A stretch of DNA of 64,000 bases, taken from Sphingobium sp. YR768. Lineage in GTDB: Bacteria > Pseudomonadota > Alphaproteobacteria > Sphingomonadales > Sphingomonadaceae. The position numbers were made by a program, and so were the translations under genes. The notes beneath the pieces were generated by a model, which worked only from the letters and a program-made list of their open reading frames with translations, made no database searches and was not told the origin of the DNA. Where the stretch lies: positions 62,001 to 126,000 of the forward strand of contig NZ_FOGE01000002.1 of the NCBI RefSeq assembly GCF_900111125.1. Direction: 5' to 3'. Shown piece after piece: positions 1 to 64,000 of this stretch; the first letter of the stretch is position 1, and every line of letters starts with the position of its first letter.

Positions 1-1
1 G

Positions 2-2164
2 GCGCTCGACTATCTGGTGGGCTTCACTTTGTCGCCGGTGCTGTGGCGCAAGCTGCCGGGCGCCAAGTCGGCGGGCCGCGTGCAGTCGGTCGCGCTGCGT
101 CTGGTGGTGGAGCGCGAGCGGGAGATCGAAAGCTTCACCCCGCAGGAATATTGGTCGGTCGCGGCCGAGATGGAGCAGGGTGGGCAGGGCTTTACCGCGC
201 GCCTCGTCCGCTGGAAGGGCGAGAAGATCGATCGCCTGACCATCGGCAAGGAAGGCGACGCCATGGCGGCCAAGGCCGATGTGGAGGCCGGGCGCTTCAC
301 CGTCGACAAGGTCGAGACGAAGCCGCTCAGCCGCAATCCTCCCGCGCCGTTCACGACCTCGACGTTGCAGCAGGAAGCCGCGCGCAAGCTGGGCTTTTCC
401 GCCAGCCACACGATGCGGATCGCGCAGCAGCTCTACGAGGACGGCGCGATCACCTATATGCGTACCGACGGCGTGCAGATGGACGGCAGCGCCATTTCCG
501 CCGCGCGCAAGGCGATCGCGGAGCGCTATGACGGCGGCTATCTGCCCGAAAAGCCGCGCCAATATCAGACCAAGGCGAAGAATGCGCAGGAAGCGCATGA
601 AGCCATCCGTCCGACCGAATTCGGTCGCGACAAGGTGGGCAGCGGCGATCATGCGCGCCTCTATGACCTGATCTTCAAGCGCGCGCTGGCGAGCCAGATG
701 GCCTCGGCCCGGCTGGAGCGCACGACGATCGACCTGGTAGATGGCAGCGGCAGCCATACGCTGCGCGCCACCGGTCAGGTGGTCATCTTCCCCGGCTTCC
801 TCGCCCTGTACGAGGAAGGTCGCGACGATAGCGACGACGATGATTCGAAGATCCTGCCGCGCATGAGCGAGGGCGATGCCCCGGCCAAGAAGAAGGTGAG
901 CGCCGAGCAGCATTTCACCCAGCCGCCGCCGCGCTATTCCGAAGCGTCGCTGGTCAAGCGCCTTGAGGAACTGGGGATCGGGCGTCCGTCCACCTACGCC
1001 TCCACGCTTCAGGTGCTCAAGGACCGCGACTATGTGCGGATCGAGAAGAACCGCTTCTTCGCCGAGGAGAGCGGGCGGCTGGTGACGGCATTCCTCGAAC
1101 GCTTCTTCGAACGCTATGTCTCCTATGACTTCACCGCAGGTCTGGAAGACGAGCTGGACGATATCAGCGGCGGCCGCGCCCAGTGGCAGGCCGTGCTGGA
1201 AGCTTTCTGGAAGGACTTCAAGCCCAAGACCGCCGAGGTCATGGAACAGAAGCCGTCGGACATCACGGCCGAACTGGACAAGTTTCTCGAACCGATGCTG
1301 TTCCCGCCCAAGGCGGATGGCAGCAATCCGCGCGCCTGCCCGATGTGCGGCGATGGGCAATTGTCGCTGCGTGGCGGTCGGTTCGGCGCGTTCATCGCCT
1401 GCTCCAACTATCCCGAGTGCAAATATACCCGCAAATTCGGCCAGCCGGGCGGCAAGGATGGCGAGGATACCGGGCCGGAAATCCTTGGCCAGCATCCCGA
1501 AACCGGGCAGGATATCGTCAAGAAATCCGGCCGTTTCGGTCCCTATATCGAAATGGGCGAGGGCAAGGAGGCCAAGCGTGGATCGATCCCCAAGGATCTG
1601 CCCGATGGCGAAATGACGCTGGACTGGGCGGTAAAGCTGCTCAGCCTGCCGCGCGAAGTCGGCCTGCACCCGGAAACGGGCAAGCCGATCGTGGCGAATA
1701 TCGGCCGTTTTGGTCCCTATCTGCTGCATGACGGCAAATATGGCCGCTTGGCGAACACGGCCGAGATTTTCGAGGTCGGCATGAACAGCGCCGTGGTCAA
1801 GCTGGCGGAAGCCGCGAACCGGGGTGGCCGGTCGAGCGGTGGCCGCGAGCCGCTGAAGATATTGGGCGCCCATCCGCGCACCGAGGCCGAGATCAAGCTG
1901 ATGGAGGGCCGTTACGGCGCCTATGTCACCGACGGCACGACCAATGCGACGCTGCCAAAGACGGTGGACAAGGACCAGTTGACGCTGGAGGAAGCCGCGC
2001 AACTGATCGACGCCCGCGCAGCGGCCGCCCCGGCGAAGAAGGGCAAGAAGGCGCCTGCCAAGAAGGCCGCAGCTAAGAAGCCGGCGGCAAAGAAGGAAGC
2101 GGGCGAGAAGAAGCCGGTCGCAAGGAAAGCCCCGACAAAGAAAAAGGCTGAGGCGGCGGACTGA
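2..2164 (+). CDS. topA: DNA topoisomerase I, 5'-truncated by window edge
   Basis: Type IA topoisomerase that relaxes negative supercoils by cutting one DNA strand. The frame is open to the left edge (ALDYLVGFTLSP is internal to the enzyme), so the N-terminal TOPRIM half lies outside; the visible GTG at 17 is not the true start. Seen: the SAGRVQSVALRLV motif, the active-site block ITYMRTDG with the catalytic Tyr at codon 455-457, and a four-cysteine zinc ribbon (CPMC...C...C) from about 1337 to 1420. After it come three glycine/phenylalanine-rich C-terminal repeats (SGRFGPY, IGRFGPY, EGRYGAY) typical of alphaproteobacterial TopA, and a Lys/Ala-rich tail that probably contacts DNA. A hairpin follows the stop. 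Identity is secure; only the start is missing. Confidence 0.97.
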   Translation, partial: ALDYLVGFTLSPVLWRKLPGAKSAGRVQSVALRLVVEREREIESFTPQEYWSVAAEMEQGGQGFTARLVRWKGEKIDRLTIGKEGDAMAAKADVEAGRFTVDKVETKPLSRNPPAPFTTSTLQQEAARKLGFSASHTMRIAQQLYEDGAITYMRTDGVQMDGSAISAARKAIAERYDGGYLPEKPRQYQTKAKNAQEAHEAIRPTEFGRDKVGSGDHARLYDLIFKRALASQMASARLERTTIDLVDGSGSHTLRATGQVVIFPGFLALYEEGRDDSDDDDSKILPRMSEGDAPAKKKVSAEQHFTQPPPRYSEASLVKRLEELGIGRPSTYASTLQVLKDRDYVRIEKNRFFAEESGRLVTAFLERFFERYVSYDFTAGLEDELDDISGGRAQWQAVLEAFWKDFKPKTAEVMEQKPSDITAELDKFLEPMLFPPKADGSNPRACPMCGDGQLSLRGGRFGAFIACSNYPECKYTRKFGQPGGKDGEDTGPEILGQHPETGQDIVKKSGRFGPYIEMGEGKEAKRGSIPKDLPDGEMTLDWAVKLLSLPREVGLHPETGKPIVANIGRFGPYLLHDGKYGRLANTAEIFEVGMNSAVVKLAEAANRGGRSSGGREPLKILGAHPRTEAEIKLMEGRYGAYVTDGTTNATLPKTVDKDQLTLEEAAQLIDARAAAAPAKKGKKAPAKKAAAKKPAAKKEAGEKKPVARKAPTKKKAEAAD

Positions 2165-2175
2165 CAGGCAATGAC

Positions 2176-2196
2176 AATTGCCGTTAGGGCAATTTT
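2176..2196 (+). terminator. Intrinsic terminator after topA
   Basis: Perfect 7-bp stem AATTGCC/GGCAATT with a 5-nt loop, the right arm running into TTTT, 12 bases after the topA stop. The stem is short and AT-containing, so efficiency is uncertain. Confidence 0.55.
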
Positions 2197-2270
2197 GAAC
2201 TGAACTTTGACTAGGAAAGATAAAGTCATAGGTTATATTCCTCTTTGCGTTGCAAATGGGGGGATTTGGC

Positions 2271-3173
2271 GTGGTGGTTCAGAATATTCGTTTTTTGATC
2301 CTGACCTTGGCGCCTTTGGCGCTGTCAGGTTGCGCGCGTATGGGGGCGGCGCGCGTCGAGCCTGTGACAATGGCGGTGTATCCCGGTGGGCAATGTCTGA
2401 CCGCGCGACAACCTCTGAATGCGACATTGGGGGGCAGGGAGGTCGCGGACTCGCGGCCTGGGGCGGTCGATCTGGGATGCTTCCAATTCCCGGAAGATCG
2501 AGCGGCGGGCGCTGGGAACAGTTCCGTCACTGCGGATAAGACGGCCTACGGGCGGGCCGTTGCCGACGCTACAGGGCAGAAGCGCAATCGCCTTGCCGCT
2601 ATTCTGTTGAAGCAGGCGGACGATGTATGCACGTCGGAAAAGGCGCTGATGCTGGTGCGACAGGCACAGGCCAACGGCACGCTGAGCATCGCGACGACCG
2701 GCCTATCGACGGCCGCGGCCATTGTTACCGGAGATCTCGCCAAATCCATCTTGGCGGGCGGTGCAGCGCTAACCAGTGGAAGTCGCGACCATATTAACAC
2801 CCATGTCTATCGCAATCAGATCATCCAGACGGTGACTAAGGCGATCGATACGGAGCGGGTTCGCCTATATGGCGTCATTACGCCAAATCTGACGAAGGAT
2901 AATGGCGGTTATCCAGTCGATGCGATGATCCGGGACGTGAACGCCTATCATCAGGCCTGCTCTTTCACCACAGGGCTTCAGGTCGTCATGGAATCGGTCG
3001 AAAAACGTGCCGAGTATGACAAGATGAGCAAGCTGCAAACTTTGGATGAACAGATCAGGGCCTTGTCCGATATCAATCGGCAAGGTGGCCCGACTTCGTC
3101 CGATGCGGCCGCGCAGATGCAATTACTACAAAAGGAACGGATCAGACAGGCGACAGGCGTCACGCTCGATTGA
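2271..3173 (+). CDS. Hypothetical lipoprotein
   Basis: About 300 aa, family not recognised. The N-terminus is a lipoprotein signal: a hydrophobic run (FLILTLAPLA) ending in the lipobox LSGC, so the mature protein should begin with a lipidated Cys anchored to a membrane. GTG at 2271 is preferred because a GGGGGGA Shine-Dalgarno lies about 8 bases upstream; GTG 2274 and ATG 2256 are alternatives. The middle holds a small-residue hydrophobic stretch (about residues 140-165: TGLSTAAAIVTGDLAKSILAGGAAL). The C-terminus is charged, probably helical or coiled (SVEKRAEYDKMSKLQTLDEQIRAL). It is monocistronic, flanked by terminators. Possibly a surface or trafficking lipoprotein; no function can be claimed. 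Confidence 0.75.
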   Translation: MVVQNIRFLILTLAPLALSGCARMGAARVEPVTMAVYPGGQCLTARQPLNATLGGREVADSRPGAVDLGCFQFPEDRAAGAGNSSVTADKTAYGRAVADATGQKRNRLAAILLKQADDVCTSEKALMLVRQAQANGTLSIATTGLSTAAAIVTGDLAKSILAGGAALTSGSRDHINTHVYRNQIIQTVTKAIDTERVRLYGVITPNLTKDNGGYPVDAMIRDVNAYHQACSFTTGLQVVMESVEKRAEYDKMSKLQTLDEQIRALSDINRQGGPTSSDAAAQMQLLQKERIRQATGVTLD

Positions 3174-3213
3174 CAGGCTGCGCAGCTCGACAGCCAGGGC
3201 AGGCTGCGTTTGC

Positions 3214-3257
3214 AGAGCCGTAAATGATTAGATTGTATCGTTCACGGCTCTATTTTT
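3214..3257 (+). terminator. Two-part stem terminator after the lipoprotein gene
   Basis: Outer stem AGAGCCGT/ACGGCTCT (3214-3221 with 3244-3251), an A/C mismatch, and an inner stem AATGAT/ATCGTT (3223-3228 with 3237-3242, one G-T wobble), followed by ATTTTT. Oriented for the rightward lipoprotein gene. Its arms and core resemble the hairpin at 48224-48262. Confidence 0.7.
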
Positions 3258-3312
3258 ACTTGATTGCCGGCTTCTGTAAGCCATAGGCTGTTCAAGCCGA
3301 ATTCAGAAGACT

Positions 3313-4221
3313 CTAGTCCACCCAGTCGAGGCCGATGTCGCGATAGATGAAGCGGTCGTCTTCCCAGTCTTCCTTCACCTTGACGTGCAGGTAGAGGTGG
3401 ACCTTGACGCCCAGCATGCTGGCCAGTTCGGCGCGGGCCTTCGACCCGATTTCCTTCAGGCGCTGGCCACCTTTGCCCAGCACGATGGCGCGCTGGGTCG
3501 GGCGCGCGACCAGGATCTGCTGGTGGATTTCCACCGATCCGTCGTCGCGCTCCTTATACTGCTCGGTATCGACCGCGGCGGCATAGGGGAGTTCGGCGTG
3601 CAACTGGTGATAGAGTTGTTCGCGGGTGATTTCCGCCGCCAGCATCCGGTCGGTGGCGTCGGACACCTGATCTTCGGGGAAATGCCACGGCCCTTCGGGC
3701 ATGGCGTTGGCAAAGGCGGTCTTCAGTTCGGCAAGGCCGTCGCCGGTCTGCGCGGAGATGAAGAAAGTCTCCTCAAAACCGACCCGCTCATACAGTCTCT
3801 GGGTATGAACCAGCAGCTTTTCCTTGATGGAAATATCGACCTTGTTGAGGATCAGCCATTTGCGTTCCGGGCGATGGACCAGAGCCTCGATGATCGGCTC
3901 CATCTTGGAACCAAGACCGGCCTTGCCGTCGACCACCAGCGCGATCAGGTCTGATCCCTGCGCGCCGCCCCAGGCGGCCTGCACCATCGCACGGTCCAGC
4001 CGGCGCTTGGGCGCAAAGATGCCGGGCGTGTCGACCAGCACGATCTGCGCATCGCCCTCGATCGCGACGCCCATCACCCGGGTCCGGGTGGTCTGCGCCT
4101 TGGGGCTGGTGATCGCCACCTTCTGCCCCACCAGCGCGTTCACCAGCGTCGACTTGCCCGCATTGGGCGCGCCCACGATCGCAACGACGCCGCAGCGCTG
4201 GTTTTCAAGATTGTCCGTCAA
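3313..4221 (-). CDS. era: GTPase Era
   Basis: Ras-like GTPase that binds the 3' end of 16S rRNA and helps 30S subunit maturation; 302 aa, normal length. Seen: G1 P-loop GAPNAGKST (about residues 17-25), G3 DTPG (about 61), G4 NKVD (about 127), then a C-terminal KH domain with the GKGGQRLKEIG loop. The start is a TTG at 4221, supported by GGAG 6-9 bases upstream. That GGAG is the outer edge of the palindromic repeat at 4230-4256. In most proteobacteria era follows rnc directly in lepB-rnc-era; here a GIY-YIG gene and repeats separate them, although all point leftward. Confidence 0.97.
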   Translation of the reverse strand: MTDNLENQRCGVVAIVGAPNAGKSTLVNALVGQKVAITSPKAQTTRTRVMGVAIEGDAQIVLVDTPGIFAPKRRLDRAMVQAAWGGAQGSDLIALVVDGKAGLGSKMEPIIEALVHRPERKWLILNKVDISIKEKLLVHTQRLYERVGFEETFFISAQTGDGLAELKTAFANAMPEGPWHFPEDQVSDATDRMLAAEITREQLYHQLHAELPYAAAVDTEQYKERDDGSVEIHQQILVARPTQRAIVLGKGGQRLKEIGSKARAELASMLGVKVHLYLHVKVKEDWEDDRFIYRDIGLDWVD

Positions 4222-4229
4222 CTATAACT

Positions 4230-4256
4230 CCGTTCGCCCTGAGCCTGTCGAAGGGC
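4230..4256 (-). repeat. REP-like arm (CCGTTCG...CTGAGC...TGTCGAAG family), between era and GIY-YIG-1
   Basis: A 27-base arm beginning CCGTTCG and containing CTGAGCCTGTCGAAG. The same unit recurs at 4573-4599, inverted at 4625-4686, and at 20985-21065 and 35182-35328. It lies just downstream of the GIY-YIG gene (reading leftward), and its outer end (CGAACGGAG on the minus strand) forms the era ribosome binding site. Confidence 0.85.
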
Positions 4257-4257
4257 T

Positions 4258-4545
4258 TTACTTTTCTTTGTTCGATCGCGCCAAGCTGGAGATCAATGTC
4301 CAATCTTCCCGGATCAGAGCCAGCTTTTTGGCCCGGCTCCAGCCCTTGATCTGCCGCTCGGCCTCAAGCGCCTCCATACGCGTGCCGAAGGCTTGCGACC
4401 AGACCAGTTTTATCGGAAGGCGTGTTTGGGTGTAGCCAGGGATTTCCCCGCTCTCATGCTGGGCAATCCGCTGTTCCAGATTGTCGCTGTGACCGACGTA
4501 GAAACTGCGGTCGGCGCAATGGAGCATGTAGGCCCAGAATGTCAT
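4258..4545 (-). CDS. Small GIY-YIG nuclease family protein (copy 1)
   Basis: 95 aa single-domain GIY-YIG endonuclease of the YhbQ/UPF0213-like type. Seen from ATG 4545: WAYML in the GIY position (4-8), FYVG in the YIG position (15-18), the conserved Arg26 in NLEQRIAQH, and the metal-binding Glu63 in ALEAERQIK, so the catalytic set looks intact. A C-terminal basic SRAKKLALI block is shared with the homologue at 16563-16862. A TTG at 4566 would add seven residues. The gene splits the lepB-rnc-era operon and is bounded by copies of one repeat family. Cellular role unknown; I infer a link to the repeats because copy 2 has the same arrangement with another repeat family. Confidence 0.85.
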   Translation of the reverse strand: MTFWAYMLHCADRSFYVGHSDNLEQRIAQHESGEIPGYTQTRLPIKLVWSQAFGTRMEALEAERQIKGWSRAKKLALIREDWTLISSLARSNKEK

Positions 4546-4572
4546 ATCAGAGCAATAAGCTCCCAAGAGAAA

Positions 4573-4599
4573 CCGTTCGGGCTGAGCCTGTCGAAGCCC
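4573..4599 (-). repeat. REP-like arm upstream of GIY-YIG-1 (proximal)
   Basis: Second copy of the CCGTTCG / CTGAGCCTGTCGAAG arm, in the same orientation as 4230-4256. The GIY-YIG gene therefore lies between directly repeated arms. It faces an inverted partner at 4625-4686. Confidence 0.85.
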
Positions 4600-4624
4600 C
4601 TTCCCTTTTTCAAGAGAAGGAAAG

Positions 4625-4686
4625 CCCCCTTCGACGCCGCCTGCGGCGTCGCTCAGGACAGGCTTCGACAGGCTCAGGGCTAACGG
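4625..4686 (+). repeat. REP-like composite arm (distal, inverted) between rnc and GIY-YIG-1
   Basis: Inverted copy of the arm (CTTCGACAGGCTCAGGGC then AACGG) joined to a small hairpin GACGCCGC/GCGGCGTC (4633-4640 with 4643-4650) and GCTCAGGACAGG. The composite recurs at 35264-35328, where the hairpin is GACTGCC/GGCAGTC. Pairing is kept while the bases differ. Confidence 0.85.
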
Positions 4687-4699
4687 GTTGAAAGGAGCT

Positions 4700-5371
4700 T
4701 TATCCCGCCAATTTCTCCAGCAGCGCCTTGGCGGCTGCCGTTTCGGCTTCCTGCTTCGATGCGCCGGTCGCGCTGGCCTCGCCCGCGCCCTTGATCGACA
4801 CCGTCACGGTGAAGCGCAGCGAGTGTTGCGGACCAGAACGATCCGTCATCACATATTCGGGGGGCTTGCGCTTGTTGGCGGCGGCCCATTCCTGAAGATA
4901 GGATTTGGGGTGGCGCGGGGCGCTGGTCTGGGTGTCGACCCGGCTGCCCCACAGGCGACGGACGAGCGCACGCGCTTCCTCCAGCCCGGCTTCCAGATAG
5001 AGCGCGCCGATCAGCGCCTCCATCACGTCGCCCAGCACATTGTCACTGTCGGCCGCGCCATCGTCGCGCGCCTGCTTGCCCAGGATCAGATGCTTGGGCA
5101 CGCCGGCCCCCCGCGCGATCTCCGCGCAGGTTTCGCCCGACACCAGCGCATTGTAGCGGCGGGACAGCTTGCCCTCCGGCTCTTCGGTAAAGCGCTCATA
5201 GACCCATTCGCCGATCAGCAGGCCCAATATGCGGTCGCCCAGAAATTCCAGCCGCTCATAATTGACCGCTTTGGCGCTGCCATGAGTCAGCGCCTGTTCG
5301 AACGCGGCCCGGTTTTTGGGCGCGCGACCGATCAGGTCCTTCAGCCAGCTATCTGTGTCAGGCTTGCTCAA
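4700..5371 (-). CDS. rnc: Ribonuclease III
   Basis: Double-strand-specific endoribonuclease for rRNA and mRNA processing; 223 aa, normal length. Seen: the family signature YERLEFLGDRILGLL (about residues 38-52) with its metal-binding acidic residues, the second acidic site in GDVMEALIGALYLE, and a C-terminal dsRNA-binding domain (PKSYLQEWAAA ... GASKQEAETAAAKALL). The start is TTG at 5371, which overlaps the lepB stop as TTGA, indicating translational coupling. Second gene of the leftward lepB-rnc-(GIY-YIG)-era unit. Confidence 0.97.
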   Translation of the reverse strand: MSKPDTDSWLKDLIGRAPKNRAAFEQALTHGSAKAVNYERLEFLGDRILGLLIGEWVYERFTEEPEGKLSRRYNALVSGETCAEIARGAGVPKHLILGKQARDDGAADSDNVLGDVMEALIGALYLEAGLEEARALVRRLWGSRVDTQTSAPRHPKSYLQEWAAANKRKPPEYVMTDRSGPQHSLRFTVTVSIKGAGEASATGASKQEAETAAAKALLEKLAG

Positions 5372-6192
5372 AAGCCTTCCCCGATACGGCTCCAGCGGGC
5401 GGCGGTGAACCAGGTCCAGGGGAGCAGCCAGTTGGCGCTGCCATCGGTCGAGAAGACCGAGATCATCGCCTTGCCGACCAGATTCTTTTCGGGGACGAGG
5501 CCGATGCCGCCACCTTCGACCGCCGGGAAGCGGCTGTCGGCGCTCCGATCGCGATTGTCGCCCATCATGAACAGATGGCCTTCGGGCACCAGCACCGTGT
5601 CGCGATCATCCGCCGCGCCATCGGGCACCAGATCGAGGACGTTGTAGCTCTTGCCACCGGGGAGCGTCTCACGGAACTGCGGATAACGGCACTGCTTGCC
5701 GCCACCGGGCGCGGCCTGCTCGAATTCGGGACGATAACAGGGAGAAACGGCGCCTTCCTTGGCAGCGGCATCCTCCATGTTCGGCGTCACCGGGATGACG
5801 AGGTCGGCGACCTTCTGCTTCGGGATGGCCTGACCGTTCAGATAGACCGTGCCGCCGCGCACCGCGATCATGTCACCGGGCAGGCCGATAACGCGCTTGA
5901 TATAGTCGTTCTTCTGGTTTGGCGGCGCCTTGAACACGACCACGTCGCCGCGCTGGGGCGTGGAGGCCAGGATGCGGCCGGGGATCAGCGGGACCGAGAA
6001 GGGCAGCGAATAGCGCGAATAGCCATAGGGCCATTTGGCGACCAGCAGATAATCGCCGATCAGCAGGCGCGGCTGCATCGATTCCGATGGAATGTTGAAG
6101 GGCGAGATGATGAAGCTGCGCAGGATGAAGACGAACAGCCCCAGCTTGGCGAGAAACCAGAGGAAATCCCGCGTTTCGGATTTGGCAGTCAT
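5368..6192 (-). CDS. lepB: Signal peptidase I
   Basis: Inner-membrane serine/lysine peptidase (S26) that removes Sec and Tat signal peptides; 274 aa from ATG 6192. Seen: one N-terminal membrane segment (FLAKLGLFVFILRSFII), the catalytic Ser in IPSESMQP (Ser38), the general-base Lys in DYIKRVIGLPGD, and the C-terminal box MGDNRDRSADSRF. ATG 6192 is preferred because it places the membrane segment near the N-terminus as in the family; an in-frame start at 6273 would add 27 basic residues. First gene of the lepB-rnc-era operon, divergent from pgi. Confidence 0.96.
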   Translation of the reverse strand: MTAKSETRDFLWFLAKLGLFVFILRSFIISPFNIPSESMQPRLLIGDYLLVAKWPYGYSRYSLPFSVPLIPGRILASTPQRGDVVVFKAPPNQKNDYIKRVIGLPGDMIAVRGGTVYLNGQAIPKQKVADLVIPVTPNMEDAAAKEGAVSPCYRPEFEQAAPGGGKQCRYPQFRETLPGGKSYNVLDLVPDGAADDRDTVLVPEGHLFMMGDNRDRSADSRFPAVEGGGIGLVPEKNLVGKAMISVFSTDGSANWLLPWTWFTAARWSRIGEGF

Positions 6193-6368
6193 GGACGTTC
6201 GTCTTTTCCTTCGCTCTGGCCCGAAAAGGGGCCGTGGCGGCTTTTGCGGCGTCGTAAAGGCCGCGTCAAGCACGCGACATGGTGCATTGCACGCCGGACC
6301 CGTTTAAGCAGAGACAGAATCGACCGGTGCAGCGTCGATATCGACCAACATCATAAGAGGACAATTGC

Positions 6369-7886
6369 ATGACCAGCCCTGCACTGCCAGGTCCCTTGGC
6401 CGCCATCGCCGCGCTGCCGCAAGCCGAACTCAAGTCCATTTTCACGACCGATCCAGACCGCCTGTCCAAGCTGGTGCTGACCCAAAGCGGGTTGCGGTTC
6501 GACTGGTCGAAGACCCATCTGACCGACGATCTGCTGGCCGCCTTTCAGGCGCTGGCGAAGGAACAGGATTTCACCGCCTGGCGCGACGCGCTGTTCGCGG
6601 GGGAAGCGGTCAACAACAGCGAAGGCCGCGCGGCCGAACATCCCGCTGAACGGGGCGAGGGCAATGCCGAAAGCGTCGCCATGGCCAAGGCGCTGCATAA
6701 CCGGATGCGCGCGCTGATCGACGCGATCGAAGCGGGCGCGCTGGGCGAGGTTCGCCATATCCTGCATATCGGCATCGGCGGGTCGGCGCTTGGCCCCAAG
6801 CTGATCGTCGATGCGCTGGATGGCGATGGCGTGCGTTACGATGTGGGCATCGTGTCCAATGTCGACGGCACCGCGCTGGAGCGTGCGATCGAGGATTTCG
6901 ATCCGCACACGACGCTGATCGCCATCGCCTCCAAGACCTTCACCACCAGCGAAACCATGCTGAACGCGGCGAGCGCGATCAACTGGATGGTCGAGGCGGG
7001 CGTCGAAGACCCCTATGGCAAGGTGATCGCGCTGACCGCGGCGCCCGAAAAGGCGATGGAATGGGGCGTCGATGAAACGCGCGTCCTGCCCTTCGCGGAG
7101 TCGGTGGGCGGTCGCTATTCGCTCTGGTCGTCGATCGGCTTCCCCGCCGCACTGGCGCTGGGCTGGGATGCGTTCGAAAGCCTGCTGGAAGGCGCAGCGG
7201 CGATGGACCGCCATTTCCGCCTGTCCGATCCCAGCGAGAACGCCCCGCTGATCGCCGCGTTCGTCGACCAATATTATACCCGCGTGCTGGGCCTCCAGAC
7301 CCGCGCGCTGTTCGCCTATGACGAGCGGCTGGCGCTGCTGCCCTTCTATCTCCAGCAGCTGGAGATGGAAAGCAATGGCAAGAGCGTGACCCGTGATGGG
7401 CAGCCGGTCGAAGGGCCGAGCGCGCCGATCACCTGGGGCGGCGTGGGCACGGACGCGCAGCATGCCGTGTTTCAGCTGCTGCATCAGGGCACGATCGTTT
7501 CGCCGGTGGAGTTTATCGCCTCTATCGAACCGGGCCATGCGCTGGACCCGGCGCATCATCGCGCCCTTCTGGTCAACTGCTTCGCGCAGGGCGCGGCGCT
7601 GATGCGCGGCAAGGAGAATGCGGACGATCCGGCGCGCGCCTATCCCGGCAACCGCCCGTCGACCACGATCCTGATGGACGATGTGACGCCCGAAGCGCTG
7701 GGCGCGCTGATTGCCTTCTACGAACATCGCACCTTCGCCAATGCGGTGCTGATGGGCATCAACCCCTTCGACCAGTTCGGCGTGGAACTGGGCAAGGAAA
7801 TCGCCAAGTCGATCGAGGCCAACGGACCGACCGGCTTTGATCCGTCGACCATGGCGCTGATCGACCTCGCCTTGGGCGGGGAGTAG
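6369..7886 (+). CDS. pgi: Glucose-6-phosphate isomerase
   Basis: Interconverts glucose 6-phosphate and fructose 6-phosphate in the cytoplasm. In sphingomonads, which favour Entner-Doudoroff over a complete Embden-Meyerhof route, it mainly serves gluconeogenesis and polysaccharide precursors (family knowledge). 505 aa, short class. Seen: the substrate-binding core HIGIGGSALGPKL, IASKTFTTSETM, GGRYSLWSSIGFPAAL, the QQLEMESNGKS block with its catalytic Glu, and GINPFDQFGVELGK with the C-terminal catalytic Lys. GAGG ahead of ATG 6369 is a good ribosome binding site. Probably monocistronic; a repeat pair follows. Confidence 0.97.
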   Translation: MTSPALPGPLAAIAALPQAELKSIFTTDPDRLSKLVLTQSGLRFDWSKTHLTDDLLAAFQALAKEQDFTAWRDALFAGEAVNNSEGRAAEHPAERGEGNAESVAMAKALHNRMRALIDAIEAGALGEVRHILHIGIGGSALGPKLIVDALDGDGVRYDVGIVSNVDGTALERAIEDFDPHTTLIAIASKTFTTSETMLNAASAINWMVEAGVEDPYGKVIALTAAPEKAMEWGVDETRVLPFAESVGGRYSLWSSIGFPAALALGWDAFESLLEGAAAMDRHFRLSDPSENAPLIAAFVDQYYTRVLGLQTRALFAYDERLALLPFYLQQLEMESNGKSVTRDGQPVEGPSAPITWGGVGTDAQHAVFQLLHQGTIVSPVEFIASIEPGHALDPAHHRALLVNCFAQGAALMRGKENADDPARAYPGNRPSTTILMDDVTPEALGALIAFYEHRTFANAVLMGINPFDQFGVELGKEIAKSIEANGPTGFDPSTMALIDLALGGE

Positions 7887-7894
7887 CACAACAT

Positions 7895-7968
7895 CCGTTC
7901 GTTTCGAGCGAAGTCGAGAAACGCAGGCGCAGTGCTGCCCGCTTCTCGACAAGCTCGAAGCGAACGGA
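7895..7968. repeat. Inverted pair of CCGTTCG-type arms after pgi
   Basis: Arms beginning CCGTTCG with CGAGCGAAGTCGAGAA on the left, and TTCTCGACAAGCTCGAAG then CGAACGG on the right, separated by about 20 bases. A diverged version of the arm family at 4230-4686. Confidence 0.75.
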
Positions 7969-8087
7969 GGTGGTTTGGCTACCAGCAAGAAGATTCCCAT
8001 TTGTAACTCCGCGCCCCAGCCGCCATATCCGCCCCCAAGTTTGATGGCGGGTCGCCCAGTATGCGATGCGCCGAGCGGAGGCCATGC

Positions 8088-9434
8088 ATGAGCGAGTTTG
8101 ATTTCGACCTTTTCGTCATCGGCGCCGGATCGGGCGGCGTGCGCGCTTCTCGCGTGGCGGCCGCGCATGGCGCGAAGGTTGCGGTGGCGGAGGAATATCG
8201 GGTCGGCGGCACCTGCGTCATTCGTGGCTGCGTGCCCAAAAAGCTGCTCATCTATGGCGCGCATTTCGCCGAAGATCTGAAGGACGCCCGCCGCTTCGGC
8301 TGGGACGTGCCGGAATGCGGCTTCGAATGGACCACGCTGCGCGACAATGTGCTGGCCGATGTCGACCGGCTGGAAGGGCTGTATGGCAATACGCTGAGCA
8401 GCCATAAGGTTGAGGTGATCCGCGAGCGCGCGACCATCACCGGGCCGCATGGCATCAGGCTGGCGAGCGGGCGGGAAGTGACGGCCAGGGTCATATTGGT
8501 TGCGACCGGCGCCTGGCCGGTGGTGCCGGAAGTGGACGGCGCCGAACATGGCATCACCAGCAACGAGGTGTTCCATCTGGACGAATGCCCCAAGCGGATC
8601 GTGATCGTGGGTGGCGGTTATATCGCCAATGAATTTGCCGGCATCTTCCACCAGTTCGGCAGCCATGTGACGATGGTCAATCGCGGCAGCGACCTGCTGC
8701 GCGGCTATGACGCGCAGATCCGCGACCGGCTGCTTCAGATCAGCATGACCAAGGGGATCAATTTCCGCTTCAATGCGAAGATGGAGCGGATTGAGAAGAA
8801 GGAAGACGGCACGCTGTGCGTCCATTTCAAGGATGGCGATCCGGCCGCGGCAGACGTGGTGCTGTTCGCGACGGGGCGGCGGCCGCTGACCGACGGGCTT
8901 GGGCTGGAAACGGCCGGGGTGGACCTGACCGAAAAGGGCGCGATCAAGGTCGATGACTATAGCCAGACCACATGCGAGAGCATCTATGCGGTGGGCGACG
9001 TCACCGACCGGCTGCAACTGACGCCGGTAGCGATCCGGGAAGGCCATGCCTTTGCCGACACGGTGTTCGGCGATAACAAGCGCAAGGTCGATTATAGCTG
9101 CGTCCCCTCCGCCGTGTTCAGCCATCCGCCGCTCGCTGCCGTTGGCCTGACCGAGGCGGAGGCCAAGAACCACTATGGCACGGTGAAGGTCTACACGTCC
9201 GACTTCCGGCCGATGAAGAATGTGCTGGCGGGCCGCGAGGAACGGGCGCTCTACAAGATGATCGTGGACGCCACGACCAACAAGGTGGTCGGCCTGCACA
9301 TGATCGGGCCGGACGCCCCGGAAATATTGCAAGCCGCCGCGATCGCGGTGAAGGCGGGCCTGACCAAGCAGGATTTCGACGACACCGTCGCGCTGCACCC
9401 CAGCATGGCGGAAGAATTGGTTCTGCTGAAGTAA
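8088..9434 (+). CDS. gor: Glutathione-disulfide reductase
   Basis: FAD-dependent NADPH:glutathione-disulfide oxidoreductase keeping glutathione reduced in the cytoplasm; 448 aa. Seen: FAD motif GAGSGGVRASRVAA (residues 12-25), redox pair GGTCVIRGCVPKK (Cys43 and Cys48, four residues apart), NAD(P)H motif GGGYIANEFAG, the second FAD segment YAVGDVTDRLQLTPVA, and the C-terminal active-site block ALHPSMAEEL. CVIRGCVPKK is typical of glutathione reductase rather than dihydrolipoamide dehydrogenase. ATG 8088 has GGAGG six bases upstream; an in-frame ATG at 8061 lacks one. Confidence 0.95.
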   Translation: MSEFDFDLFVIGAGSGGVRASRVAAAHGAKVAVAEEYRVGGTCVIRGCVPKKLLIYGAHFAEDLKDARRFGWDVPECGFEWTTLRDNVLADVDRLEGLYGNTLSSHKVEVIRERATITGPHGIRLASGREVTARVILVATGAWPVVPEVDGAEHGITSNEVFHLDECPKRIVIVGGGYIANEFAGIFHQFGSHVTMVNRGSDLLRGYDAQIRDRLLQISMTKGINFRFNAKMERIEKKEDGTLCVHFKDGDPAAADVVLFATGRRPLTDGLGLETAGVDLTEKGAIKVDDYSQTTCESIYAVGDVTDRLQLTPVAIREGHAFADTVFGDNKRKVDYSCVPSAVFSHPPLAAVGLTEAEAKNHYGTVKVYTSDFRPMKNVLAGREERALYKMIVDATTNKVVGLHMIGPDAPEILQAAAIAVKAGLTKQDFDDTVALHPSMAEELVLLK

Positions 9435-9469
9435 GACCGGCGCGCAGTGGTTGAGCCTATGACTTTCTG

Positions 9470-9533
9470 TTCCCCGGCGCAGGCCGGGGTCCAGTTCAGA
9501 GCGTGGAACTGGACCCCGGCCTGCGCCGGGGAA
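9470..9533. repeat. Perfect 28-bp palindrome (8-nt loop) after gor
   Basis: Left arm 9470-9497 starts TTCCCCGGCGCAGGCC and ends CCAGTTC; right arm 9506-9533 is its exact reverse complement, with loop 9498-9505. No T-run follows. Far longer than a typical terminator stem; probably an intergenic repeat element, possibly also ending gor transcription. Confidence 0.85.
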
Positions 9534-9608
9534 CCTTTCATATTGGCTTCATGATGTACTGGCATGAACGGTAGCTCGACTTCGCTCAGGTCGACCGGAT
9601 CCGGGTTA

Positions 9609-10322
9609 TTATCCTTCGGCCACGAACGTCACCACCAGCGCATCGCGCCAGGCCGGTCGTGCCGGGTCCACCGCATGGATTTCCGTCACGCCGTGCAGGA
9701 TGCGGTGATCGTCGATCAGCATCGTGTCGCCGGCCTGTGTCAGCGTGAATTCGCCTAGCGCCGTGCCGTCCGGTGCGCCGATCCGGGTGACGCCTTCGCG
9801 CACATTGCGGCGCTCCACCAGCATCACCAGCACATGGTCCACCCCGTCACGGTGCATGCCTTCGGGCGTGGGGCGGCCATTTTCGCCGGGCTTCGCCTCT
9901 ATGCGGAACTGGTGCAGTTCGACATGCCAGTCGCCCTTGCTCGCCGGATCGAAATTTTCGGCGGCGAAGGCGAAGATGGATTGCAGGACGGGGCTGTCCA
10001 CCGTCTCCGGCGTCACCGGATCGAACCAGCGCTGCACGTCGCCGTTCAGCACATTATAGTCGCGGCTCTGATAATGGGGCTGATGCGGCTTGCGGCTATA
10101 ATGCCCGGCTTGCAGCGCAAAGGCGGCATGGCGGCGGCGGCGATATCGCCCGCCATCGGCCATGTAGAGATCGGGGCCAAGATCGTTCCAGCTTGCGGCA
10201 AAACGATCCCAGTCCTGCGAGGTGACGCCAAGCTGATCGAACAGCGCCGCGCCGGCTAGGCGGGCATAGCCGTCCTGTGCCAGCGCGTCTTCGATGGGGG
10301 AAAGGCTGTCCGTATCGCTCAT
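9609..10322 (-). CDS. 2OG-Fe(II) dioxygenase family protein (PF10014-like)
   Basis: 237 aa with the jelly-roll pattern of the 2OG-Fe dioxygenase family that includes bacterial free-amino-acid hydroxylases (isoleucine dioxygenase type). Seen: iron ligands in GMHRDGVDHVLVML (His-x-Asp) and the distal His in MLIDDHRILHGV, plus a C-terminal R (WRDALVVTF) that could hold 2-oxoglutarate. An N-terminal RRRRHAAF and QPHYQSRDYN block matches the family. ATG 10322 follows AAGGAAG. It is oriented like the SDR gene to its right with about 60 bases between, so a common transcript is possible. The substrate cannot be assigned from sequence alone. Confidence 0.8.
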   Translation of the reverse strand: MSDTDSLSPIEDALAQDGYARLAGAALFDQLGVTSQDWDRFAASWNDLGPDLYMADGGRYRRRRHAAFALQAGHYSRKPHQPHYQSRDYNVLNGDVQRWFDPVTPETVDSPVLQSIFAFAAENFDPASKGDWHVELHQFRIEAKPGENGRPTPEGMHRDGVDHVLVMLVERRNVREGVTRIGAPDGTALGEFTLTQAGDTMLIDDHRILHGVTEIHAVDPARPAWRDALVVTFVAEG

Positions 10323-10382
10323 CTTCGCTTCCTTAACGAAGGCAAAAGACGAGCGGCAGGGCCAGTTTCCGCAAGGCGGATT

Positions 10383-11162
10383 TTACGCGATCGTCGGCAC
10401 CATGCCGCCTTCCACCCGCAGCGCGGCGCCATTGGTCGCGGCGGCGAGCGGGCTGGCGAGATAGGCGACCATCGCGCCGACCTCATCCGCTTCGATCAGC
10501 CGCTTGATCAGCGACAACGGCCGCAGCTTGGTAAAGAACTCCGCTTCCCGCTCGGCTTCGGGCGCATCCTTATTCTCCACGACGGAGCGGATGAACTCGA
10601 CGATCCCTTCCGACCGGGTCGGGCCGGGCAGCACGCTGTTCACGGTGACGCCGGTGCCGCGCGTATGTTCGGCCAGGCCGCGCGAGATGGAAAGCTGGGC
10701 CGACTTGGTCATGCCATAATGGATCATCTCGGCGGGCGGCAGCAGGCCGCTTTCGCTGGCGATGAAGATCACCCGGCCCCAATTCTGTTCCAGCATCCTG
10801 GGGAAATAATGGCGGGACAGGCGCGCGCCGCTCACCACATTCACCTCGAACAGATGATGCCAGTCTTCGTCGCTGATGTCGGCGAAGTCCTTGGCCTCAT
10901 AGATGCCCAGATTGTTGACGAGAATGTCGGTGCTGGGCACGGCGGCGATCAGCGCGGCGGCGCCCTCCGCGGTGGCGGGGTCGGCGAGGACGGCGTTGAC
11001 CGGCAGGCCGATGTCTGCGGCGGCGGCGTCCAGCTTGGCCTGGCTGCGGCCGGTGATGGTGACGGCCACGCCTTCTTCGGCAAGGCGTTTGGCGATGGCG
11101 AGGCCGATGCCGGCGGTCGATCCGGTGACGATGGCGCTCTTGCTGGTCAGTTTCAGGTCCAT
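10383..11162 (-). CDS. SDR family NAD(P)-dependent oxidoreductase
   Basis: 259 aa short-chain dehydrogenase/reductase with a Rossmann fold. Seen: cofactor loop TGSTAGIGLAIA (about residues 13-24), NNLGIYE in the NNAG position, and active-site Tyr/Lys in HYGMTKSAQLSISRG preceded by the catalytic Ser in IASESG. The Arg in TGRSQAK after the second strand suggests NADPH preference (inference). It is followed leftward by the 2OG oxygenase and is divergent from a LysR regulator at 11270, the usual arrangement of a LysR target. Substrate unknown. Confidence 0.88.
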   Translation of the reverse strand: MDLKLTSKSAIVTGSTAGIGLAIAKRLAEEGVAVTITGRSQAKLDAAAADIGLPVNAVLADPATAEGAAALIAAVPSTDILVNNLGIYEAKDFADISDEDWHHLFEVNVVSGARLSRHYFPRMLEQNWGRVIFIASESGLLPPAEMIHYGMTKSAQLSISRGLAEHTRGTGVTVNSVLPGPTRSEGIVEFIRSVVENKDAPEAEREAEFFTKLRPLSLIKRLIEADEVGAMVAYLASPLAAATNGAALRVEGGMVPTIA

Positions 11163-11224
11163 GGGGCTACTCCCTCAAGCATGATTGGTACGACGAATGA
11201 GACAGTAGATAGATTTTTGCTGAT

Positions 11225-11259
11225 TGATGATTAGATGGAACATCATCACTTCAGAAGTG
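11225..11259. promoter_or_regulatory. Candidate LysR operator between SDR and LysR genes
   Basis: Two overlapping palindromes in the 107-base divergent intergenic region: TGATGAT/ATCATCA (11225-11231 with 11242-11248, 10-base spacer) and CACTTC-A-GAAGTG (11247-11259). Position and dyad symmetry suit a LysR-type site, but no specific consensus is matched. Confidence 0.4.
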
Positions 11260-11269
11260 AATCCAGCGC

Positions 11270-12166
11270 ATGAATAACCATTTCGCCGATGTCGAAAATT
11301 TCCTGATGGTCTCCATCGAGGGGAGTTTCGCGGCGGCGGCAAAATCCCTGAGGCTCACGCCCTCGGCCGTCAGTCGCTCGATCGCGCGGCTGGAGCATCG
11401 ATTGGGCGTGTCGCTGATCCGGCGGACGACGCGATCGCTGGCGCTGACGCGGGAGGGGCTGGCCTATCGCGACCGGATGGTGGCGATATTGAGCGATATG
11501 GCCGAGGTGGAAAACAGCCTGAGCGACAGCGGACAGGGGCCGCGCGGCCTGCTGCGGATCAACGCCTCGCCTTCCTTCGGGATCGAATGCCTGATCCCGA
11601 TCCTGCCGCGTTTCGCCGAACTTCATCCCGCGATCATCGTCGACCTGACCCTGACCGACGCGATCGTCGATCTGGTGGAGGAGCGGGCGGATATCGCCAT
11701 CCGCATCGGCCCGCTGCGCGACACGCGTCTGCGCGCAAAGAAGCTGGGGCATAGCCGCATGCTACTGGTGGCCAGCCCCGACTATCTGGCCCGGCGCGGG
11801 ATACCGGCGACGCCCGATGATCTGGCCATGCATGATTGCCTGCGCTTCAGCTTCCGCCGCTCGGTGGATAGCTGGCCGTTCCTGATCGACGGCAAGCCGG
11901 TCCAGCGACCGGTGCAGGGGCATTTCTTCGGCAATTCGGGCGAAGTGGTGCGGCGCATGGCGATCGCGGGCGGCGGCATAGCCCGGCACGGCCGCTTCCA
12001 TGTGGCCAGCGACCTGCGCGAAGGGCGACTGGTCGAGATATTGGCGGATTATAATGCCGGCGACGGCGAGGATATCCACGCCCTCTATGCGGCGGAAGAC
12101 CGGGCCGCCGCGCGGGTGCGGGCGTTTCTGGATTTTCTGGATGAGGCGATGGTCATAGAGGGGTGA
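11270..12166 (+). CDS. LysR family transcriptional regulator
   Basis: 298 aa. N-terminal winged helix-turn-helix (about residues 5-62: ENFLMVSIEGSFAAAAKSL, then TPSAVSRSIARLEHRLGVSL and RRTTRSLALTREG), then a periplasmic-binding-protein-like effector domain (LLRINASPSFG ... LIPILPRFAELHPAI ... DIAIRIGPL). ATG 11270 lies in the spacer shared with the divergent SDR gene, so by LysR convention it probably controls the SDR and the oxygenase. The effector cannot be predicted. Confidence 0.92.
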   Translation: MNNHFADVENFLMVSIEGSFAAAAKSLRLTPSAVSRSIARLEHRLGVSLIRRTTRSLALTREGLAYRDRMVAILSDMAEVENSLSDSGQGPRGLLRINASPSFGIECLIPILPRFAELHPAIIVDLTLTDAIVDLVEERADIAIRIGPLRDTRLRAKKLGHSRMLLVASPDYLARRGIPATPDDLAMHDCLRFSFRRSVDSWPFLIDGKPVQRPVQGHFFGNSGEVVRRMAIAGGGIARHGRFHVASDLREGRLVEILADYNAGDGEDIHALYAAEDRAAARVRAFLDFLDEAMVIEG

Positions 12167-12270
12167 GCGCTGCGGCCATAGGCTGAGATTATGTCGGTAT
12201 GCGATATTCATATTTTACCCGATGTCGCTGGGCTTGCATGACGCGGGATGAAATATGGGGGAGAGGATAT

Positions 12271-13311
12271 ATGCATACAGAGCTTTGCCGTCGCCACGTC
12301 CTGATGTCCGCCGCCGGGTTGATGGCGAGCCTTTCGATGGCGGCACATGGCGCCGCAGGGGCGCGGCATCCGCAGGCGCGCGTCATCGTGGACAATGATT
12401 TTTCGGGCGATCCGGACGGGTTGTTCCAGCTGGCCCATCATCTGCTGTGCGGGTCCGTCGATATCCCGCTGATCATCGGATCGCATCTGCCGGTGAAATT
12501 CGGCGGCACCGCATCCGCCACGGCCGGCGCCGCGAAGGCGCGGGAATTGCTGAAGGTGATGCGACTGGATGGCCACCACACGCCGATGGCTGGGGCTGAG
12601 TTGCCCATCGCGTCGCGCGATCGCTGGACGCCCGGCCCGGCGACGGCAGCGATCGTGCGCGAGGCGATGCGTGAGGACCGGAAAGAACCGCTTTTCTACG
12701 CAGCCGGCGCGGGGCTGACCGAACTGGCGCTGGCATGGCTGGCCGAACCGAAGATCGGGCCGCGCATCAAATTGGTCTGGATCGGCGGGAATGAACATCC
12801 GGGGATCGCCTATCCGCCACCCGGACCGGCGGAGGTGGAATTCAACCTGTCCATCGATCCGATCGCGGCGCAGATCATCTTCAACGAATCCGACATCGAA
12901 ATCTGGCAAGTGCCGCGCGACGCCTATCGCCAGATGCTGTTCTCGATGGCCGAGATTGAGGATATTGCCGTCACCGGACCTTTGGGCCGCTATCTGAAGG
13001 CAGAGCTGGACGGGATGGCGGCAATACTGGCGACCATTCCCGGCTTTCCGCCGATGCCCGATGCCGACGTCTATGTGCTGGGCGACAGTCCGCTGGTGAC
13101 GCTGACGGCGTTGATGACCCCGATCCAGTCCGATCCGGCCTCCAGCCGCTATCTGCGCAAGCCCACGCCCTGGCTGAATATCGACGGCAGCTATCGCGAC
13201 CGGCCGGGCGCGCGACCCATGCGGGTCTATGGCGCGATCGACAGCGACCTGACCTTCCGCGACATGGTCAGTCGCTTTGCCAGGCAGGCGCGGTCTCAGG
13301 GGGAGGGCTGA
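12271..13311 (+). CDS. Exported nucleoside hydrolase-like protein (Tat signal)
   Basis: 346 aa. The N-terminus CRRHVLMSAAGLMASLSMAAHGAAG looks like a twin-arginine signal peptide with an Ala cleavage region, so export to the periplasm is likely. The mature part resembles the inosine/uridine-preferring nucleoside hydrolase fold: VIVDNDFSGDPDG occupies the position of the calcium-binding Asp cluster, and IKLVWIGGN, EVEFNLSIDPIAAQIIF and a late Asp (GAIDSDLTF) follow in family order. The cluster is not the canonical DTDxGxDD, so the substrate could differ. ATG 12271 has GGAGAGG upstream; an in-frame ATG at 12199 would bury the signal. Confidence 0.75.
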   Translation: MHTELCRRHVLMSAAGLMASLSMAAHGAAGARHPQARVIVDNDFSGDPDGLFQLAHHLLCGSVDIPLIIGSHLPVKFGGTASATAGAAKARELLKVMRLDGHHTPMAGAELPIASRDRWTPGPATAAIVREAMREDRKEPLFYAAGAGLTELALAWLAEPKIGPRIKLVWIGGNEHPGIAYPPPGPAEVEFNLSIDPIAAQIIFNESDIEIWQVPRDAYRQMLFSMAEIEDIAVTGPLGRYLKAELDGMAAILATIPGFPPMPDADVYVLGDSPLVTLTALMTPIQSDPASSRYLRKPTPWLNIDGSYRDRPGARPMRVYGAIDSDLTFRDMVSRFARQARSQGEG

Positions 13312-13317
13312 GCGGCC

Positions 13318-14733
13318 TCAGCCGATCCAATAGGGCACGATCTGGCGATTGTCGGGATCGACATGGATCGGCCGGTCGGCGGGCGGGAAAGCGCGCTGAT
13401 CGCAACTTTGGCGCGGACACAGGCGACAGGTGATGCCGATCGGCGTGGCCGCGCCTTCCTCCGCCAGATGCAGGCCATCGGCATAGACGAAATTGGCGGC
13501 ATGGGCGGTTTCGCACCCCAGCACCACCGCATAGCGTCGCGGGGTCCGCTTGTAGCTGCCCGATGGCTTCACCAGCCCCTTCGCCATGGAGACATAGCGC
13601 ACCCCGTCCGGCGTCTCGCCAAGCTGCACATTGATCCGGTCCGGCACGGCCACAGCCTCATGCACGTTCCATAGCGGGCAGGCGCCGCCGAAGCGGGCGA
13701 ATTGCAGGCGGGTGGCGCTATGCCGCTTGGTGATGTTGCCGGCCATGTCGACCCGGCAGAAGAAGAAGGGGATGCCGCGCAGCCCCGGCCGCTGGAGCGT
13801 CGAGAGCCGGTGGCAGGCCTGTTCGAAACTGACGCCAAAGGTGCGGGCGAGCCGGTCGATATCATGGCGCATCGCCCGCGCCGCCTCGCGGAAGGCGGCA
13901 TAGGGCAGCAGCAGTGCGCCGGCGGCATAATTCCCAAGGCCGATCGCCAGCAACCGGTCGGCGCCGGGGACGGGCAGGGCGGCCTTCTTCACCACGTCGG
14001 CAATCACCGCCTGTCCCTCCAGCATCATGAGTTGATGCGCGAGCATGAATTTGCGGCTCTCGGTCGGCAGCGCCGCATTGATGAACAGCTTGCGCTCCGC
14101 CGCCCGATAGGCGCGCAGCGCGCTGTCCGGCGTTTCGGCGATCAGCGTCTCGATGCCGTGTCGGCGCGCCAGTGCCTCCACCAGCATGCCTTCGTCCAGC
14201 ACCTGTCCCTGCGTGAAGCTTTCCGCCATCTCTTCGGCCAGGCAGTCGAGTGGGTGGACATAATTGCCGGCCTCATGAAACCAGTCGCGCGCCGCCTCCC
14301 ACGGCAAACGCGCCTGCACTTCATGATCGTTGGCGATCGCCTCCTCGATCATGTTGATCCGCTCATTGGCGCGCATATGGGCGTTGTAGAGGTCCACATA
14401 GCGCGCCGCGAATTCGGGAAATTGCAGATGCAGTTTCTCGATCCGCTCCGGTTCCATCTGGGTGCCGGGCAGTTCGGGATGGGCCAGCGCATAGGTGAAG
14501 GCGCCCAGCAACTGCTCCTCCTCCCGGCTGTCGAAACTGGCCCAGTCGGTCGGGAAGGCGCTGGCGAGCGCGGCCTTGACCTTGGCGGTCAGGGGGCGAT
14601 CGTCATTTTCCATCTGGGAAAGATAGGATACGGATATGCCCAGTGCCTGCGCCATCGTCGCCTGGTCCATCCGATGGTCCAGTCGAAGCTGACGCAGGCG
14701 AGGACCTGCGAAGATGCGGTTGCCGCGTGCCAT
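13318..14733 (-). CDS. pccR: Short-chain acyl-CoA regulator, PccR-like (XRE + IrrE/ImmA-like)
   Basis: 471 aa. N-terminal XRE helix-turn-helix (about residues 10-60: LRQLRLDHRMDQATMAQAL, GISVSYLSQMENDDRPL), a central helical ImmA/IrrE-like segment, and a cysteine-containing C-terminal domain (GACPLWN ... CRLCPRQSCDQR), the layout of the ScfR family (RamB, PrpR, MccR, PccR). Family knowledge: alphaproteobacterial PccR senses propionyl-CoA-related thioesters and controls propionyl-CoA carboxylase. Here the gene is divergent from pccB, and the 185-base spacer has TTTGCAAA-like repeats, the type of site reported for PccR. Assignment rests on domains plus context and is strong. Confidence 0.88.
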   Translation of the reverse strand: MARGNRIFAGPRLRQLRLDHRMDQATMAQALGISVSYLSQMENDDRPLTAKVKAALASAFPTDWASFDSREEEQLLGAFTYALAHPELPGTQMEPERIEKLHLQFPEFAARYVDLYNAHMRANERINMIEEAIANDHEVQARLPWEAARDWFHEAGNYVHPLDCLAEEMAESFTQGQVLDEGMLVEALARRHGIETLIAETPDSALRAYRAAERKLFINAALPTESRKFMLAHQLMMLEGQAVIADVVKKAALPVPGADRLLAIGLGNYAAGALLLPYAAFREAARAMRHDIDRLARTFGVSFEQACHRLSTLQRPGLRGIPFFFCRVDMAGNITKRHSATRLQFARFGGACPLWNVHEAVAVPDRINVQLGETPDGVRYVSMAKGLVKPSGSYKRTPRRYAVVLGCETAHAANFVYADGLHLAEEGAATPIGITCRLCPRQSCDQRAFPPADRPIHVDPDNRQIVPYWIG

Positions 14734-14808
14734 ATCTGTCTACCCAGTCTTTCCCTATGCCTTCATCACTTCGCTAAACCTGTGATGATACGGCAAAGGC
14801 GGACCTTA

Positions 14809-14860
14809 ATTGCGAAGTCGCGATTTGCAAATTAGCAAATTTACATTTGCGAACTTTGCC
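14809..14860. promoter_or_regulatory. Candidate PccR operator array
   Basis: Cluster of TTTGCAAA-like half-sites: ATTGCGAA (14809), TTTGCAAA (14824), TTAGCAAA (14832), TTTGCGAA (14846) and TTTGCC (14855), in the pccR-pccB divergent spacer. PccR of Rhodobacter is known to recognise paired TTTGCAAA sequences. Spacing here is irregular, so which pair is bound is unclear. Confidence 0.65.
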
Positions 14861-14918
14861 TGAGGCTGGGTAGGGGGAAGGGCATAAACCGTTCGCCTGA
14901 ACCGGAGAGAAGCCTACC

Positions 14919-16451
14919 ATGTCGAAGCTCGCCATCATCGAACAGCTGGAAGCCAAGCGGGAGGCCGCGCGCATGGGCGGCGGTCAGCGCCGCATCGACG
15001 CCCAGCATGCCAAGGGCAAGCTGACCGCGCGCGAACGGCTGGACGTGCTGCTGGACGAGGACAGCTTTGAAGAGCTGGACATGTATGTCGAGCATAATTG
15101 CATCGATTTCGGCATGGATGAGCAGCATATTCCGGGCGACGGCGTCGTCACCGGATCGGGCACCATCAACGGTCGCCTCGTCTATGTCTTCAGCCAGGAT
15201 TTCACCGTCTATGGCGGCGCGGTGTCGGAACGGCACGCGATGAAGATCTGCAAGATCATGGACATGGCGCTGAAGGTCGGCGCGCCGGTGATCGGGCTGA
15301 ACGACAGCGGCGGCGCGCGCATTCAGGAAGGCGTCGCGTCGCTGGGCGGCTATGCGGAGATTTTCCAGCGCAATGTGCTGGCCAGCGGCGTGGTGCCGCA
15401 GATCAGCGTCATCATGGGGCCCTGTGCGGGCGGCGCGGTCTATTCCCCCGCCATGACCGACTTCATCTTCATGGTGAAGGACAGCAGCTTCATGTTCGTG
15501 ACCGGGCCGGATGTGGTCAAGACGGTGACGAACGAGGTCGTCACGCAGGAAGAACTGGGCGGCGCGGTGACGCACACGACCAAGTCGGGCGTGGCCGACG
15601 TGGCGTTCGACAATGACATCGAGGCTCTGCTTGCAGTGCGCGATTTCGTGGACTTCCTGCCGGCGTCGAACAAGGAGCCGGTGCCGGAACGGCCGAGCGC
15701 GGACCCGTGGGACCGGATCGAGGAGAGCCTCGACACGGTCATCCCGGCCAACGCCAACCAGCCCTATGACATGCACGAAGTCATCCGCAAGGTGGTGGAC
15801 GAAGGCGACTTCTTTGAAGTGCAGCCCGCCCATGCCGGGAGTATCCTGTGCGGCTTCGGCCGGATCGAGGGCAAGACGGTAGGCATCATCGCCAACCAGC
15901 CGATGGTGCTGGCCGGCGTGCTGGATATCAACTCGTCCAAAAAGGCGGGGCGGTTCGTGCGCTTCTGCGATGCGTTCGAAATCCCGATCGTCACCTTCGT
16001 CGATGTGCCGGGCTTCCTGCCGGGCACCGCGCAGGAGCATAGCGGCATCATCAAGCATGGCGCGAAACTGCTGTTCGCCTATGCCGAGGCGACCGTGCCG
16101 AAGATCACCATCATCACGCGGAAAGCCTATGGCGGCGCCTATGACGTGATGAGTTCCAAGCATCTGCGCGGTGACTTGAACTATGCATGGCCGACTGCGG
16201 AAATCGCTGTGATGGGCGCCAAGGGTGCGGTGGAGATCATCTTCCGCGGCAAGACGCCCGAAGAGATCGCACAGAAGACAAAAGAATATGAAGACCGCTT
16301 CGCCAACCCGTTCGTGGCGGCAAGCAAGGGCTTCATCGACGAGGTGATCCAGCCGCATTCGACGCGGCGGCGGATCGCGCTGGGCTTGCGCAAGCTGCGC
16401 AACAAGGCGCTGGAGAACCCCTGGAAGAAGCATGACAATATTCCGCTGTGA
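14919..16451 (+). CDS. pccB: Propionyl-CoA carboxylase beta subunit (carboxyltransferase)
   Basis: Transfers the carboxyl group from carboxybiotin on PccA to propionyl-CoA, giving (S)-methylmalonyl-CoA. 510 aa, normal length. Seen: two crotonase-like carboxyltransferase halves with oxyanion-hole glycines ([50 protein letters not shown]) and the acyl-CoA/biotin pocket segment [14 protein letters not shown]. Near-identical to PccB-type rather than AccD sequences. GGAGAGAAG precedes ATG 14919. First gene rightward from the PccR-type operators; mce, mcm, bioB and pccA follow. Confidence 0.96.
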
Positions 16452-16473
16452 GGTCTTGAAATGAACTCTCATT

Positions 16474-16552
16474 CGTCATTGCGAGCGCAGCGAAGCAATC
16501 CACTTGCGCGCCGTCTGGATTGCCGCGTCGCCTGCGGCTCCTCGCAATGACG
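16474..16552. repeat. Inverted REP-like pair (CGTCATTGCGAG / CTCGCAATGACG) upstream of GIY-YIG-2
   Basis: Left arm 16474-16502 (CGTCATTGCGAGCG then GCGAAGCAATCCA) and inverted right arm 16516-16552 (TGGATTGCC ... CTCGCAATGACG). The last bases of the right arm, with GAG, give the GGAG ribosome binding site of the GIY-YIG gene. A third arm lies at 16872-16900. Confidence 0.85.
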
Positions 16553-16562
16553 GAGATATGGA

Positions 16563-16862
16563 ATGAAGGTGATGCAGCCGGCGGTCTACATCATGGCGAG
16601 CAGACGGAACGGGACGCTCTATACCGGCGTCACCTCGAACCTGCCTGAACGGGTGTGGCAGCATCGCGAAGGTGTTACCGACGGGTTCACGCAGCGTTAC
16701 GGCTGCAAGATGCTGGTCTGGTACGAAATGGCGGAATCGATGGAGGTGGCCATCATGCGCGAGAAGCAGATCAAGGCAGGCTCACGGGCGAAGAAGATAG
16801 CATTGATCGTCGGGTTCAATCCCGATTGGCAGGATTTTTATCAGAGCATCGCTCAAGGGTGA
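16563..16862 (+). CDS. Small GIY-YIG nuclease family protein (copy 2)
   Basis: 99 aa single-domain GIY-YIG endonuclease homologous to the gene at 4258-4545. Seen: VYIM (8-11) and LYTG (19-22) as the GIY and YIG strands, Arg30 in NLPERVWQH, Glu67 in IMREKQIK, and the basic SRAKKIALI tail; catalytic residues look intact. ATG 16563 has GGAG seven bases upstream, formed by the flanking repeat. It sits between pccB and mce in the same direction, bounded by a repeat family different from that of copy 1 but arranged identically. Function unknown; no metabolic link to propionate is likely. Confidence 0.85.
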   Translation: MKVMQPAVYIMASRRNGTLYTGVTSNLPERVWQHREGVTDGFTQRYGCKMLVWYEMAESMEVAIMREKQIKAGSRAKKIALIVGFNPDWQDFYQSIAQG

Positions 16863-16871
16863 AACGTCGCT

Positions 16872-16900
16872 TGGATTGCTTCGCTTCGCTCGCAATGACG
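16872..16900 (+). repeat. Single REP-like arm downstream of GIY-YIG-2
   Basis: TGGATTGCTTCGC ... CTCGCAATGACG, same orientation as the proximal arm 16516-16552, so the nuclease gene lies between direct arms. The outer edge runs into AAGGA, the ribosome binding site of mce. Confidence 0.85.
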
Positions 16901-16911
16901 AAGGATAGTAT

Positions 16912-17352
16912 GTGAAACTCGGCCGTCTCAACCATATCGGCATCGCGACGCCTTCGCTGGAGGCGAGCCTGGCCTATTATCGCGACATCATGGGCGCGAC
17001 GCTGACGCACGAACCGTTCGACCTGCCCGCGCAGGGGGTGAAGGTGTGTTTCGTGGATACGCCCGGCGAAGGCGGCACCGCCGGCACCCAGATCGAACTG
17101 ATCGAACCGCTGGGCGAGAACTCGCCCATTCACGGCTTTATCGCCAAGAACCCGGCCGGAGGGCAGCATCATATGTGCTATGAAGTGGCCGATATTCACG
17201 AGGCGAAGGCCTGGTTCGAGGGGCTGGGCAAGAAGATACTGGGCGAACCGCGCATCGGCGCCCATGGCACGCCGATCTTCTTCGTCCACCCCAAGGACAT
17301 GAACGGGGTGCTGACCGAGATCATGGAGACGCCGAAGGACGGCGCGCACTGA
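16912..17352 (+). CDS. mce: Methylmalonyl-CoA epimerase
   Basis: Converts (S)- to (R)-methylmalonyl-CoA between the carboxylase and mutase steps. 146 aa VOC-fold protein. Seen: metal ligands in LNHIGIAT (His8), QHHMCYEV (second His) and LTEIME (Glu near the C-terminus), and GLGKKILGEPRIGAHGTPIFFVHPKD typical of this enzyme. The start is GTG 16912: the ATG at 16910 is immediately followed by a stop, and AAGGA sits 7 bases upstream. That site abuts the repeat arm at 16872-16900. Confidence 0.94.
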   Translation: MKLGRLNHIGIATPSLEASLAYYRDIMGATLTHEPFDLPAQGVKVCFVDTPGEGGTAGTQIELIEPLGENSPIHGFIAKNPAGGQHHMCYEVADIHEAKAWFEGLGKKILGEPRIGAHGTPIFFVHPKDMNGVLTEIMETPKDGAH

Positions 17353-17357
17353 CAACA

Positions 17358-17500
17358 CCCCTCCCGCAAGCGGGAGGGGCAGCGAGACTTGGCGGCTCTG
17401 CCGCCTAGTCGCAGCGGGGTGGGCACGGGACAGCCCACTCCAACTCCGGCTAAGCAGCAAGCTGCTAAGCCTGCATATCCTCTCCCGCCTGCGGGAGAGG
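17358..17500. repeat. REPIN-like doublet between mce and mcm
   Basis: Two perfect 10-bp hairpins, CCCCTCCCGC/GCGGGAGGGG (17358-17379) and CCTCTCCCGC/GCGGGAGAGG (17479-17500), enclosing a spacer with internal pairs (GGCGG..CCGCC, GGGTGGGC..GCCCAC, AGCAGC..GCTGCT). Same layout as 23109-23231 and 36652-36781. Its right edge (GAGAGGAG) lies just upstream of mcm. Confidence 0.85.
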
Positions 17501-17518
17501 AGTGAAGGGTAGGAACGA

Positions 17519-19672
17519 ATGACCGACAAGCCGACATTGGACCAGTGGGCCGCCGCTGCCGCCAAGGAAGTGAAGGGCAAGGATCTGAACTGGGATACCC
17601 CGGAAGGTATCACGGTGAAGCCGCTCTACACGGCCGAGGACGTCAGCGTCGATCCGGGCCTGCCGGGCTTCGCGCCCTTCACGCGCGGCGTGCGCGCCTC
17701 CATGTATGCGGGGCGTCCCTGGACCATCCGCCAATATGCGGGCTTCTCCACCGCCGAGGAATCCAACGCTTTCTATCGCCGCAACCTCGCCGCCGGGCAG
17801 AAGGGGCTGTCCGTCGCGTTCGATCTCGCCACCCATCGCGGCTATGACAGCGACCATCCTCGCGTGACCGGCGATGTCGGCAAGGCCGGCGTGGCGATCG
17901 ACACGATCGAGGATATGAAGATCCTGTTCGATGCCATCCCGCTCGACAAGATGAGCGTGTCGATGACCATGAACGGCGCGGTTATCCCGATCCTCGCCTT
18001 CTTCATCGTCGCGGGTGAGGAGCAGGGGGTCGAGCGCAAATTGCTCGACGGGACCATCCAGAACGACATCCTCAAGGAGTTCATGGTCCGCAACACCTAT
18101 ATCTACCCGCCCGAACCCTCGATGCGGATCATCAGCGACATTTTCGGCTATACCTCGCGTGAGATGCCCAAGTTCAACAGCATCTCCATCTCCGGCTATC
18201 ATATGCAGGAAGCCGGCGCGACGCAGGTGCAGGAACTGGCCTTCACCATCGCCGACGGCGCGGAATATGTGCGCTATGGCGTGGCATCGGGCCTCGATAT
18301 CGACAAGTTCGCCGGACGGCTGAGCTTCTTCTTCGCCATCGGCATGAACTTCTTCATGGAGATCGCCAAGCTGCGCGCCGCCCGCGTGCTGTGGCATCGC
18401 GTCATGACCAAGCTCGGCGCGCAGGACGAGCGCAGCAAGATGCTGCGCACCCATTGCCAGACTTCGGGTGTCAGCCTGACCGAGCAGGACCCCTATAACA
18501 ATGTCATGCGCACCACGATCGAGGCGATGGCGGCGATGCTGGGCGGCACCCAGTCGCTCCACACCAATGCGCTGGACGAAGCCATTGCGCTGCCGACCGA
18601 CTTCTCGGCCCGGATCGCGCGCAACACGCAGATCGTCATCCAGGAAGAGACGGGCATGTGCAATGTCGTCGATCCGCTGGGTGGCAGTTACTATGTCGAG
18701 GCGCTGACCCAGCAACTGGTCGACGCCGCGCAGGAAATCATCGACCGCGTAGAAGCCGAAGGCGGCATGGCGAAGGCCGTGGGCGCCGGCTGGCCCAAGG
18801 CGATGATCGAAACCGCCGCCGCCGCCCGTCAGGCCCGCGTCGATCGAGGCGACGATGTGATCGTGGGCGTGAACAAATATCGCCTCGCCAATGAAGACCT
18901 GCTGGAAACGCTGGAGGTCGACAATGCCAAGGTGCGCGACGCACAGATCGCCCGCATCAACCGGGTGAAGGCGGAGCGCGACGAGGACGCCTGTCAAGCC
19001 GCGCTCCAGTCGCTGCGTGACGCCGCAGCCGCGCCGCAATCGATCGAAACCAATCTCCTCGCCCATGCGGTTGAAGCCGCCCGCGCCCGCGCCACGCTGG
19101 GCGAAATCTCCGCCGCCATGGAGGACAGCTTCAATCGCTATGGCACCCAGCCGACGCCCGTAAAGGGCGTCTATGCCGCCCCTTATGCAGGGGACAGCCG
19201 CTGGCAACAGGTTCTCGACGGCGTGCAGGCCGTCGAACGGCGCCTCGGTCGTAAGCCCAAGCTTCTTGTTGCGAAGATGGGCCAGGATGGACACGACCGG
19301 GGCGCCAACATCATCGCATCCGCCTTTGGGGACATGGGCTTCGATGTGGTGTCCGGTCCGCTGTTCCAGACGCCGGAGGAAACGGTGGTGCTGGCGCTCG
19401 ATACGGGGGTCGATGTGGTGGGCGCCTCGTCGCTGGCCGCGGGACACAAGACGCTGATCCCCGAACTGATCAACCGGCTGCGCGAACAGGGGCGCAGCGA
19501 CATCAAGGTGATCGCCGGCGGGGTCATCCCGCCGCAGGATTATGACTATCTTCGTGACGCCGGGGTTCAGGGCATTTATGGGCCGGGTTCCAATGTCGTG
19601 GAGTGCGCGGCCGATGTGCTGCGCCTGCTCGGCCACAACATGCCCCCGGCGGGGCTGGAGGAAGCCGCTTGA
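17519..19672 (+). CDS. scpA: Methylmalonyl-CoA mutase (adenosylcobalamin-dependent)
   Basis: Isomerises (R)-methylmalonyl-CoA to succinyl-CoA, feeding propionyl-CoA carbon into the TCA cycle. 717 aa single-polypeptide mutase. Seen: an N-terminal TIM-barrel with [33 protein letters not shown] and the RTHCQTSG and [22 protein letters not shown] blocks; then a C-terminal B12-binding domain with the DxHxxG motif DGHDRG (about residue 590), SSLAAGH and the glycine pair in [10 protein letters not shown]. No small-subunit gene is adjacent, consistent with the homodimeric form. ATG 17519 follows an AGGA/GGAG region at the edge of a repeat. Confidence 0.97.
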
Positions 19673-19741
19673 CGTCCGTTTCTATCTTTTCAGTTGCCAC
19701 TCGATTGTTTATTGATTTCGTCGGACAATCGGAGGATGCCC

Positions 19742-20740
19742 ATGCATAAGGCCCGTAACGACTGGACGCGCGAGGAAATCGCCGCGCTGTTCGACCTGCC
19801 CTTCAACGACCTGATGTTCGACGCGCAGTCGATCCATCGCGCCAACTTCCCGCGCAATGAAGTGCAACTGTCCACTTTGCTGTCGATCAAGACCGGCGGC
19901 TGTCCGGAGGATTGCGGCTATTGCAACCAGTCGGCCTCGGCGGAAAGCGGCCTGAAGGCTGAAAAGCTGATGAGCGTGCAGGCGGTGATGCAGGCGGCGG
20001 CGCAGGCCAAGGACGCAGGCTCCTCGCGCTTCTGCATGGGTGCCGCCTGGCGCAACCCCAAGGAGCGCGACATGCCCGCCATCGTCCAGATGGTGAAGGG
20101 CGTCCGCCAGATGGGCATGGAAACCTGCATGACTTTGGGCATGCTGGATGAAAAGCAGGCCAGGACATTGGCCGACGCGGGTCTCGATTATTACAACCAT
20201 AATATCGACACCTCGCCCGAACATTATGAGAAGGTCATCACCACCCGGACCTTCGACGATCGACTGGTGACGCTGGAAAATGTCCGTAATTCGGGCATCA
20301 ACGTCTGTTCGGGCGGCATCGTCGGCATGGGCGAAACGCGCGAGGACCGTGTCGGCTTCCTCCACGCGCTGGCCGTGTTGCCCGCCCATCCGCAGAGCGT
20401 GCCGATCAATGCGCTCGTCCCGGTCAAGGGCACGGTGCTGGGCAATATGCTGGCCGACACGCCGCTGGCCAAGATTGACGAGATCGAGTTCGTGCGCACG
20501 GTTGCGGTCGCGCGGATCGTGATGCCGGAAAGCATGGTGCGGTTGAGCGCGGGCCGCGAGAGCATGTCGGATAGCTGCCAGGCGCTCTGCTTCATGGCCG
20601 GCGCGAACAGCATCTTCACCGGCGACAAGCTGCTGACCACGGCGAATGCGGGCGACAATGCGGATGCCGCGCTGTTCGCGAAGCTGGGCGTCGTGCCCAT
20701 GCAGGCAGAGGTCAAGGTCGAACTGGAGGCGGCGGAGTGA
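19742..20740 (+). CDS. bioB: Biotin synthase
   Basis: Radical SAM enzyme inserting sulfur into dethiobiotin; 332 aa. Seen: the cluster motif CPEDCGYC (CxxxCxxC), [25 protein letters not shown], and Arg/Asn residues for the [2Fe-2S] site and substrate ([27 protein letters not shown]). ATG 19742 is chosen because GGAGG ends 6 bases upstream; ATG 19736 would abut it. No bioA, D or F is nearby. Its place between mcm and pccA is sensible because PccA needs covalent biotin, so co-expression would match cofactor supply to demand. Confidence 0.96.
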
Positions 20741-20976
20741 ACAAGCCGAGCGCCATAAAGATCGGACTCTTTGTGGTGCTCGGTATAGCCTATTGGCTGA
20801 TCGCGATGATTGTCATTTTATTGGCGGCCATTGGCAATTGCGGGATGGGGCCAGATGCTCCGGCGGACTGCGATGGTATTTCGCCAGCTATTACGGGAGC
20901 GCTTTCGCTCCTGATTTTTGCAGGACTTAGTTTTGCCTATTTCAAGGCTCGGCTCTCCGGAGTGGATAGGCAATAA
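20737..20976 (+). CDS. Small two-helix membrane protein, coupled to bioB
   Basis: 79 aa, not recognised. GTG start overlapping the bioB stop as GTGA. Two hydrophobic helices (about residues 8-32 and 50-68) separated by a short loop with two Cys ([14 protein letters not shown]) that could form a disulfide if periplasmic. Charged residues at both ends. Expression is probably coupled to bioB. A role in biotin uptake is conceivable only from position, with no motif support. Confidence 0.65.
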
Positions 20977-20984
20977 ATCACAAT

Positions 20985-21065
20985 CCGTTCGCCCTGAGCT
21001 TGTCGAAGGGCCGTACTTCTCTTGAAGACAAGAACGGGGCTTCGACAGGCTCAGCCCGAACGGGG
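20985..21065. repeat. Inverted pair of CCGTTCG-type arms before pccA
   Basis: Arm CCGTTCG / CTGAGCTTGTCGAAG (20985-21011) and inverted CTTCGACAGGCTCAG / CGAACGG (21036-21065). Same family as around GIY-YIG-1 (4230-4686). Confidence 0.85.
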
Positions 21066-21102
21066 TGAGAGGCATTGAATAAGGACTGGGACAGGAAATA
21101 GA

Positions 21103-23103
<2,001 letters not shown>

Positions 23104-23108
23104 CCATT

Positions 23109-23231
23109 CCTCCCCGCTCGCGGGGAGGGGGACCACGAAGTGGTGGAGGGGGCATGCCTCTGGACGCGACCTCGCGTTTGCGGCACGCCCCCTCCATCGT
23201 CTTCGCCGACACCTCCCCGCAAGCGGGGAGG
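23109..23231. repeat. REPIN-like doublet between pccA and csaA
   Basis: Hairpins CCTCCCCGC/GCGGGGAGG at 23109-23128 and 23212-23231, enclosing an inverted inner pair (GGAGGGGGCATGCC / GGCACGCCCCCTCC). The csaA ribosome binding site (CAGGAG) follows directly. Same type as 17358-17500. Confidence 0.85.
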
Positions 23232-23247
23232 AACAGGAGTCCCCGCC

Positions 23248-23619
23248 ATGCACCTGACCCACGACCCCAGCGCCCCCGCCGCCGACCTGATCAGCTTCGA
23301 CGATTTCCTGAAGGTCGACATCCGCGTCGGCACGATCGTCAGTGCCGAACCTTATCCCGAGGCGCGCAAGCCCGCCTATAAGCTGCTGATCGATTTCGGC
23401 CCGGCGATCGGCCGGAAGACATCCAGCGCCCAGATCACCGAAAACCACGCACTGGTGGACCTGCCCGGCCGACAGGTCGCCGCCGTGGTCAATTTCCCGC
23501 CGCGCCAGATCGGCAAGTTCATGTCGCAAGTGCTGACACTGGGCTTCGCCGACGCGACCGGCGCGGTCATGCTGTTCGCGCCGGACCGGCCAGTGCCGAA
23601 CGGATCGCGCCTGTTCTGA
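23248..23619 (+). CDS. csaA: CsaA-like tRNA-binding / secretion chaperone
   Basis: 123 aa, a stand-alone OB-fold EMAP/tRNA-binding domain as in CsaA. Seen: DFLKVDIRVGTIVSAE at the start (classic KVDIRVGxI strand), KPAYKLLIDFG, and the C-terminal MSQVLTLGFAD ... MLFAPDRPVPNGSRLF. In Bacillus, CsaA acts as an export chaperone with tRNA-binding ability; the role in alphaproteobacteria is not settled. ATG 23248 has CAGGAG upstream. Its stop lies 2 bases from the stop of the convergent peptidase gene. Confidence 0.92.
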   Translation: MHLTHDPSAPAADLISFDDFLKVDIRVGTIVSAEPYPEARKPAYKLLIDFGPAIGRKTSSAQITENHALVDLPGRQVAAVVNFPPRQIGKFMSQVLTLGFADATGAVMLFAPDRPVPNGSRLF

Positions 23620-23621
23620 GC

Positions 23622-24653
23622 CTATAGCGCCCCGTCCAGCGTCCAGTCTCGAACGACGCGCTCCATTCCGTTTACCACCCGCGCCAGCCGGTCATAGTCG
23701 ATCCGGTCGGGCGTGTCGGCTTCACTATGATAGTAGCGATAGCGAAAAGGCGCGGTGTCGGTGATCATCAGCGCCGGCACGCCAATCTGCGCGAACGCCC
23801 AATGATCCGACCAGTCTATCCCCTGTACGAAGGCGGGTGCGCTGCCGCCGACACTGGGGAAGGCGACTTCGCGGCGGAACGCGCCGACCGTCGATCGAAC
23901 GAAGCTACGGGAAGACGTCATGCCCACGAAGGCGACGAAATTGCCGGTGTCGGGATAGAGCAGCGACAGGGGAAAGGGATAATGCTGGCTGCCCTTTGCA
24001 TCGCTGTAGAAACCCAGCGTCTCCAGAGACAGCATGCCGATCATCTTTTCGCCACGCGCCGCCAGCGCCCTGGCATAGACCAGACTGCCCATATGCTCTG
24101 TCTGGAAATAGGGCGGCTCTTCATTGGCAAAGAAGGCGAAGCGCAGCCGCAACTTCGCCCGGCCACGCAGCGGCGCCAGTTTGCGCGCCAGTTCCAGCGC
24201 GGCCGCCGTGCCCGATCCATTGTCATTGGCGCCGGGCGTCGTGCCATAGCTGTCATAATGGGCGCCGATCACCAGCGTCGGCGCGGCGGGATCGGTCGGC
24301 TCCAGACTGGCGTCTATGTTGAAGACGCCGGGCACGGCGGCAATGGGCTGACGACGCGGCGCATAGCCCGCCTGCCGAAGCTGCGTCTCGATATGGCGGG
24401 CGACACTCTCCATCTCGCGCAGATGGACGCTGTTGTGCGGCTTGCGCGCGATGATGGCGACATCGGCCTTCAGCCGCGCGGCCGTCTCCCTCTGCTGATG
24501 GGTGATCCGTGGCAACGGCCCCTGATAGGATCGCCCCGGCACGGCGGTCATCCAGAGCAGGAGCCATAAAGGCGCCGAGAGCAGCAGGGCCATCCCAGCC
24601 AGAAGCAGGATATGCCGCCAATGCCCGGTCCAGCCGCTCCGCTCGCTTTCCAT
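23622..24653 (-). CDS. M28 family metallopeptidase, membrane-anchored
   Basis: 343 aa zinc exopeptidase. One N-terminal membrane helix (ILLLAGMALLLSAPLWLLLW) suggests a periplasmic catalytic domain. M28 metal sites seen in order: GAHYDSYG (His/Asp), GANDNGSGTAAALE (bridging Asp), FANEEPPYF (catalytic Glu plus Glu ligand), a late Asp region, and YHSEADTPD (final His). Likely an aminopeptidase; substrate unknown. ATG 24653 places the helix at the N-terminus; an upstream ATG would add 15 residues. Convergent with csaA. Confidence 0.88.
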   Translation of the reverse strand: MESERSGWTGHWRHILLLAGMALLLSAPLWLLLWMTAVPGRSYQGPLPRITHQQRETAARLKADVAIIARKPHNSVHLREMESVARHIETQLRQAGYAPRRQPIAAVPGVFNIDASLEPTDPAAPTLVIGAHYDSYGTTPGANDNGSGTAAALELARKLAPLRGRAKLRLRFAFFANEEPPYFQTEHMGSLVYARALAARGEKMIGMLSLETLGFYSDAKGSQHYPFPLSLLYPDTGNFVAFVGMTSSRSFVRSTVGAFRREVAFPSVGGSAPAFVQGIDWSDHWAFAQIGVPALMITDTAPFRYRYYHSEADTPDRIDYDRLARVVNGMERVVRDWTLDGAL

Positions 24654-24836
24654 GCTGCCTCCCCTATTCCTGCCTTGATGATAGCGAGGCATTGCCATTC
24701 CTGCACCTGTCCTATTAGCGGACCGGGGTGATAGGATCGTCCTGCAATTGGAAAGGCGTAAATAGGAAAGATCATTTCCAACTTCTGTTCTAAAATGCCA
24801 AAACTCACGGGAAATATGCGAAGTTAAGGGGGACGG

Positions 24837-26426
24837 ATGCCGGAGTCGGTGGGGACGGATTATGTCATGGATGCGCGGCGGGACCGGCTGGTCATCACCG
24901 CGTCGGCGCTGGGCACCGTGTTCGAATGGTATGATTTCTATATCTATGGCGTGCTGGCGCCGATCATCGGGCGCACCTTCTTCCCGACCGACAATCCCAC
25001 CGTCGAACTGCTCTATACGCTGGCCGGTTTCGCGATCGGCTTTGCCTTCCGGCCGATCGGGGCGATGCTGTTCGGCTATCTGGGCGACCGGCTGGGGCGC
25101 AAATATACCTTCCTTGCCACGATCATCCTGATGGGGCTGGCGACGGCGGGCGTCGGCCTAACCCCTTCCGCCGCCAGCATCGGCATGGCGGCGCCCGTCA
25201 TCCTGATCGCGCTGCGCATCGCGCAGGGTCTGGCGCTGGGCGGCGAATATGGCGGCGCGGCCATCTATGTCGCGGAACATTCGCCGCCCGGAAAACGCGG
25301 TTTCTACACCAGCTTCATTCAGGCCGGGGTGATTGGCGGCTTCATCCTGTCGCTGATCGTGGTCGTCGGCACGCAGGCGATCGTGGGCAAGGCGGTGTGG
25401 GACGCCTGGGGATGGCGCATCCCCTTCATCCTGTCGCTGGCCCTGCTGGGCATATCATTGTGGATGCGGCTGATGCTGCGCGAAAGCCCGGTGTTCCTGG
25501 CGATGAAAAAGGCGGGCGCGCAGGCGAAGAACCCGCTGAAGGAAGCCTTCACCGCGCCGGGCAACAAGAAGCGGATGTTCGTCGCCATGATCGGTATTGC
25601 GGCGGGCTTCACCGTCATCGCCTATACGGTGATGTTTCAGGCGCTCTATTTCCTGCAAAGCGGCCTGCATGTCGCGCCGGGGCTGGCGCAGTTGCTGGTG
25701 GGCGGCAGCGCCTTTTTCGGCGTGGCGAGCTTCATCTTCTTCGGCTGGCTGTCGGACCGGATCGGGCGCCGTAAGCCGATCCTGATCGGCTATGCGCTGG
25801 TGCTGCTGCTGGCGCTGCCGCTCTATCAGTTCATGGGGCGCACGGCGAACCCGGCGCTGGAAACGGCCGCCGCCCGCGCGCCCGTGGTGGTGAGCGGCCC
25901 CGATTGCCGCTTCGATCCCTTTGCGAAGGTGCAGCCCACCGCCTGCGGCAAGCTGCTCGATCATTTTTCCAAGCGCGGCATCCCCTATGACAAGCAACAG
26001 GGCGCTGCCCCGGCGGTGACGATCGGCGGCACGGCGGTCGGCGATCTCAGTCCGAAGGGGCTGGACGCGGCGCTGATGGCGGGGGGCTATGATTTCGGCA
26101 CGGTGACGCCGGACTGGCCCCGTGCGCTGGCGCTGTTCGGCGCTTTGCTGCTGCTCTGGACGCTCTCTGGCGCGACCTATGGACCGGTGGCGGCGCTATT
26201 GTCGGAATATTTCCCGGCCCGCATCCGCTATTCGTCTCTGTCCATCCCCTATCATATCGGCACCGGCTATTTCGGCGGGTTCCTGCCGCTGGTCAGCCAA
26301 TATATCGTGGCGCGGACCGGCGATCCCTATGCGGGTCTGTGGTATACACTGGCGGTCGTGGTGCTGGCGCTGGTCACCTGCCTGATTGGATTGCCCGAAA
26401 CGAAGGATCGCCCCCTCGACGCCTGA
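24837..26426 (+). CDS. MHS-family MFS transporter with large loop insertion
   Basis: 529 aa, 12-helix major facilitator of the metabolite:H+ symporter family (ProP, ShiA, KgtP type). Seen: FEWYDFYIYG in helix 1, the loop 2-3 motif GYLGDRLGRKYTFL, ALGGEYGGAAIYVAEHSPPGKRG, and the second-half loop motif GWLSDRIGRRKPIL. Longer than the usual ~430 aa because of about 80 polar residues between two late helices (from about residue 345, SGPDCRFDPF ... DFGTVTPDW). This segment carries two Cys (PDC, TAC) and is probably periplasmic. The substrate is a small organic solute, not defined. A short inverted repeat TTGGAAA/TTTCCAA (24748-24781) lies upstream. Confidence 0.88.
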   Translation: MPESVGTDYVMDARRDRLVITASALGTVFEWYDFYIYGVLAPIIGRTFFPTDNPTVELLYTLAGFAIGFAFRPIGAMLFGYLGDRLGRKYTFLATIILMGLATAGVGLTPSAASIGMAAPVILIALRIAQGLALGGEYGGAAIYVAEHSPPGKRGFYTSFIQAGVIGGFILSLIVVVGTQAIVGKAVWDAWGWRIPFILSLALLGISLWMRLMLRESPVFLAMKKAGAQAKNPLKEAFTAPGNKKRMFVAMIGIAAGFTVIAYTVMFQALYFLQSGLHVAPGLAQLLVGGSAFFGVASFIFFGWLSDRIGRRKPILIGYALVLLLALPLYQFMGRTANPALETAAARAPVVVSGPDCRFDPFAKVQPTACGKLLDHFSKRGIPYDKQQGAAPAVTIGGTAVGDLSPKGLDAALMAGGYDFGTVTPDWPRALALFGALLLLWTLSGATYGPVAALLSEYFPARIRYSSLSIPYHIGTGYFGGFLPLVSQYIVARTGDPYAGLWYTLAVVVLALVTCLIGLPETKDRPLDA

Positions 26427-26451
26427 GCCGCCGGGCGCTATCGGCAAAGCC

Positions 26452-27498
26452 ATGCAAAGCTATATCGCCCCGCTGCGCCTGCGCCTTGATGGTGACGCGC
26501 TTGTGTCCAACTGGCGCTGGCTGTCGGCCATGAGCGGCGGTGCGGCCTGCGGCGCGGCGATCAAGGCCAATGGCTATGGGCTGGGCTCGGTCGAGGTGAT
26601 GCGGCGGCTGATGCAGGCGGGTTGCCGGGATTTTTTCGTCTCCAACTGGGGCGAGGCGGCGGCGGTGGAACCGTTGCTGGAGGATGGCGTCAGCCTGTCC
26701 GTGCTGCATGGCGTGCGGGCGGAAGATATGACGCAGGCGCTGGCATCGCGCGCCCGGCCGGTGCTGTCGACCCCGGTGCAGATCGCGCGCTGGCGGGCGG
26801 CGGGCGGCGGCGATTGCGATGTGATGGTCGATACCGGCATGAACCGGCTGGGGCTGGACTGGCGCGGCGATGTGGCCGCGACGGTCGAGGGGCTGGAGAT
26901 CGTGACTTTGATGAGCCATCTCGCCTCCGCCGACGAGGACACGCCGCTCAACGCGACGCAACTGGAGCGCTTCGCGGCGCTGCGGGAGCAAATGTCCTTG
27001 CGGCGCTACAGCCTGGCCAATAGCGCGGGCATCTGCCTTGGCAGCGGCTATCATTTCGACCTGACCCGGCCGGGGCTGGCTCTTTATGGCGGCATTCCGT
27101 CCCCGGTCGCCGCGCCGCATCTGTGCGCCGTGGTGCAACCGCAGGTGCAGGTGCTGCAACGGCGTCGTCTGCTGGAGGGCGACAGCATCGGCTATAATGC
27201 GACCTTCACGGCGCAGCGCGATCATGAGGTGGCAGTGCTGAACCTGGGTTATGCCGATGGCTATCTGCGGGGCTTTTCGGGGCGCGGCGCGGTGATCGTC
27301 GATGGCGAAAGCCTGCCGGTGCTGGGCCGCGTGTCGATGGACCTGCTGGCGGTCGACGTCAGCACGAAGCCCGATCTGGCGGAAGGCGACTGGCTCGACA
27401 TCGCCTATGATCTGGGCATGGCGTCCGCGGCTTCGGGCCTGTCGCAATATGAACTGCTGACCGGGCTGGGCGCGCGCTACGATCGGCATTGGGACTGA
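26452..27498 (+). CDS. alr: Alanine racemase
   Basis: PLP enzyme making D-alanine for peptidoglycan; 348 aa. Seen: the PLP-binding Lys in AAIKANGYGLG (about residue 36), GMNRLGLDW, SNSAG-like LANSAGI, RPGLALYGG, the opposite-face catalytic Tyr in DSIGYNATF, and GRVSMDLLAVD. ATG 26452 gives the usual short N-terminus. The gene starts 26 bases after the MHS transporter stop and may be co-transcribed. A hairpin shared with the convergent thiolase follows. Confidence 0.93.
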   Translation: MQSYIAPLRLRLDGDALVSNWRWLSAMSGGAACGAAIKANGYGLGSVEVMRRLMQAGCRDFFVSNWGEAAAVEPLLEDGVSLSVLHGVRAEDMTQALASRARPVLSTPVQIARWRAAGGGDCDVMVDTGMNRLGLDWRGDVAATVEGLEIVTLMSHLASADEDTPLNATQLERFAALREQMSLRRYSLANSAGICLGSGYHFDLTRPGLALYGGIPSPVAAPHLCAVVQPQVQVLQRRRLLEGDSIGYNATFTAQRDHEVAVLNLGYADGYLRGFSGRGAVIVDGESLPVLGRVSMDLLAVDVSTKPDLAEGDWLDIAYDLGMASAASGLSQYELLTGLGARYDRHWD

Positions 27499-27505
27499 AA
27501 GCAAA

Positions 27506-27535
27506 AGGGCCGCCGATCTTTCTACCGGCGACCCT
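27506..27535. terminator. Hairpin between convergent alr and thiolase genes
   Basis: AGGGCCGCCG/CGGCGACCCT stem, 10 positions with one mismatch and a 10-base loop, with AAAA on the left side serving as a T-run for the leftward gene. Probably a bidirectional terminator. Confidence 0.55.
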
Positions 27536-27554
27536 CTGCATCATTGGTTTAGCC

Positions 27555-28742
27555 TCAGCGCTCGATGCACATGGCAACACCCATGCCGCCGCCGATGCAC
27601 AGGGTGGCAAGACCCTTCTTCGCGTCGCGCTTGGCCATTTCATAGAGCAGGGTGGTCAGCACGCGCGCGCCCGATGCGCCGATCGGGTGGCCGATGGCGA
27701 TCGCGCCGCCATTGACGTTCAGCTTTTCAGGATCGAAGCCCAGTTCCTGACCAACCGACAGCGCCTGCGCGGCGAAGGCTTCATTGGCCTCGATCAGGTC
27801 GAGGTCGGCGACGGACCAGCCCGCCTTGGCCAGCGCCTTGCGGCTGGCCGGGGCCGGGCCGATGCCCATGATCGCCGGATCGACACCGGCGGTGCCGAAA
27901 CCGGCGATCCGGCCCAGCACGGTCGCGCCCCGCTTGGCGGCGGCATCGGCGGTCATCAGCACCAGCGCGGCGGCGCCGTCGTTCAGGCCGCTGGCATTGC
28001 CGGCGGTCACGGTGCCATCCTTCTTGAAGGCCGGACGCAGCGCCTGCATCGCCTCGATCGTCGCACCGGCGCGGATATATTCGTCATGCTCGACGACGAC
28101 ATCGCCCTTGCGGCCCTTGATCGTCACCGGCACGATTTCGTCGACGAAGCGGCCCGAAGCGCGCGCGGCTTCCGCCTTATTCTGGCTGGCGACGGCAAAC
28201 TCGTCCTGTGCTTCACGGCTGATCTGGTATTTCTCGGCCAGATTTTCGGCGGTGATGCCCATATGATAATTGTTGAAGGCGTCGGTCAGGCCGTCATGAA
28301 CCATCGTGTCGACAAAGGTCACCGGACCCATCTTCGCGCCGGGGCGCAGCAATTGGGCATGGGGCGCCATCGACATGCTTTCCTGGCCGCCCGCGACCAT
28401 GATGTCGGCGTCGCCGGCACGGATCGCTTGCGCCGCCAGCGCAACGGCGCGCAGGCCCGAACCGCATAGCTGGTTCAGGCCGATCGCGGTCCGCTCGACC
28501 GGGATGCCGGCATTGACAGCAGCCTGACGGGCAGGGTTCTGGCCCTGCGCGGCGGCCAATACCTGACCCAGGATCACTTCATCCACTTCTTCGGGCGCGA
28601 CGGCGGCCTGAGCAAGCGCGGCAAGAATTGCCTGACGGCCCAGCTCATGCGCGGGGACCGAACCGAAAGCCCCCAGGAAGCTGCCGACAGGCGTGCGCTT
28701 GGCGGCGGTAATGACGATGTCTGACAATGCCTTGATCCTCAT
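27555..28742 (-). CDS. phaA: Acetyl-CoA C-acetyltransferase (thiolase)
   Basis: Condenses or cleaves acetyl-CoA/acetoacetyl-CoA; 395 aa, normal length. Seen: nucleophile Cys in [11 protein letters not shown] (about residue 88), [21 protein letters not shown], catalytic His in [14 protein letters not shown], and the second catalytic Cys in [11 protein letters not shown] 28742 chosen. Neighbours are a PHA-synthase-like protein and phaR, so a biosynthetic PhaA role in polyhydroxybutyrate is likely, although degradative use cannot be excluded. Confidence 0.93.
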
Positions 28743-28794
28743 TGGTAGTGAATATTTTTTCGCATCTGCACATAGCATCAGCGATCAACGGGCT

Positions 28795-29883
28795 TCAACC
28801 GCCATGATCGGAAATCCAGTCAGAAAGCGGCTCCCACAATATTTCGCGCGCCCGCCCGCCCACGACCATGCCGACATGGCCCAGATGCAGGCTGTGCTCT
28901 TCGCTCAGGCGGGGTCCGGCAAGCGCCGGAACGATGCGGTCGCTGGTCGAAACGATCGACAGGGTCGGGCAATCGAGCGCCGCGATGTCGACCGCGCGGC
29001 CTCCGATCCTCCAGCGTCCCGCGTCGCTGGCATTGTCGGCATAGAGAGATTCGAACAGGTCGCGCCCGGCGGCGAAGCTGAGCGGCGCGCCGCCATTGGC
29101 CCAATCCTCCACCGCCAGAAAGGCATGTTCGGCATCCGAACCCACCGCCGCATCGGCAAAGGCCGCATATTTGGCGATGGTCCGCGCCGGGTCCATCGCC
29201 CAGAAACCTGATTGCAGCACCTCCATCGGCACATAACCGATCCGTTCGCACATCGCCTTCGCGCCGCGCCACATATTGGCGATCAGGTCGAGGTCGGCGG
29301 CCGGAAAGGCATCGAACCGCCAGGGCGCCGCGATCGTCGCCACTGCCGGAAACCGCTGCATCGCTGCCGCCCCCAGCGCCAGCGTGCCGCCCAGACAATA
29401 GCCGACCAGAATCGGCGGTCGGGGCAGCGCCGCCAGCATCGGCAGCAGGCGCTCCATGATATGGCCGTCCAGCCCCAGCATTGCATCCTGCGCTGACGGC
29501 GCACCCCAGTCGACGAGATAGGCGGCATGTCCTGCTGCGGCCATGTGGCGCAGCATGGATCGGCTTTCGGACAGGTCCAGAACCTGCGGCGGATTGATCA
29601 GCGAGGGGATGAAAACTACCGGATTACCGTCCGTTGCTGCGCCATATTGCAACAGGCGGGCAGGCCCGGCGGTGGCGACACAGTGGCCGGGTGGTGCTGG
29701 CGGTGGCCGTTGCGCCTCCTGATATTTGCGCAGGCCGATGAAGGCGCGGCGGCGCAGTTCCGGGTCGTCCTGCGTTTCGCGCCATAAAATATTGAGAAAA
29801 AGGGGTAAAGGGCGCGGGCCATGTTGCGGTGCGGCAACGGCTTGTGCTAATGCGATATGCTCAGGTGTGGGAGAGGAATCCAT
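28795..29883 (-). CDS. PHA synthase-like alpha/beta hydrolase
   Basis: 362 aa. Carries the PhaC hallmark: a lipase-like box with Cys instead of Ser, GYCLGG (Cys163), then a triad-type Asp in VSTSDRIVP and His in LGHVGMVVGG near the end. VDWGAPS and VVFIPSLINPPQVLDL match PhaC core strands. It is shorter than class I PhaC (about 590 aa) and closer in length to class III, but no PhaE partner is seen. ATG 29883 shares its bases with the phaR ATG on the other strand (CATG); an in-frame ATG at 29940 is the alternative. Probably polymerises or processes hydroxyacyl-CoA; activity is inferred. Confidence 0.75.
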   Translation of the reverse strand: MDSSPTPEHIALAQAVAAPQHGPRPLPLFLNILWRETQDDPELRRRAFIGLRKYQEAQRPPPAPPGHCVATAGPARLLQYGAATDGNPVVFIPSLINPPQVLDLSESRSMLRHMAAAGHAAYLVDWGAPSAQDAMLGLDGHIMERLLPMLAALPRPPILVGYCLGGTLALGAAAMQRFPAVATIAAPWRFDAFPAADLDLIANMWRGAKAMCERIGYVPMEVLQSGFWAMDPARTIAKYAAFADAAVGSDAEHAFLAVEDWANGGAPLSFAAGRDLFESLYADNASDAGRWRIGGRAVDIAALDCPTLSIVSTSDRIVPALAGPRLSEEHSLHLGHVGMVVGGRAREILWEPLSDWISDHGG

Positions 29884-30448
29884 GACCAAATCCAAGACCG
29901 TCAATGAATCGGAGCCGGTCGTCATCAAGAAGTACGCCAACAGGCGACTCTATAATACCGAAACTTCCAGCTATATCACGCTCGACCTGTTGTCGCAGAT
30001 GACGCGGGAAGGGCGCGAGTTCGTCGTGGTGGATGCCAAGACGGGCGAGGATATCACCCATAATGTGCTGACCCAGATCATCATGGAAGAGGAACAGCGC
30101 GGCAAGAATATGCTGCCGGTCAATTTCCTGCGCCAGTTGATCTCCATGTATGGCGATTCGATGCAGTCCATGGTGCCGCAATATCTGGAATCGTCGATGG
30201 ACGCCTTTCGCAAGAACCAGCAGCAGTTTCAGGAAGCGATGAAGGGTGCCTTCGGTGGCGGCCCGCTGGCCGACATCGCCAAGCGCAACATGCAGATGTT
30301 CGAAGCCGCCACCAGCGCGTTCGGCAACGGCGTGCCGGGGGCAACGCCGCCCGCCACGCCATCGGCGGAAGGCAGCAAGGATGAAGAGATCAACGATCTC
30401 AAGGCCCAGCTCGCGGCGCTCAACGCGAAGATCGACAAGCTGAGCTGA
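29882..30448 (+). CDS. phaR: Polyhydroxyalkanoate synthesis repressor PhaR
   Basis: 188 aa. N-terminal PHB/PHA accumulation DNA-binding domain (VIKKYANRRLYNTETSSYI, then TLDLLSQM) followed by the accumulation regulatory domain (NVLTQIIMEEEQ, LPVNFLRQLISMYGDSMQ) and a Gly/Pro/Ala linker with a C-terminal coiled-coil-like end. PhaR binds both DNA and PHA granules, repressing phasin and its own gene until polymer forms. GGAGAGGA precedes ATG 29882. Divergent from the PHA-synthase-like gene with overlapping start codons. Confidence 0.95.
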   Translation: MTKSKTVNESEPVVIKKYANRRLYNTETSSYITLDLLSQMTREGREFVVVDAKTGEDITHNVLTQIIMEEEQRGKNMLPVNFLRQLISMYGDSMQSMVPQYLESSMDAFRKNQQQFQEAMKGAFGGGPLADIAKRNMQMFEAATSAFGNGVPGATPPATPSAEGSKDEEINDLKAQLAALNAKIDKLS

Positions 30449-30453
30449 CAATC

Positions 30454-30795
30454 ATGGCAAAGGCGGACCGGCTGGAACGCCTCGACACCCGTCGGGGCGA
30501 AGTGGAAGAAGAGTATCGCGCGGCGTTGATCGCGGCGTTGCGGGATACGGCTGCCGGTCGCTGGGGCCTGTTCGATCATCAGAAGGACAAGGCCGCCAGG
30601 GCCCGCACGGCGCCAGTGGTTGCGGCCCTGTCCGAACTGGCGGACGAGATCGACGCCATGCGCGATACGTTGGGTCTGGAGCCGTTCGCACTGCATCATG
30701 ATTTCATGGCGGCGCGCGGCCCGGCTGCGGCCGATGCGGTGGGCGAACCGAAACAGGCGAAAGCCTGGCTGGAGCGGATGGACGCAGCCGCCTGA
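30454..30795 (+). CDS. Hypothetical protein downstream of phaR
   Basis: 113 aa, not recognised. Highly charged, largely helical: KADRLERLDTRRGEVEEEYRAALIAALRDTAAGRWGLF at the start and a C-terminal AKAWLERMDAAA. No signal peptide, membrane segment or metal motif. It begins 6 bases after the phaR stop and is almost certainly co-transcribed with it. Gene-like codon use and tight spacing support a real protein; function unknown. Confidence 0.7.
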   Translation: MAKADRLERLDTRRGEVEEEYRAALIAALRDTAAGRWGLFDHQKDKAARARTAPVVAALSELADEIDAMRDTLGLEPFALHHDFMAARGPAAADAVGEPKQAKAWLERMDAAA

Positions 30796-30902
30796 TTGCT
30801 GCGCAGGCTGATCGTTCAGCCTGATCGTTCAGGGGGTCGACAGGAACGGCGCGCTTGGCCTATGGCGCGCCATTCTTCTTTGCTAGCCAAGGTCCGTATC
30901 CC

Positions 30903-32429
30903 GTGAAGCACGCTCTCAACGTCACCCGCGAAAAGGATTTCGCCGCCTGGTATCAGGCCGTCATCACCGAAGCCGACATGGCCGAGGAAAGCGGCGTGCG
31001 CGGCTGCATGGTCATTCGGCCGTGGGGCTATGGCATCTGGGAACGCATCCAGACCCTGCTCGATGCCCGCATCAAGCAGACCGGCCATGAAAATTGCTAT
31101 TTCCCGCTGTTCATTCCGCTGTCCTATTTCGAGAAGGAAGCCGAGCATGTCGACGGCTTCGCAAAGGAAATGGCGGTCGTCACCCATCATCGCCTGATTC
31201 AGCAGGACGGCAAGCTGGTTCCCGATCCCGACGCGAAGCTGGAAGAGCCGCTGGTCGTGCGCCCGACATCGGAAACCGTGATCGGCGCCGCGTTCAGCCG
31301 CTGGGTCCAGAGCTGGCGCGACCTGCCGGTGTTGATCAACCAGTGGGCCAATGTCGTCCGCTGGGAAATGCGCACCCGCATGTTCCTGCGCACCAGCGAG
31401 TTTCTCTGGCAGGAAGGCCATACTGCGCATGCCACCGTCGATGAGGCGATGGAAGAGACGATGAAGATGCTCGAAGTCTATCGCAGCTTCGCCGAGGATT
31501 GCGTCGGTCTGCCGGTGGTAGCGGGCGAGAAGCCGGAGAATGAGCGTTTCCCCGGCGCCGTCGCGACCTATTCGATCGAGGCGATGATGCAGGATGGCAA
31601 GGCGCTGCAGGCCGGCACCTCGCACTTCCTGGGCACGACCTTCAGTCAGGCGCAGAATATCAAGTTCCAGAATGCCGAAGGGCAACAGGAACTGGCCCAG
31701 ACCACCAGCTGGGGCATGTCGACCCGCATGATCGGCGGCCTGATCATGGTCCATGGTGACGATGACGGGTTGCGCGTGCCGCCGCGCGTCGCACCCTATC
31801 AGGTCGTGGTCGTGCCGATGCTGCGCGATATCGAGGAAGACGCCGCGATCGTCGATTATTGCACCGATCTGGTGAACCAGTTGAACGGCCTGGACGTCTT
31901 CCGCGAGCCCGTCCGCGCGCTGCTCGACAAGCGCCCGTCCAAGGCGGCGACCAAGCGCTGGGGCTGGGTCAAGAAGGGCGCGCCGATCGTGATCGAGGTT
32001 GGCGGTCGCGATGTGGCCGGTGGCAATGTCTCGGTCATCCGCCGCGATCGCCTCTATCGCGAAGATGGCAAGCTAGACAGCCAGATCGTCGCCAAGGGCG
32101 ATTTCGTGGCCGGCGCGACCGCGATGCTGGAGGATATCCAGTCGTCCTTGTTCGCGGACGCCAAGGCGCGGCTCGATGGCAGTATCGACCGGTCGATCAC
32201 CGATCTCGATGCGCTCAAGGCCTATTTCAAAGCCAGCAAGAACCCCGGTTGGGCGCTGGTCCAGTGGGCCAAGCCGACCGGCGAAGAACTGGAAAAGGTG
32301 GTGCAGTGGCTGAAGGGCGAGAAGCTCACCCTGCGCAACGTGCCGACTGACGCGGAAGCCGCCGATGGCACGTGCATCTTCACCGGCGGCACGGCCGTCG
32401 AGCGCGTGCTGGTGGGGCGCAGCTACTGA
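30903..32429 (+). CDS. proS: Prolyl-tRNA synthetase, archaeal/eukaryote-like type
   Basis: Charges tRNA-Pro; 508 aa class II synthetase. Seen: motif 2 region NQWANVVRWEMRTRMFLRTSEFLWQEGHTAH, LVVRPTSETVIG, TSHFLGTTFS, motif 3 at GGLIMVHGDDDGLRVPP, an anticodon-binding domain (RVAPYQVVVVPM), and a C-terminal extension ending in Tyr (VLVGRSY). These features belong to the archaeal/eukaryote-like group (TIGR00408 type), which lacks the INS editing domain of classical bacterial ProS. Start GTG 30903 (VKHALNVTREKDF) has AAGG upstream; an in-frame ATG at 30861-region would add residues unlike the family. Confidence 0.93.
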   Translation: MKHALNVTREKDFAAWYQAVITEADMAEESGVRGCMVIRPWGYGIWERIQTLLDARIKQTGHENCYFPLFIPLSYFEKEAEHVDGFAKEMAVVTHHRLIQQDGKLVPDPDAKLEEPLVVRPTSETVIGAAFSRWVQSWRDLPVLINQWANVVRWEMRTRMFLRTSEFLWQEGHTAHATVDEAMEETMKMLEVYRSFAEDCVGLPVVAGEKPENERFPGAVATYSIEAMMQDGKALQAGTSHFLGTTFSQAQNIKFQNAEGQQELAQTTSWGMSTRMIGGLIMVHGDDDGLRVPPRVAPYQVVVVPMLRDIEEDAAIVDYCTDLVNQLNGLDVFREPVRALLDKRPSKAATKRWGWVKKGAPIVIEVGGRDVAGGNVSVIRRDRLYREDGKLDSQIVAKGDFVAGATAMLEDIQSSLFADAKARLDGSIDRSITDLDALKAYFKASKNPGWALVQWAKPTGEELEKVVQWLKGEKLTLRNVPTDAEAADGTCIFTGGTAVERVLVGRSY

Positions 32430-32996
32430 TCAGTTAGTTGGGGAGGGCACGCCCTCCCTAATTTGAGCTTGATAGCGCTGCTTTGCTTCTGCCGCACACA
32501 ATGCGCGCAGGTCCATGATGTGGTTGCGCCATCGATTGGCCGGGTTTTTCATGAGGTTGAGCGGTGGACTATTAAGCCGAATAAGCGTCGTTTCCATCAC
32601 CTCAACCGCATCCCGATCGGCAGTCCACTGGACCGCCAGCAGATGTCCAGCCATCTATTGTGAAAGACGCTGCTCTCCTTCCGGCGTGAAGCAATAGTTA
32701 CGAAAATTACTCTCTGACGAGCCACGTCCCCTCGGAATGGCGATGAGGCCAAGCTGAATTTTCAACAACGCGCCGAAACTGCGGCGCAGAGTCGAGAAGC
32801 CGCTATTCTGGTGCAGCAGATGATTGCGGACATGCAGATCATCCTTCGTCATCCCGATATAGACCAGCCCGTCTTCTCCAGGTTCGATCGGCGCAAGCGA
32901 TTTCGCATCGTTTAGGTAAAAGGCATATAGGCCAGCGCCATGCAGTTCGGGCAGGTCCGAAACAGGGCAGCGATCGGCCGAGGGCAGGGCCGTCAA
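32430..32996 (-). pseudogene. GIY-YIG family gene interrupted by an in-frame amber codon
   Basis: A continuous reading frame from TTG 32996 to 32430, broken only by TAG at 32655-32657. The first part (113 aa) has a GIY-YIG core: GLYAFYLND and GLVYIGMT, then VRNHLLHQ. The second part (74 aa) continues in frame with HLLAVQW, MEATLI-like METTLIRLNSPPLNL and NRWRN, the usual C-terminus of larger (~185 aa) GIY-YIG proteins. The amber sits in LSQ*MAGHL, where I would expect Trp, so TGG to TAG is the simplest explanation (inference). The start overlaps the upstream peptidase stop by 4 bases (TTGA). A different subfamily from the two small GIY-YIG genes. Might be readthrough, but more likely inactive. 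Confidence 0.75.
32441..32458. terminator. Hairpin at 3' end of proS
   Basis: GGGAGGGC/GCCCTCCC stem immediately downstream of proS, followed by TAATTT. It lies within the 3' end of the convergent broken GIY-YIG frame. Confidence 0.55.
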
Positions 32997-35116
32997 TTGG
33001 CCACCCCCAATTGCTCCAGCGCGAAGGCGCTATATTCCGCCTGATCACGATAGCGGCGGAAGCGGCCCGACTTGCCCCCATGGCCGGCTTCCATATTGAT
33101 GCGGAAGACCAGCGGATTGCTGTCGGTCTTGGTCGCGCGCAGCTTGGCCACCCATTTGGTCGGCTCATAATATTGGACCTGGCTGTCCCACAGGCCGGTG
33201 CCGACGAACAGGCTGGGATAGGCTTTCGCCTCGACATGGTCGTAGGGCGAATAGGCCAGCATCACGTCATACCACTGCTTCTGCTCGGGATTGCCCCATT
33301 CGTCATATTCGCCGGTGGTGAGCGGGATCGTGGGATCGAGCATGGTCGTCACCACATCCACGAACGGCACCTGCGCGATGATGAGCTTGTAATCCTGCGG
33401 CGCCATGTTCGCGACCGCGCCCATCAACAGGCCGCCTGCGCTGCCGCCCATGGCCGCGACTCGGCCCTTCTTCGCATAGCCCTGATCCACCAGTGCGCGG
33501 GTCACGTCGATGAAGTCGGTAAAGCCGTTCATCTTGTTCTTGAGATGACCGTCATCATACCATTTGCGACCCATTTCCTGCCCGCCGCGAATATGGGCGA
33601 TGGCATAGACGACCCCGCGATCCAGCAGACTGGGCAGCAGTGGCGTAAAGGCCGGATCGGTCGAATAGCCATAGCTGCCATAGGCATATTGGTAGAGCGG
33701 CGCGCTGCCGTCCTTCCGGAACCCCTTGGCGTAGATGAGCGAGACGGGCACCTTCGTCCCGTCGCGCGCGGTCGCCCAGACGCGCTCGGTCACATATTTG
33801 TCGGGGTCATAGCCCTTCACTTCCTGGACCTTCAGTATCTTGCGCTCGCCGGTGTCGACATTCACCTCATAGGTTGTCTGCGGCGTGCGCAGGCTGTCAT
33901 AGGTGTAGCGAACCCAGAGCGTGCCGCTTTCGGCATTGACGTTGAGCGCCATCGCATAGGCCGGCTCGTCCGCTTCCACGAAACGGCTCTTGCCGGTCTT
34001 GGTCAGCAGGCGCAGTCGCTTGTTGCCGCCTGATCGCTCCTCGATCGCTAGGAAGCTGTCGAAGGGCTGGAAATTCTCGATGAAGACATCGGCGCTGGTC
34101 GGCACGATATCCTTCCACGCGGTGCGGCCCTTGGCGGCGTCGGCATCCGACACGGTCATCAGCCGGTAATTGGGCGCCTGCCAGTTGGTGCGGATCGTCC
34201 ATTGCCCGCCGACATTGTCGCTGCTGTAGAGGAAATCTCGCTCGCGTGGCGCTAGGACAGCGAAGCTGGCGGGGTTGGCGGACGGGGCGCAACGTTCTTC
34301 ATTGCTGACCGTCGATTGCAGCACGATGCAGATATATTTGTCCGACGTCGTCTTCTTGAGGCCCATGTAGAAGCTATCGTCCTTCTCCTCATAGACCAGC
34401 CGGTCGGCGCTGACCGGGGTGCCCAGTACATGCGCCTTCACCCGCTTGCCGAGCAGGGTGGTGGGGTCTTTCTCGACATAGAAGATCGTCTTGCTGTCAT
34501 CGGCCCAGGCGAAATCGGGTTCGGCATTGGGGATTTCATCGGTCAGCATCTTGCCGTCGGCGACGGCCTTGACGCGGATCACATATTGGCGGCGGCCGAC
34601 CAGATCCTCGGCATAGGCGAGCAGCCTGTCGTCGGGACTGACTTCCTTGCCGCCGATCGCAAAATAGCCCTTGCCCGCGCCCATTTTGGGCTGGTCGAGC
34701 AATATCTGTTCGGGAGCATCCATGCGGCCCTTGCGCCGGGCGACAATCGGATAATCGCCGCCGGTTTCGAAGCGGCTATAATAATAATAGCCGTCCTTCC
34801 TGTACGGGACGCTGCTGTCATCCTGCTTAATGCGGCCGGTAATTTCGGTGTAGAGCTTATCCTGCAACGGCTTGGTCGGCGCCAGCAGCGCATCGGCATA
34901 GGCATTTTCCGCAGCCAGATAGGCCAGCATCTCCGGGTCTTTGCGGGTATCGTCGCGCAGCCAGTAATAGGGGTCTTGCCGCGTCGCGCCGAAGGGCGCT
35001 TTCACCGCATGCGGCTTCTTCGCCGCAGTGGGCGGTTTGGGCGCGTCCTGTGCCTGCGCGGCAGACAGTGCGGCCATGCCAAGGCCCGCGAAGAGCCAAG
35101 CCGAAGTGCGGATCAT
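32993..35116 (-). CDS. S9 family peptidase, oligopeptidase B-like, exported
   Basis: 707 aa. N-terminal signal peptide (MIRTSAWLFAGLGMAALSAAQAQ). Beta-propeller N-domain (residues about 70-410) starting with the family segment DPYYWLRDDTRKDPEMLAYL, then the alpha/beta hydrolase domain: AHIRGGQEMGRKWYDDG, catalytic Ser in MGGSAGGLLMG, Asp in the GLWDSQVQYYEP region, and His in EAGHGGKSGRF. Oligopeptidase B/protease II type by sequence, cutting short peptides after basic residues. The signal peptide implies a periplasmic location. Its stop overlaps the TTG start of the broken GIY-YIG gene. Confidence 0.9.
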   Translation of the reverse strand: MIRTSAWLFAGLGMAALSAAQAQDAPKPPTAAKKPHAVKAPFGATRQDPYYWLRDDTRKDPEMLAYLAAENAYADALLAPTKPLQDKLYTEITGRIKQDDSSVPYRKDGYYYYSRFETGGDYPIVARRKGRMDAPEQILLDQPKMGAGKGYFAIGGKEVSPDDRLLAYAEDLVGRRQYVIRVKAVADGKMLTDEIPNAEPDFAWADDSKTIFYVEKDPTTLLGKRVKAHVLGTPVSADRLVYEEKDDSFYMGLKKTTSDKYICIVLQSTVSNEERCAPSANPASFAVLAPRERDFLYSSDNVGGQWTIRTNWQAPNYRLMTVSDADAAKGRTAWKDIVPTSADVFIENFQPFDSFLAIEERSGGNKRLRLLTKTGKSRFVEADEPAYAMALNVNAESGTLWVRYTYDSLRTPQTTYEVNVDTGERKILKVQEVKGYDPDKYVTERVWATARDGTKVPVSLIYAKGFRKDGSAPLYQYAYGSYGYSTDPAFTPLLPSLLDRGVVYAIAHIRGGQEMGRKWYDDGHLKNKMNGFTDFIDVTRALVDQGYAKKGRVAAMGGSAGGLLMGAVANMAPQDYKLIIAQVPFVDVVTTMLDPTIPLTTGEYDEWGNPEQKQWYDVMLAYSPYDHVEAKAYPSLFVGTGLWDSQVQYYEPTKWVAKLRATKTDSNPLVFRINMEAGHGGKSGRFRRYRDQAEYSAFALEQLGVAN

Positions 35117-35181
35117 ATTTCCTCCCTGCGAATCGCTGGAGGAAGGCTGGCACGGCGGCGGGCAGGGGGGAAGATATCTCT

Positions 35182-35328
35182 CCGTTCGGGCTGAGCGAAG
35201 TCGAAGCCCATCACCGAGCGGAGCGAGGTCTGTCCAAAACAGGCTTCGCTCCGCTCAGCAGCACCCCCTTCGACTGCCTGCCTGTGGCAGTCGCTCAGGA
35301 CAGGCTTCGACAAGCTCAGGGCGAACAG
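35182..35328. repeat. CCGTTCG-family repeats with composite hairpin, between S9 peptidase and hslU
   Basis: Left arm CCGTTCG / CTGAGCGAAGTCGAAG at 35182-35209, a middle arm (GGCTTCGCTCCGCTCAG near 35242), and a right composite 35264-35328 with hairpin GACTGCC/GGCAGTC (35272-35278 with 35286-35292) followed by GCTCAGGACAGG and an inverted arm ending CGAACAG. Same composite as 4625-4686. Confidence 0.85.
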
Positions 35329-35338
35329 TGTTTATGGC

Positions 35339-36640
35339 TTACAGCACATATTTGCTGAGGTCGGTGTCGTGCGCCACCGCCGACAATTGCTTGTCGACAT
35401 AGGCGCGATCGATCACCAGCGTTTCGCCGCGGCGATCCTCCGCTTCGAAGCTGACATCCTCCAGCAGCTTTTCCATCACCGTCTGAAGGCGGCGAGCGCC
35501 GATATTCTCGATCTCGCTGTTCACATCCGCCGCGATCTTCGCGACCGCGCGGATGCCGTCGGGCGTCAGGTCGATCGTCACTTCCTCGGTCGCCAGCAGA
35601 GCGCGATATTGCGCGACAAGGCTCGCCTTGGTGTCGGACAGGATCGCGACGAAATCTTCCTCGGTCAGTGCCTTGAGTTCGACACGGATCGGCAAGCGGC
35701 CCTGCAATTCGGGCAGCAGATCGCTGGGCTTGGCGACATGGAAGGCGCCAGACGCGATGAACAGGATATGGTCGGTTTTCAGCGGACCATATTTGGTCGA
35801 GACGGTCGTGCCCTCGATCAACGGCAGCAAGTCGCGCTGCACGCCTTCGCGGCTGACGGAGCCGCCGCGCACGTCGCTGACGGCGATCTTGTCGATCTCG
35901 TCGAGGAAGACGATGCCATTCTGCTCCGCGCTGGTGATGGCGACGCGGGCGACATCATCCTGGTCGAGCCGCTTGTCCTGCTCTTCCTCGACCAGCTTGT
36001 CCCAGGCTTCGGCGACACGCATCTTGCGGCGCTTCTTCTGTTGCTGGCCGAACGCCTTGGACATCATGTCGGACAGGTTGATCATGCCGACCTGACCGCC
36101 CATGCCGGGAATCTCCATCGGCATCGACGGGGCGTCGGCGACTTCCACCTCGACCTCGACCTCGTTCATCTGATCATTCTCGATCTTCTGGCGGAAGGAG
36201 AGGCGGGTGGCCTCGCTCGCTTCCTTGCCGGTCAGCGCGTCGAGCAGGCGTGTCATGGCGGCTTCGGACGCGGCTTCGCGCACCGCTTCACGGCGGCGGT
36301 CCTTTTCCAAACGCACCGCTTCTTCCACGAGATCGCGGACGATCTGTTCCACGTCGCGGCCGACATAGCCGACTTCGGTGAACTTGGTAGCTTCGACCTT
36401 AACAAAGGGGGCGTCGGCCAACTTGGCGAGGCGACGGCTGATCTCCGTCTTGCCGCAGCCCGTCGGCCCGATCATCAGGATGTTCTTGGGCGTTACCTCA
36501 TCGCGCAGATCGGCGGGCAGGTGCTGGCGGCGCCAGCGGTTGCGCAGCGCGACAGCGACGGCGCGCTTGGCGTCATGCTGGCCGATGATATGCGCATCGA
36601 GCGCGGCGACGATGGCTTTGGGGGTCAGATTGTCGTTCAT
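35339..36640 (-). CDS. hslU: HslU, ATPase subunit of the HslVU protease
   Basis: AAA+ unfoldase that feeds substrates to HslV; 433 aa, normal length. Seen: Walker A GPTGCGKT (residues 58-65), the pore loop GYVGRD, the long I-domain (about 110-240), Walker [12 protein letters not shown], sensor [22 protein letters not shown], arginine-finger region [14 protein letters not shown], and the C-terminal tail DLSKYVL that docks into HslV. ATG 36640 has GGGGGAG upstream, part of the flanking repeat. Downstream of hslV with a REPIN-like doublet between. Confidence 0.97.
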
Positions 36641-36651
36641 CAAAAGACTCC

Positions 36652-36781
36652 CCCCTCCCTTTCAAGGGAGGGGCAGGGGGGTGGGTGTGATCGCGCAGCG
36701 ATCAACGGCAATATTCGGGGCTATGTCGGAACGCTCACTTCGCTCGCGACCCACCCCAACCCCTCCCTTGAAAGGGAGGGG
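36652..36781. repeat. REPIN-like doublet between hslV and hslU
   Basis: Two perfect 10-bp hairpins CCCCTCCCTT/AAGGGAGGGG at 36652-36673 and 36760-36781, enclosing GGGGTGGG / CCCACCCC-type inner arms. It interrupts the hslV-hslU pair, and its left edge supplies the hslU ribosome binding site. Confidence 0.88.
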
Positions 36782-36790
36782 CTTTTCAGG

Positions 36791-37357
36791 TCAGTTCGCG
36801 CTGTCGAGCGTTTCGATCGTTAGCTGGTCATTGGTATAAACGCAGATATCCGCCGCAACGGCCATCGCCTTGCGGGCGAGCGTCTCGGCATCTTCCTCAT
36901 ATTCCACCAGCGCGCGGGCCGCAGCTAGGGCAAAATTGCCGCCCGAACCGATCGCCGCAACACCGCCGAGCGGTTCCAGCACATCGCCATTGCCGGTCAG
37001 GATCAGCGTCACATCCTTGTCGGCGACGATCATCATCGCTTCCAGATTGCGCAGATATTTATCGGTGCGCCAGTCCTTGGCCAGTTCCACGGCGGCGCGC
37101 ATCAGCTGGCCGTTATGACGCTCCAGCTTGGCCTCCAGCCGCTCAAACAGGGTGAAGGCGTCAGCGGTCGCGCCAGCGAAACCGCCGATGACGCTACCGT
37201 CATGCAGACGGCGCACCTTGCGGGCATTGGGCTTCATCACCGTCTGTCCCATGGAAACCTGGCCATCGCCAGCGACGACGACTTTCCCATTCTTGCGGAC
37301 GGACATGATAGTGGTGCCATGCCAAACCGGCATGGAAGAGCTGCGTTGGTCGTTCAT
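36791..37357 (-). CDS. hslV: HslV, proteolytic subunit of the HslVU protease
   Basis: Threonine protease forming a double hexamer; 188 aa including a propeptide. Catalytic Thr is the first Thr of [10 protein letters not shown] (Thr15 from ATG 37357), exposed after removal of the short N-terminal extension usual in alphaproteobacteria. Also seen: [13 protein letters not shown] with the active-site Lys region, [18 protein letters not shown], and the C-terminal [16 protein letters not shown]. No strong ribosome binding site precedes 37357, and the predicted heat-shock promoter ends just before it; ATG 37333 is an alternative start. Confidence 0.96.
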
Positions 37358-37364
37358 GGGCGGC

Positions 37365-37393
37365 ATATGGGACGCGGTGTCGCCACGTGCAAG
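37365..37393 (-). promoter_or_regulatory. Candidate RpoH (heat-shock) promoter for hslVU
   Basis: On the minus strand: CTTG (37393-37390), 18 bases, then CCCATAT (37371-37365). It fits the alphaproteobacterial sigma-32 pattern and hslVU is a classical heat-shock operon. It would start transcription at or within a few bases of ATG 37357, giving a very short or absent leader. Confidence 0.5.
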
Positions 37394-37533
37394 TCACCCA
37401 AGCCCGCGCGGCAAAGCGTGTCATTTCAGCGACAATATTCTTACAATTTATTCAGGAACAAATGCTACATAATTGACATTGTGCAATGCAAAATGAATGA
37501 TGATGGACCGAATTCCGGAAGGAGCCTGCCATT

Positions 37534-37722
37534 ATGTCTCTCAAGGCCAGAGCACAAGAAAAGGTCGAGCGCGCCGGGATTTCCAACTATTCGTTCGATC
37601 AGGACATATTGGTCATGTGCGGCAACCGCTACACGATCGAAGCCTGCGAATGCGGCGAACCGGAATGTGACGGCGTTCGCCTGCGCAAGAACGCGACCGC
37701 CATCGGCCGCGTCCTCCAGTAA
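37534..37722 (+). CDS. Small hypothetical protein with CxC...C cluster
   Basis: 62 aa, not recognised. Seen: a basic start (MSLKARAQEKVERAGI) and a central cysteine-rich stretch MCGNRYTIEACECGEPECDG with four Cys, which could bind a metal ion. No signal peptide. Strong ribosome binding site (GGAAGGAG) before ATG 37534, and a possible TTGACA box at 37473-37478 upstream. Coding potential is good; the protein is probably cytoplasmic. Convergent with the entericidin gene. Confidence 0.7.
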   Translation: MSLKARAQEKVERAGISNYSFDQDILVMCGNRYTIEACECGEPECDGVRLRKNATAIGRVLQ

Positions 37723-37734
37723 CGCGCGGCTGTT

Positions 37735-37863
37735 TTAGTGCATGGCGTCTTTGCCGGCACGCCCCACCGATTCGATATCGCGGCCGACGCCCTGCACCGT
37801 ATTGCAGGCGGCGAGCGCCGTCAGCATCAGGCTACCGATCAACAGGGCAAGGATTTGACGCAT
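37735..37863 (-). CDS. Entericidin A/B family lipoprotein
   Basis: 42 aa: MRQILALLIGSLMLTALAAC is a lipoprotein signal with lipobox ALAAC, followed by NTVQGVGRDIESVGRAGKD, the conserved entericidin amphipathic segment. Entericidins are tiny envelope lipoproteins; EcnA/EcnB of E. coli act as antidote and bacteriolytic toxin, and many alphaproteobacteria keep single copies of unclear function. ATG 37863 has GGAAAG upstream. No partner entericidin is adjacent, so a toxin-antidote pair is not shown here. Confidence 0.85.
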   Translation of the reverse strand: MRQILALLIGSLMLTALAACNTVQGVGRDIESVGRAGKDAMH

Positions 37864-37999
37864 AGAAGTTCCACTTTCCAGATTTGATGCCTGTTTATAG
37901 GCGCCGGTCGGATAAACGGGAAAGCATTTTGCATCAAATCGATAAGAGCATGTTGACAGGCTGCGCCGCCGATGTCAAAGGCCGCCTCCTCCTTATAGG

Positions 38000-38074
38000 G
38001 GGCGCGTAGCTCAGCGGTAGAGCACACCCTTCACACGGGTGGGGTCACAGGTTCAATCCCTGTCGCGCCCACCA
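38000..38074 (+). tRNA. tRNA-Val (anticodon CAC)
   Basis: 75-nt cloverleaf with encoded CCA: acceptor GGGCGCG/CGCGCCC, D arm GCTC/GAGC, anticodon stem CACCC/GGGTG with 7-nt loop TTCACAC (anticodon CAC, reads GTG), a 5-nt variable region, and T arm ACAGG/CCTGT with loop TTCAATC. Confidence 0.97.
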
Positions 38075-38091
38075 TCCTCCAGAGAGGATGG
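38072..38091 (+). terminator. Hairpin immediately after tRNA-Val
   Basis: Perfect CCATCCTC/GAGGATGG stem with CAGA loop, overlapping the CCA end. No real T-run follows, so it may be a processing or weak termination structure. Confidence 0.4.
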
Positions 38092-38191
38092 CTGGATAGA
38101 TTATTTCCCGGCATTGATCTTTTCTTCCGCAACGCGCTAAGCCTGCGCGCCATGAAGCGGTGCGTTCGCGCGCCGACCGGAAAGGACGACC

Positions 38192-40411
38192 ATGCCCCCC
38201 TATCTGAAAGCTGGTGCAGCCCTTGGCGCGCTGTTGCTGACCTCCACTATTGCCGCCCATGCGCAGGAGAAACTCACGCTGGAGCGCGTCTTCGCCAGCC
38301 CCGATCTGGCCGGACCGCAGCCGCGCGCGCTGAAATTGTCGCCGGACGGTTCGCTGGTGACGTTGCTCAAGCCGCGCGCGGACGAGAAAGAGCGGCTGGA
38401 CCTGTGGGCGATCGACAGCAAGACCGGGGCGGAACGGATGCTGGTCGATTCGAAGAAGACCGGCAGCGGCGCGGACCTCAGCGAAGCGGAGAAGATGCAG
38501 CGGGAGCGTGATCGCAGCGTCGCGGGCAGCACCGGCATCACCAGCTATGACTGGTCGCCCGATGGCAAGAGCATATTGGTGCCGGTGGATGGCGACCTCT
38601 ATCTGGCCGCGCTGGATGGCAAGGTCACGCGCCTGACCGACACGCCAGACGGCGAACTCAATGGCGTCGTCAGTCCGAAGGGCGGTTTCGTCTCCTTCGT
38701 GCGCGGCGGCAATCTGTTCGTGCAGGCCATGGGCGGCGCTGAACGGCAACTGACGCAGGGCGCCAGCGACACGATAAGCTGGGGCACGGCCGAATTCGTC
38801 GCGCAGGAAGAAATGGACCGGCGCACCGGCTATTGGTGGTCGCCTGACGACAGCCGCATCGCCGTCGCCCGCGTCGATGAAAGCCCTGTCGGCATCGTCA
38901 CCCGCACCGCGATCGGCGGGGAGGGGACGAAAGTCTATCAGCAGCGCTATCCCGCCGCCGGTACGCCCAACGCCATCGTCGACCTTTATGTCATGAAGCC
39001 AGACGGGTCTGGTCAGGTGCAGGTCGATCTCGGCCCGGACAAGGATATCTACCTCGCCCGCGTCGACTGGTCGAAGGATGGCCGGACGCTCTATGTCCAG
39101 CGCGAGAGCCGCGACCAGAAAAGGCTCGATCTGCTGGCGGTCGATCCGGCCACGGGCAAGTCGACCATAGCCCTGACCGAAACGGCGAAAAGCTGGATCA
39201 ACCTGTCGAACAATTTCCATGCGCTCAAGGATGGCAGCTTCCTCTGGTGGTCCGAAAAGAGCGGGCATGGCCATCTCTATCGCGTGAAGGGCACGCAATG
39301 GACCGCGCTGACCAGCGGCGACTGGGAAGTGCGCGATGTCGTGGGCGTGGATGAGGCCAAAGGGCTGGTCTATTTCACTGGCAATCGCGAAACCCCGCTG
39401 GAGCAGCAACTCTATGTCGCGCCGCTGGGCAAGCCCGGCAAGGCCAGCGCGCTGACGCAACAGGGCTGGTGGAATGACGCCGTGATGGACGGCGCGGCCA
39501 GCCGCGTCGTGGTGACGCGCCAGAACACGGATCAACCCAAGCAGGTCTACCTGGCCGACGATGGCGGCAAGCAGTTGCAATGGCTGTCGCAAAATGCACT
39601 GACGGGCAGTCACCCCTATGCCCCCTATGTCGCGGATCATGTGAAGACCAGCTTCGGCACGGTGAAGGCGGCGGACGGCACGACGCTCTATACCAAGATC
39701 ATGACGCCGAAGATGGAGCCGGGGAAGCGCTACCCGGTGTTCATGATCCATTATGGTGGCCCTGGCGGCGGACGGCAGGTGACGAACACATGGTCGGGTG
39801 TCCTCAACCAATATCTGGTCGATCGCGGCTGGATCGTCTTTGCGATCGACAATCGCGGCACGCCCGATCGCGGCAAGGCGTTCGAGGATCCTATCTACCA
39901 TGCCATGGGCACGGTGGAGGTCGATGACCAGTTGAAGGGCGTGGAATGGCTGAAGGCCCAGCCCTTTGTCGATCCCAAGCGCATCGCCACCTATGGCTGG
40001 TCCTATGGCGGCTATATGTCGCTCAAGCTGCTGGAAAAGGCGCCGGGCGTTTTTGCCGCGGCCGTCGCGGGCGCGCCGGTGACCAAGTGGCAGCTTTATG
40101 ACACCCATTATACCGAACGCTATCTGGGCCAGCCGCAGGACAAGGTCAGCGCCTATCCCGCGTCGGGTGCGATCGATGAGGCGACGAAGATCGCCGATCC
40201 GCTGCTGCTGATCCACGGCATGTCCGACGACAATGTCGTGTTCGACAATGCCACCGCGCTGATGGCGAAGATGCAGGGGGCGGCAGTGCCGTTCGAGATG
40301 ATGGCCTATCCGGGCCAGACCCATCGCGTCGGAGGCCCCGGCATCAGCGTCCATCTGTGGAAGACGATCGAGCATTTTCTGGCCGAGCATGCCGGTGGTC
40401 CCGCCGATTGA
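38192..40411 (+). CDS. S9 family peptidase, dipeptidyl peptidase IV-like, exported
   Basis: 739 aa. Signal peptide (LKAGAALGALLLTSTIAAHAQ). N-terminal DPP-IV beta-propeller (about residues 40-500) including the Glu pair in AQEEMDRRTGYWWSPD that binds substrate N-termini, then the catalytic domain: Ser604 in YGWSYGGYMS, Asp in IHGMSDDNVVF, and His in GQTHRVGG. Predicted to release N-terminal X-Pro (or X-Ala) dipeptides in the periplasm. ATG 38192 follows AAAGGACGA. A hairpin before the next gene may end its transcript. Confidence 0.92.
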   Translation: MPPYLKAGAALGALLLTSTIAAHAQEKLTLERVFASPDLAGPQPRALKLSPDGSLVTLLKPRADEKERLDLWAIDSKTGAERMLVDSKKTGSGADLSEAEKMQRERDRSVAGSTGITSYDWSPDGKSILVPVDGDLYLAALDGKVTRLTDTPDGELNGVVSPKGGFVSFVRGGNLFVQAMGGAERQLTQGASDTISWGTAEFVAQEEMDRRTGYWWSPDDSRIAVARVDESPVGIVTRTAIGGEGTKVYQQRYPAAGTPNAIVDLYVMKPDGSGQVQVDLGPDKDIYLARVDWSKDGRTLYVQRESRDQKRLDLLAVDPATGKSTIALTETAKSWINLSNNFHALKDGSFLWWSEKSGHGHLYRVKGTQWTALTSGDWEVRDVVGVDEAKGLVYFTGNRETPLEQQLYVAPLGKPGKASALTQQGWWNDAVMDGAASRVVVTRQNTDQPKQVYLADDGGKQLQWLSQNALTGSHPYAPYVADHVKTSFGTVKAADGTTLYTKIMTPKMEPGKRYPVFMIHYGGPGGGRQVTNTWSGVLNQYLVDRGWIVFAIDNRGTPDRGKAFEDPIYHAMGTVEVDDQLKGVEWLKAQPFVDPKRIATYGWSYGGYMSLKLLEKAPGVFAAAVAGAPVTKWQLYDTHYTERYLGQPQDKVSAYPASGAIDEATKIADPLLLIHGMSDDNVVFDNATALMAKMQGAAVPFEMMAYPGQTHRVGGPGISVHLWKTIEHFLAEHAGGPAD

Positions 40412-40432
40412 CGTCATGACGCAACAGGCATA

Positions 40433-40459
40433 GCCTCCCTCCATCTTCCGGGGGGAGGC
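40433..40459 (+). promoter_or_regulatory. Hairpin enclosing the ribosome binding site of the DUF418 gene
   Basis: 10-bp stem (one T-G pair) formed by GCCTCCCTCC (40433-40442) and GGGGGGAGGC (40450-40459). The right arm is the Shine-Dalgarno of ATG 40464. It could mask translation, act as a terminator, or both. Confidence 0.5.
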
Positions 40460-40463
40460 ATGC

Positions 40464-41786
40464 ATGGCGACGACGACGGGGGAAGTCCTGCTCAATCCGG
40501 TGCGCGGCAAGGCGCGCATCGAGGTTCTCGACATATTGCGCGGCATCGCGATCCTGGGCATCTTCACGATGAACCTGCCCTTCATGGCGGGGCCGAGCGA
40601 ATTGATGCTGCGCGATTTCCGCCAGATCGGCTGGACGCCAGCCGACCGCACCGCCTGGAGCATCATCCAGATATTCTGGGAAGGCACGCAGCGCGGCCTG
40701 CTCGAATTCCTGTTCGGCGCCGCGCTGATGGTGCTGGCGGCCAAGGCGATGAAGCCGGACGGGCCGGTCGCGGTTGCCGATCTCTATATCCGTCGGGCGC
40801 TGTGGCTGCTGTTGTTTGGGCTGGTCGATGTCTTCCTGCTGCTCTGGCCCGGCGACATATTGCATGTTTATGCGCTGGCCGCGCTGTTCCTCTTTCCGTT
40901 CCGCCATTTGCGGCCACGGTCGCTGATCCCGTTGGGGCTGTTCTTCGCCACTGGCATCGGCATCTTTGCCACCGTCCAATATGTCGAGCGCGTATCACTG
41001 GTCGCCAGCGTCCAGACGGCGCAGCAGCATCAGGCACAGGGCAAACCGCTGGACAAGGCGGACAAGGCCGCGCTGGAGGCGTGGAAGAAGAAGCTGGACC
41101 GCTTCAAGATCGACAAGGAAACCCAGAAAAAGGCGGAAGAAGAAAGCAAGGCGCGCAGCGGCAGCTATGTCGGCTATGCGACCTATCTCTGGGGCGCCTG
41201 GCTGAGCTTCGCGGCCAAGGGCGCCATCTATATGGGCGTGGCCGAAGCCTTTTGCGCGATGCTGATCGGTATCGCCTTATGGAAGATGGGCATCATTCAG
41301 GGACAGCGATCGACGCGCTTCTACCTGCTTATGGCGCTGGTCACCTATGGTTTGGGCCTTGGCGCCCGCGCGCTCGGCGTGATGGAGATGCTGGCGTTCC
41401 AGCCCATTCCCAAGACAATCTGGATAACCGGCGAATATGCCCGGATCGCGGTGTCGCTGGGCCATGTGGCGCTGGTCAATCTGCTGGTGCGGTTCCGCGT
41501 GAGCCATGCGATATTGAAGCCGTTCGTGGCGGCCGGGCAGGTCGCCTTCTCGCTTTATTTCCTGGAGCAGATCATCGGCATCAACATCCTCTTCTCGCCC
41601 GCTGCCATGGGATTGAAGGGCGTGTTCGGCTGGGCGACGCTTTGGGGCTGGGCCACCGGCATCGCCTTGCTGCTGTTGCTGATGGCGAATATCTGGACCC
41701 GCTATTTCATCAGCGGGCCGATGGAATGGGCGTGGCGCTCGCTGGCTTACTGGCGGCGCCAGCCCTTCCGCCGGATGCCGGAATGA
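40464..41786 (+). CDS. DUF418 (YeiB-like) membrane protein
   Basis: 440 aa with about ten hydrophobic helices. Family marks: RIEVLDILRGIAILGIFTMN at the N-terminus (acyltransferase-3-like first helix), RRALWLLLFGLVDVFLLLWPGDILHVYAL, and the C-terminal DUF418 region with AGQVAFSLYFLEQIIG and GPMEWAWRSLAYW. A charged cytoplasmic or periplasmic segment (about residues 190-235: KPLDKADKAALEAWKKKLDRF) separates the halves. Possibly a membrane acyl- or group-transfer protein; function not established. An overlapping ATG at 40460 is in another frame. Confidence 0.85.
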   Translation: MATTTGEVLLNPVRGKARIEVLDILRGIAILGIFTMNLPFMAGPSELMLRDFRQIGWTPADRTAWSIIQIFWEGTQRGLLEFLFGAALMVLAAKAMKPDGPVAVADLYIRRALWLLLFGLVDVFLLLWPGDILHVYALAALFLFPFRHLRPRSLIPLGLFFATGIGIFATVQYVERVSLVASVQTAQQHQAQGKPLDKADKAALEAWKKKLDRFKIDKETQKKAEEESKARSGSYVGYATYLWGAWLSFAAKGAIYMGVAEAFCAMLIGIALWKMGIIQGQRSTRFYLLMALVTYGLGLGARALGVMEMLAFQPIPKTIWITGEYARIAVSLGHVALVNLLVRFRVSHAILKPFVAAGQVAFSLYFLEQIIGINILFSPAAMGLKGVFGWATLWGWATGIALLLLLMANIWTRYFISGPMEWAWRSLAYWRRQPFRRMPE

Positions 41787-41789
41787 CGT

Positions 41790-42500
41790 TTATCGCCAGG
41801 CGTGGAAGATCGCCCGGCGATAGCGGTCCTTCTTGCGGAAATGCATCGCCCATTTGCGCCACCCCTGATTATCGAGTGCTTCGGGGACAACTTGGAAGCG
41901 AGTGAAGCCGAAGCGCCGGCACATTTCGCGCAACGCCAATATATTGGGCGCCCAGTAATTGGTGGAATCGCGGTCCAGTTCCAGTTCGGTGAACAGTCGC
42001 ATCGCCGGCACCGGCTCATGGCGCAGCGCCGTCACCGTCTCGATCACCAGATGGTCGCGGCTCATCGCGGCGGCGGCCTCCAGCGTGCGATAGGGGTCGG
42101 TGACATGATAAAGCACGCCCAGCAGCAGCACCATGTCGAACTGGCCCAATTCCTCCACCCGGTGATCGGCCACGTCCAGATCCAGCGACCGGACTTTCGA
42201 TCCGAAACGGGCATGGGCATGATCGAACCCCTGCTTGTTGCCCCAGCCTTCGCCCGACCAGCAGAAATGGTCGGTCGACAGCACGCTGCCCGCGCCGCGC
42301 TGTTCCGCCTGGAAGGAAAAGAAACCATCCCAAGCCCCAATGTCGAGTACGCTCTTGCCGGCAAGTGGCGTGGGGAAGATCAGGTCCGCTTCCTCCTGAA
42401 GCGATTCCAGCGGCTTGATGCCATTGACCCGTTCGCCATCGGGAAAGGCGAAACTGTGAAACCATTGGTCGGGCTGGGGCGGCAGCAAGTCGGACTGCAT
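41790..42500 (-). CDS. Class I SAM methyltransferase, DUF1698 / CmoB-like
   Basis: 236 aa. Rossmann methyltransferase with the SAM-binding motif VLDIGAWDGFFSF (about residues 50-62), acidic motif II in VRSLDLDVAD, motif IV MVLLLGVLYHVTDP, and the family block STNYWAPNILALREM followed by GFTRFQVV. This resembles the CmoB (tRNA uridine-5-oxyacetate) family but lacks its N-terminal extension, and no cmoA is adjacent, so the substrate is uncertain. Convergent with the DUF418 gene (stops 3 bases apart). Confidence 0.82.
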   Translation of the reverse strand: MQSDLLPPQPDQWFHSFAFPDGERVNGIKPLESLQEEADLIFPTPLAGKSVLDIGAWDGFFSFQAEQRGAGSVLSTDHFCWSGEGWGNKQGFDHAHARFGSKVRSLDLDVADHRVEELGQFDMVLLLGVLYHVTDPYRTLEAAAAMSRDHLVIETVTALRHEPVPAMRLFTELELDRDSTNYWAPNILALREMCRRFGFTRFQVVPEALDNQGWRKWAMHFRKKDRYRRAIFHAWR

Positions 42501-42669
42501 CAGAAGATTATTTCCGTATCATGGGGAGAGGGCGGTTTTCGTACTGGCGCAGGACCATAATGGCAATGCGTGCGCTTTTTCCTGACCAAGCCCTTCTTTC
42601 TGGACAAACGCCGCAGTATCGCTATGCCGCCCCCGCTGCAATAATGCATATTGAGTGGAGACTTTAGTC

Positions 42670-43695
42670 ATGGGTTACAAGGTCGTCGTCGTGGGTGCCA
42701 CCGGTAATGTGGGCCGCGAGATGCTGACCATTCTCGCCGAACGCGAGTTCCCTATTGACGAGATCGCGGCGGTTGCATCGCCCCGGTCGCAGGGCACCGA
42801 CGTTGAGTTCGGTGACACTGGCAAGATTCTCAAATGCAAAAATATTGAACATTTCGATTTCACCGGCTGGGACATTGCCCTGTTCGCCGCAGGCTCCGGC
42901 CCGACGGCGGAATATGCGCCCAAGGCGGCGGCGGCTGGCTGCGTCGTGATCGACAACTCGTCGCTCTATCGCATGGACCCGGACGTGCCGCTGATCGTGC
43001 CCGAAGTGAACCCGGACGCGATCGACGGCTATACCAAGAAGAATATCATCGCGAACCCGAACTGCTCGACCGCGCAGATGGTCGTGGCGTTGAAGCCTTT
43101 GCATGACGCCGCGAAGATCAAGCGCGTGGTCGTGTCGACCTACCAGTCGGTGTCCGGCGCAGGCAAGGCGGGCATGGACGAACTGTTCGAGCAGAGCCGC
43201 AACATCTTCGTCGGCGATCCGGCCGAACCCAAGAAGTTCACCAAGCAGATCGCCTTCAACGTGATCCCGCATATCGACGTTTTCCTGGACGATGGTTCGA
43301 CCAAGGAAGAATGGAAGATGGTCGCGGAAACCAAGAAGATCCTCGATCCCAAGGTGAAGGTCACGGCGACCTGCGTGCGCGTGCCCGTGTTCGTCGGCCA
43401 TTCGGAATCGATCAACATCGAATTCGAAAACGAGATTTCGGCCAAGGAAGCGCAGGACATATTGCGCGAAGCGCCGGGCATCATGCTGGTCGATAAGCGC
43501 GAAGATGGCGGCTACATCACCCCGATCGAATGCGTCGGCGATTTCGCGACCTTCATCAGTCGCGTGCGGGAAGACTCGACGATCGAGAATGGCATCAACC
43601 TGTGGTGCGTCAGCGACAATCTGCGCAAGGGCGCAGCGCTGAACGCGGTGCAGATCGCCGAACTGCTCGGCCGCCGCCACCTCAAGAAGGGCTAA
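42670..43695 (+). CDS. asd: Aspartate-semialdehyde dehydrogenase
   Basis: Reduces aspartyl-phosphate to the semialdehyde, the branch point to lysine/diaminopimelate, threonine and methionine; 341 aa. Seen: NADP motif VVGATGNVGREM (about residues 7-18), ASPRSQG, the catalytic Cys in ANPNCSTAQMV, SVSGAGKAGMDEL, and the catalytic His/Arg region CVRVPVFVGHSESI. ATG 42670 gives the standard start. Followed 8 bases later by the DUF2238 gene. Confidence 0.97.
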   Translation: MGYKVVVVGATGNVGREMLTILAEREFPIDEIAAVASPRSQGTDVEFGDTGKILKCKNIEHFDFTGWDIALFAAGSGPTAEYAPKAAAAGCVVIDNSSLYRMDPDVPLIVPEVNPDAIDGYTKKNIIANPNCSTAQMVVALKPLHDAAKIKRVVVSTYQSVSGAGKAGMDELFEQSRNIFVGDPAEPKKFTKQIAFNVIPHIDVFLDDGSTKEEWKMVAETKKILDPKVKVTATCVRVPVFVGHSESINIEFENEISAKEAQDILREAPGIMLVDKREDGGYITPIECVGDFATFISRVREDSTIENGINLWCVSDNLRKGAALNAVQIAELLGRRHLKKG

Positions 43696-43703
43696 GGCCC
43701 TCT

Positions 43704-44342
43704 ATGATCTCCGGCGCTGCCGCGATGTGGAAAGCCCTTCCGCTCGCGCAGCGCCGGATGATCCTTCTGCTGCTGGCCGCGATCGGCCTCGCCAATATCG
43801 CGCAACCCTATCCTGATCTCGCGCCGCTCCAGCATGGACCCACGGTTGCGCTGATCCTGATTGCGCCGTGGCTGTTGCGACACTGGCCTCTTCCTACATC
43901 TGCAATCGCCTGTATCTGGCTGTTCCTGCTGCTCCACACTCTGGGTGCACGCTGGATCTATTCCTACGTCCCCTATGATGATTGGGCGCGGGCGATCAGC
44001 GGGCATGATCTTTCCGGTCTCTTCGGCATGAAACGCAATGGATATGACCGGCTCGTGCATTTCGCCTTCGGCGCCTTGCTGACGCTGCCGATCGCCGAAG
44101 TCGCGCATCGCTATGGCACATCGCGCTGGCGCTGGAGCCTGACCTTCGCCTTTACTGCGATCGGCCTTGGCAGCGCGCTGTATGAAATTTTCGAATGGCT
44201 GCTGACCATCATCGCCGCTGGCGATACCGCCGACTATTATAATGGCCAGCAAGGTGATGTCTGGGACGCGCAGAAAGATATGGCGGTCGCACAGATCGGC
44301 GCGACCATTGCGGTCATCGCACTCTTGCGCCGCAAAGGCTGA
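43704..44342 (+). CDS. DUF2238 (YjdF-like) membrane protein
   Basis: 212 aa, about five to six hydrophobic helices. Family marks: GARWIYSYVPYDDW, the charged core KRNGYDRLVHFAFGALLTLP, YEIFEWLL, and the acidic YNGQQGDVWDAQKDMAVAQIGA near the last helix. Function unknown in all species I know of. ATG 43704 lies 8 bases after the asd stop; ATG 43725 is an alternative. Likely co-transcribed with asd. Confidence 0.85.
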   Translation: MISGAAAMWKALPLAQRRMILLLLAAIGLANIAQPYPDLAPLQHGPTVALILIAPWLLRHWPLPTSAIACIWLFLLLHTLGARWIYSYVPYDDWARAISGHDLSGLFGMKRNGYDRLVHFAFGALLTLPIAEVAHRYGTSRWRWSLTFAFTAIGLGSALYEIFEWLLTIIAAGDTADYYNGQQGDVWDAQKDMAVAQIGATIAVIALLRRKG

Positions 44343-44399
44343 CGCCATATCGGCAAGGCACGCCGCCCGTTAGCCCGCCGCTACAAGGAATTGCCCCCG

Positions 44400-45161
44400 A
44401 TGACCGACCTCCCTATCGAACGCCATGACATCAAGGGGCGCGACGGCCTGCCGATCGCGGTGCATGTTGTGGGGGAAGGCCGCGATCTGGTGCTGATCCA
44501 TGGCTATTTCTCCAACGCCTGGACCAACTGGATTCGCTATGGCCATGCCGAAAAGCTGGTGGCTGCCGGTTTCCGCCTGATTCTGCCGGACCTGCGCGGC
44601 CATGGCGAAAGCGCCAAGCCGCATGACGCCGCCGCCTATCCGCCCGACGCGCTGACCGACGACAATCTGGCGCTGGTCGAGCAGATGGGCCTGACCGACT
44701 ATGATCTGGGCGGATATTCGCTGGGCGCGCGCACGACGGTCCGCATGCTGGCGCGCGGCGCGACGCCGCGGCGCGTGATCCTGGCCGGCATGGGGCTGCG
44801 AGGCCTGGTCAAGACGCTGGACAAGGGCGGCTATTACAAGAATGTCCTCACCAATCTCGGCACGTTCGAACGCGGCACGTCCGAATGGATGACCGAGGCT
44901 TTTCTCAAGACCACCAAGGGTGATCCGGTCGCGATGCTCAACATCCTGAACACCTTCGTCGACACGCCCGAACAGGTCATCGCCGGCTTCCAGCAGCCGA
45001 CCGAAGTGATTTGCGGCGTGGACGATCAGGATAATGGCATTGCGCAGGAACTGGTCGAAATATTGCCGAACGGCCGTTATGTGGAGGTTCCGGGCAATCA
45101 TATGAACGCCGTCACTCGCAAGGAATTGGGGCAGGCGATGGTCGATTTTCTGACCGCTTGA
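44400..45161 (+). CDS. Alpha/beta hydrolase
   Basis: 253 aa serine hydrolase fold. Seen: oxyanion region LVLIHGYFSNAW (about residues 28-39), LILPDLRGHGESAKP, nucleophile Ser in GGYSLGARTT, a late Asp in CGVDDQDNG, and catalytic His in VPGNHMNAVT. Small esterase/lipase-like proteins of this type act on varied substrates, so specificity cannot be given. ATG 44400 follows AAGGAA. Confidence 0.88.
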   Translation: MTDLPIERHDIKGRDGLPIAVHVVGEGRDLVLIHGYFSNAWTNWIRYGHAEKLVAAGFRLILPDLRGHGESAKPHDAAAYPPDALTDDNLALVEQMGLTDYDLGGYSLGARTTVRMLARGATPRRVILAGMGLRGLVKTLDKGGYYKNVLTNLGTFERGTSEWMTEAFLKTTKGDPVAMLNILNTFVDTPEQVIAGFQQPTEVICGVDDQDNGIAQELVEILPNGRYVEVPGNHMNAVTRKELGQAMVDFLTA

Positions 45162-45213
45162 CTGTATCGCTGCGGCAAGCCACCTTCCCCTTATAACCGA
45201 TAAGGGGAACCCC

Positions 45214-47046
45214 GTGAAAATCGCAATTTCCATGGCCGCGCTTGCGGCCGCCCTCGTTGCTTCGCCGGTGCAGGCGCAGCGGGCGCCTGCTGCTACGCAA
45301 TCGCCCACGCCCACCGCTGCTGATGCGGAGGCCTTTCTGGCCAAGGCTGAACAGACATTGTTCGACCAGTCGATCGTCAGTGGCCGGGCCGCGTGGATCA
45401 ACGCCACCTATATCACTGATGATACCGATGCGATGGCATCCTATTTCGGCGCGATCGATACCAAGATGCGGGTCGACTATGCGCTGGACGCAGCGAAATA
45501 TGCGACCGCGCCGGGCCTGTCCGAAGAAACGAAGCGCCGGCTGACGCTGCTGCGCACGGCGCTGACCCTGCCGGCCCCGACGACGCCGGGCGCGGCCGAG
45601 GAACTGAACGACCTCGCGACCCGCCTCCAGTCCGCCTATGGCAAGGGGAAGGGCACGCTGAAGGGGCAGCCGATCAACGGCAGCGACATCGAAGAGCAGA
45701 TGGGGGAAAACCGCAACCCCGAAGAATTGAAGGAAATGTGGGTCAGTTGGCATGACAATGTCGGCGCGCCGATGCGGTCCGATTATGCCAAGCTGGTGAG
45801 CATCGCCAATGCCGGGTCGAAAGAACTGGGCTTTGCCGATACAGGCGCGATGTGGCGCTCCAAATATGACATGCCCGCCGCCGATTTCGCCAAGCTGACG
45901 GACAAGATCTGGGGCGAAGTGAAGCCGCTCTACGACCAGCTTCATTGCTATACCCGCACGAAGCTGAACGAGAAATATGGCGATGCGGTCCAGCCCAAGA
46001 CCGGGCCGATCCGCGCCGACCTGCTGGGCAATATGTGGGCGCAGGAATGGGGTAATATCTATGATATCGTCGCACCCGATGGCGCCGGCGATCTGGGCTA
46101 TGACGTCACCGATCTGCTCAAGGCCAAGGATTATGACCAGACCCGCATGGTGAAGGCGGGCGAAGGCTTCTACAGTTCGCTCGGCTTTGAAAAGCTGCCG
46201 CAGAGCTTCTGGGATCGCTCACAGATCGTGAAGCCACGCGACCGCGAAGTCGTGTGTCACGCATCCGCCTGGGATCTCGACAACAAGAATGATATCCGCA
46301 TCAAGATGTGCACCAAGGTCAATGGCGACGATTTCGTCACCATTCACCACGAACTCGGTCACAATTATTATCAGCGCGCCTACCAGATCCAGAAGCCGCT
46401 CTATCTGGATGGCGCCAATGACGGCTTCCATGAGGCCATCGGCGACTTCATCGCCCTGTCGATCACGCCCGACTATCTGGTGAAGATCGGCCTGCTCGAT
46501 CCGGCGAAGGTGCCGGGCGCCGACAAGGATCTGGGCCTGTTGCTGCGGCAAGCGATGGACAAGGTCGCCTTCCTGCCCTTCGGCCTGTTGATCGACAAAT
46601 GGCGCTGGGGCGTCTTCGACGGATCGATTCCCGAAAGCCAGTATGAAAAGGCGTGGACCGACCTTCGCACCCAATATCAGGGCATCGTCCCACCGGTGTC
46701 CCGTGACGAGACGAAGTTCGACGCGGGCGGCAAGTTCCATATTCCCGGCAACACGCCCTATGCGCGTTACTTCCTGGCCCGCGTTCTGCAGTTCCAATTC
46801 TATGAAGCAGCATGCAAGCAGTCCGGCTGGACCGGCCCGCTCCACCGCTGCTCTTTCTATGGAAACAAGGAAGTAGGCGCCAAACTTAACGCCATGTTGG
46901 AAATGGGCGCGTCAAAGCCTTGGCCCGACGCGCTGCAAGCCTTCACCGGCAGCCGTGAAATGTCGGGCAAGGCATTGGTCAATTATTTCGCGCCGCTCCA
47001 GAAGTGGTTGATTGCGCAGAATAAAGGCAAGTCCTGCGGCTGGTAA
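45214..47046 (+). CDS. M2 family peptidyl-dipeptidase (ACE-like), exported
   Basis: 610 aa. Signal peptide (MKIAISMAALAAALVASPVQA). Zinc site HELGH (His379 to His383) in TIHHELGHNYYQ, with the downstream Glu ligand in FHEAIGDFIA. The long helical N-terminal lid and C-terminal NTPYARYFLARVLQFQFYEAAC match the angiotensin-converting-enzyme family, which is patchily present in bacteria. Expected to release C-terminal dipeptides in the periplasm, complementing the DPP-IV-like and oligopeptidase B-like enzymes nearby. Confidence 0.93.
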   Translation: MKIAISMAALAAALVASPVQAQRAPAATQSPTPTAADAEAFLAKAEQTLFDQSIVSGRAAWINATYITDDTDAMASYFGAIDTKMRVDYALDAAKYATAPGLSEETKRRLTLLRTALTLPAPTTPGAAEELNDLATRLQSAYGKGKGTLKGQPINGSDIEEQMGENRNPEELKEMWVSWHDNVGAPMRSDYAKLVSIANAGSKELGFADTGAMWRSKYDMPAADFAKLTDKIWGEVKPLYDQLHCYTRTKLNEKYGDAVQPKTGPIRADLLGNMWAQEWGNIYDIVAPDGAGDLGYDVTDLLKAKDYDQTRMVKAGEGFYSSLGFEKLPQSFWDRSQIVKPRDREVVCHASAWDLDNKNDIRIKMCTKVNGDDFVTIHHELGHNYYQRAYQIQKPLYLDGANDGFHEAIGDFIALSITPDYLVKIGLLDPAKVPGADKDLGLLLRQAMDKVAFLPFGLLIDKWRWGVFDGSIPESQYEKAWTDLRTQYQGIVPPVSRDETKFDAGGKFHIPGNTPYARYFLARVLQFQFYEAACKQSGWTGPLHRCSFYGNKEVGAKLNAMLEMGASKPWPDALQAFTGSREMSGKALVNYFAPLQKWLIAQNKGKSCGW

Positions 47047-47077
47047 GCCGGAGTAAATCTTGGTAAACGGCTGCCGC

Positions 47078-48226
47078 ATGAACGCGGCAGCCATTCTTTT
47101 ATCCCTGCTTTTTGGTACCGCCACCGTAATGACGGTGGCGATGACCGTGGCCTGGCTTCACTTCGGCCGGCAGAGGCACGTCCTGACCTGGACCGCTTCC
47201 TATGCAGTGGGAATGCTGCAATGGATAGCCAATGCCGGCGGCTATTTCCTGAAGAGCCCCGGCTGGTTCATCGTGACCGGTGTCGGGTTGATCATCAGCG
47301 GATCGCTGCTCGCCATCGGCGTGCGGCAACGCTCGGGCAAGCCATTGCGCCTGCCGGCCTTCGCCATACCGGCTGCGCTGGCAACGCTGGGCATGGGGCT
47401 GGCCATCGGTCCGGTCGGCAGCCAGATCATGCAGGGCCTGATCATTCCGACCTATGTCGGCGTCTTGCTGGCAGTCAGCGCGATTTCTCTCTGGCCAAGG
47501 GATCGGCGCTTCACCCCGCCGGAACTGGTCTTCTTCGTCGCCCTGCTTGCCTTCGCGCTGGTTCAGCTTGCCCTGGCGGGATCGGCGTTGCTGATCCGTG
47601 GGCCGGAGATCGGCAAGGACCTCTATCGCCTGATCTTCAGCATCTTCATGCCGACCATCTATGTCGCGACCGCCGTTACCGCCGTGCTGGTGGTGGCGGG
47701 CGATCTGGCCCAGCAATTGCGCAAGCAGATCCGCCATGATCCCCTGACGCAGGTGCTCAACCGGCGCGGGCTGGACGAAGCGGCGGCGCAGGCGATCGCG
47801 CAGGCGCGCAGGCACAAGCGGCGGCTGGCGCTGGTCGTCTGCGATCTGGACGGATTCAAGGCGCTGAACGACGGCCATGGCCATATTGCCGGGGATCAGG
47901 CGCTGCGGGGCTTTGCGGCCCTGCTGGTCAGTGCGGTGCGTCGCGGCGATGTCGTCGGGCGTCTGGGCGGCGACGAATTTGGCCTGCTATTGCTGGATAC
48001 GGCCGACGTCTGCGCCGCTGAAGTCATGGAGCGGGTGCGCGCGGAGGTTGCCCATCTGGCACTGGCCGACGTGCCCGTTACCGGCCTTCGCGCCAGTTTC
48101 GGCGTGACCGAACTGACCGACACCGACATGTATCTGGAGGATATGTTCGCCCGCGCGGATGCGGCCCTCTATTCCGCCAAGAAGGACGGTAAGGACCGCA
48201 TCACCATCTGGAGCGAAGCCGCTTAG
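47078..48226 (+). CDS. Membrane diguanylate cyclase (GGDEF)
   Basis: 382 aa. About seven N-terminal membrane helices (residues 1 to about 205) form a sensor of unknown ligand, followed by a GGDEF domain. Active site GGDEF at residues 297-301 is intact, with the substrate segment DLDGFKALNDGHGH upstream. The inhibitory I-site RRGD (288-291) lies exactly 5 residues before, so feedback inhibition by c-di-GMP is expected. No EAL domain. ATG 47078 chosen; a TTG at 47060 would add six residues. A strong hairpin follows. Confidence 0.92.
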   Translation: MNAAAILLSLLFGTATVMTVAMTVAWLHFGRQRHVLTWTASYAVGMLQWIANAGGYFLKSPGWFIVTGVGLIISGSLLAIGVRQRSGKPLRLPAFAIPAALATLGMGLAIGPVGSQIMQGLIIPTYVGVLLAVSAISLWPRDRRFTPPELVFFVALLAFALVQLALAGSALLIRGPEIGKDLYRLIFSIFMPTIYVATAVTAVLVVAGDLAQQLRKQIRHDPLTQVLNRRGLDEAAAQAIAQARRHKRRLALVVCDLDGFKALNDGHGHIAGDQALRGFAALLVSAVRRGDVVGRLGGDEFGLLLLDTADVCAAEVMERVRAEVAHLALADVPVTGLRASFGVTELTDTDMYLEDMFARADAALYSAKKDGKDRITIWSEAA

Positions 48227-48262
48227 AGCCGCCAATCCGATTGCATCGGATCGACGGCTCTA
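48224..48262 (+). terminator. Two-part hairpin after the diguanylate cyclase gene
   Basis: Outer stem TAGAGCCG/CGGCTCTA and inner stem ATCCGAT/ATCGGAT (48235-48241 with 48245-48251) with a TGC loop, overlapping the stop codon. No T-run. Arms match the element at 3214-3251. Confidence 0.55.
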
Positions 48263-48277
48263 AGCCCTTGATTGGTC

Positions 48278-48321
48278 GCGTTTTCCGAGTCAGCAGACGA
48301 TAGCGTCTGCTTCGAAAATGC
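48278..48321. repeat. Palindromic element downstream of amn
   Basis: Outer arms GCGTTTTC/GAAAATGC (one G-T pair) and inner stem AGCAGACG/CGTCTGCT with ATAG loop, just beyond the amn stop. Possibly a terminator for the leftward amn gene, although no T-run follows. Confidence 0.55.
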
Positions 48322-48322
48322 T

Positions 48323-49777
48323 TTAACGGAAAGGCGGCTCGTTGAAGGCGCGCAGCTTGCGGCTGTGCAGCTTCGCCCCTTCCTGTCGCAGCAGCTCGCA
48401 CGTCATCAGGCCGACGCGAAGATGCCCGGCAATGGCTTCCTCATAGAAACGATTGGCCTGCCCCGGCAGCTTCAATTCACCGTGAATGGGCTTGTCCGAC
48501 ACGCAGAGCAGCGTCCCATAGGGCACACGGAAGCGATAGCCCTGCGCCGCGATCGTCGCCGATTCCATGTCGATGCCCACTGCCCGCGACAGGCTGAAAC
48601 GCAGCGCCGAACTGGAATAACGCAATTCCCAGTTGCGGTCGTCGGTCGTGACAACCGTCCCGGTGCGCAGCCGCCGCTTGAAATCCTCCGGATCGCCACC
48701 GCCCAGCACCGCTTCGGCCGCACTGGCCATCGCCACCTGTACTTCGGCGATCGCCGGCACCGGGATTTCGGGCGGCAGCATCTCGTCCAGCACATGGTCG
48801 TCGCGCAGATAGGCGTGCGCCAGCACATAGTCGCCAATCCGCTGGCTGGGGCGCAGGCCGCCGCAATGGCCGATCATCAGCCAGGCTTCCGGGCGGACGA
48901 CGGCGAGATGGTCGCAGATCGTCTTCGCATTGGACGGGCCGACGCCGATATTGACCAGGGTGATGCCACTGCGGTCGGGCGCGATCAGGTGATAGGCCGG
49001 CATCTGATGCTTGCGCCACGCGCTGTCGGCGATCATCTGCGCGGGATCGGCCGTCTCTGGCGTCACATAGACGCCACCGGCGCCGGACAGAGCGGTAAAG
49101 CGGCTGTCGGGCCGCTGCAATTCCTTGCAGGCCCAGTCCACAAATTCGTCGACATAGCGATGATAGTTGGTGAACAGGATATAGCGCTGCACATGCTCGG
49201 CCGGCGTGCCGGTATAATGTTTCAGCCGCGCCAGCGAGAAATCGGTGCGCAACCCGTCAAACAGGGCCAGCGGGCGATCGCCATCGATATCCGGCGTGAA
49301 CAGCCCGTCGGCAATCTCGTCGCCAATCTCGGCCAGTTCCGTCGCCGGGAAGTAGCGCGCCAGTTCGGTCGGCGGGGTGCCATCCAGCGCGTTAATGTCC
49401 AGACCGTCGAGCACATAGGGGAAGGGTATCTGCTGATCGCTGAGGCCCACCTCCACCTCGACGCCATAGTCGCGGACCAGCAGATCGACCTGTTCGGCCA
49501 GATAATCAGCAAACATCGCCGGGCGCGTGATGGTGGTGACATAGCGGCCGGGCTTGGAAAGCCGGGCGAAGGAGCGGCCGGGAGGCGGCGCCTGATTATC
49601 ATCCCGATAGGTGATACGCAGTTCGGGATAGCAGAAACGCCGGTCAGTTCGTGCCTCGGGCGGCGGGATGCTGCCGTCGCGGGCGTAAGCGCGCATCGCC
49701 TCGCGCAGGGTTTCGATGGATGTCTGGTAGATTTGGTCGAGTTGCGCGACCGTCGCGGTGCCGATGCTTTGTGTCAT
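48323..49777 (-). CDS. amn: AMP nucleosidase
   Basis: Hydrolyses AMP to adenine and ribose 5-phosphate, adjusting adenylate pools; 484 aa, normal length. Seen: N-terminal Amn-specific domain (YARDGSIPPPEARTDRRFCYPELR, FARLSKPGRYVTTITRPA) and a C-terminal purine-nucleoside-phosphorylase-like domain (VNIGVGPSNAKTICDHLA, WLMIGHCGGLRPSQ, GIDMESATIAAQGYRFRVPYG). ATG 49777. Adjacent to the peroxiredoxin gene in the same direction, with a perfect hairpin between. Confidence 0.95.
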   Translation of the reverse strand: MTQSIGTATVAQLDQIYQTSIETLREAMRAYARDGSIPPPEARTDRRFCYPELRITYRDDNQAPPPGRSFARLSKPGRYVTTITRPAMFADYLAEQVDLLVRDYGVEVEVGLSDQQIPFPYVLDGLDINALDGTPPTELARYFPATELAEIGDEIADGLFTPDIDGDRPLALFDGLRTDFSLARLKHYTGTPAEHVQRYILFTNYHRYVDEFVDWACKELQRPDSRFTALSGAGGVYVTPETADPAQMIADSAWRKHQMPAYHLIAPDRSGITLVNIGVGPSNAKTICDHLAVVRPEAWLMIGHCGGLRPSQRIGDYVLAHAYLRDDHVLDEMLPPEIPVPAIAEVQVAMASAAEAVLGGGDPEDFKRRLRTGTVVTTDDRNWELRYSSSALRFSLSRAVGIDMESATIAAQGYRFRVPYGTLLCVSDKPIHGELKLPGQANRFYEEAIAGHLRVGLMTCELLRQEGAKLHSRKLRAFNEPPFR

Positions 49778-49826
49778 CGCCTCCTGTTACCGTCTTTGCA
49801 TGAAGGAAGGAAGACCGGCTGCAATA

Positions 49827-49857
49827 TTGCGCGCCGGATTATCCATCCGGCGCGCAA
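49827..49857 (-). terminator. Perfect 13-bp hairpin after the peroxiredoxin gene
   Basis: TTGCGCGCCGGAT/ATCCGGCGCGCAA with a TATCC loop, between the stop at 49869 and amn. Only a weak T-rich tail (ATATTGC) on the minus strand. Confidence 0.6.
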
Positions 49858-49868
49858 ATTCTGTCAGA

Positions 49869-50351
49869 TCAGAGCTGTTCCAGCATGAAGTCCGCCGACG
49901 ACACCTTGAAATCGCCCGGCGCCTCGACATTCAGCTCCTCGACCACGCCGTCCTTGACGATCATCGAGAAACGCTGGCCGCGCGTGCCCAGGCCGAACTT
50001 GCTGCCGTCCATCGTCAGGCCAACGGCCTTGGCGAAATCGGCATTGCCATCGGCCAGCAGCGTCACCTTGCCCTCGGCGCCGGCGGACTTGCCCCAGGCT
50101 CCCATGACGAAAGCGTCGTTGACGGCGGTGCAAGCGATCTCATCGACGCCCTTGGCCTTCAATGCTTCGGCCTTGTCGATGAAGCCGGGCAGATGCTTGG
50201 CCGAGCAGGTCGGCGTGAAAGCGCCGGGGACGGAGAAGATGGCGACCGTCTTGCCGGCGAAAAATTCGTCCGATGCCACGGCTTCGGGGCCGTTTTCGGT
50301 CATCTTGGTGAAGGTCGTGCTGGGAAGGCGTTCGCCCTTGGTGATGGTCAT
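49869..50351 (-). CDS. Peroxiredoxin (Prx5 / hybrid-type thiol peroxidase)
   Basis: 160 aa thioredoxin-fold peroxidase of the Prx5 subfamily. Seen: peroxidatic Cys49 in PGAFTPTCS, the family segment HLPGFIDKAEALKAKGVDEIACTAVND with Cys74, and MDGSKFGLGTRGQRFSM with the conserved Arg. Reduces hydroperoxides using glutathione or thioredoxin. ATG 50351 places the fold start correctly; an upstream in-frame start at 50411 has no family match. A trxA and a gor lie elsewhere in the window. Confidence 0.93.
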   Translation of the reverse strand: MTITKGERLPSTTFTKMTENGPEAVASDEFFAGKTVAIFSVPGAFTPTCSAKHLPGFIDKAEALKAKGVDEIACTAVNDAFVMGAWGKSAGAEGKVTLLADGNADFAKAVGLTMDGSKFGLGTRGQRFSMIVKDGVVEELNVEAPGDFKVSSADFMLEQL

Positions 50352-50495
50352 GCTTATTCTCCTGGCCTGTGAACCGGCGGCGGAGGTCGGCGCTGGCGGC
50401 CGGGCTGTCAAGACGCCAGCGGGAATATGTCATTCTGCCCTGCCCTTAAGGTCACCCGTTCTTGGCAAGGGCCTGAGAGAGGCTATATTCGATCC

Positions 50496-51056
50496 ATGAA
50501 CCAGACGCGCTTCTATGGTGGCCATTTCCTGCTCGCCCTGCCGGGGATGCAGGACACGCGCTTCGATCATTCGGTCATCGCCATGTGCGTGCATGACGCG
50601 CAGGGCGCGCTGGGTATCGCCGTGCATGAAGAGATGGAGGGCGTGCGGCTGCGCGACCTGCTGGAAAGTTTCGATATCGATGGCAGCAAGGTCGGCGATG
50701 TACCCGTGCTGCGCGGCGGCCCGGTAGAGCCGCGGCGCGGTTTCGTGCTGCATTCGCTCGACTGGGCGGGGCAGGACATGGTGCAGGTCGACAAGCAATG
50801 GGGCCTGTCGGGATCGCTCGACATATTGAAGGCGATTGCGGAGGGGCGCGGTCCCAGTCGCTATCTGGTCGCGCTGGGCTATGCCGGATGGGGCGCCGGG
50901 CAACTGGAGACGGAGATGACAGGCGAAAGCTGGTTCCTCGCTCCGGCCAGCAGCAGCCTGCTGTTCGACACCCCTACGCGCGGCAAATGGTCGGCCATTT
51001 TCGCGGCGTCCGGGATCGATTCGAGCCATCTGGTGAGCGGCGCCGGATCGGCCTGA
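50496..51056 (+). CDS. YqgE/AlgH family protein (UPF0301)
   Basis: 186 aa. Family marks: FYGGHFLLALPGMQDTRFDHSVI at the N-terminus, VPVLRGGPVEPRRGFVLHS, and the C-terminal YAGWGAGQLETEMTGESWF and LFDTPTRGKW. Widely conserved; AlgH of Pseudomonas was linked to alginate regulation, but the biochemical function is unknown. ATG 50496 has a GAGAGAGG site upstream. Divergent from the peroxiredoxin gene, and its stop lies just ahead of the ahcY regulatory region. Confidence 0.92.
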   Translation: MNQTRFYGGHFLLALPGMQDTRFDHSVIAMCVHDAQGALGIAVHEEMEGVRLRDLLESFDIDGSKVGDVPVLRGGPVEPRRGFVLHSLDWAGQDMVQVDKQWGLSGSLDILKAIAEGRGPSRYLVALGYAGWGAGQLETEMTGESWFLAPASSSLLFDTPTRGKWSAIFAASGIDSSHLVSGAGSA

Positions 51057-51070
51057 TCCTGCGACCGACT

Positions 51071-51090
51071 ACATAAAGAAATCTTTATAT
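51071..51090. promoter_or_regulatory. Palindrome upstream of ahcY (candidate SahR-type operator)
   Basis: ATAAAGA-AA-TCTTTAT (51073-51088) is a perfect dyad, extended by a further A/T pair. It lies 100 bases before ahcY in the only intergenic region. An ArsR-family regulator (SahR) controls SAH-recycling genes in many proteobacteria through AT-rich dyads; matching it to this one is inference from memory of the motif style. Confidence 0.55.
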
Positions 51091-51189
51091 TGGGTTGTCA
51101 GCCTTGCCTGCGATTGGTAAGGCCCAGCATATCGCCCCGTCCGGCCTGTGCCGGGCAGGGCCCCATTCTTAGCTGACGGAGATACGCTC

Positions 51190-52608
51190 GTGGCCACTGC
51201 ACCCGCCACCCAGGCGCAGGATTATGTGATCGCCGATATCGCCCTTGCCGCCTTTGGCCGCAAGGAAATCGAGATCGCCGAAACCGAAATGCCCGGCCTG
51301 ATGGCCCTGCGCGCCGAATTCGGTGCGTCGCAGCCGCTCAAGGGCGCGCGCATCACCGGTTCGCTGCACATGACCATCCAGACCGCCGTGCTGATCGAAA
51401 CGCTGACCGCGCTGGGCGCGCAGGTTCGCTGGGCGACCTGCAACATCTATTCGACGCAGGACCATGCCGCCGCCGCGATCGCCGCGTCCGGCGTGCCCGT
51501 CTTCGCGATCAAGGGTGAAAGCCTTCAGGAATATTGGGACTATGTCGAACGCATCTTCGACTGGCACAATGACGACAGCGGCGTTTGCAACCTGATTCTG
51601 GACGATGGCGGCGACGCCACCATGTTCGCGCTGTGGGGCGCGCGCGTCGAAGCAGGCGAAGAGCTGTTCACCCCGTCGAACGAAGAAGAAGAAATCTTCT
51701 GTTCGGTGCTGAAGCGCGTTCTGGCCGAACGTCCGGGCTTCCTGACCAAGACGGTCCAGTCGATCAAAGGCGTGTCGGAAGAAACCACCACCGGCGTGCA
51801 TCGCCTGTATGAACTGTCGAAGAAGGGCAAGCTGCCTTTCCCGGCGATCAACGTGAACGACAGCGTCACCAAGTCGAAGTTCGACAATCTCTATGGTTGC
51901 AAGGAATCGCTGGTCGACGCGATCCGTCGCGGCACCGACGTCATGCTGGCCGGCAAGGTCGCCTGCGTCGCCGGTTTCGGTGACGTCGGCAAGGGGTCTG
52001 CCGCGTCGCTGCGCAATGGCGGCGCCCGCGTTCTCGTGACCGAAGTCGATCCGATCTGCGCGCTTCAGGCCGCGATGGAAGGCTATGAAGTCGTGACGAT
52101 GGAAGAAGCCGCGCCCCGCGCCGACATCTTCGTCACCGCCACCGGCAACGAAGGCGTCCTGACCGTCGATCATATGCGCGCCATGAAGAATATGGCGATC
52201 GTGTCGAACATCGGCCATTTCGACAGCGAAATCGAAATCGCCGGCCTGTCCAACATGAAGTGGACGGAAATCAAGCCGCAGGTCGACGAAGTCGAATTCC
52301 CCGACGGCAAGAAGATCATCGTTCTGTCGAAGGGCCGTCTGGTCAACCTGGGCAACGCCACCGGCCACCCCAGCTTCGTCATGTCGGCCAGCTTCACCAA
52401 CCAGACGCTGGCCCAGATCGAACTGTGGACCAAGAGCGAGACGTACAAGAACGACGTCTATGTCCTGCCCAAGCATCTGGACGAGAAGGTCGCCGCGCTG
52501 CACCTGGAAAAGCTGGGCGTGAAGCTGACCCAGCTCAGCCAGCGTCAGGCCGACTATATCGGCGTGCCGGTGGAAGGCCCGTTCAAGCCCGACCATTACC
52601 GCTACTAA
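51190..52608 (+). CDS. ahcY: Adenosylhomocysteinase
   Basis: Splits S-adenosylhomocysteine into adenosine and homocysteine, relieving product inhibition of methyltransferases; 472 aa. Seen: [36 protein letters not shown], active-site [20 protein letters not shown] motif [33 protein letters not shown], and the C-terminal tail ending KPDHYRY (Lys and Tyr contacting NAD of the neighbouring subunit). Start is GTG 51190 with GGAG 8 bases upstream. A strong terminator follows. Confidence 0.97.
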
Positions 52609-52634
52609 GATAGCGACGCCGCAAGGCAGATCGG

Positions 52635-52663
52635 AAAGGGAGGCGGCAACGCCTCCCTTTTTT
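52635..52663 (+). terminator. Intrinsic terminator after ahcY
   Basis: 10-bp stem AAAGGGAGGC/GCCTCCCTTT with a 6-base loop, running into TTTC (a six-T run in total). Classical rho-independent form. Confidence 0.88.
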
Positions 52664-52773
52664 CTTGCCCGCTTTTTCTTTCCTGCCGCCTTCCCGATAG
52701 GCCCGAACTGGTTTAGGCCCAATCGGCTTATGGACAGGGACAGGCAGGTTCGGCGGGCCGGAGGGCAGGGGTC

Positions 52774-55122
52774 ATGACGACCTTGTCCCCCTATGCCGCA
52801 ATCATCTTTGGCGTCGTGCTGGCTGCTTGGCTGGGCGCGGCCGTGTGGGCGCTGCTCAGCGGTCAGCGGATGCGGCGCGAAGGCACACAGGCGCAAGGCA
52901 AGCTGGATCGGCTGGCCGTGCTGTTGGCGTCCGCTCCCGCCGCCCCGATCATCATCCATCCTGATGGCCGGCTGGAAGCCGCCGATCGCCTCGCCAAATG
53001 GCTGGGCAAGACGCGAGTGCCGACCTTCCTGTCGGAACTGACAGACGCCGATGGCGGGCTGGAACCCGATGACGGGGCCGCGCTGGCCCGCGAAATCGCC
53101 TCGGCCCAGCGCGCGGGCAAGAGTTTCGCCCTACCGGTGCGCGGCGTCGGCTCTTCCCGCCTGCTGCTGGTGCGCGGCGCGCCCGCCGGGCCGGGCCTTG
53201 CCGAAAGCGGCGGCGTGGTGCTGTGGATTTTCGATGCGACCGACAGTCAGGCCGAAATCCAGGATTTGAAAAGTCACGTCGAACAGTTGCGGGAGGCGCT
53301 GGAGGCGCTGGCCGGACTGGTCGAGGCGGCGCCGTTCCCGATGTGGCATCGCACGCCCGACCTGCGCCTCAGCCTGGTCAACAGCGCCTATGTCCGCGCG
53401 GTAGACGGCGACGATGCCGGCGAAGTGATCGCCAACGGCATCGAACTGGTCGAAATGGCCGGTGGCGTCAGCCCACAGGCTGCGGCCGCGGATGCCGTGG
53501 CGCAGGATGCCCCGATCGAACGCATGGTCCCGGCGACGATCGATGGCGAACGCCGCACCATGCGCGTGGTGGATGTGCCGCTCGGCCCGGCAGGCGTGGC
53601 CGGCTATGCCGTCGACCAGCATGAACTGGAAACCGCGCGCGTCGAACAGCGACGGCTGGAAGCGGCGCAACGCGACCTGCTCGACCGCCTGTCCGCCGGC
53701 GTGGCCCGCTTCGGCCCGGACCGGGCGCTGCGCTTCTGGAACCAGCCCTTCATCAGCCTGTTCGGCCTGCGCCAGGATGCGCTCAACGACGCTCCCTTGT
53801 TCGAGCGGGTGCTGGACCAGATGCGCGATGCGCGCCGCCTGCCCGAACATCGCGATTTTCCCGCATGGCGCACCGAACGGCGCAACTGGTTCCTTTCGCC
53901 CGACCCGCAGGAAGAAAACTGGCTGTTGCAGGACGGCACGCATTTGCGCGTCTATGCCCAGCCCTTGCCCGACGGCGGCCTGCTGCTGATCTTCGAGGAT
54001 CGGACCGAGCAGGTCCAGCTTTCGAGCGCGCGCGATACCCTGCTGCGCGTGCGCACCGCGACTTTCGACAATCTGTTCGAATCGATCGGCGTCTTCGCCT
54101 CCGACGGCCGACTGCAAATGTGGAACAGCCGTTTCCGCACCATCTGGGGCGCCAGCGAGGATCTGCTCGCTTCCCATCCCCGCATCGACGACCTGATGCG
54201 CGCCGTGCAGGCCCAGCTTGCCAAGCCGCAGCAGAGCAATCTGGTCCGCGAACTGGTGCGCGCCGCCACGGTGGAGCGCAAGCAGCGCGCCGGCCATGTC
54301 GGCTTTGCCGATGGGCGCATTTTCGAATTTGCGGCCATGCCCCTGCCGGACGGCAACGCGCTGTTCACCATGCTTGACGTGACCGACAGCCGCCGGGTCG
54401 AACAGGTGCTGCGCGACCGGAACGAGGCGCTGGAACAGGCGGATCAGGTCAAGACCGCCTTCGTCACCAATATGAGCTATGAACTGCGCACGCCGCTCAC
54501 CACCATTTCCGGTTTCGCCGAGATGATGAGTGCGGGCTATGCCGGGGAATTGAGCGAAGCGGCCACGGGCTATGTCGACGGCATTCTCCAGAGCACGGCC
54601 CGTCTGTCGATGCTGATCGACAATGTGCTGGACCTGACGCAGGGCGAAGTCGGCACTCTGCCGATCGAGCGCGCGCCGGTCGACCTGACGGCGGTAGCGC
54701 GCGAAAGCGCCGAGCGACTGAAGGCGCAGGCGGCGGCCAAGGGCATGGAACTCGCCACCTCGCTTCAGGGCAGTCTTGGCACGGTAAAGGGCGATGCCCG
54801 CCGGATCGGGCAGGCGATCGAGCATCTGCTGGAAAATGCGATCCGCTATTGCGGAAAGGATGCCCGCATCCTGCTGCATGGCGACGGCACGGGGGACAAG
54901 GCGCGGATCGTCGTGTCGGACAATGGCCCCGGCATTTCCGCGGCCCAGCAAAAGGCAATCTTCGATCCCGCCGCCCGTGCCGATCAGGCCCGCAATGGCG
55001 GCCGCGCCGGTATCGGCCTGCCGCTCGCCCGCCAGTTGGCGGAGGCGCATGGCGGCAGTCTGACCCTCCTGTCCCGCCCCGGACAGGGCACCATGGCAAC
55101 GATCGAACTGCCCCGTGGCTGA
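52774..55122 (+). CDS. divL: DivL-like tyrosine pseudokinase (PAS sensor histidine kinase fold)
   Basis: 782 aa. One N-terminal membrane helix (AAIIFGVVLAAWLGAAVWALL), several PAS-like domains between about residues 60 and 540, then a HisKA-like dimerisation domain and an HATPase domain (ENAIRYC, SDNGPGIS, GRAGIGLPLARQLAEAHGG). In the H-box the phosphoacceptor His is replaced by Tyr: NMSYELRTPL (Tyr569). Among alphaproteobacteria this substitution defines DivL, which in Caulobacter binds DivK and controls CckA-CtrA signalling as a regulator rather than a kinase. First gene of a rightward operon, overlapping tsaE by 8 bases. Confidence 0.9.
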   Translation: MTTLSPYAAIIFGVVLAAWLGAAVWALLSGQRMRREGTQAQGKLDRLAVLLASAPAAPIIIHPDGRLEAADRLAKWLGKTRVPTFLSELTDADGGLEPDDGAALAREIASAQRAGKSFALPVRGVGSSRLLLVRGAPAGPGLAESGGVVLWIFDATDSQAEIQDLKSHVEQLREALEALAGLVEAAPFPMWHRTPDLRLSLVNSAYVRAVDGDDAGEVIANGIELVEMAGGVSPQAAAADAVAQDAPIERMVPATIDGERRTMRVVDVPLGPAGVAGYAVDQHELETARVEQRRLEAAQRDLLDRLSAGVARFGPDRALRFWNQPFISLFGLRQDALNDAPLFERVLDQMRDARRLPEHRDFPAWRTERRNWFLSPDPQEENWLLQDGTHLRVYAQPLPDGGLLLIFEDRTEQVQLSSARDTLLRVRTATFDNLFESIGVFASDGRLQMWNSRFRTIWGASEDLLASHPRIDDLMRAVQAQLAKPQQSNLVRELVRAATVERKQRAGHVGFADGRIFEFAAMPLPDGNALFTMLDVTDSRRVEQVLRDRNEALEQADQVKTAFVTNMSYELRTPLTTISGFAEMMSAGYAGELSEAATGYVDGILQSTARLSMLIDNVLDLTQGEVGTLPIERAPVDLTAVARESAERLKAQAAAKGMELATSLQGSLGTVKGDARRIGQAIEHLLENAIRYCGKDARILLHGDGTGDKARIVVSDNGPGISAAQQKAIFDPAARADQARNGGRAGIGLPLARQLAEAHGGSLTLLSRPGQGTMATIELPRG

Positions 55123-55585
55123 GGCGGTACTGGACCTGAGCGGGGAAGCCGCGATGCTGGACCTTGGCCGGCGCATCGCCACCCATGTCCGCATCGGCGA
55201 CGTGATCATGCTGGAAGGCGGGCTGGGCGCGGGCAAGACGACGCTGGCGCGCGGCCTGCTCGAAGCGCTGGGGCTGGAAGGCGAAGCGCCTAGTCCCAGC
55301 TTCGCGATCGTCCAGCCCTATGACGTGCCCGAAGTCCGCCTGCCGGTCGCCCATGTCGATCTTTACCGGCTGGACGGGCCGGACGAGGTGGAGGAACTGG
55401 CGCTCGGCGATTATCTGATGGACAGCCTGCTGATCATCGAATGGCCCGATCGTCTGGGCAGCGGACTATGGTCCCACAGCCTGCGCCTCACCATCGACTT
55501 TGTCCAGGATGGGGCGGGAGATAACGCGCGACGCTTGACAGCGGACGTGCCGGACGCTTGGACGGAGCGATGGTCACAAATATGA
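55115..55585 (+). CDS. tsaE: tRNA threonylcarbamoyladenosine ATPase TsaE
   Basis: P-loop ATPase of the TsaB-TsaD-TsaE complex that makes t6A37 in tRNAs reading ANN codons; 156 aa. Seen: Walker A GGLGAGKT (35-42), SPSFAIVQPYD (switch-like Thr/Ser region), HVDLYRLDGPDEVEELAL (Walker B-like), LLIIEWPDRLG. GTG 55115 overlaps the divL stop by 8 bases, so translation is coupled. tsaB and tsaD are not in the window. Confidence 0.95.
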   Translation: MAEAVLDLSGEAAMLDLGRRIATHVRIGDVIMLEGGLGAGKTTLARGLLEALGLEGEAPSPSFAIVQPYDVPEVRLPVAHVDLYRLDGPDEVEELALGDYLMDSLLIIEWPDRLGSGLWSHSLRLTIDFVQDGAGDNARRLTADVPDAWTERWSQI

Positions 55586-56568
55586 TCCCGCCCGTTTCGG
55601 CGCCCGCCTTTCTTGCCGATGCTGGCTGGGATGGCGCCGCCATCGTCCCGCTCGCCGGCGATGCCTCCTTCCGCCGCTATTTCCGCGTGCTGGACGGCGG
55701 ACGCCGCGCCGTGCTGATGGATGCGCCGCCGCCGCATGAAGATCCGCGCCCTTTCATCGCCATCGCCGAACATCTGCTGGCCGACGGTTTCGCCGCGCCG
55801 CGCATATTGGCGCGCGACCTGAAGGAAGGGCTGGTCCTGATCGAGGATTTCGGCGACCTGCGGATCAAGGAGCATCTGGAGGCCGATCCGGCCGACGAAC
55901 TGTCGCTCTACGCCCGTGCCGTCGACCTGATCGCCGATCTGCATCGCCTGCCGCCCGCCGACCTGCCGCCCTATGATCGGGCGGTCTATCAGCGGGAAGC
56001 CGGCCTGCTGACCGAATGGTACTGCCCGGCGATCGGCCTGTCGGTGGACGATGACGCCTATGTCGCCGCCTGGGACGCGGTCTTGCCGCTGGTCGAGGAA
56101 TCGGTCAGCCCGACCGTCACCGTGCTGCGCGACTATCATGCCGAAAATATCATGCTGATCGACCGGGCGGCCTCCCATGGCCTTGGCCTGCTCGATTTTC
56201 AGGACGCGCTGGCGGGCCACCCCGCTTATGATCTGGTATCCCTGTTGCAGGATGCCCGGCGCGACGTGCCGGTTGAGGTCGAGGCCGCGATGCTGGCCCA
56301 TTATAAGGCTATCGCATCGCCCCCCGCCGATTTCGACGCCGCCTATGCGGTGCTGGGCGCGCAGCGCAATGCCAAGATTATCGGCATCTTCACCCGCCTG
56401 TGGAAGCGCGATGGCAAGCCGCGCTACCTGTCCTTCCTGCCGCGCATGTGGGGCCTGCTGGAACGCGACCTTGCGCATCCGGCGCTGGCGCCCGTCGCCG
56501 CCTGGTTCGACGCGAATATCCCGGCCGATCAGCGCCATCATGCCCTACAGGAGTATGCCCCCGCATGA
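55570..56568 (+). CDS. amgK: AmgK-like MurNAc/GlcNAc anomeric kinase (APH fold)
   Basis: 332 aa aminoglycoside-phosphotransferase-fold kinase. Seen: ATP-binding N-lobe (PLAGDASFRRYFRVL, RRAVLMDAPP), catalytic loop LRDYHAENIMLI, and metal-binding LLDFQDALAGHPAYDLVSLL. Directly upstream of murU, the arrangement of the AmgK-MurU shortcut in which recycled MurNAc is 1-phosphorylated then converted to UDP-MurNAc, bypassing fosfomycin-sensitive de novo synthesis. ATG 55570 overlaps the tsaE end; ATG 55582 is an alternative. Confidence 0.85.
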   Translation: MVTNMIPPVSAPAFLADAGWDGAAIVPLAGDASFRRYFRVLDGGRRAVLMDAPPPHEDPRPFIAIAEHLLADGFAAPRILARDLKEGLVLIEDFGDLRIKEHLEADPADELSLYARAVDLIADLHRLPPADLPPYDRAVYQREAGLLTEWYCPAIGLSVDDDAYVAAWDAVLPLVEESVSPTVTVLRDYHAENIMLIDRAASHGLGLLDFQDALAGHPAYDLVSLLQDARRDVPVEVEAAMLAHYKAIASPPADFDAAYAVLGAQRNAKIIGIFTRLWKRDGKPRYLSFLPRMWGLLERDLAHPALAPVAAWFDANIPADQRHHALQEYAPA

Positions 56569-57275
56569 TCGACACCGCCATGCTGATGGCCGCAGGGCTG
56601 GGCAAGCGGATGCGTCCGCTCACCGCGACCCGGCCCAAGCCGCTGGTCAAGGTGGCGGGCAAGCCGCTGATGGACCATGCACTCGACCGGCTGGAAGCGG
56701 GCGGCATCAGGAAGGTCGTCGTCAACGTCCATTATCTGGCCGACACGGTGGAAGCGCATCTGAAATCGCGCAAATGCGGGCTGGACTTCGCCGTTTCGGA
56801 CGAACGGGCCAAGCTTCTGGAAACCGGCGGTGGCCTGATCAAAGCAAAACCGCTGCTCGGCGACGGCCCCGTCTTTTGCGTCAACAGCGACAATTACTGG
56901 ATCGACGGTCCCAGTGAGACATTCGCGATGATGCGCCGGATATGGGACCCTGCAAAAATGGATGCGCTGCTGCTGCTCATCCCGCAGGCCCGCGCCATGT
57001 GCCATTCCGGGCCGGGCGATTTCCATATGGACGCCAATGGCCGCCTGACCCGGCGCAAACAGGGTCATGTCGCGCCCTTCGTCTATATCGGCATCCAGAT
57101 CATCTCGTCCGACCTGCTGGTCGATCCCCCAGCCGACGTCTTCTCGACCAACATCTTCTGGAACCGCGCGATCGAAAAGGGCCGCCTCTACGGCGTGTCG
57201 CATCAGGGACTTTGGTTCGACGTCGGCACGCCAAAGGCCATTCCGGTGGTGGAGTCGATGATCGCCCATGGGTGA
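56565..57275 (+). CDS. murU: MurU-like MurNAc-1-phosphate uridylyltransferase
   Basis: 236 aa nucleotidyltransferase. Seen: signature AMLMAAGLGKRMRPLTATRPKPLVKVAGKPL, ETGGGLIKAKPLLGD, VNSDNYWIDG (metal-binding Asp), GHVAPFVYIGIQI, and WFDVGTPKA near the end. ATG 56565 overlaps the amgK stop as ATGA, so the two are translationally coupled. Together they form the peptidoglycan-recycling salvage route; the pair is the main reason for naming it MurU rather than a glucose- or mannose-1-P transferase. Confidence 0.87.
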   Translation: MIDTAMLMAAGLGKRMRPLTATRPKPLVKVAGKPLMDHALDRLEAGGIRKVVVNVHYLADTVEAHLKSRKCGLDFAVSDERAKLLETGGGLIKAKPLLGDGPVFCVNSDNYWIDGPSETFAMMRRIWDPAKMDALLLLIPQARAMCHSGPGDFHMDANGRLTRRKQGHVAPFVYIGIQIISSDLLVDPPADVFSTNIFWNRAIEKGRLYGVSHQGLWFDVGTPKAIPVVESMIAHG

Positions 57276-60237
57276 TCGCACACACCCCGCCTTGTTCACC
57301 ATTCCGGCGCATCGCGCTTTCGCCGACGCTCTGGTCGCGGGCCTGCTGGCCCAGCATCGCGGCGATCCGATGGCGCTGGCGCAGGGCATGGTCCTGTTGC
57401 CCAACAACCGCGCCATCCGGGCGGTCAGCGACGCTTTCGTCCGGCAATCGGGCGGCGGGCTGCTCTTGCCGCGACTGGTGGCAATCGGCGATCCCGATCT
57501 TGGCGAGCAGGTCGGCGGCGCGCTCGATCCGCTGGGCGAGGAGGAGGCGATCCCGCCCGCCATCGCGCCGATGCGCCGACAGATGATCCTGGCCCGCATG
57601 GTGCAGCAGGCCAAGCCGGAGGTCGACGCCGGGCAGGCGCTGTTGCTGGGGCAGGCGCTGGGCGCCGTGCTGGACCAGATGCAGGTGGAGCGCGTGCCGC
57701 TGACCGCGCTGCGCGACCTGACCCTTTCGGAAGACCTGTCAAAACATTGGCAGACTTCCTTGAAAATATTCGAGATATTGATTGCCCGCTGGCCCGATGA
57801 ACTGGCGCGGACCGGCTGCATCGATCTGGCCGACCGGCGCAATCGGCTGTTCGATCGACTGACGGCCCGCTGGGCAACGCATCCGCCTGCGGGCTTCGCC
57901 GTGGCGGCCGGCATCTCCACCACGGCCCCCGCCGTCGCCCGACTGCTGCGCCGGATCGGCATGATGCCGAACGGGTCGGTGGTGTTCGCCGGCTTGGACC
58001 AGCATATGGACCCGGAGGCATGGGATGCGATCGGCCCGTTCGATCCCGATCCGCTCACCGGCCAGCGCAAGCCGGGCCATGAAAGCCATCCCCAATATGC
58101 GCTGAAGCGCCTGCTCGACGGCATGAGCGCCACGCGCGAGGATGTCGCCAACTGGCGCTGGGGCAGCGAGCATGATGCGCGGGCGGTGCGCGGGCGCAAT
58201 ATCTCCAACGCGATGCTGCCGCCCAAACTCACCAGTCGCTGGCGTGACCTGAAAACGGCGGATCGCTCGCTGGCCGGGGTCGAGGCGCTGGAGGTGGCGA
58301 CACCCGGCGAGGAAGCGCAGGCCATCGCCATCGCCCTGCGGGAGGCGCTGGAAACGCCGGCACGCACCGCCGCGCTGGTGACGCCCGACCGGCAACTGGC
58401 GACACGTGTGTCCGCCCATCTGCGTCGCTGGGGGATAGAGGCGGACGACAGCGCCGGTTCGCCACTCTCCCGCCTGCTGCCCGGCACGCTGCTGATCGCC
58501 ATGGCCGAAGCCGTGTCCGAACGCTTCGCCCCGGTATCGCTGCTGACCCTGCTCAAACATCCGCTGGTGATGAAGGGGGAGGGGCGCCTGCCTTGGCTGG
58601 AGGGCGTCCGCGCGCTCGACCTGCTGCTGCGCGGACCACGACCGCAGGCGGGCCTGATCGGCATCGACCTGCTGATGCATCCCCGTGCCGACGATCGGCA
58701 GCGGGTGTTGCGCGCGCAGGTGAGCGACTGGTGGCCAACCGCCCGCGTGCTGCTGGAACCGCTGGAAACGGGCTTCGCCACGGCCACCGATCTCGCCGCC
58801 CAACTGGCGGTGCTGCGCGAACAGGCCAGCATGCTGACCGGCGAAACCGTCTGGGCCGGGCATCAGGGCCATGCCGCCGCCGATCTGTTCGCAGAAATGG
58901 AGGCCGCCGCGCCGGAAGGGCCACGGCAGGCCGATCCGCGCGCGCTGCCCGCGCTGCTTGATCATATGCTGGGCGGCGTCTCCGTCCGCCCGCCGCAGGG
59001 CGGCCATCCGCGCATCTCCATATTGGGCCTGATCGAAGCACGTCTGATGCAGGCCGACCTGATGATCCTGGGCGGCCTTAACGAAGGCACCTGGCCGGGC
59101 TTGCCCGCGCCCGATCCCTGGCTCGCCCCGCGCATCCGGCGCGAACTTGGCCTGCCGGGGCTGGAAACCCGCATCGGTCTTGCCGCCCATGACTTCGCCA
59201 GCGCGCTGGGCGCCCCGCACGTCCTGATCACCCGCGCTCGTCGTGGCAGCGGCGGCCCGGCGGTCGCCTCCCGCTTCTGGCTGCGATTGAAGGCGATGGC
59301 CGGACTGCAATGGAAATCGGCGGAGCGCTACGCCGGTTTCGCCCGCGCAATCGACGCGCCCGCCGCTTACCATCCGGCCAAACGCCCCGCGCCCGTGCCG
59401 CCCGCTCTGGCGCGGCCTACCGTCATTCCCGTCACCGATGTCGACCGGCTGAAGGCCGATCCCTTCGCCTTCTACGCCAAGCGCGTGTTGCGCCTCACCC
59501 GGCTCGATCCGGTCGATGCCGATGCCGGCCCGGCCTGGCGCGGGACGGCGGTGCATGACGTGCTGCAACGCTGGGCCGAAGCGGGCACGCTGGACCCCGC
59601 CGATCTGGAAGCGCGCGCCCGCGCCATGTTCGACCAGCCTGAAGTGCATCCGCTGCTCAAGGCCCTGTGGCAACCCCGCCTGATCGAGGCGATCCGCTGG
59701 ATCGCGGCCGAAGTGGCCAAGGACAAGGCCGAAGGCCGCACCATATTGGCCGTCGAGCAGGAGGGACGCGCGGAGATCGCCGGCGTCACCGTGATGGGCA
59801 AGGCCGACCGGATCGACCGCCTGGTGGACGGCCGGATCGGCATCATCGACTACAAGACCGGCAAGCCGCCCAGCGCGCGGCAGGTGAAGGCCGGCTATAC
59901 GCTGCAACTCGGCCTGCTGGGCGTGATCGCCGAACTGGGCGGGTTCGAAGGGCTGGGAACGCGCGTGCAGGCGGGCGATTTCGAATATTGGTCGCTCGCC
60001 AAGAAGGGCGACCAGTTCGGCTATCGCGAACGGCCGGTCGACCCAATGGGCAAGCGCGACAAGATCGTCACCGACAGCTTCACTGCCCATGCCCATGAAC
60101 ATTTCGAAGCGGTCGCCAACGACTATCTGCTCGGAGCCGCGCCGTTCCGGGCGGAAATCAACCCCGAAGTGGCCAATTATGGCGATTATGACCAGCTGAT
60201 GCGGCTGGAGGAATGGTATGGCCGCGACGATGGCTAA
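57268..60237 (+). CDS. addB: AddB, helicase-nuclease subunit for double-strand-break repair
   Basis: 989 aa alphaproteobacterial AddB. N-terminal inactivated helicase-like region (PAHRAFADALVAGLLAQH ... VLLPNNRAIRAVSDAF) and a C-terminal PD-(D/E)xK nuclease domain: GTAVHDVLQRWAE, GKADRIDRLVDGRIGIIDYKTGKPP. The Cys residues of the Fe-S cluster found in Bacillus AddB are not seen, as usual for the alpha group. Overlaps murU by 8 bases and addA by 20. With AddA it resects ends and loads RecA, replacing RecBCD. Confidence 0.95.
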   Translation: MGDRTHPALFTIPAHRAFADALVAGLLAQHRGDPMALAQGMVLLPNNRAIRAVSDAFVRQSGGGLLLPRLVAIGDPDLGEQVGGALDPLGEEEAIPPAIAPMRRQMILARMVQQAKPEVDAGQALLLGQALGAVLDQMQVERVPLTALRDLTLSEDLSKHWQTSLKIFEILIARWPDELARTGCIDLADRRNRLFDRLTARWATHPPAGFAVAAGISTTAPAVARLLRRIGMMPNGSVVFAGLDQHMDPEAWDAIGPFDPDPLTGQRKPGHESHPQYALKRLLDGMSATREDVANWRWGSEHDARAVRGRNISNAMLPPKLTSRWRDLKTADRSLAGVEALEVATPGEEAQAIAIALREALETPARTAALVTPDRQLATRVSAHLRRWGIEADDSAGSPLSRLLPGTLLIAMAEAVSERFAPVSLLTLLKHPLVMKGEGRLPWLEGVRALDLLLRGPRPQAGLIGIDLLMHPRADDRQRVLRAQVSDWWPTARVLLEPLETGFATATDLAAQLAVLREQASMLTGETVWAGHQGHAAADLFAEMEAAAPEGPRQADPRALPALLDHMLGGVSVRPPQGGHPRISILGLIEARLMQADLMILGGLNEGTWPGLPAPDPWLAPRIRRELGLPGLETRIGLAAHDFASALGAPHVLITRARRGSGGPAVASRFWLRLKAMAGLQWKSAERYAGFARAIDAPAAYHPAKRPAPVPPALARPTVIPVTDVDRLKADPFAFYAKRVLRLTRLDPVDADAGPAWRGTAVHDVLQRWAEAGTLDPADLEARARAMFDQPEVHPLLKALWQPRLIEAIRWIAAEVAKDKAEGRTILAVEQEGRAEIAGVTVMGKADRIDRLVDGRIGIIDYKTGKPPSARQVKAGYTLQLGLLGVIAELGGFEGLGTRVQAGDFEYWSLAKKGDQFGYRERPVDPMGKRDKIVTDSFTAHAHEHFEAVANDYLLGAAPFRAEINPEVANYGDYDQLMRLEEWYGRDDG

Positions 60238-63200
60238 AGCGCTCCAGAAATTGCTGGGCGATCAGGCCCGCGCGGCCGCGCCCAATGCCCATGTCTGGCT
60301 GTCGGCCTCCGCCGGCACGGGCAAGACCCACGTGCTGACTGCGCGCGTCTTCCGCCTGCTTTTGCAGGGGGTGCGGCCGGAAAATATCCTCTGCCTCACC
60401 TTTACCAAGGCAGGCGCGGCGGAAATGGCCGACCGTATCCATGATCGGCTCGCCGCCTGGGTGCAGATGGACGGGACTGCGCTGGCGACGGACCTGATGG
60501 CGCTGGGCGAGGATTTCGGCCCGGCGATGCAGGACCATGCCCGTCGCCTCTTCGCCGAAGTGCTGGAGTCCACCGGCGGCGGCCTGCGCATCCAGACCAT
60601 TCACGGCTTCTGCCAGCAATTGCTGACCGCCTTCCCGCTGGAGGCCGATCTCGCGCCGGGCTTCCGCCCGCTCGATCAGCGCGAACAATCGAGCCTGGCG
60701 CGCCAGACGCTCGCCGACCTCGTTGTAACGGCGCAGGAGCAGGGCGACGCCGCGCTGATGGAAGCGCTCCAGTCGCTGAGCCTGCGACTGGGCGAGGGCG
60801 GGGCGGAGCAGTTCCTGCTGCGCTGCGCCGCGCGGGGGGATGCGCTGAGCGACCTGCCCGAAGCGATCGCACCATGGGTTGCGGAACAACTCGGCTTGCC
60901 CGATGGCGATATCGATCAATGGCTTGCCGACCAATGTTCCGATGATGTCTTCGATATGCGTGCGCTCGACTGGGTGGTCCGCGCCAATGTCGACTGGGGC
61001 AAGACCCGCGCACTGGAGCGATGCGACCGGATCGCGGCATGGCGCGTGCTCGATCCCGCAGGCCGGGCGGCGACGCTGACCGACCTGCATCGCGCCTGGG
61101 CCAAGGCCGACGGCGATTTTCTGGAGAGCAAGGGCTTCGTCCCGCCGGTCGACGGCTATGCCGATATGGCGATGCGCCTCTATGAGCGCTGCGGCGCGCT
61201 GATCGCGATGAAGCTGCGCGCCGATTATGCCGCTGTGCTGGCGCAGGCCCTCCATGCCGGCCGCGCCTATGCGCGCGGCTATGCGCAGGCCAAGCGGCTG
61301 GCCGGCGCGGTGGATTTCGACGATCTGATCGCCCGCACCGCCAGCCTGCTGGAACAGCCGGGCATCGCCGAGTGGATACGCTACAAGCTGGACCAGCGGA
61401 TCGACCACATCCTGGTCGATGAGGCGCAGGACACCAATGCCGCGCAATGGCGGATCGTCCGCACGCTGGCCGAGGAATTTTTCGCAGTCGAATGGTCGCC
61501 GGAGCAAAAGGTCCGCACCATCTTCACCGTGGGCGATTTCAAACAGGCGATCTTCGGCTTTCAGGGCACCAGCCCCGCCAATTTCGAAGCCGCCCGCCTG
61601 CTGTTCAAGCGCGACGCCGACCAGTCCGGCCATGACTTCTTCAATCTCTCGCTCGACCGCAGCTTCCGCTCGACCCCGGCGGTGCTGGACGTGGTGGACC
61701 GCACCATTGCTACGCTGCGCGGCGAACGGCTGGGGCTGGAAAGCGGCGAAGTCCATCATATCAGCGCCAACCGCCACCCCGGCGAAGTGCTGCTGTGGAA
61801 ACCGGTCGTCGCCAACCTGTCCGAAGAAGCAGAGGGCGAGGAGGATTGGGCCGAGGATCAGGAACGTGTTCTCGCCCAACGGATCGCCCGACAGATCAAG
61901 CAGTGGATCGACGAAGGCCTGATGCTGGAAAGCCGGGGCCGCCCGGTGCGCGCGGGCGACATCATGATCCTGGTCCGCCGCCGCAGCGAACTGGCGCGCC
62001 TCATCGTCGCGCGCCTCTATGAAGAACAGGTGGCCGTCGCCGGGATCGACCGGCTGCGCCTGAACGCCCCGCTGGCGGTGCGCGATCTGCTGGCCGCGCT
62101 GCGCTTTGCCGTGCAGCCCGAGGATGAACTGAACCTCGCCGCCTTGCTGGTGTCGCCGCTGATCGGCTGGACCCAGGACGAACTGATGACCCGGCTGATC
62201 GGGCGCAAGACCGGCCTGTGGCGGCACCTCAACCAGACGCAGCCCGACGCCCTGCTCCAGCCGTTGCGCGATCTGCTGGGCGTGGCGGACTTCACCACCC
62301 CCTATCGCTATCTGGAGGCGATCCTGTCCGGGGCGATGGACGGACGGCGCAGGCTGATCGCGCGACTGGGTGCCGAAGCGGCCGACCCGATCGAGGAATT
62401 GCTGAACGCCGCGCTCGCCTTTGAGAGCGACGATCATCCCTCGCTTCAGCGCTTCATCGACTGGTTCGACCGGGGCGAAGTGGAAATCGTGCGCGATGCG
62501 GCGGCGGCAGGCGACATGCTGCGGCTGCTGACCGTGCACGGTGCGAAGGGCCTGCAAGCCCCGATCGTCATCCTGGCCGACGCCTGTATCGATCCCGATG
62601 CCGGCAATCGATCGGACTCGCTGGAGTGGAATGGCCTGCCCATCCTCGCCCCGCGCAAGGCGGAACGGCAGGGACCGATCGGCGATGTCGCGGCTGCCGC
62701 CGCGCAAGTCGATCGGGAAGAGCATTGGCGGCTGCTCTATGTCGCCCTGACCCGCGCCGAGGAGAGGCTGATCGTCGCCGGATCGCTCGGCCCCCGCGCC
62801 AAAGGCGAAGTGAAGCCGGAAAGCTGGTTCGCTGCCGTCGAAGGCGCGATGGTGTCGCTGGGCGCGGAATGGGATGCCGATCCGCTCTGGGGCGCGACCC
62901 GCCGTTGGCAGGGCAGCGAGATATTGCCGCCCAGAAAGGCCGAGCCGGAGACGATCGCCGAACGAACGGCACTGGCCGAACCGGGTTGGCTACGACAAGC
63001 TGCGCCCGCCGAAGCCCGGCCGCCACGCCCTCTCGCCCCCTCCGCGCAGGTCGAGGATGACGTGCCCTATCCACCGCCAACCCCAGCGATGCGCCAGGCG
63101 GCTGAGCGCGGGCGCTGGCTTCACGCGCTGTTCGAACGCCTGCCCGCCGTCCCGGTCGATCGCCGCCGCGACGCCGCCGATCGCTGGCTGGTGCAGCAAG

Positions 63201-63619
63201 GGGCAGAGGATGCGGCGCAGCGTCATGACGTCATCGAACAGGCGCTCCGTGTCATCGAAGCGCCCGACTATGCCGCGCTCTTCGGCCCGGACGCCCTTGC
63301 CGAAGCGCCGATCGCGGCGGTAGTGGGGGAAGCGGTGATCGCCGGCACGGTCGATCGCCTGTGCATCGGCCCGGACCGGGTGCAGTTCGTCGACTTCAAG
63401 ACCGGCCGGGTCGCGCCGCTGACATTGGCCGACGTGCCGGTCGCGCATGTCCGCCAGATGGCCGCCTATGCCGCCGCGCTCGCCGTGATCTTCCCTGATC
63501 GCATGATCGAGGCGGGGCTGCTCTACACCAGCGCGCCGCGCCTCATCACCCTGCCGCCCGCGCTGCTGGCGGCGCACAAGCCCGGCTTTGTGCCCGCGCA
63601 GGAGAATTTGCCGCTCTGA
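60218..63619 (+). CDS. addA: AddA, UvrD-like helicase-nuclease subunit
   Basis: 1133 aa. SF1 helicase with Walker A ASAGTGKT (30-37), Ia motif CLTFTKAGAAEMADR, Walker B ILVDEAQDTNAAQW, motif III GDFKQAIFGFQG, motif IV region LDRSFRST, motif V VHGAKGLQAP and motif VI LLYVALTRAEERL. C-terminal RecB-family nuclease: GRWLHALFERLP, VIAGTVDRL, VQFVDFKTGR. The 20-base overlap with addB shows coupled translation; ATG 60230 would shorten the N-terminus by four residues. Ends the divL-tsaE-amgK-murU-addBA unit. Confidence 0.96.
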   Translation: MAATMAKALQKLLGDQARAAAPNAHVWLSASAGTGKTHVLTARVFRLLLQGVRPENILCLTFTKAGAAEMADRIHDRLAAWVQMDGTALATDLMALGEDFGPAMQDHARRLFAEVLESTGGGLRIQTIHGFCQQLLTAFPLEADLAPGFRPLDQREQSSLARQTLADLVVTAQEQGDAALMEALQSLSLRLGEGGAEQFLLRCAARGDALSDLPEAIAPWVAEQLGLPDGDIDQWLADQCSDDVFDMRALDWVVRANVDWGKTRALERCDRIAAWRVLDPAGRAATLTDLHRAWAKADGDFLESKGFVPPVDGYADMAMRLYERCGALIAMKLRADYAAVLAQALHAGRAYARGYAQAKRLAGAVDFDDLIARTASLLEQPGIAEWIRYKLDQRIDHILVDEAQDTNAAQWRIVRTLAEEFFAVEWSPEQKVRTIFTVGDFKQAIFGFQGTSPANFEAARLLFKRDADQSGHDFFNLSLDRSFRSTPAVLDVVDRTIATLRGERLGLESGEVHHISANRHPGEVLLWKPVVANLSEEAEGEEDWAEDQERVLAQRIARQIKQWIDEGLMLESRGRPVRAGDIMILVRRRSELARLIVARLYEEQVAVAGIDRLRLNAPLAVRDLLAALRFAVQPEDELNLAALLVSPLIGWTQDELMTRLIGRKTGLWRHLNQTQPDALLQPLRDLLGVADFTTPYRYLEAILSGAMDGRRRLIARLGAEAADPIEELLNAALAFESDDHPSLQRFIDWFDRGEVEIVRDAAAAGDMLRLLTVHGAKGLQAPIVILADACIDPDAGNRSDSLEWNGLPILAPRKAERQGPIGDVAAAAAQVDREEHWRLLYVALTRAEERLIVAGSLGPRAKGEVKPESWFAAVEGAMVSLGAEWDADPLWGATRRWQGSEILPPRKAEPETIAERTALAEPGWLRQAAPAEARPPRPLAPSAQVEDDVPYPPPTPAMRQAAERGRWLHALFERLPAVPVDRRRDAADRWLVQQGAEDAAQRHDVIEQALRVIEAPDYAALFGPDALAEAPIAAVVGEAVIAGTVDRLCIGPDRVQFVDFKTGRVAPLTLADVPVAHVRQMAAYAAALAVIFPDRMIEAGLLYTSAPRLITLPPALLAAHKPGFVPAQENLPL

Positions 63620-63675
63620 CCCGTTGAGCCGGACGCGCGCTCACCCTAGATACGCCTCAACTAAAGGAGACATTC

Positions 63676-63996
63676 ATGGCCACCAAGGCAGTTACCGATA
63701 TCAGCTTCAAGGAAGACGTCATCGATTCCGACAAGCCCGTGCTCGTCGATTTCTGGGCCGAATGGTGCGGCCCGTGCAAGATGATCGGCCCGGCTCTGGA
63801 GGAGATCTCCGAGGAACTGGCCGACAAGCTGGTCATCGCCAAGATCAATATCGACGAGAATCCTGACGCACCGGGTCAGTATGGCGTGCGCGGCATCCCG
63901 ACGATGATCCTGTTCAAAAATGGCGAAGCCGCCGCGACCAAGGTCGGCGCCGCCCCCAAGAGCGCGCTCAAGGGCTGGATCGAAAGCGTATTGTAA
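63676..63996 (+). CDS. trxA: Thioredoxin
   Basis: 106 aa, complete, ending 4 bases before the window edge. Active site WCGPC (residues 30-34), [15 protein letters not shown], the cis-Pro region [12 protein letters not shown], and [15 protein letters not shown]. General cytoplasmic disulfide reductase, a likely electron donor to ribonucleotide reductase, peroxiredoxins and PAPS reductase. AAGGAG precedes ATG 63676. It lies 56 bases after addA, so it may be read from the same transcript or its own promoter. Confidence 0.97.
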
Positions 63997-64000
63997 TTGG

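Follow-up and report, generated by a model that had tools for sequence, protein, structure and literature searches.

Small stand-alone GIY-YIG nuclease genes bracketed by REP-type hairpin repeats in Sphingomonadaceae: a putative autonomous mobile repeat at the rnc–era junction of Sphingobium sp. YR768

In the window, the stretch of 64,000 nucleotides from the Sphingobium sp. YR768 genome that was analyzed here, a gene for a small GIY-YIG nuclease lies between hairpin repeats in the gap separating rnc from era. It is fairly probable that this cassette is a REP-type mobile repeat in its autonomous form, in which a GIY-YIG enzyme has taken the place of the RAYT transposase. The gene is associated with its repeats, the association is specific, and the cassettes turn over at shared junctions; the enzyme would act by cutting, and the cassette would spread by transposition.

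In the operon concerned, lepB (5368–6273, − strand; PF10502) overlaps the upstream gene rnc (4700–5371, − strand; PF14622 and PF00035) by 4 bases, as the sequence-only reading had stated, and the downstream gene is era (3313–4221, − strand; PF01926 and KH_2 matches). The 478-base gap between rnc and era (4222–4699) had been described as a repeat, a GIY-YIG gene in the operon direction and a repeat. The gene is indeed on the same (−) strand as rnc and era, an orientation that would fit the proposed continuity of operon transcription. The described composition was found, except that there are three repeat arms and not two. The nuclease gene (4258–4545, − strand) encodes 95 aa from the first ATG, and its frame is open to a TTG at 4566 (ORF 4258–4566). 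The arm on its 3′ side (4230–4256, + strand) consists of the tag CCGTTC, the stem GCCCT/AGGGC and the core GAGC-CT-GTCGA, and the arm adjoining its 5′ end (4573–4599, + strand) has the CCGTTC tag and the stem GGGCT/AGCCC. A spacer (4600–4660, assigned to neither strand) containing the nested palindrome CGCCGCCTGCGGCG separates the latter from an outer arm (4661–4686, − strand; tag CCGTTA), which is inverted with respect to the other two and makes up the left part of a 70-nt dimer. That is, the upstream side of the cassette is an inverted REP dimer and the downstream side is a single arm; in the simpler relative L062, one inverted arm stands on each side of the gene.

The nuclease belongs to the GIY-YIG superfamily: it matches PF01541 with 62.1 bits against a curated cut-off of 22.6 (E 6e-17 for the longer ORF), and it resembles PDB 1zg2 (UPF0213) by sequence (E 1.8e-12). 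No NCBIfam model matched the 95-aa protein, PADLOC gave two weak partial matches, and Rfam gave no match at the repeats. At the rnc–era and odhB–lpd junctions, the letters AG often come directly after GAACGG, the end of the CCGTTC element, and the resulting ACGGAG resembles a ribosome-binding site for the gene that follows; a CCGTTC element may, on insertion, preserve or supply translation signals.

The arms at the gap are members of a large repeat population. The repeat CTTCGACAGGCTCAG, of the hairpin type with units of 26–27 nt in the gap, occurs three times in the gap and six times in the window when up to two mismatches are allowed, against an expectation of 0.18, and none of 100 shuffled sequences reached six. 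Its 15-base core has 155 copies in the 5.73-Mb genome (up to one mismatch), against 1 for the reversed-pattern control, and CTTCGACARGCTCAG occurs there in 149 exact copies. At 30 of the 155 sites together with the window, neighboring close copies were inverted in 35 of 36 counts, made over overlapping loci, and 21 distinct inverted dimers were recognized with the tags at their outer ends (CCGTTC...GAACGG or near variants); in 16 of the 21, the cores are 28–52 nt apart. The CCGTTC repeats are thus a REPIN-like population, with many copies arranged mostly as inverted dimers. Gene-less inverted dimers of this family are also present in the window at about 20980–21070 and at 35200–35330, the second with nested palindromes, and one further gene-less dimer of the family was seen there.

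The stem of the CCGTTC family was examined with the 115 of 229 unique core matches that were kept by a tag filter. A 5-bp covarying stem was found: the Watson-Crick fraction was 0.84, against 0.46 for reshuffled arms (maximum 0.525), and 19 distinct fully paired stems occurred among the 115 repeats. The core GAGC-N2/3-GTCGA is invariant, which the search itself required. As for the predicted single-strand folding energy, one of four arms (a CGTC arm, see below) was clearly better than its shuffles, and both CCGTTC arms and one of the two CGTC arms tested were no better than theirs.

Bracketing by matching inverted arms was found for most of the stand-alone GIY-YIG genes of the family. The stand-alone genes were taken among the strongest matches, as listed for 59 Sphingomonadaceae genomes, one per genus; GIY matches in frames longer than 600 aa were excluded as UvrC genes on account of their size. 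For each gene, the 200 nt upstream were locally aligned with the reverse complement of the 250 nt downstream, and a score of at least 30 was counted as a pass. Among the matches listed, at least 44 of the 59 genomes have a stand-alone GIY-YIG gene, and 95 of the 116 genes tested, the ten of the own genome included, have matching inverted arms, with one or more such genes in 39 of the 44 genomes. The 21 failures include several genes at which inspection by eye shows a repeat on one flank, and the locus L171, which was misplaced and is counted as a failure. The corresponding value for random places of the same geometry, taken at the Era loci only, was 1 in 980. Mismatched flank pairings reached the threshold in 9.3% of cases, because repeat families are shared. 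In the window, 138 mechanical ORFs (80–250 aa) yielded three passes, all of them at its two cassettes.

Of the listed GIY genes, 68 were examined (28 + 40), the strongest per group first. The same test was also applied beyond the family: elsewhere in the class, 24 of the 35 genes passed (16 of 17 genomes), and in other Pseudomonadota 4 of 31 genes passed (3 of 27 genomes). Two kinds of genes did not pass: the YhbQ-like genes in other Pseudomonadota and the 'MWYVYILRS' kind (L220, L245, L254, L258, L299 and L303). Eleven PF01541 genes are present in the own genome. One of them is UvrC-sized and by eye lacks such arms; each of the other ten reads as flanked on both sides by palindromic repeats, which belong to several families, and nine of the ten pass the test.

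Several individual loci deserve description. The second cassette of the window (16563–16862, + strand) consists of a GIY-YIG gene with inverted arms of the CGTCATTGCGAG type, and it lies between a gene for a carboxyl transferase and one that by eye reads as an epimerase. At the nrdR–trmJ junction of the own genome (L001), the GIY-YIG gene lacks a stop codon of its own, and its frame runs on through the REP arm on the 3′ side and enters a SpoU_methylase gene, which is trmJ by reading; the fused frame has 367 aa, and the same length recurs in L122 and L123. Among the matches listed, L144–L149 of other genera have long open frames of 383–467 aa. Identical copies in S. lactosutens xwAA3 (L132, L135, L138 and L140) had been candidates for fresh transposition, and they were set aside as proof of movement: the identity extends beyond the arms, over a stretch of about 438 bp that includes the GIY cassette and is part of a longer, imperfect repeat, and all four copies are at the ends of contigs. 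The C51 and C63 copies of G001 were dropped as evidence of movement, being identical over all 3.2 kb compared and perhaps an assembly duplicate. Orientation of neighbors by the longest open frame proved unreliable in these GC-rich genomes and was abandoned.

Each nuclease lineage is paired, for the most part, with a repeat family of its own. To assign the families, core motifs were read on the two flanks of each gene; a single repeat type was present on both flanks in 97 of 183 rows, and the remaining 86 rows had either none or several. Of the labels, at least two (L145 and L149) look like errors of loose patterns. The nearest nuclease from another genome shares the repeat family for 86 of the 97, against a mean of 24% and a maximum of 44% in 5000 shuffles, and the family label changes 11 times on the nuclease tree, against 53 when shuffled; with about 74 aligned columns, many forks of that tree are open. 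When the neighbor was forced to come from a different gene context, 31 neighbors changed, 30 of these 31 still matched, and the total was again 86 of 97. The match is weakest for the family CTTGAnCCGG (11 of 16). The 97 loci fall into 55 gene-context clusters. Certain contexts are found again in different genera, as in two clusters of 9 loci, so the pattern is in part vertical.

At the genome level, CTTCGACARGCTCAG has a median of 31.5 copies where a clade-A nuclease is listed (20 genomes) and of 1 where none is (39 genomes; p 8e-6). Exceptions exist on both sides: six genomes with a clade-A nuclease hold at most 8 CCGTTC-family repeats, and six without a listed one hold 15–83 copies (G054, 83; G061, 73; G006, 38; G044, 33; G039, 27; G011, 15). 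The clade-A gene was sought again in G054, G061 and G011, and none was found there. The corresponding link for one CGTC pattern is a weak one (p 0.02–0.04). Genome G035 holds 36 copies of that pattern; no intact nuclease gene was found in it, and a decayed one, with a CGTC-type repeat downstream, lies next to what by eye reads as pheS. Tyrosine transposases (PF01797) were found in only 14 of the 59 genomes, which makes it unlikely that the repeats are generally moved by them; the own genome has a single PF01797 match, on another contig.

The rnc–era junction was then compared among relatives. Retrieval based on Era provided 80 named loci, in 69 of which rnc is beside era, and the window makes 70 junctions; the 11 loci without a found rnc (L060, L068, L107–L110, L112, L113, L117, L118 and L121) were uncounted, and among them L060 carries a nuclease copy. 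Of the 70 sphingomonad junctions, 16 have the GIY-YIG gene or a broken copy of it, 20 contain hairpin repeats that are of other kinds or partial, and 34 were scored as having none, a score that includes L063 and L065 in spite of visible remnants (in L065, the gene end and an arm), as the repeat patterns miss some arms. In Sphingobium sp. AP50 (L042; Era 98%), the closest host found, the gene is absent and a hairpin of another family (GTGCTCCTGCG...) is present instead. Gene-less dimers of the same family as the cassette occupy the junction in L084 and L103, and in L046 and L053 a CGTC-type dimer stands beside half a CCGTTC-type arm. The presence of the gene changes 15 times on the Era tree, against a mean of 14.6 when shuffled (382 of 500 as low), showing no clustering, and the well-supported branches alone force 6 changes between presence and absence.

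These comparisons bear on what had been proposed from the window alone. In many of the more distant loci the spacing of rnc and era ranges from an overlap to 26 bases, so close spacing is a common state, in agreement with the sequence-only reading. Its proposal of an insertion into the operon is supported by the presence of the gene at 16 of the 70 junctions, far from the universal presence in sphingomonads and outgroups that would have implied ancient inheritance, and by its absence in AP50; as one clean insertion it does not stand, because 20 of the 54 other junctions hold repeats. Gene-less junctions do exist, but with hairpin repeats in those 20 and a few remnants besides, the insertion ends could not be placed to the nucleotide. 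Among the junctions compared at rnc–era and odhB–lpd, no target duplication and no nucleotide-clean empty site was found.

A second junction, odhB–lpd, was examined in the own genome and 12 near relatives chosen by us, and an element was found in all 13: a cassette with GTGCTCC arms in three (L009 being that of the own genome), a CGTC-type dimer in five and a CCGTTC-type dimer in five. By eye, two families were never side by side. This looks like serial replacement of elements at junctions, the alternative being loss followed by a new insertion. The arms of several sister cassettes in the own genome and its relatives have a CGTC tag, a stem of 8–9 bp, a loop of 4–5 nt and a CC tail; such hairpins number 89 unique sequences, for which the script itself required the tag, the pairing and the tail. 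These sister cassettes fit the description of CGTC-tagged REPs, as far as it is given in the consulted portion of PMC3733652.

The junction data allow a first rival explanation to be weighed, which we regard as unlikely: that a free-standing homing endonuclease gene invades the spacers of REP dimers and recombines into empty alleles, the REPs themselves not being mobilized. Homing endonuclease genes pass through a cycle of decay and re-arrival, which the copies described here resemble; the gene does sit between REP arms, and gene-less dimers of the same family are present at rnc–era in L084 and L103. However, the pairing of repeat family and nuclease lineage holds over many unrelated sites, the ten gene-less odhB–lpd alleles are dimers of families other than that of the cassette there, and the number of CCGTTC-family repeats rises with the presence of the nuclease.

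The fate of the nuclease copies was followed at rnc–era. The motif residues of GIY-YIG nucleases are Y, Y-G, R, H and E. Ten of the 16 copies, that of the window included, are open and retain them, one (L052) is open with the motif residues partly lost, and five are broken (L050, L058, L069, L073 and L075). For the 11 open copies, L052 included, the median dN/dS is 0.12 (range 0.05–0.50; 44 usable of 55 pairs), and these copies are under purifying selection. The copy of Sphingomonas sp. Leaf33 (L119) groups with nucleases from other loci (support 96/90, bootstrap not settled), from which at least two changes between the rnc–era junction and other sites follow: either the gene arrived at the junction twice, or it arrived once and once moved away. 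The synonymous distance of the gene, over 93 codons, is below that of the host genes in the pairs window–L062 (0.35 vs. 0.56 and 0.65) and window–L080 (0.25 vs. 0.46 and 0.48) and is mixed or higher in other pairs, so that the comparison is only suggestive. Gain and loss at the rnc–era junction are rapid, and decay is frequent.

The purifying selection could also be explained if the nuclease and the REPs formed a domesticated pair with a host job, for example as intercistronic hairpins in mRNA or DNA with their processing nuclease, and were kept by selection; the recurrent sites beside housekeeping genes (rnc–era, odhB–lpd, ruvB, pheS and nrdR–trmJ) point in the same direction. This explanation seems to us quite doubtful, the more so than homing, given that presence at rnc–era is unclustered on the Era tree, that 5 of the 16 copies are broken and one has lost motif residues, and that 15 of the 59 genomes have no stand-alone GIY-YIG gene among the matches listed. 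Both explanations are less well supported than the REPtron-like reading. Mere coincidence, by which short accessory genes end up between REPs that are common in gaps (149 exact copies of one sequence; 9.3% for mismatched flanks), is most improbable, being already contradicted in this sample by the flank test (95 of 116 against 1 of 980), by the lineage-specific pairing and by the failure of the YhbQ-like and 'MWYVYILRS' kinds in the flank test.

According to the REPtron-like reading, the nuclease would recognize its own REP hairpin or tag, as a single strand or a cruciform, and would nick the DNA there; repair or replication could then copy the cassette into intergenic gaps. Many gene-less inverted dimers share the outer ends of the cassette, and these may be copied in trans by the same nuclease, which would thereby serve these REPs as RAYT is thought to serve the GTAG REPs. 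Lying after a stop codon and ahead of the following gene, and oriented with the operon, the cassette would be tolerable; later it would be lost or replaced by other REP elements. The results as a whole suggest that GIY-YIG nucleases spread a class of repeats that had no previously known mover. A broader proposal has, in our judgment, about an even chance of being correct: GIY-YIG nucleases would be the missing mobilizers of the CGTC REPs and of a third, CCGTTC-tagged superfamily, as hairpin-ended autonomous elements of about 0.4 kb that carry an enzyme unrelated to RAYT, are matched lineage by lineage, and replace one another serially at operon junctions across the Alphaproteobacteria.

In the open-licence PMC literature, among the matches listed, we found no link between GIY-YIG and REPs, which is not proof of absence. 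Within the passages retrieved, PMC9465073 has a strain table in which a RayT and a GIY-YIG gene are entered in different rows, and no other link, PMC10928387 has both terms only in unrelated places, and a term search of RepRanger 2025 (PMC12306157) gave no mention of GIY, nuclease or RAYT. The CGTC-type REPs are stated, in the consulted portion of Di Nocera et al. (2013; PMC3733652), to occur in all alphaproteobacterial orders, to include described repeats of Neisseria and Rickettsia, and apparently to have no dedicated transposase, links to transposase genes being only fortuitous. As far as that portion goes, the sister cassettes agree with them in tag, stem, loop and tail, and likewise the published repeats are mostly dimers and mostly alphaproteobacterial. 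The arms in the window have the CCGTTC tag and a different core, and are therefore not CGTC REPs. Since the nuclease is bracketed by REPs lineage by lineage, the question of what moves the CGTC REPs can be tested directly, a single small protein and short DNA hairpins being all that is required.

Among other known systems, the small stand-alone GIY-YIG proteins (UPF0213; PDB 1zg2 and 1ywl) are similar in domain and size by sequence, whereas the YhbQ-like members in other Pseudomonadota have no REP brackets. Free-standing GIY-YIG homing endonuclease genes undergo selfish gain, decay and re-arrival, and the small nuclease gene described here has a selfish-looking history of the same kind; unlike them, the cassette has hairpin arms of its own that match high-copy gene-less dimers, and no intron was seen. 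The closest parallel is given by the REPtrons and REPINs with their RAYT: in both systems, a small nuclease gene is flanked by tagged hairpin repeats in intergenic regions, the nuclease lineages are repeat-specific, and many inverted dimers lack the gene. The cassette probably works like a REPtron. It differs in that its nuclease is of the GIY-YIG type and not a Y1 HUH tyrosine transposase, that its tags are CCGTTC, or CGTC in the sister cassettes, instead of GTAG, and that the whole cassette measures only about 0.4 kb; with this enzyme in place of RAYT and with these tags, it falls outside the REPtron/RAYT family. If the REPtron-like reading is true, HUH transposases and GIY-YIG nucleases independently became the partners of REP hairpins.
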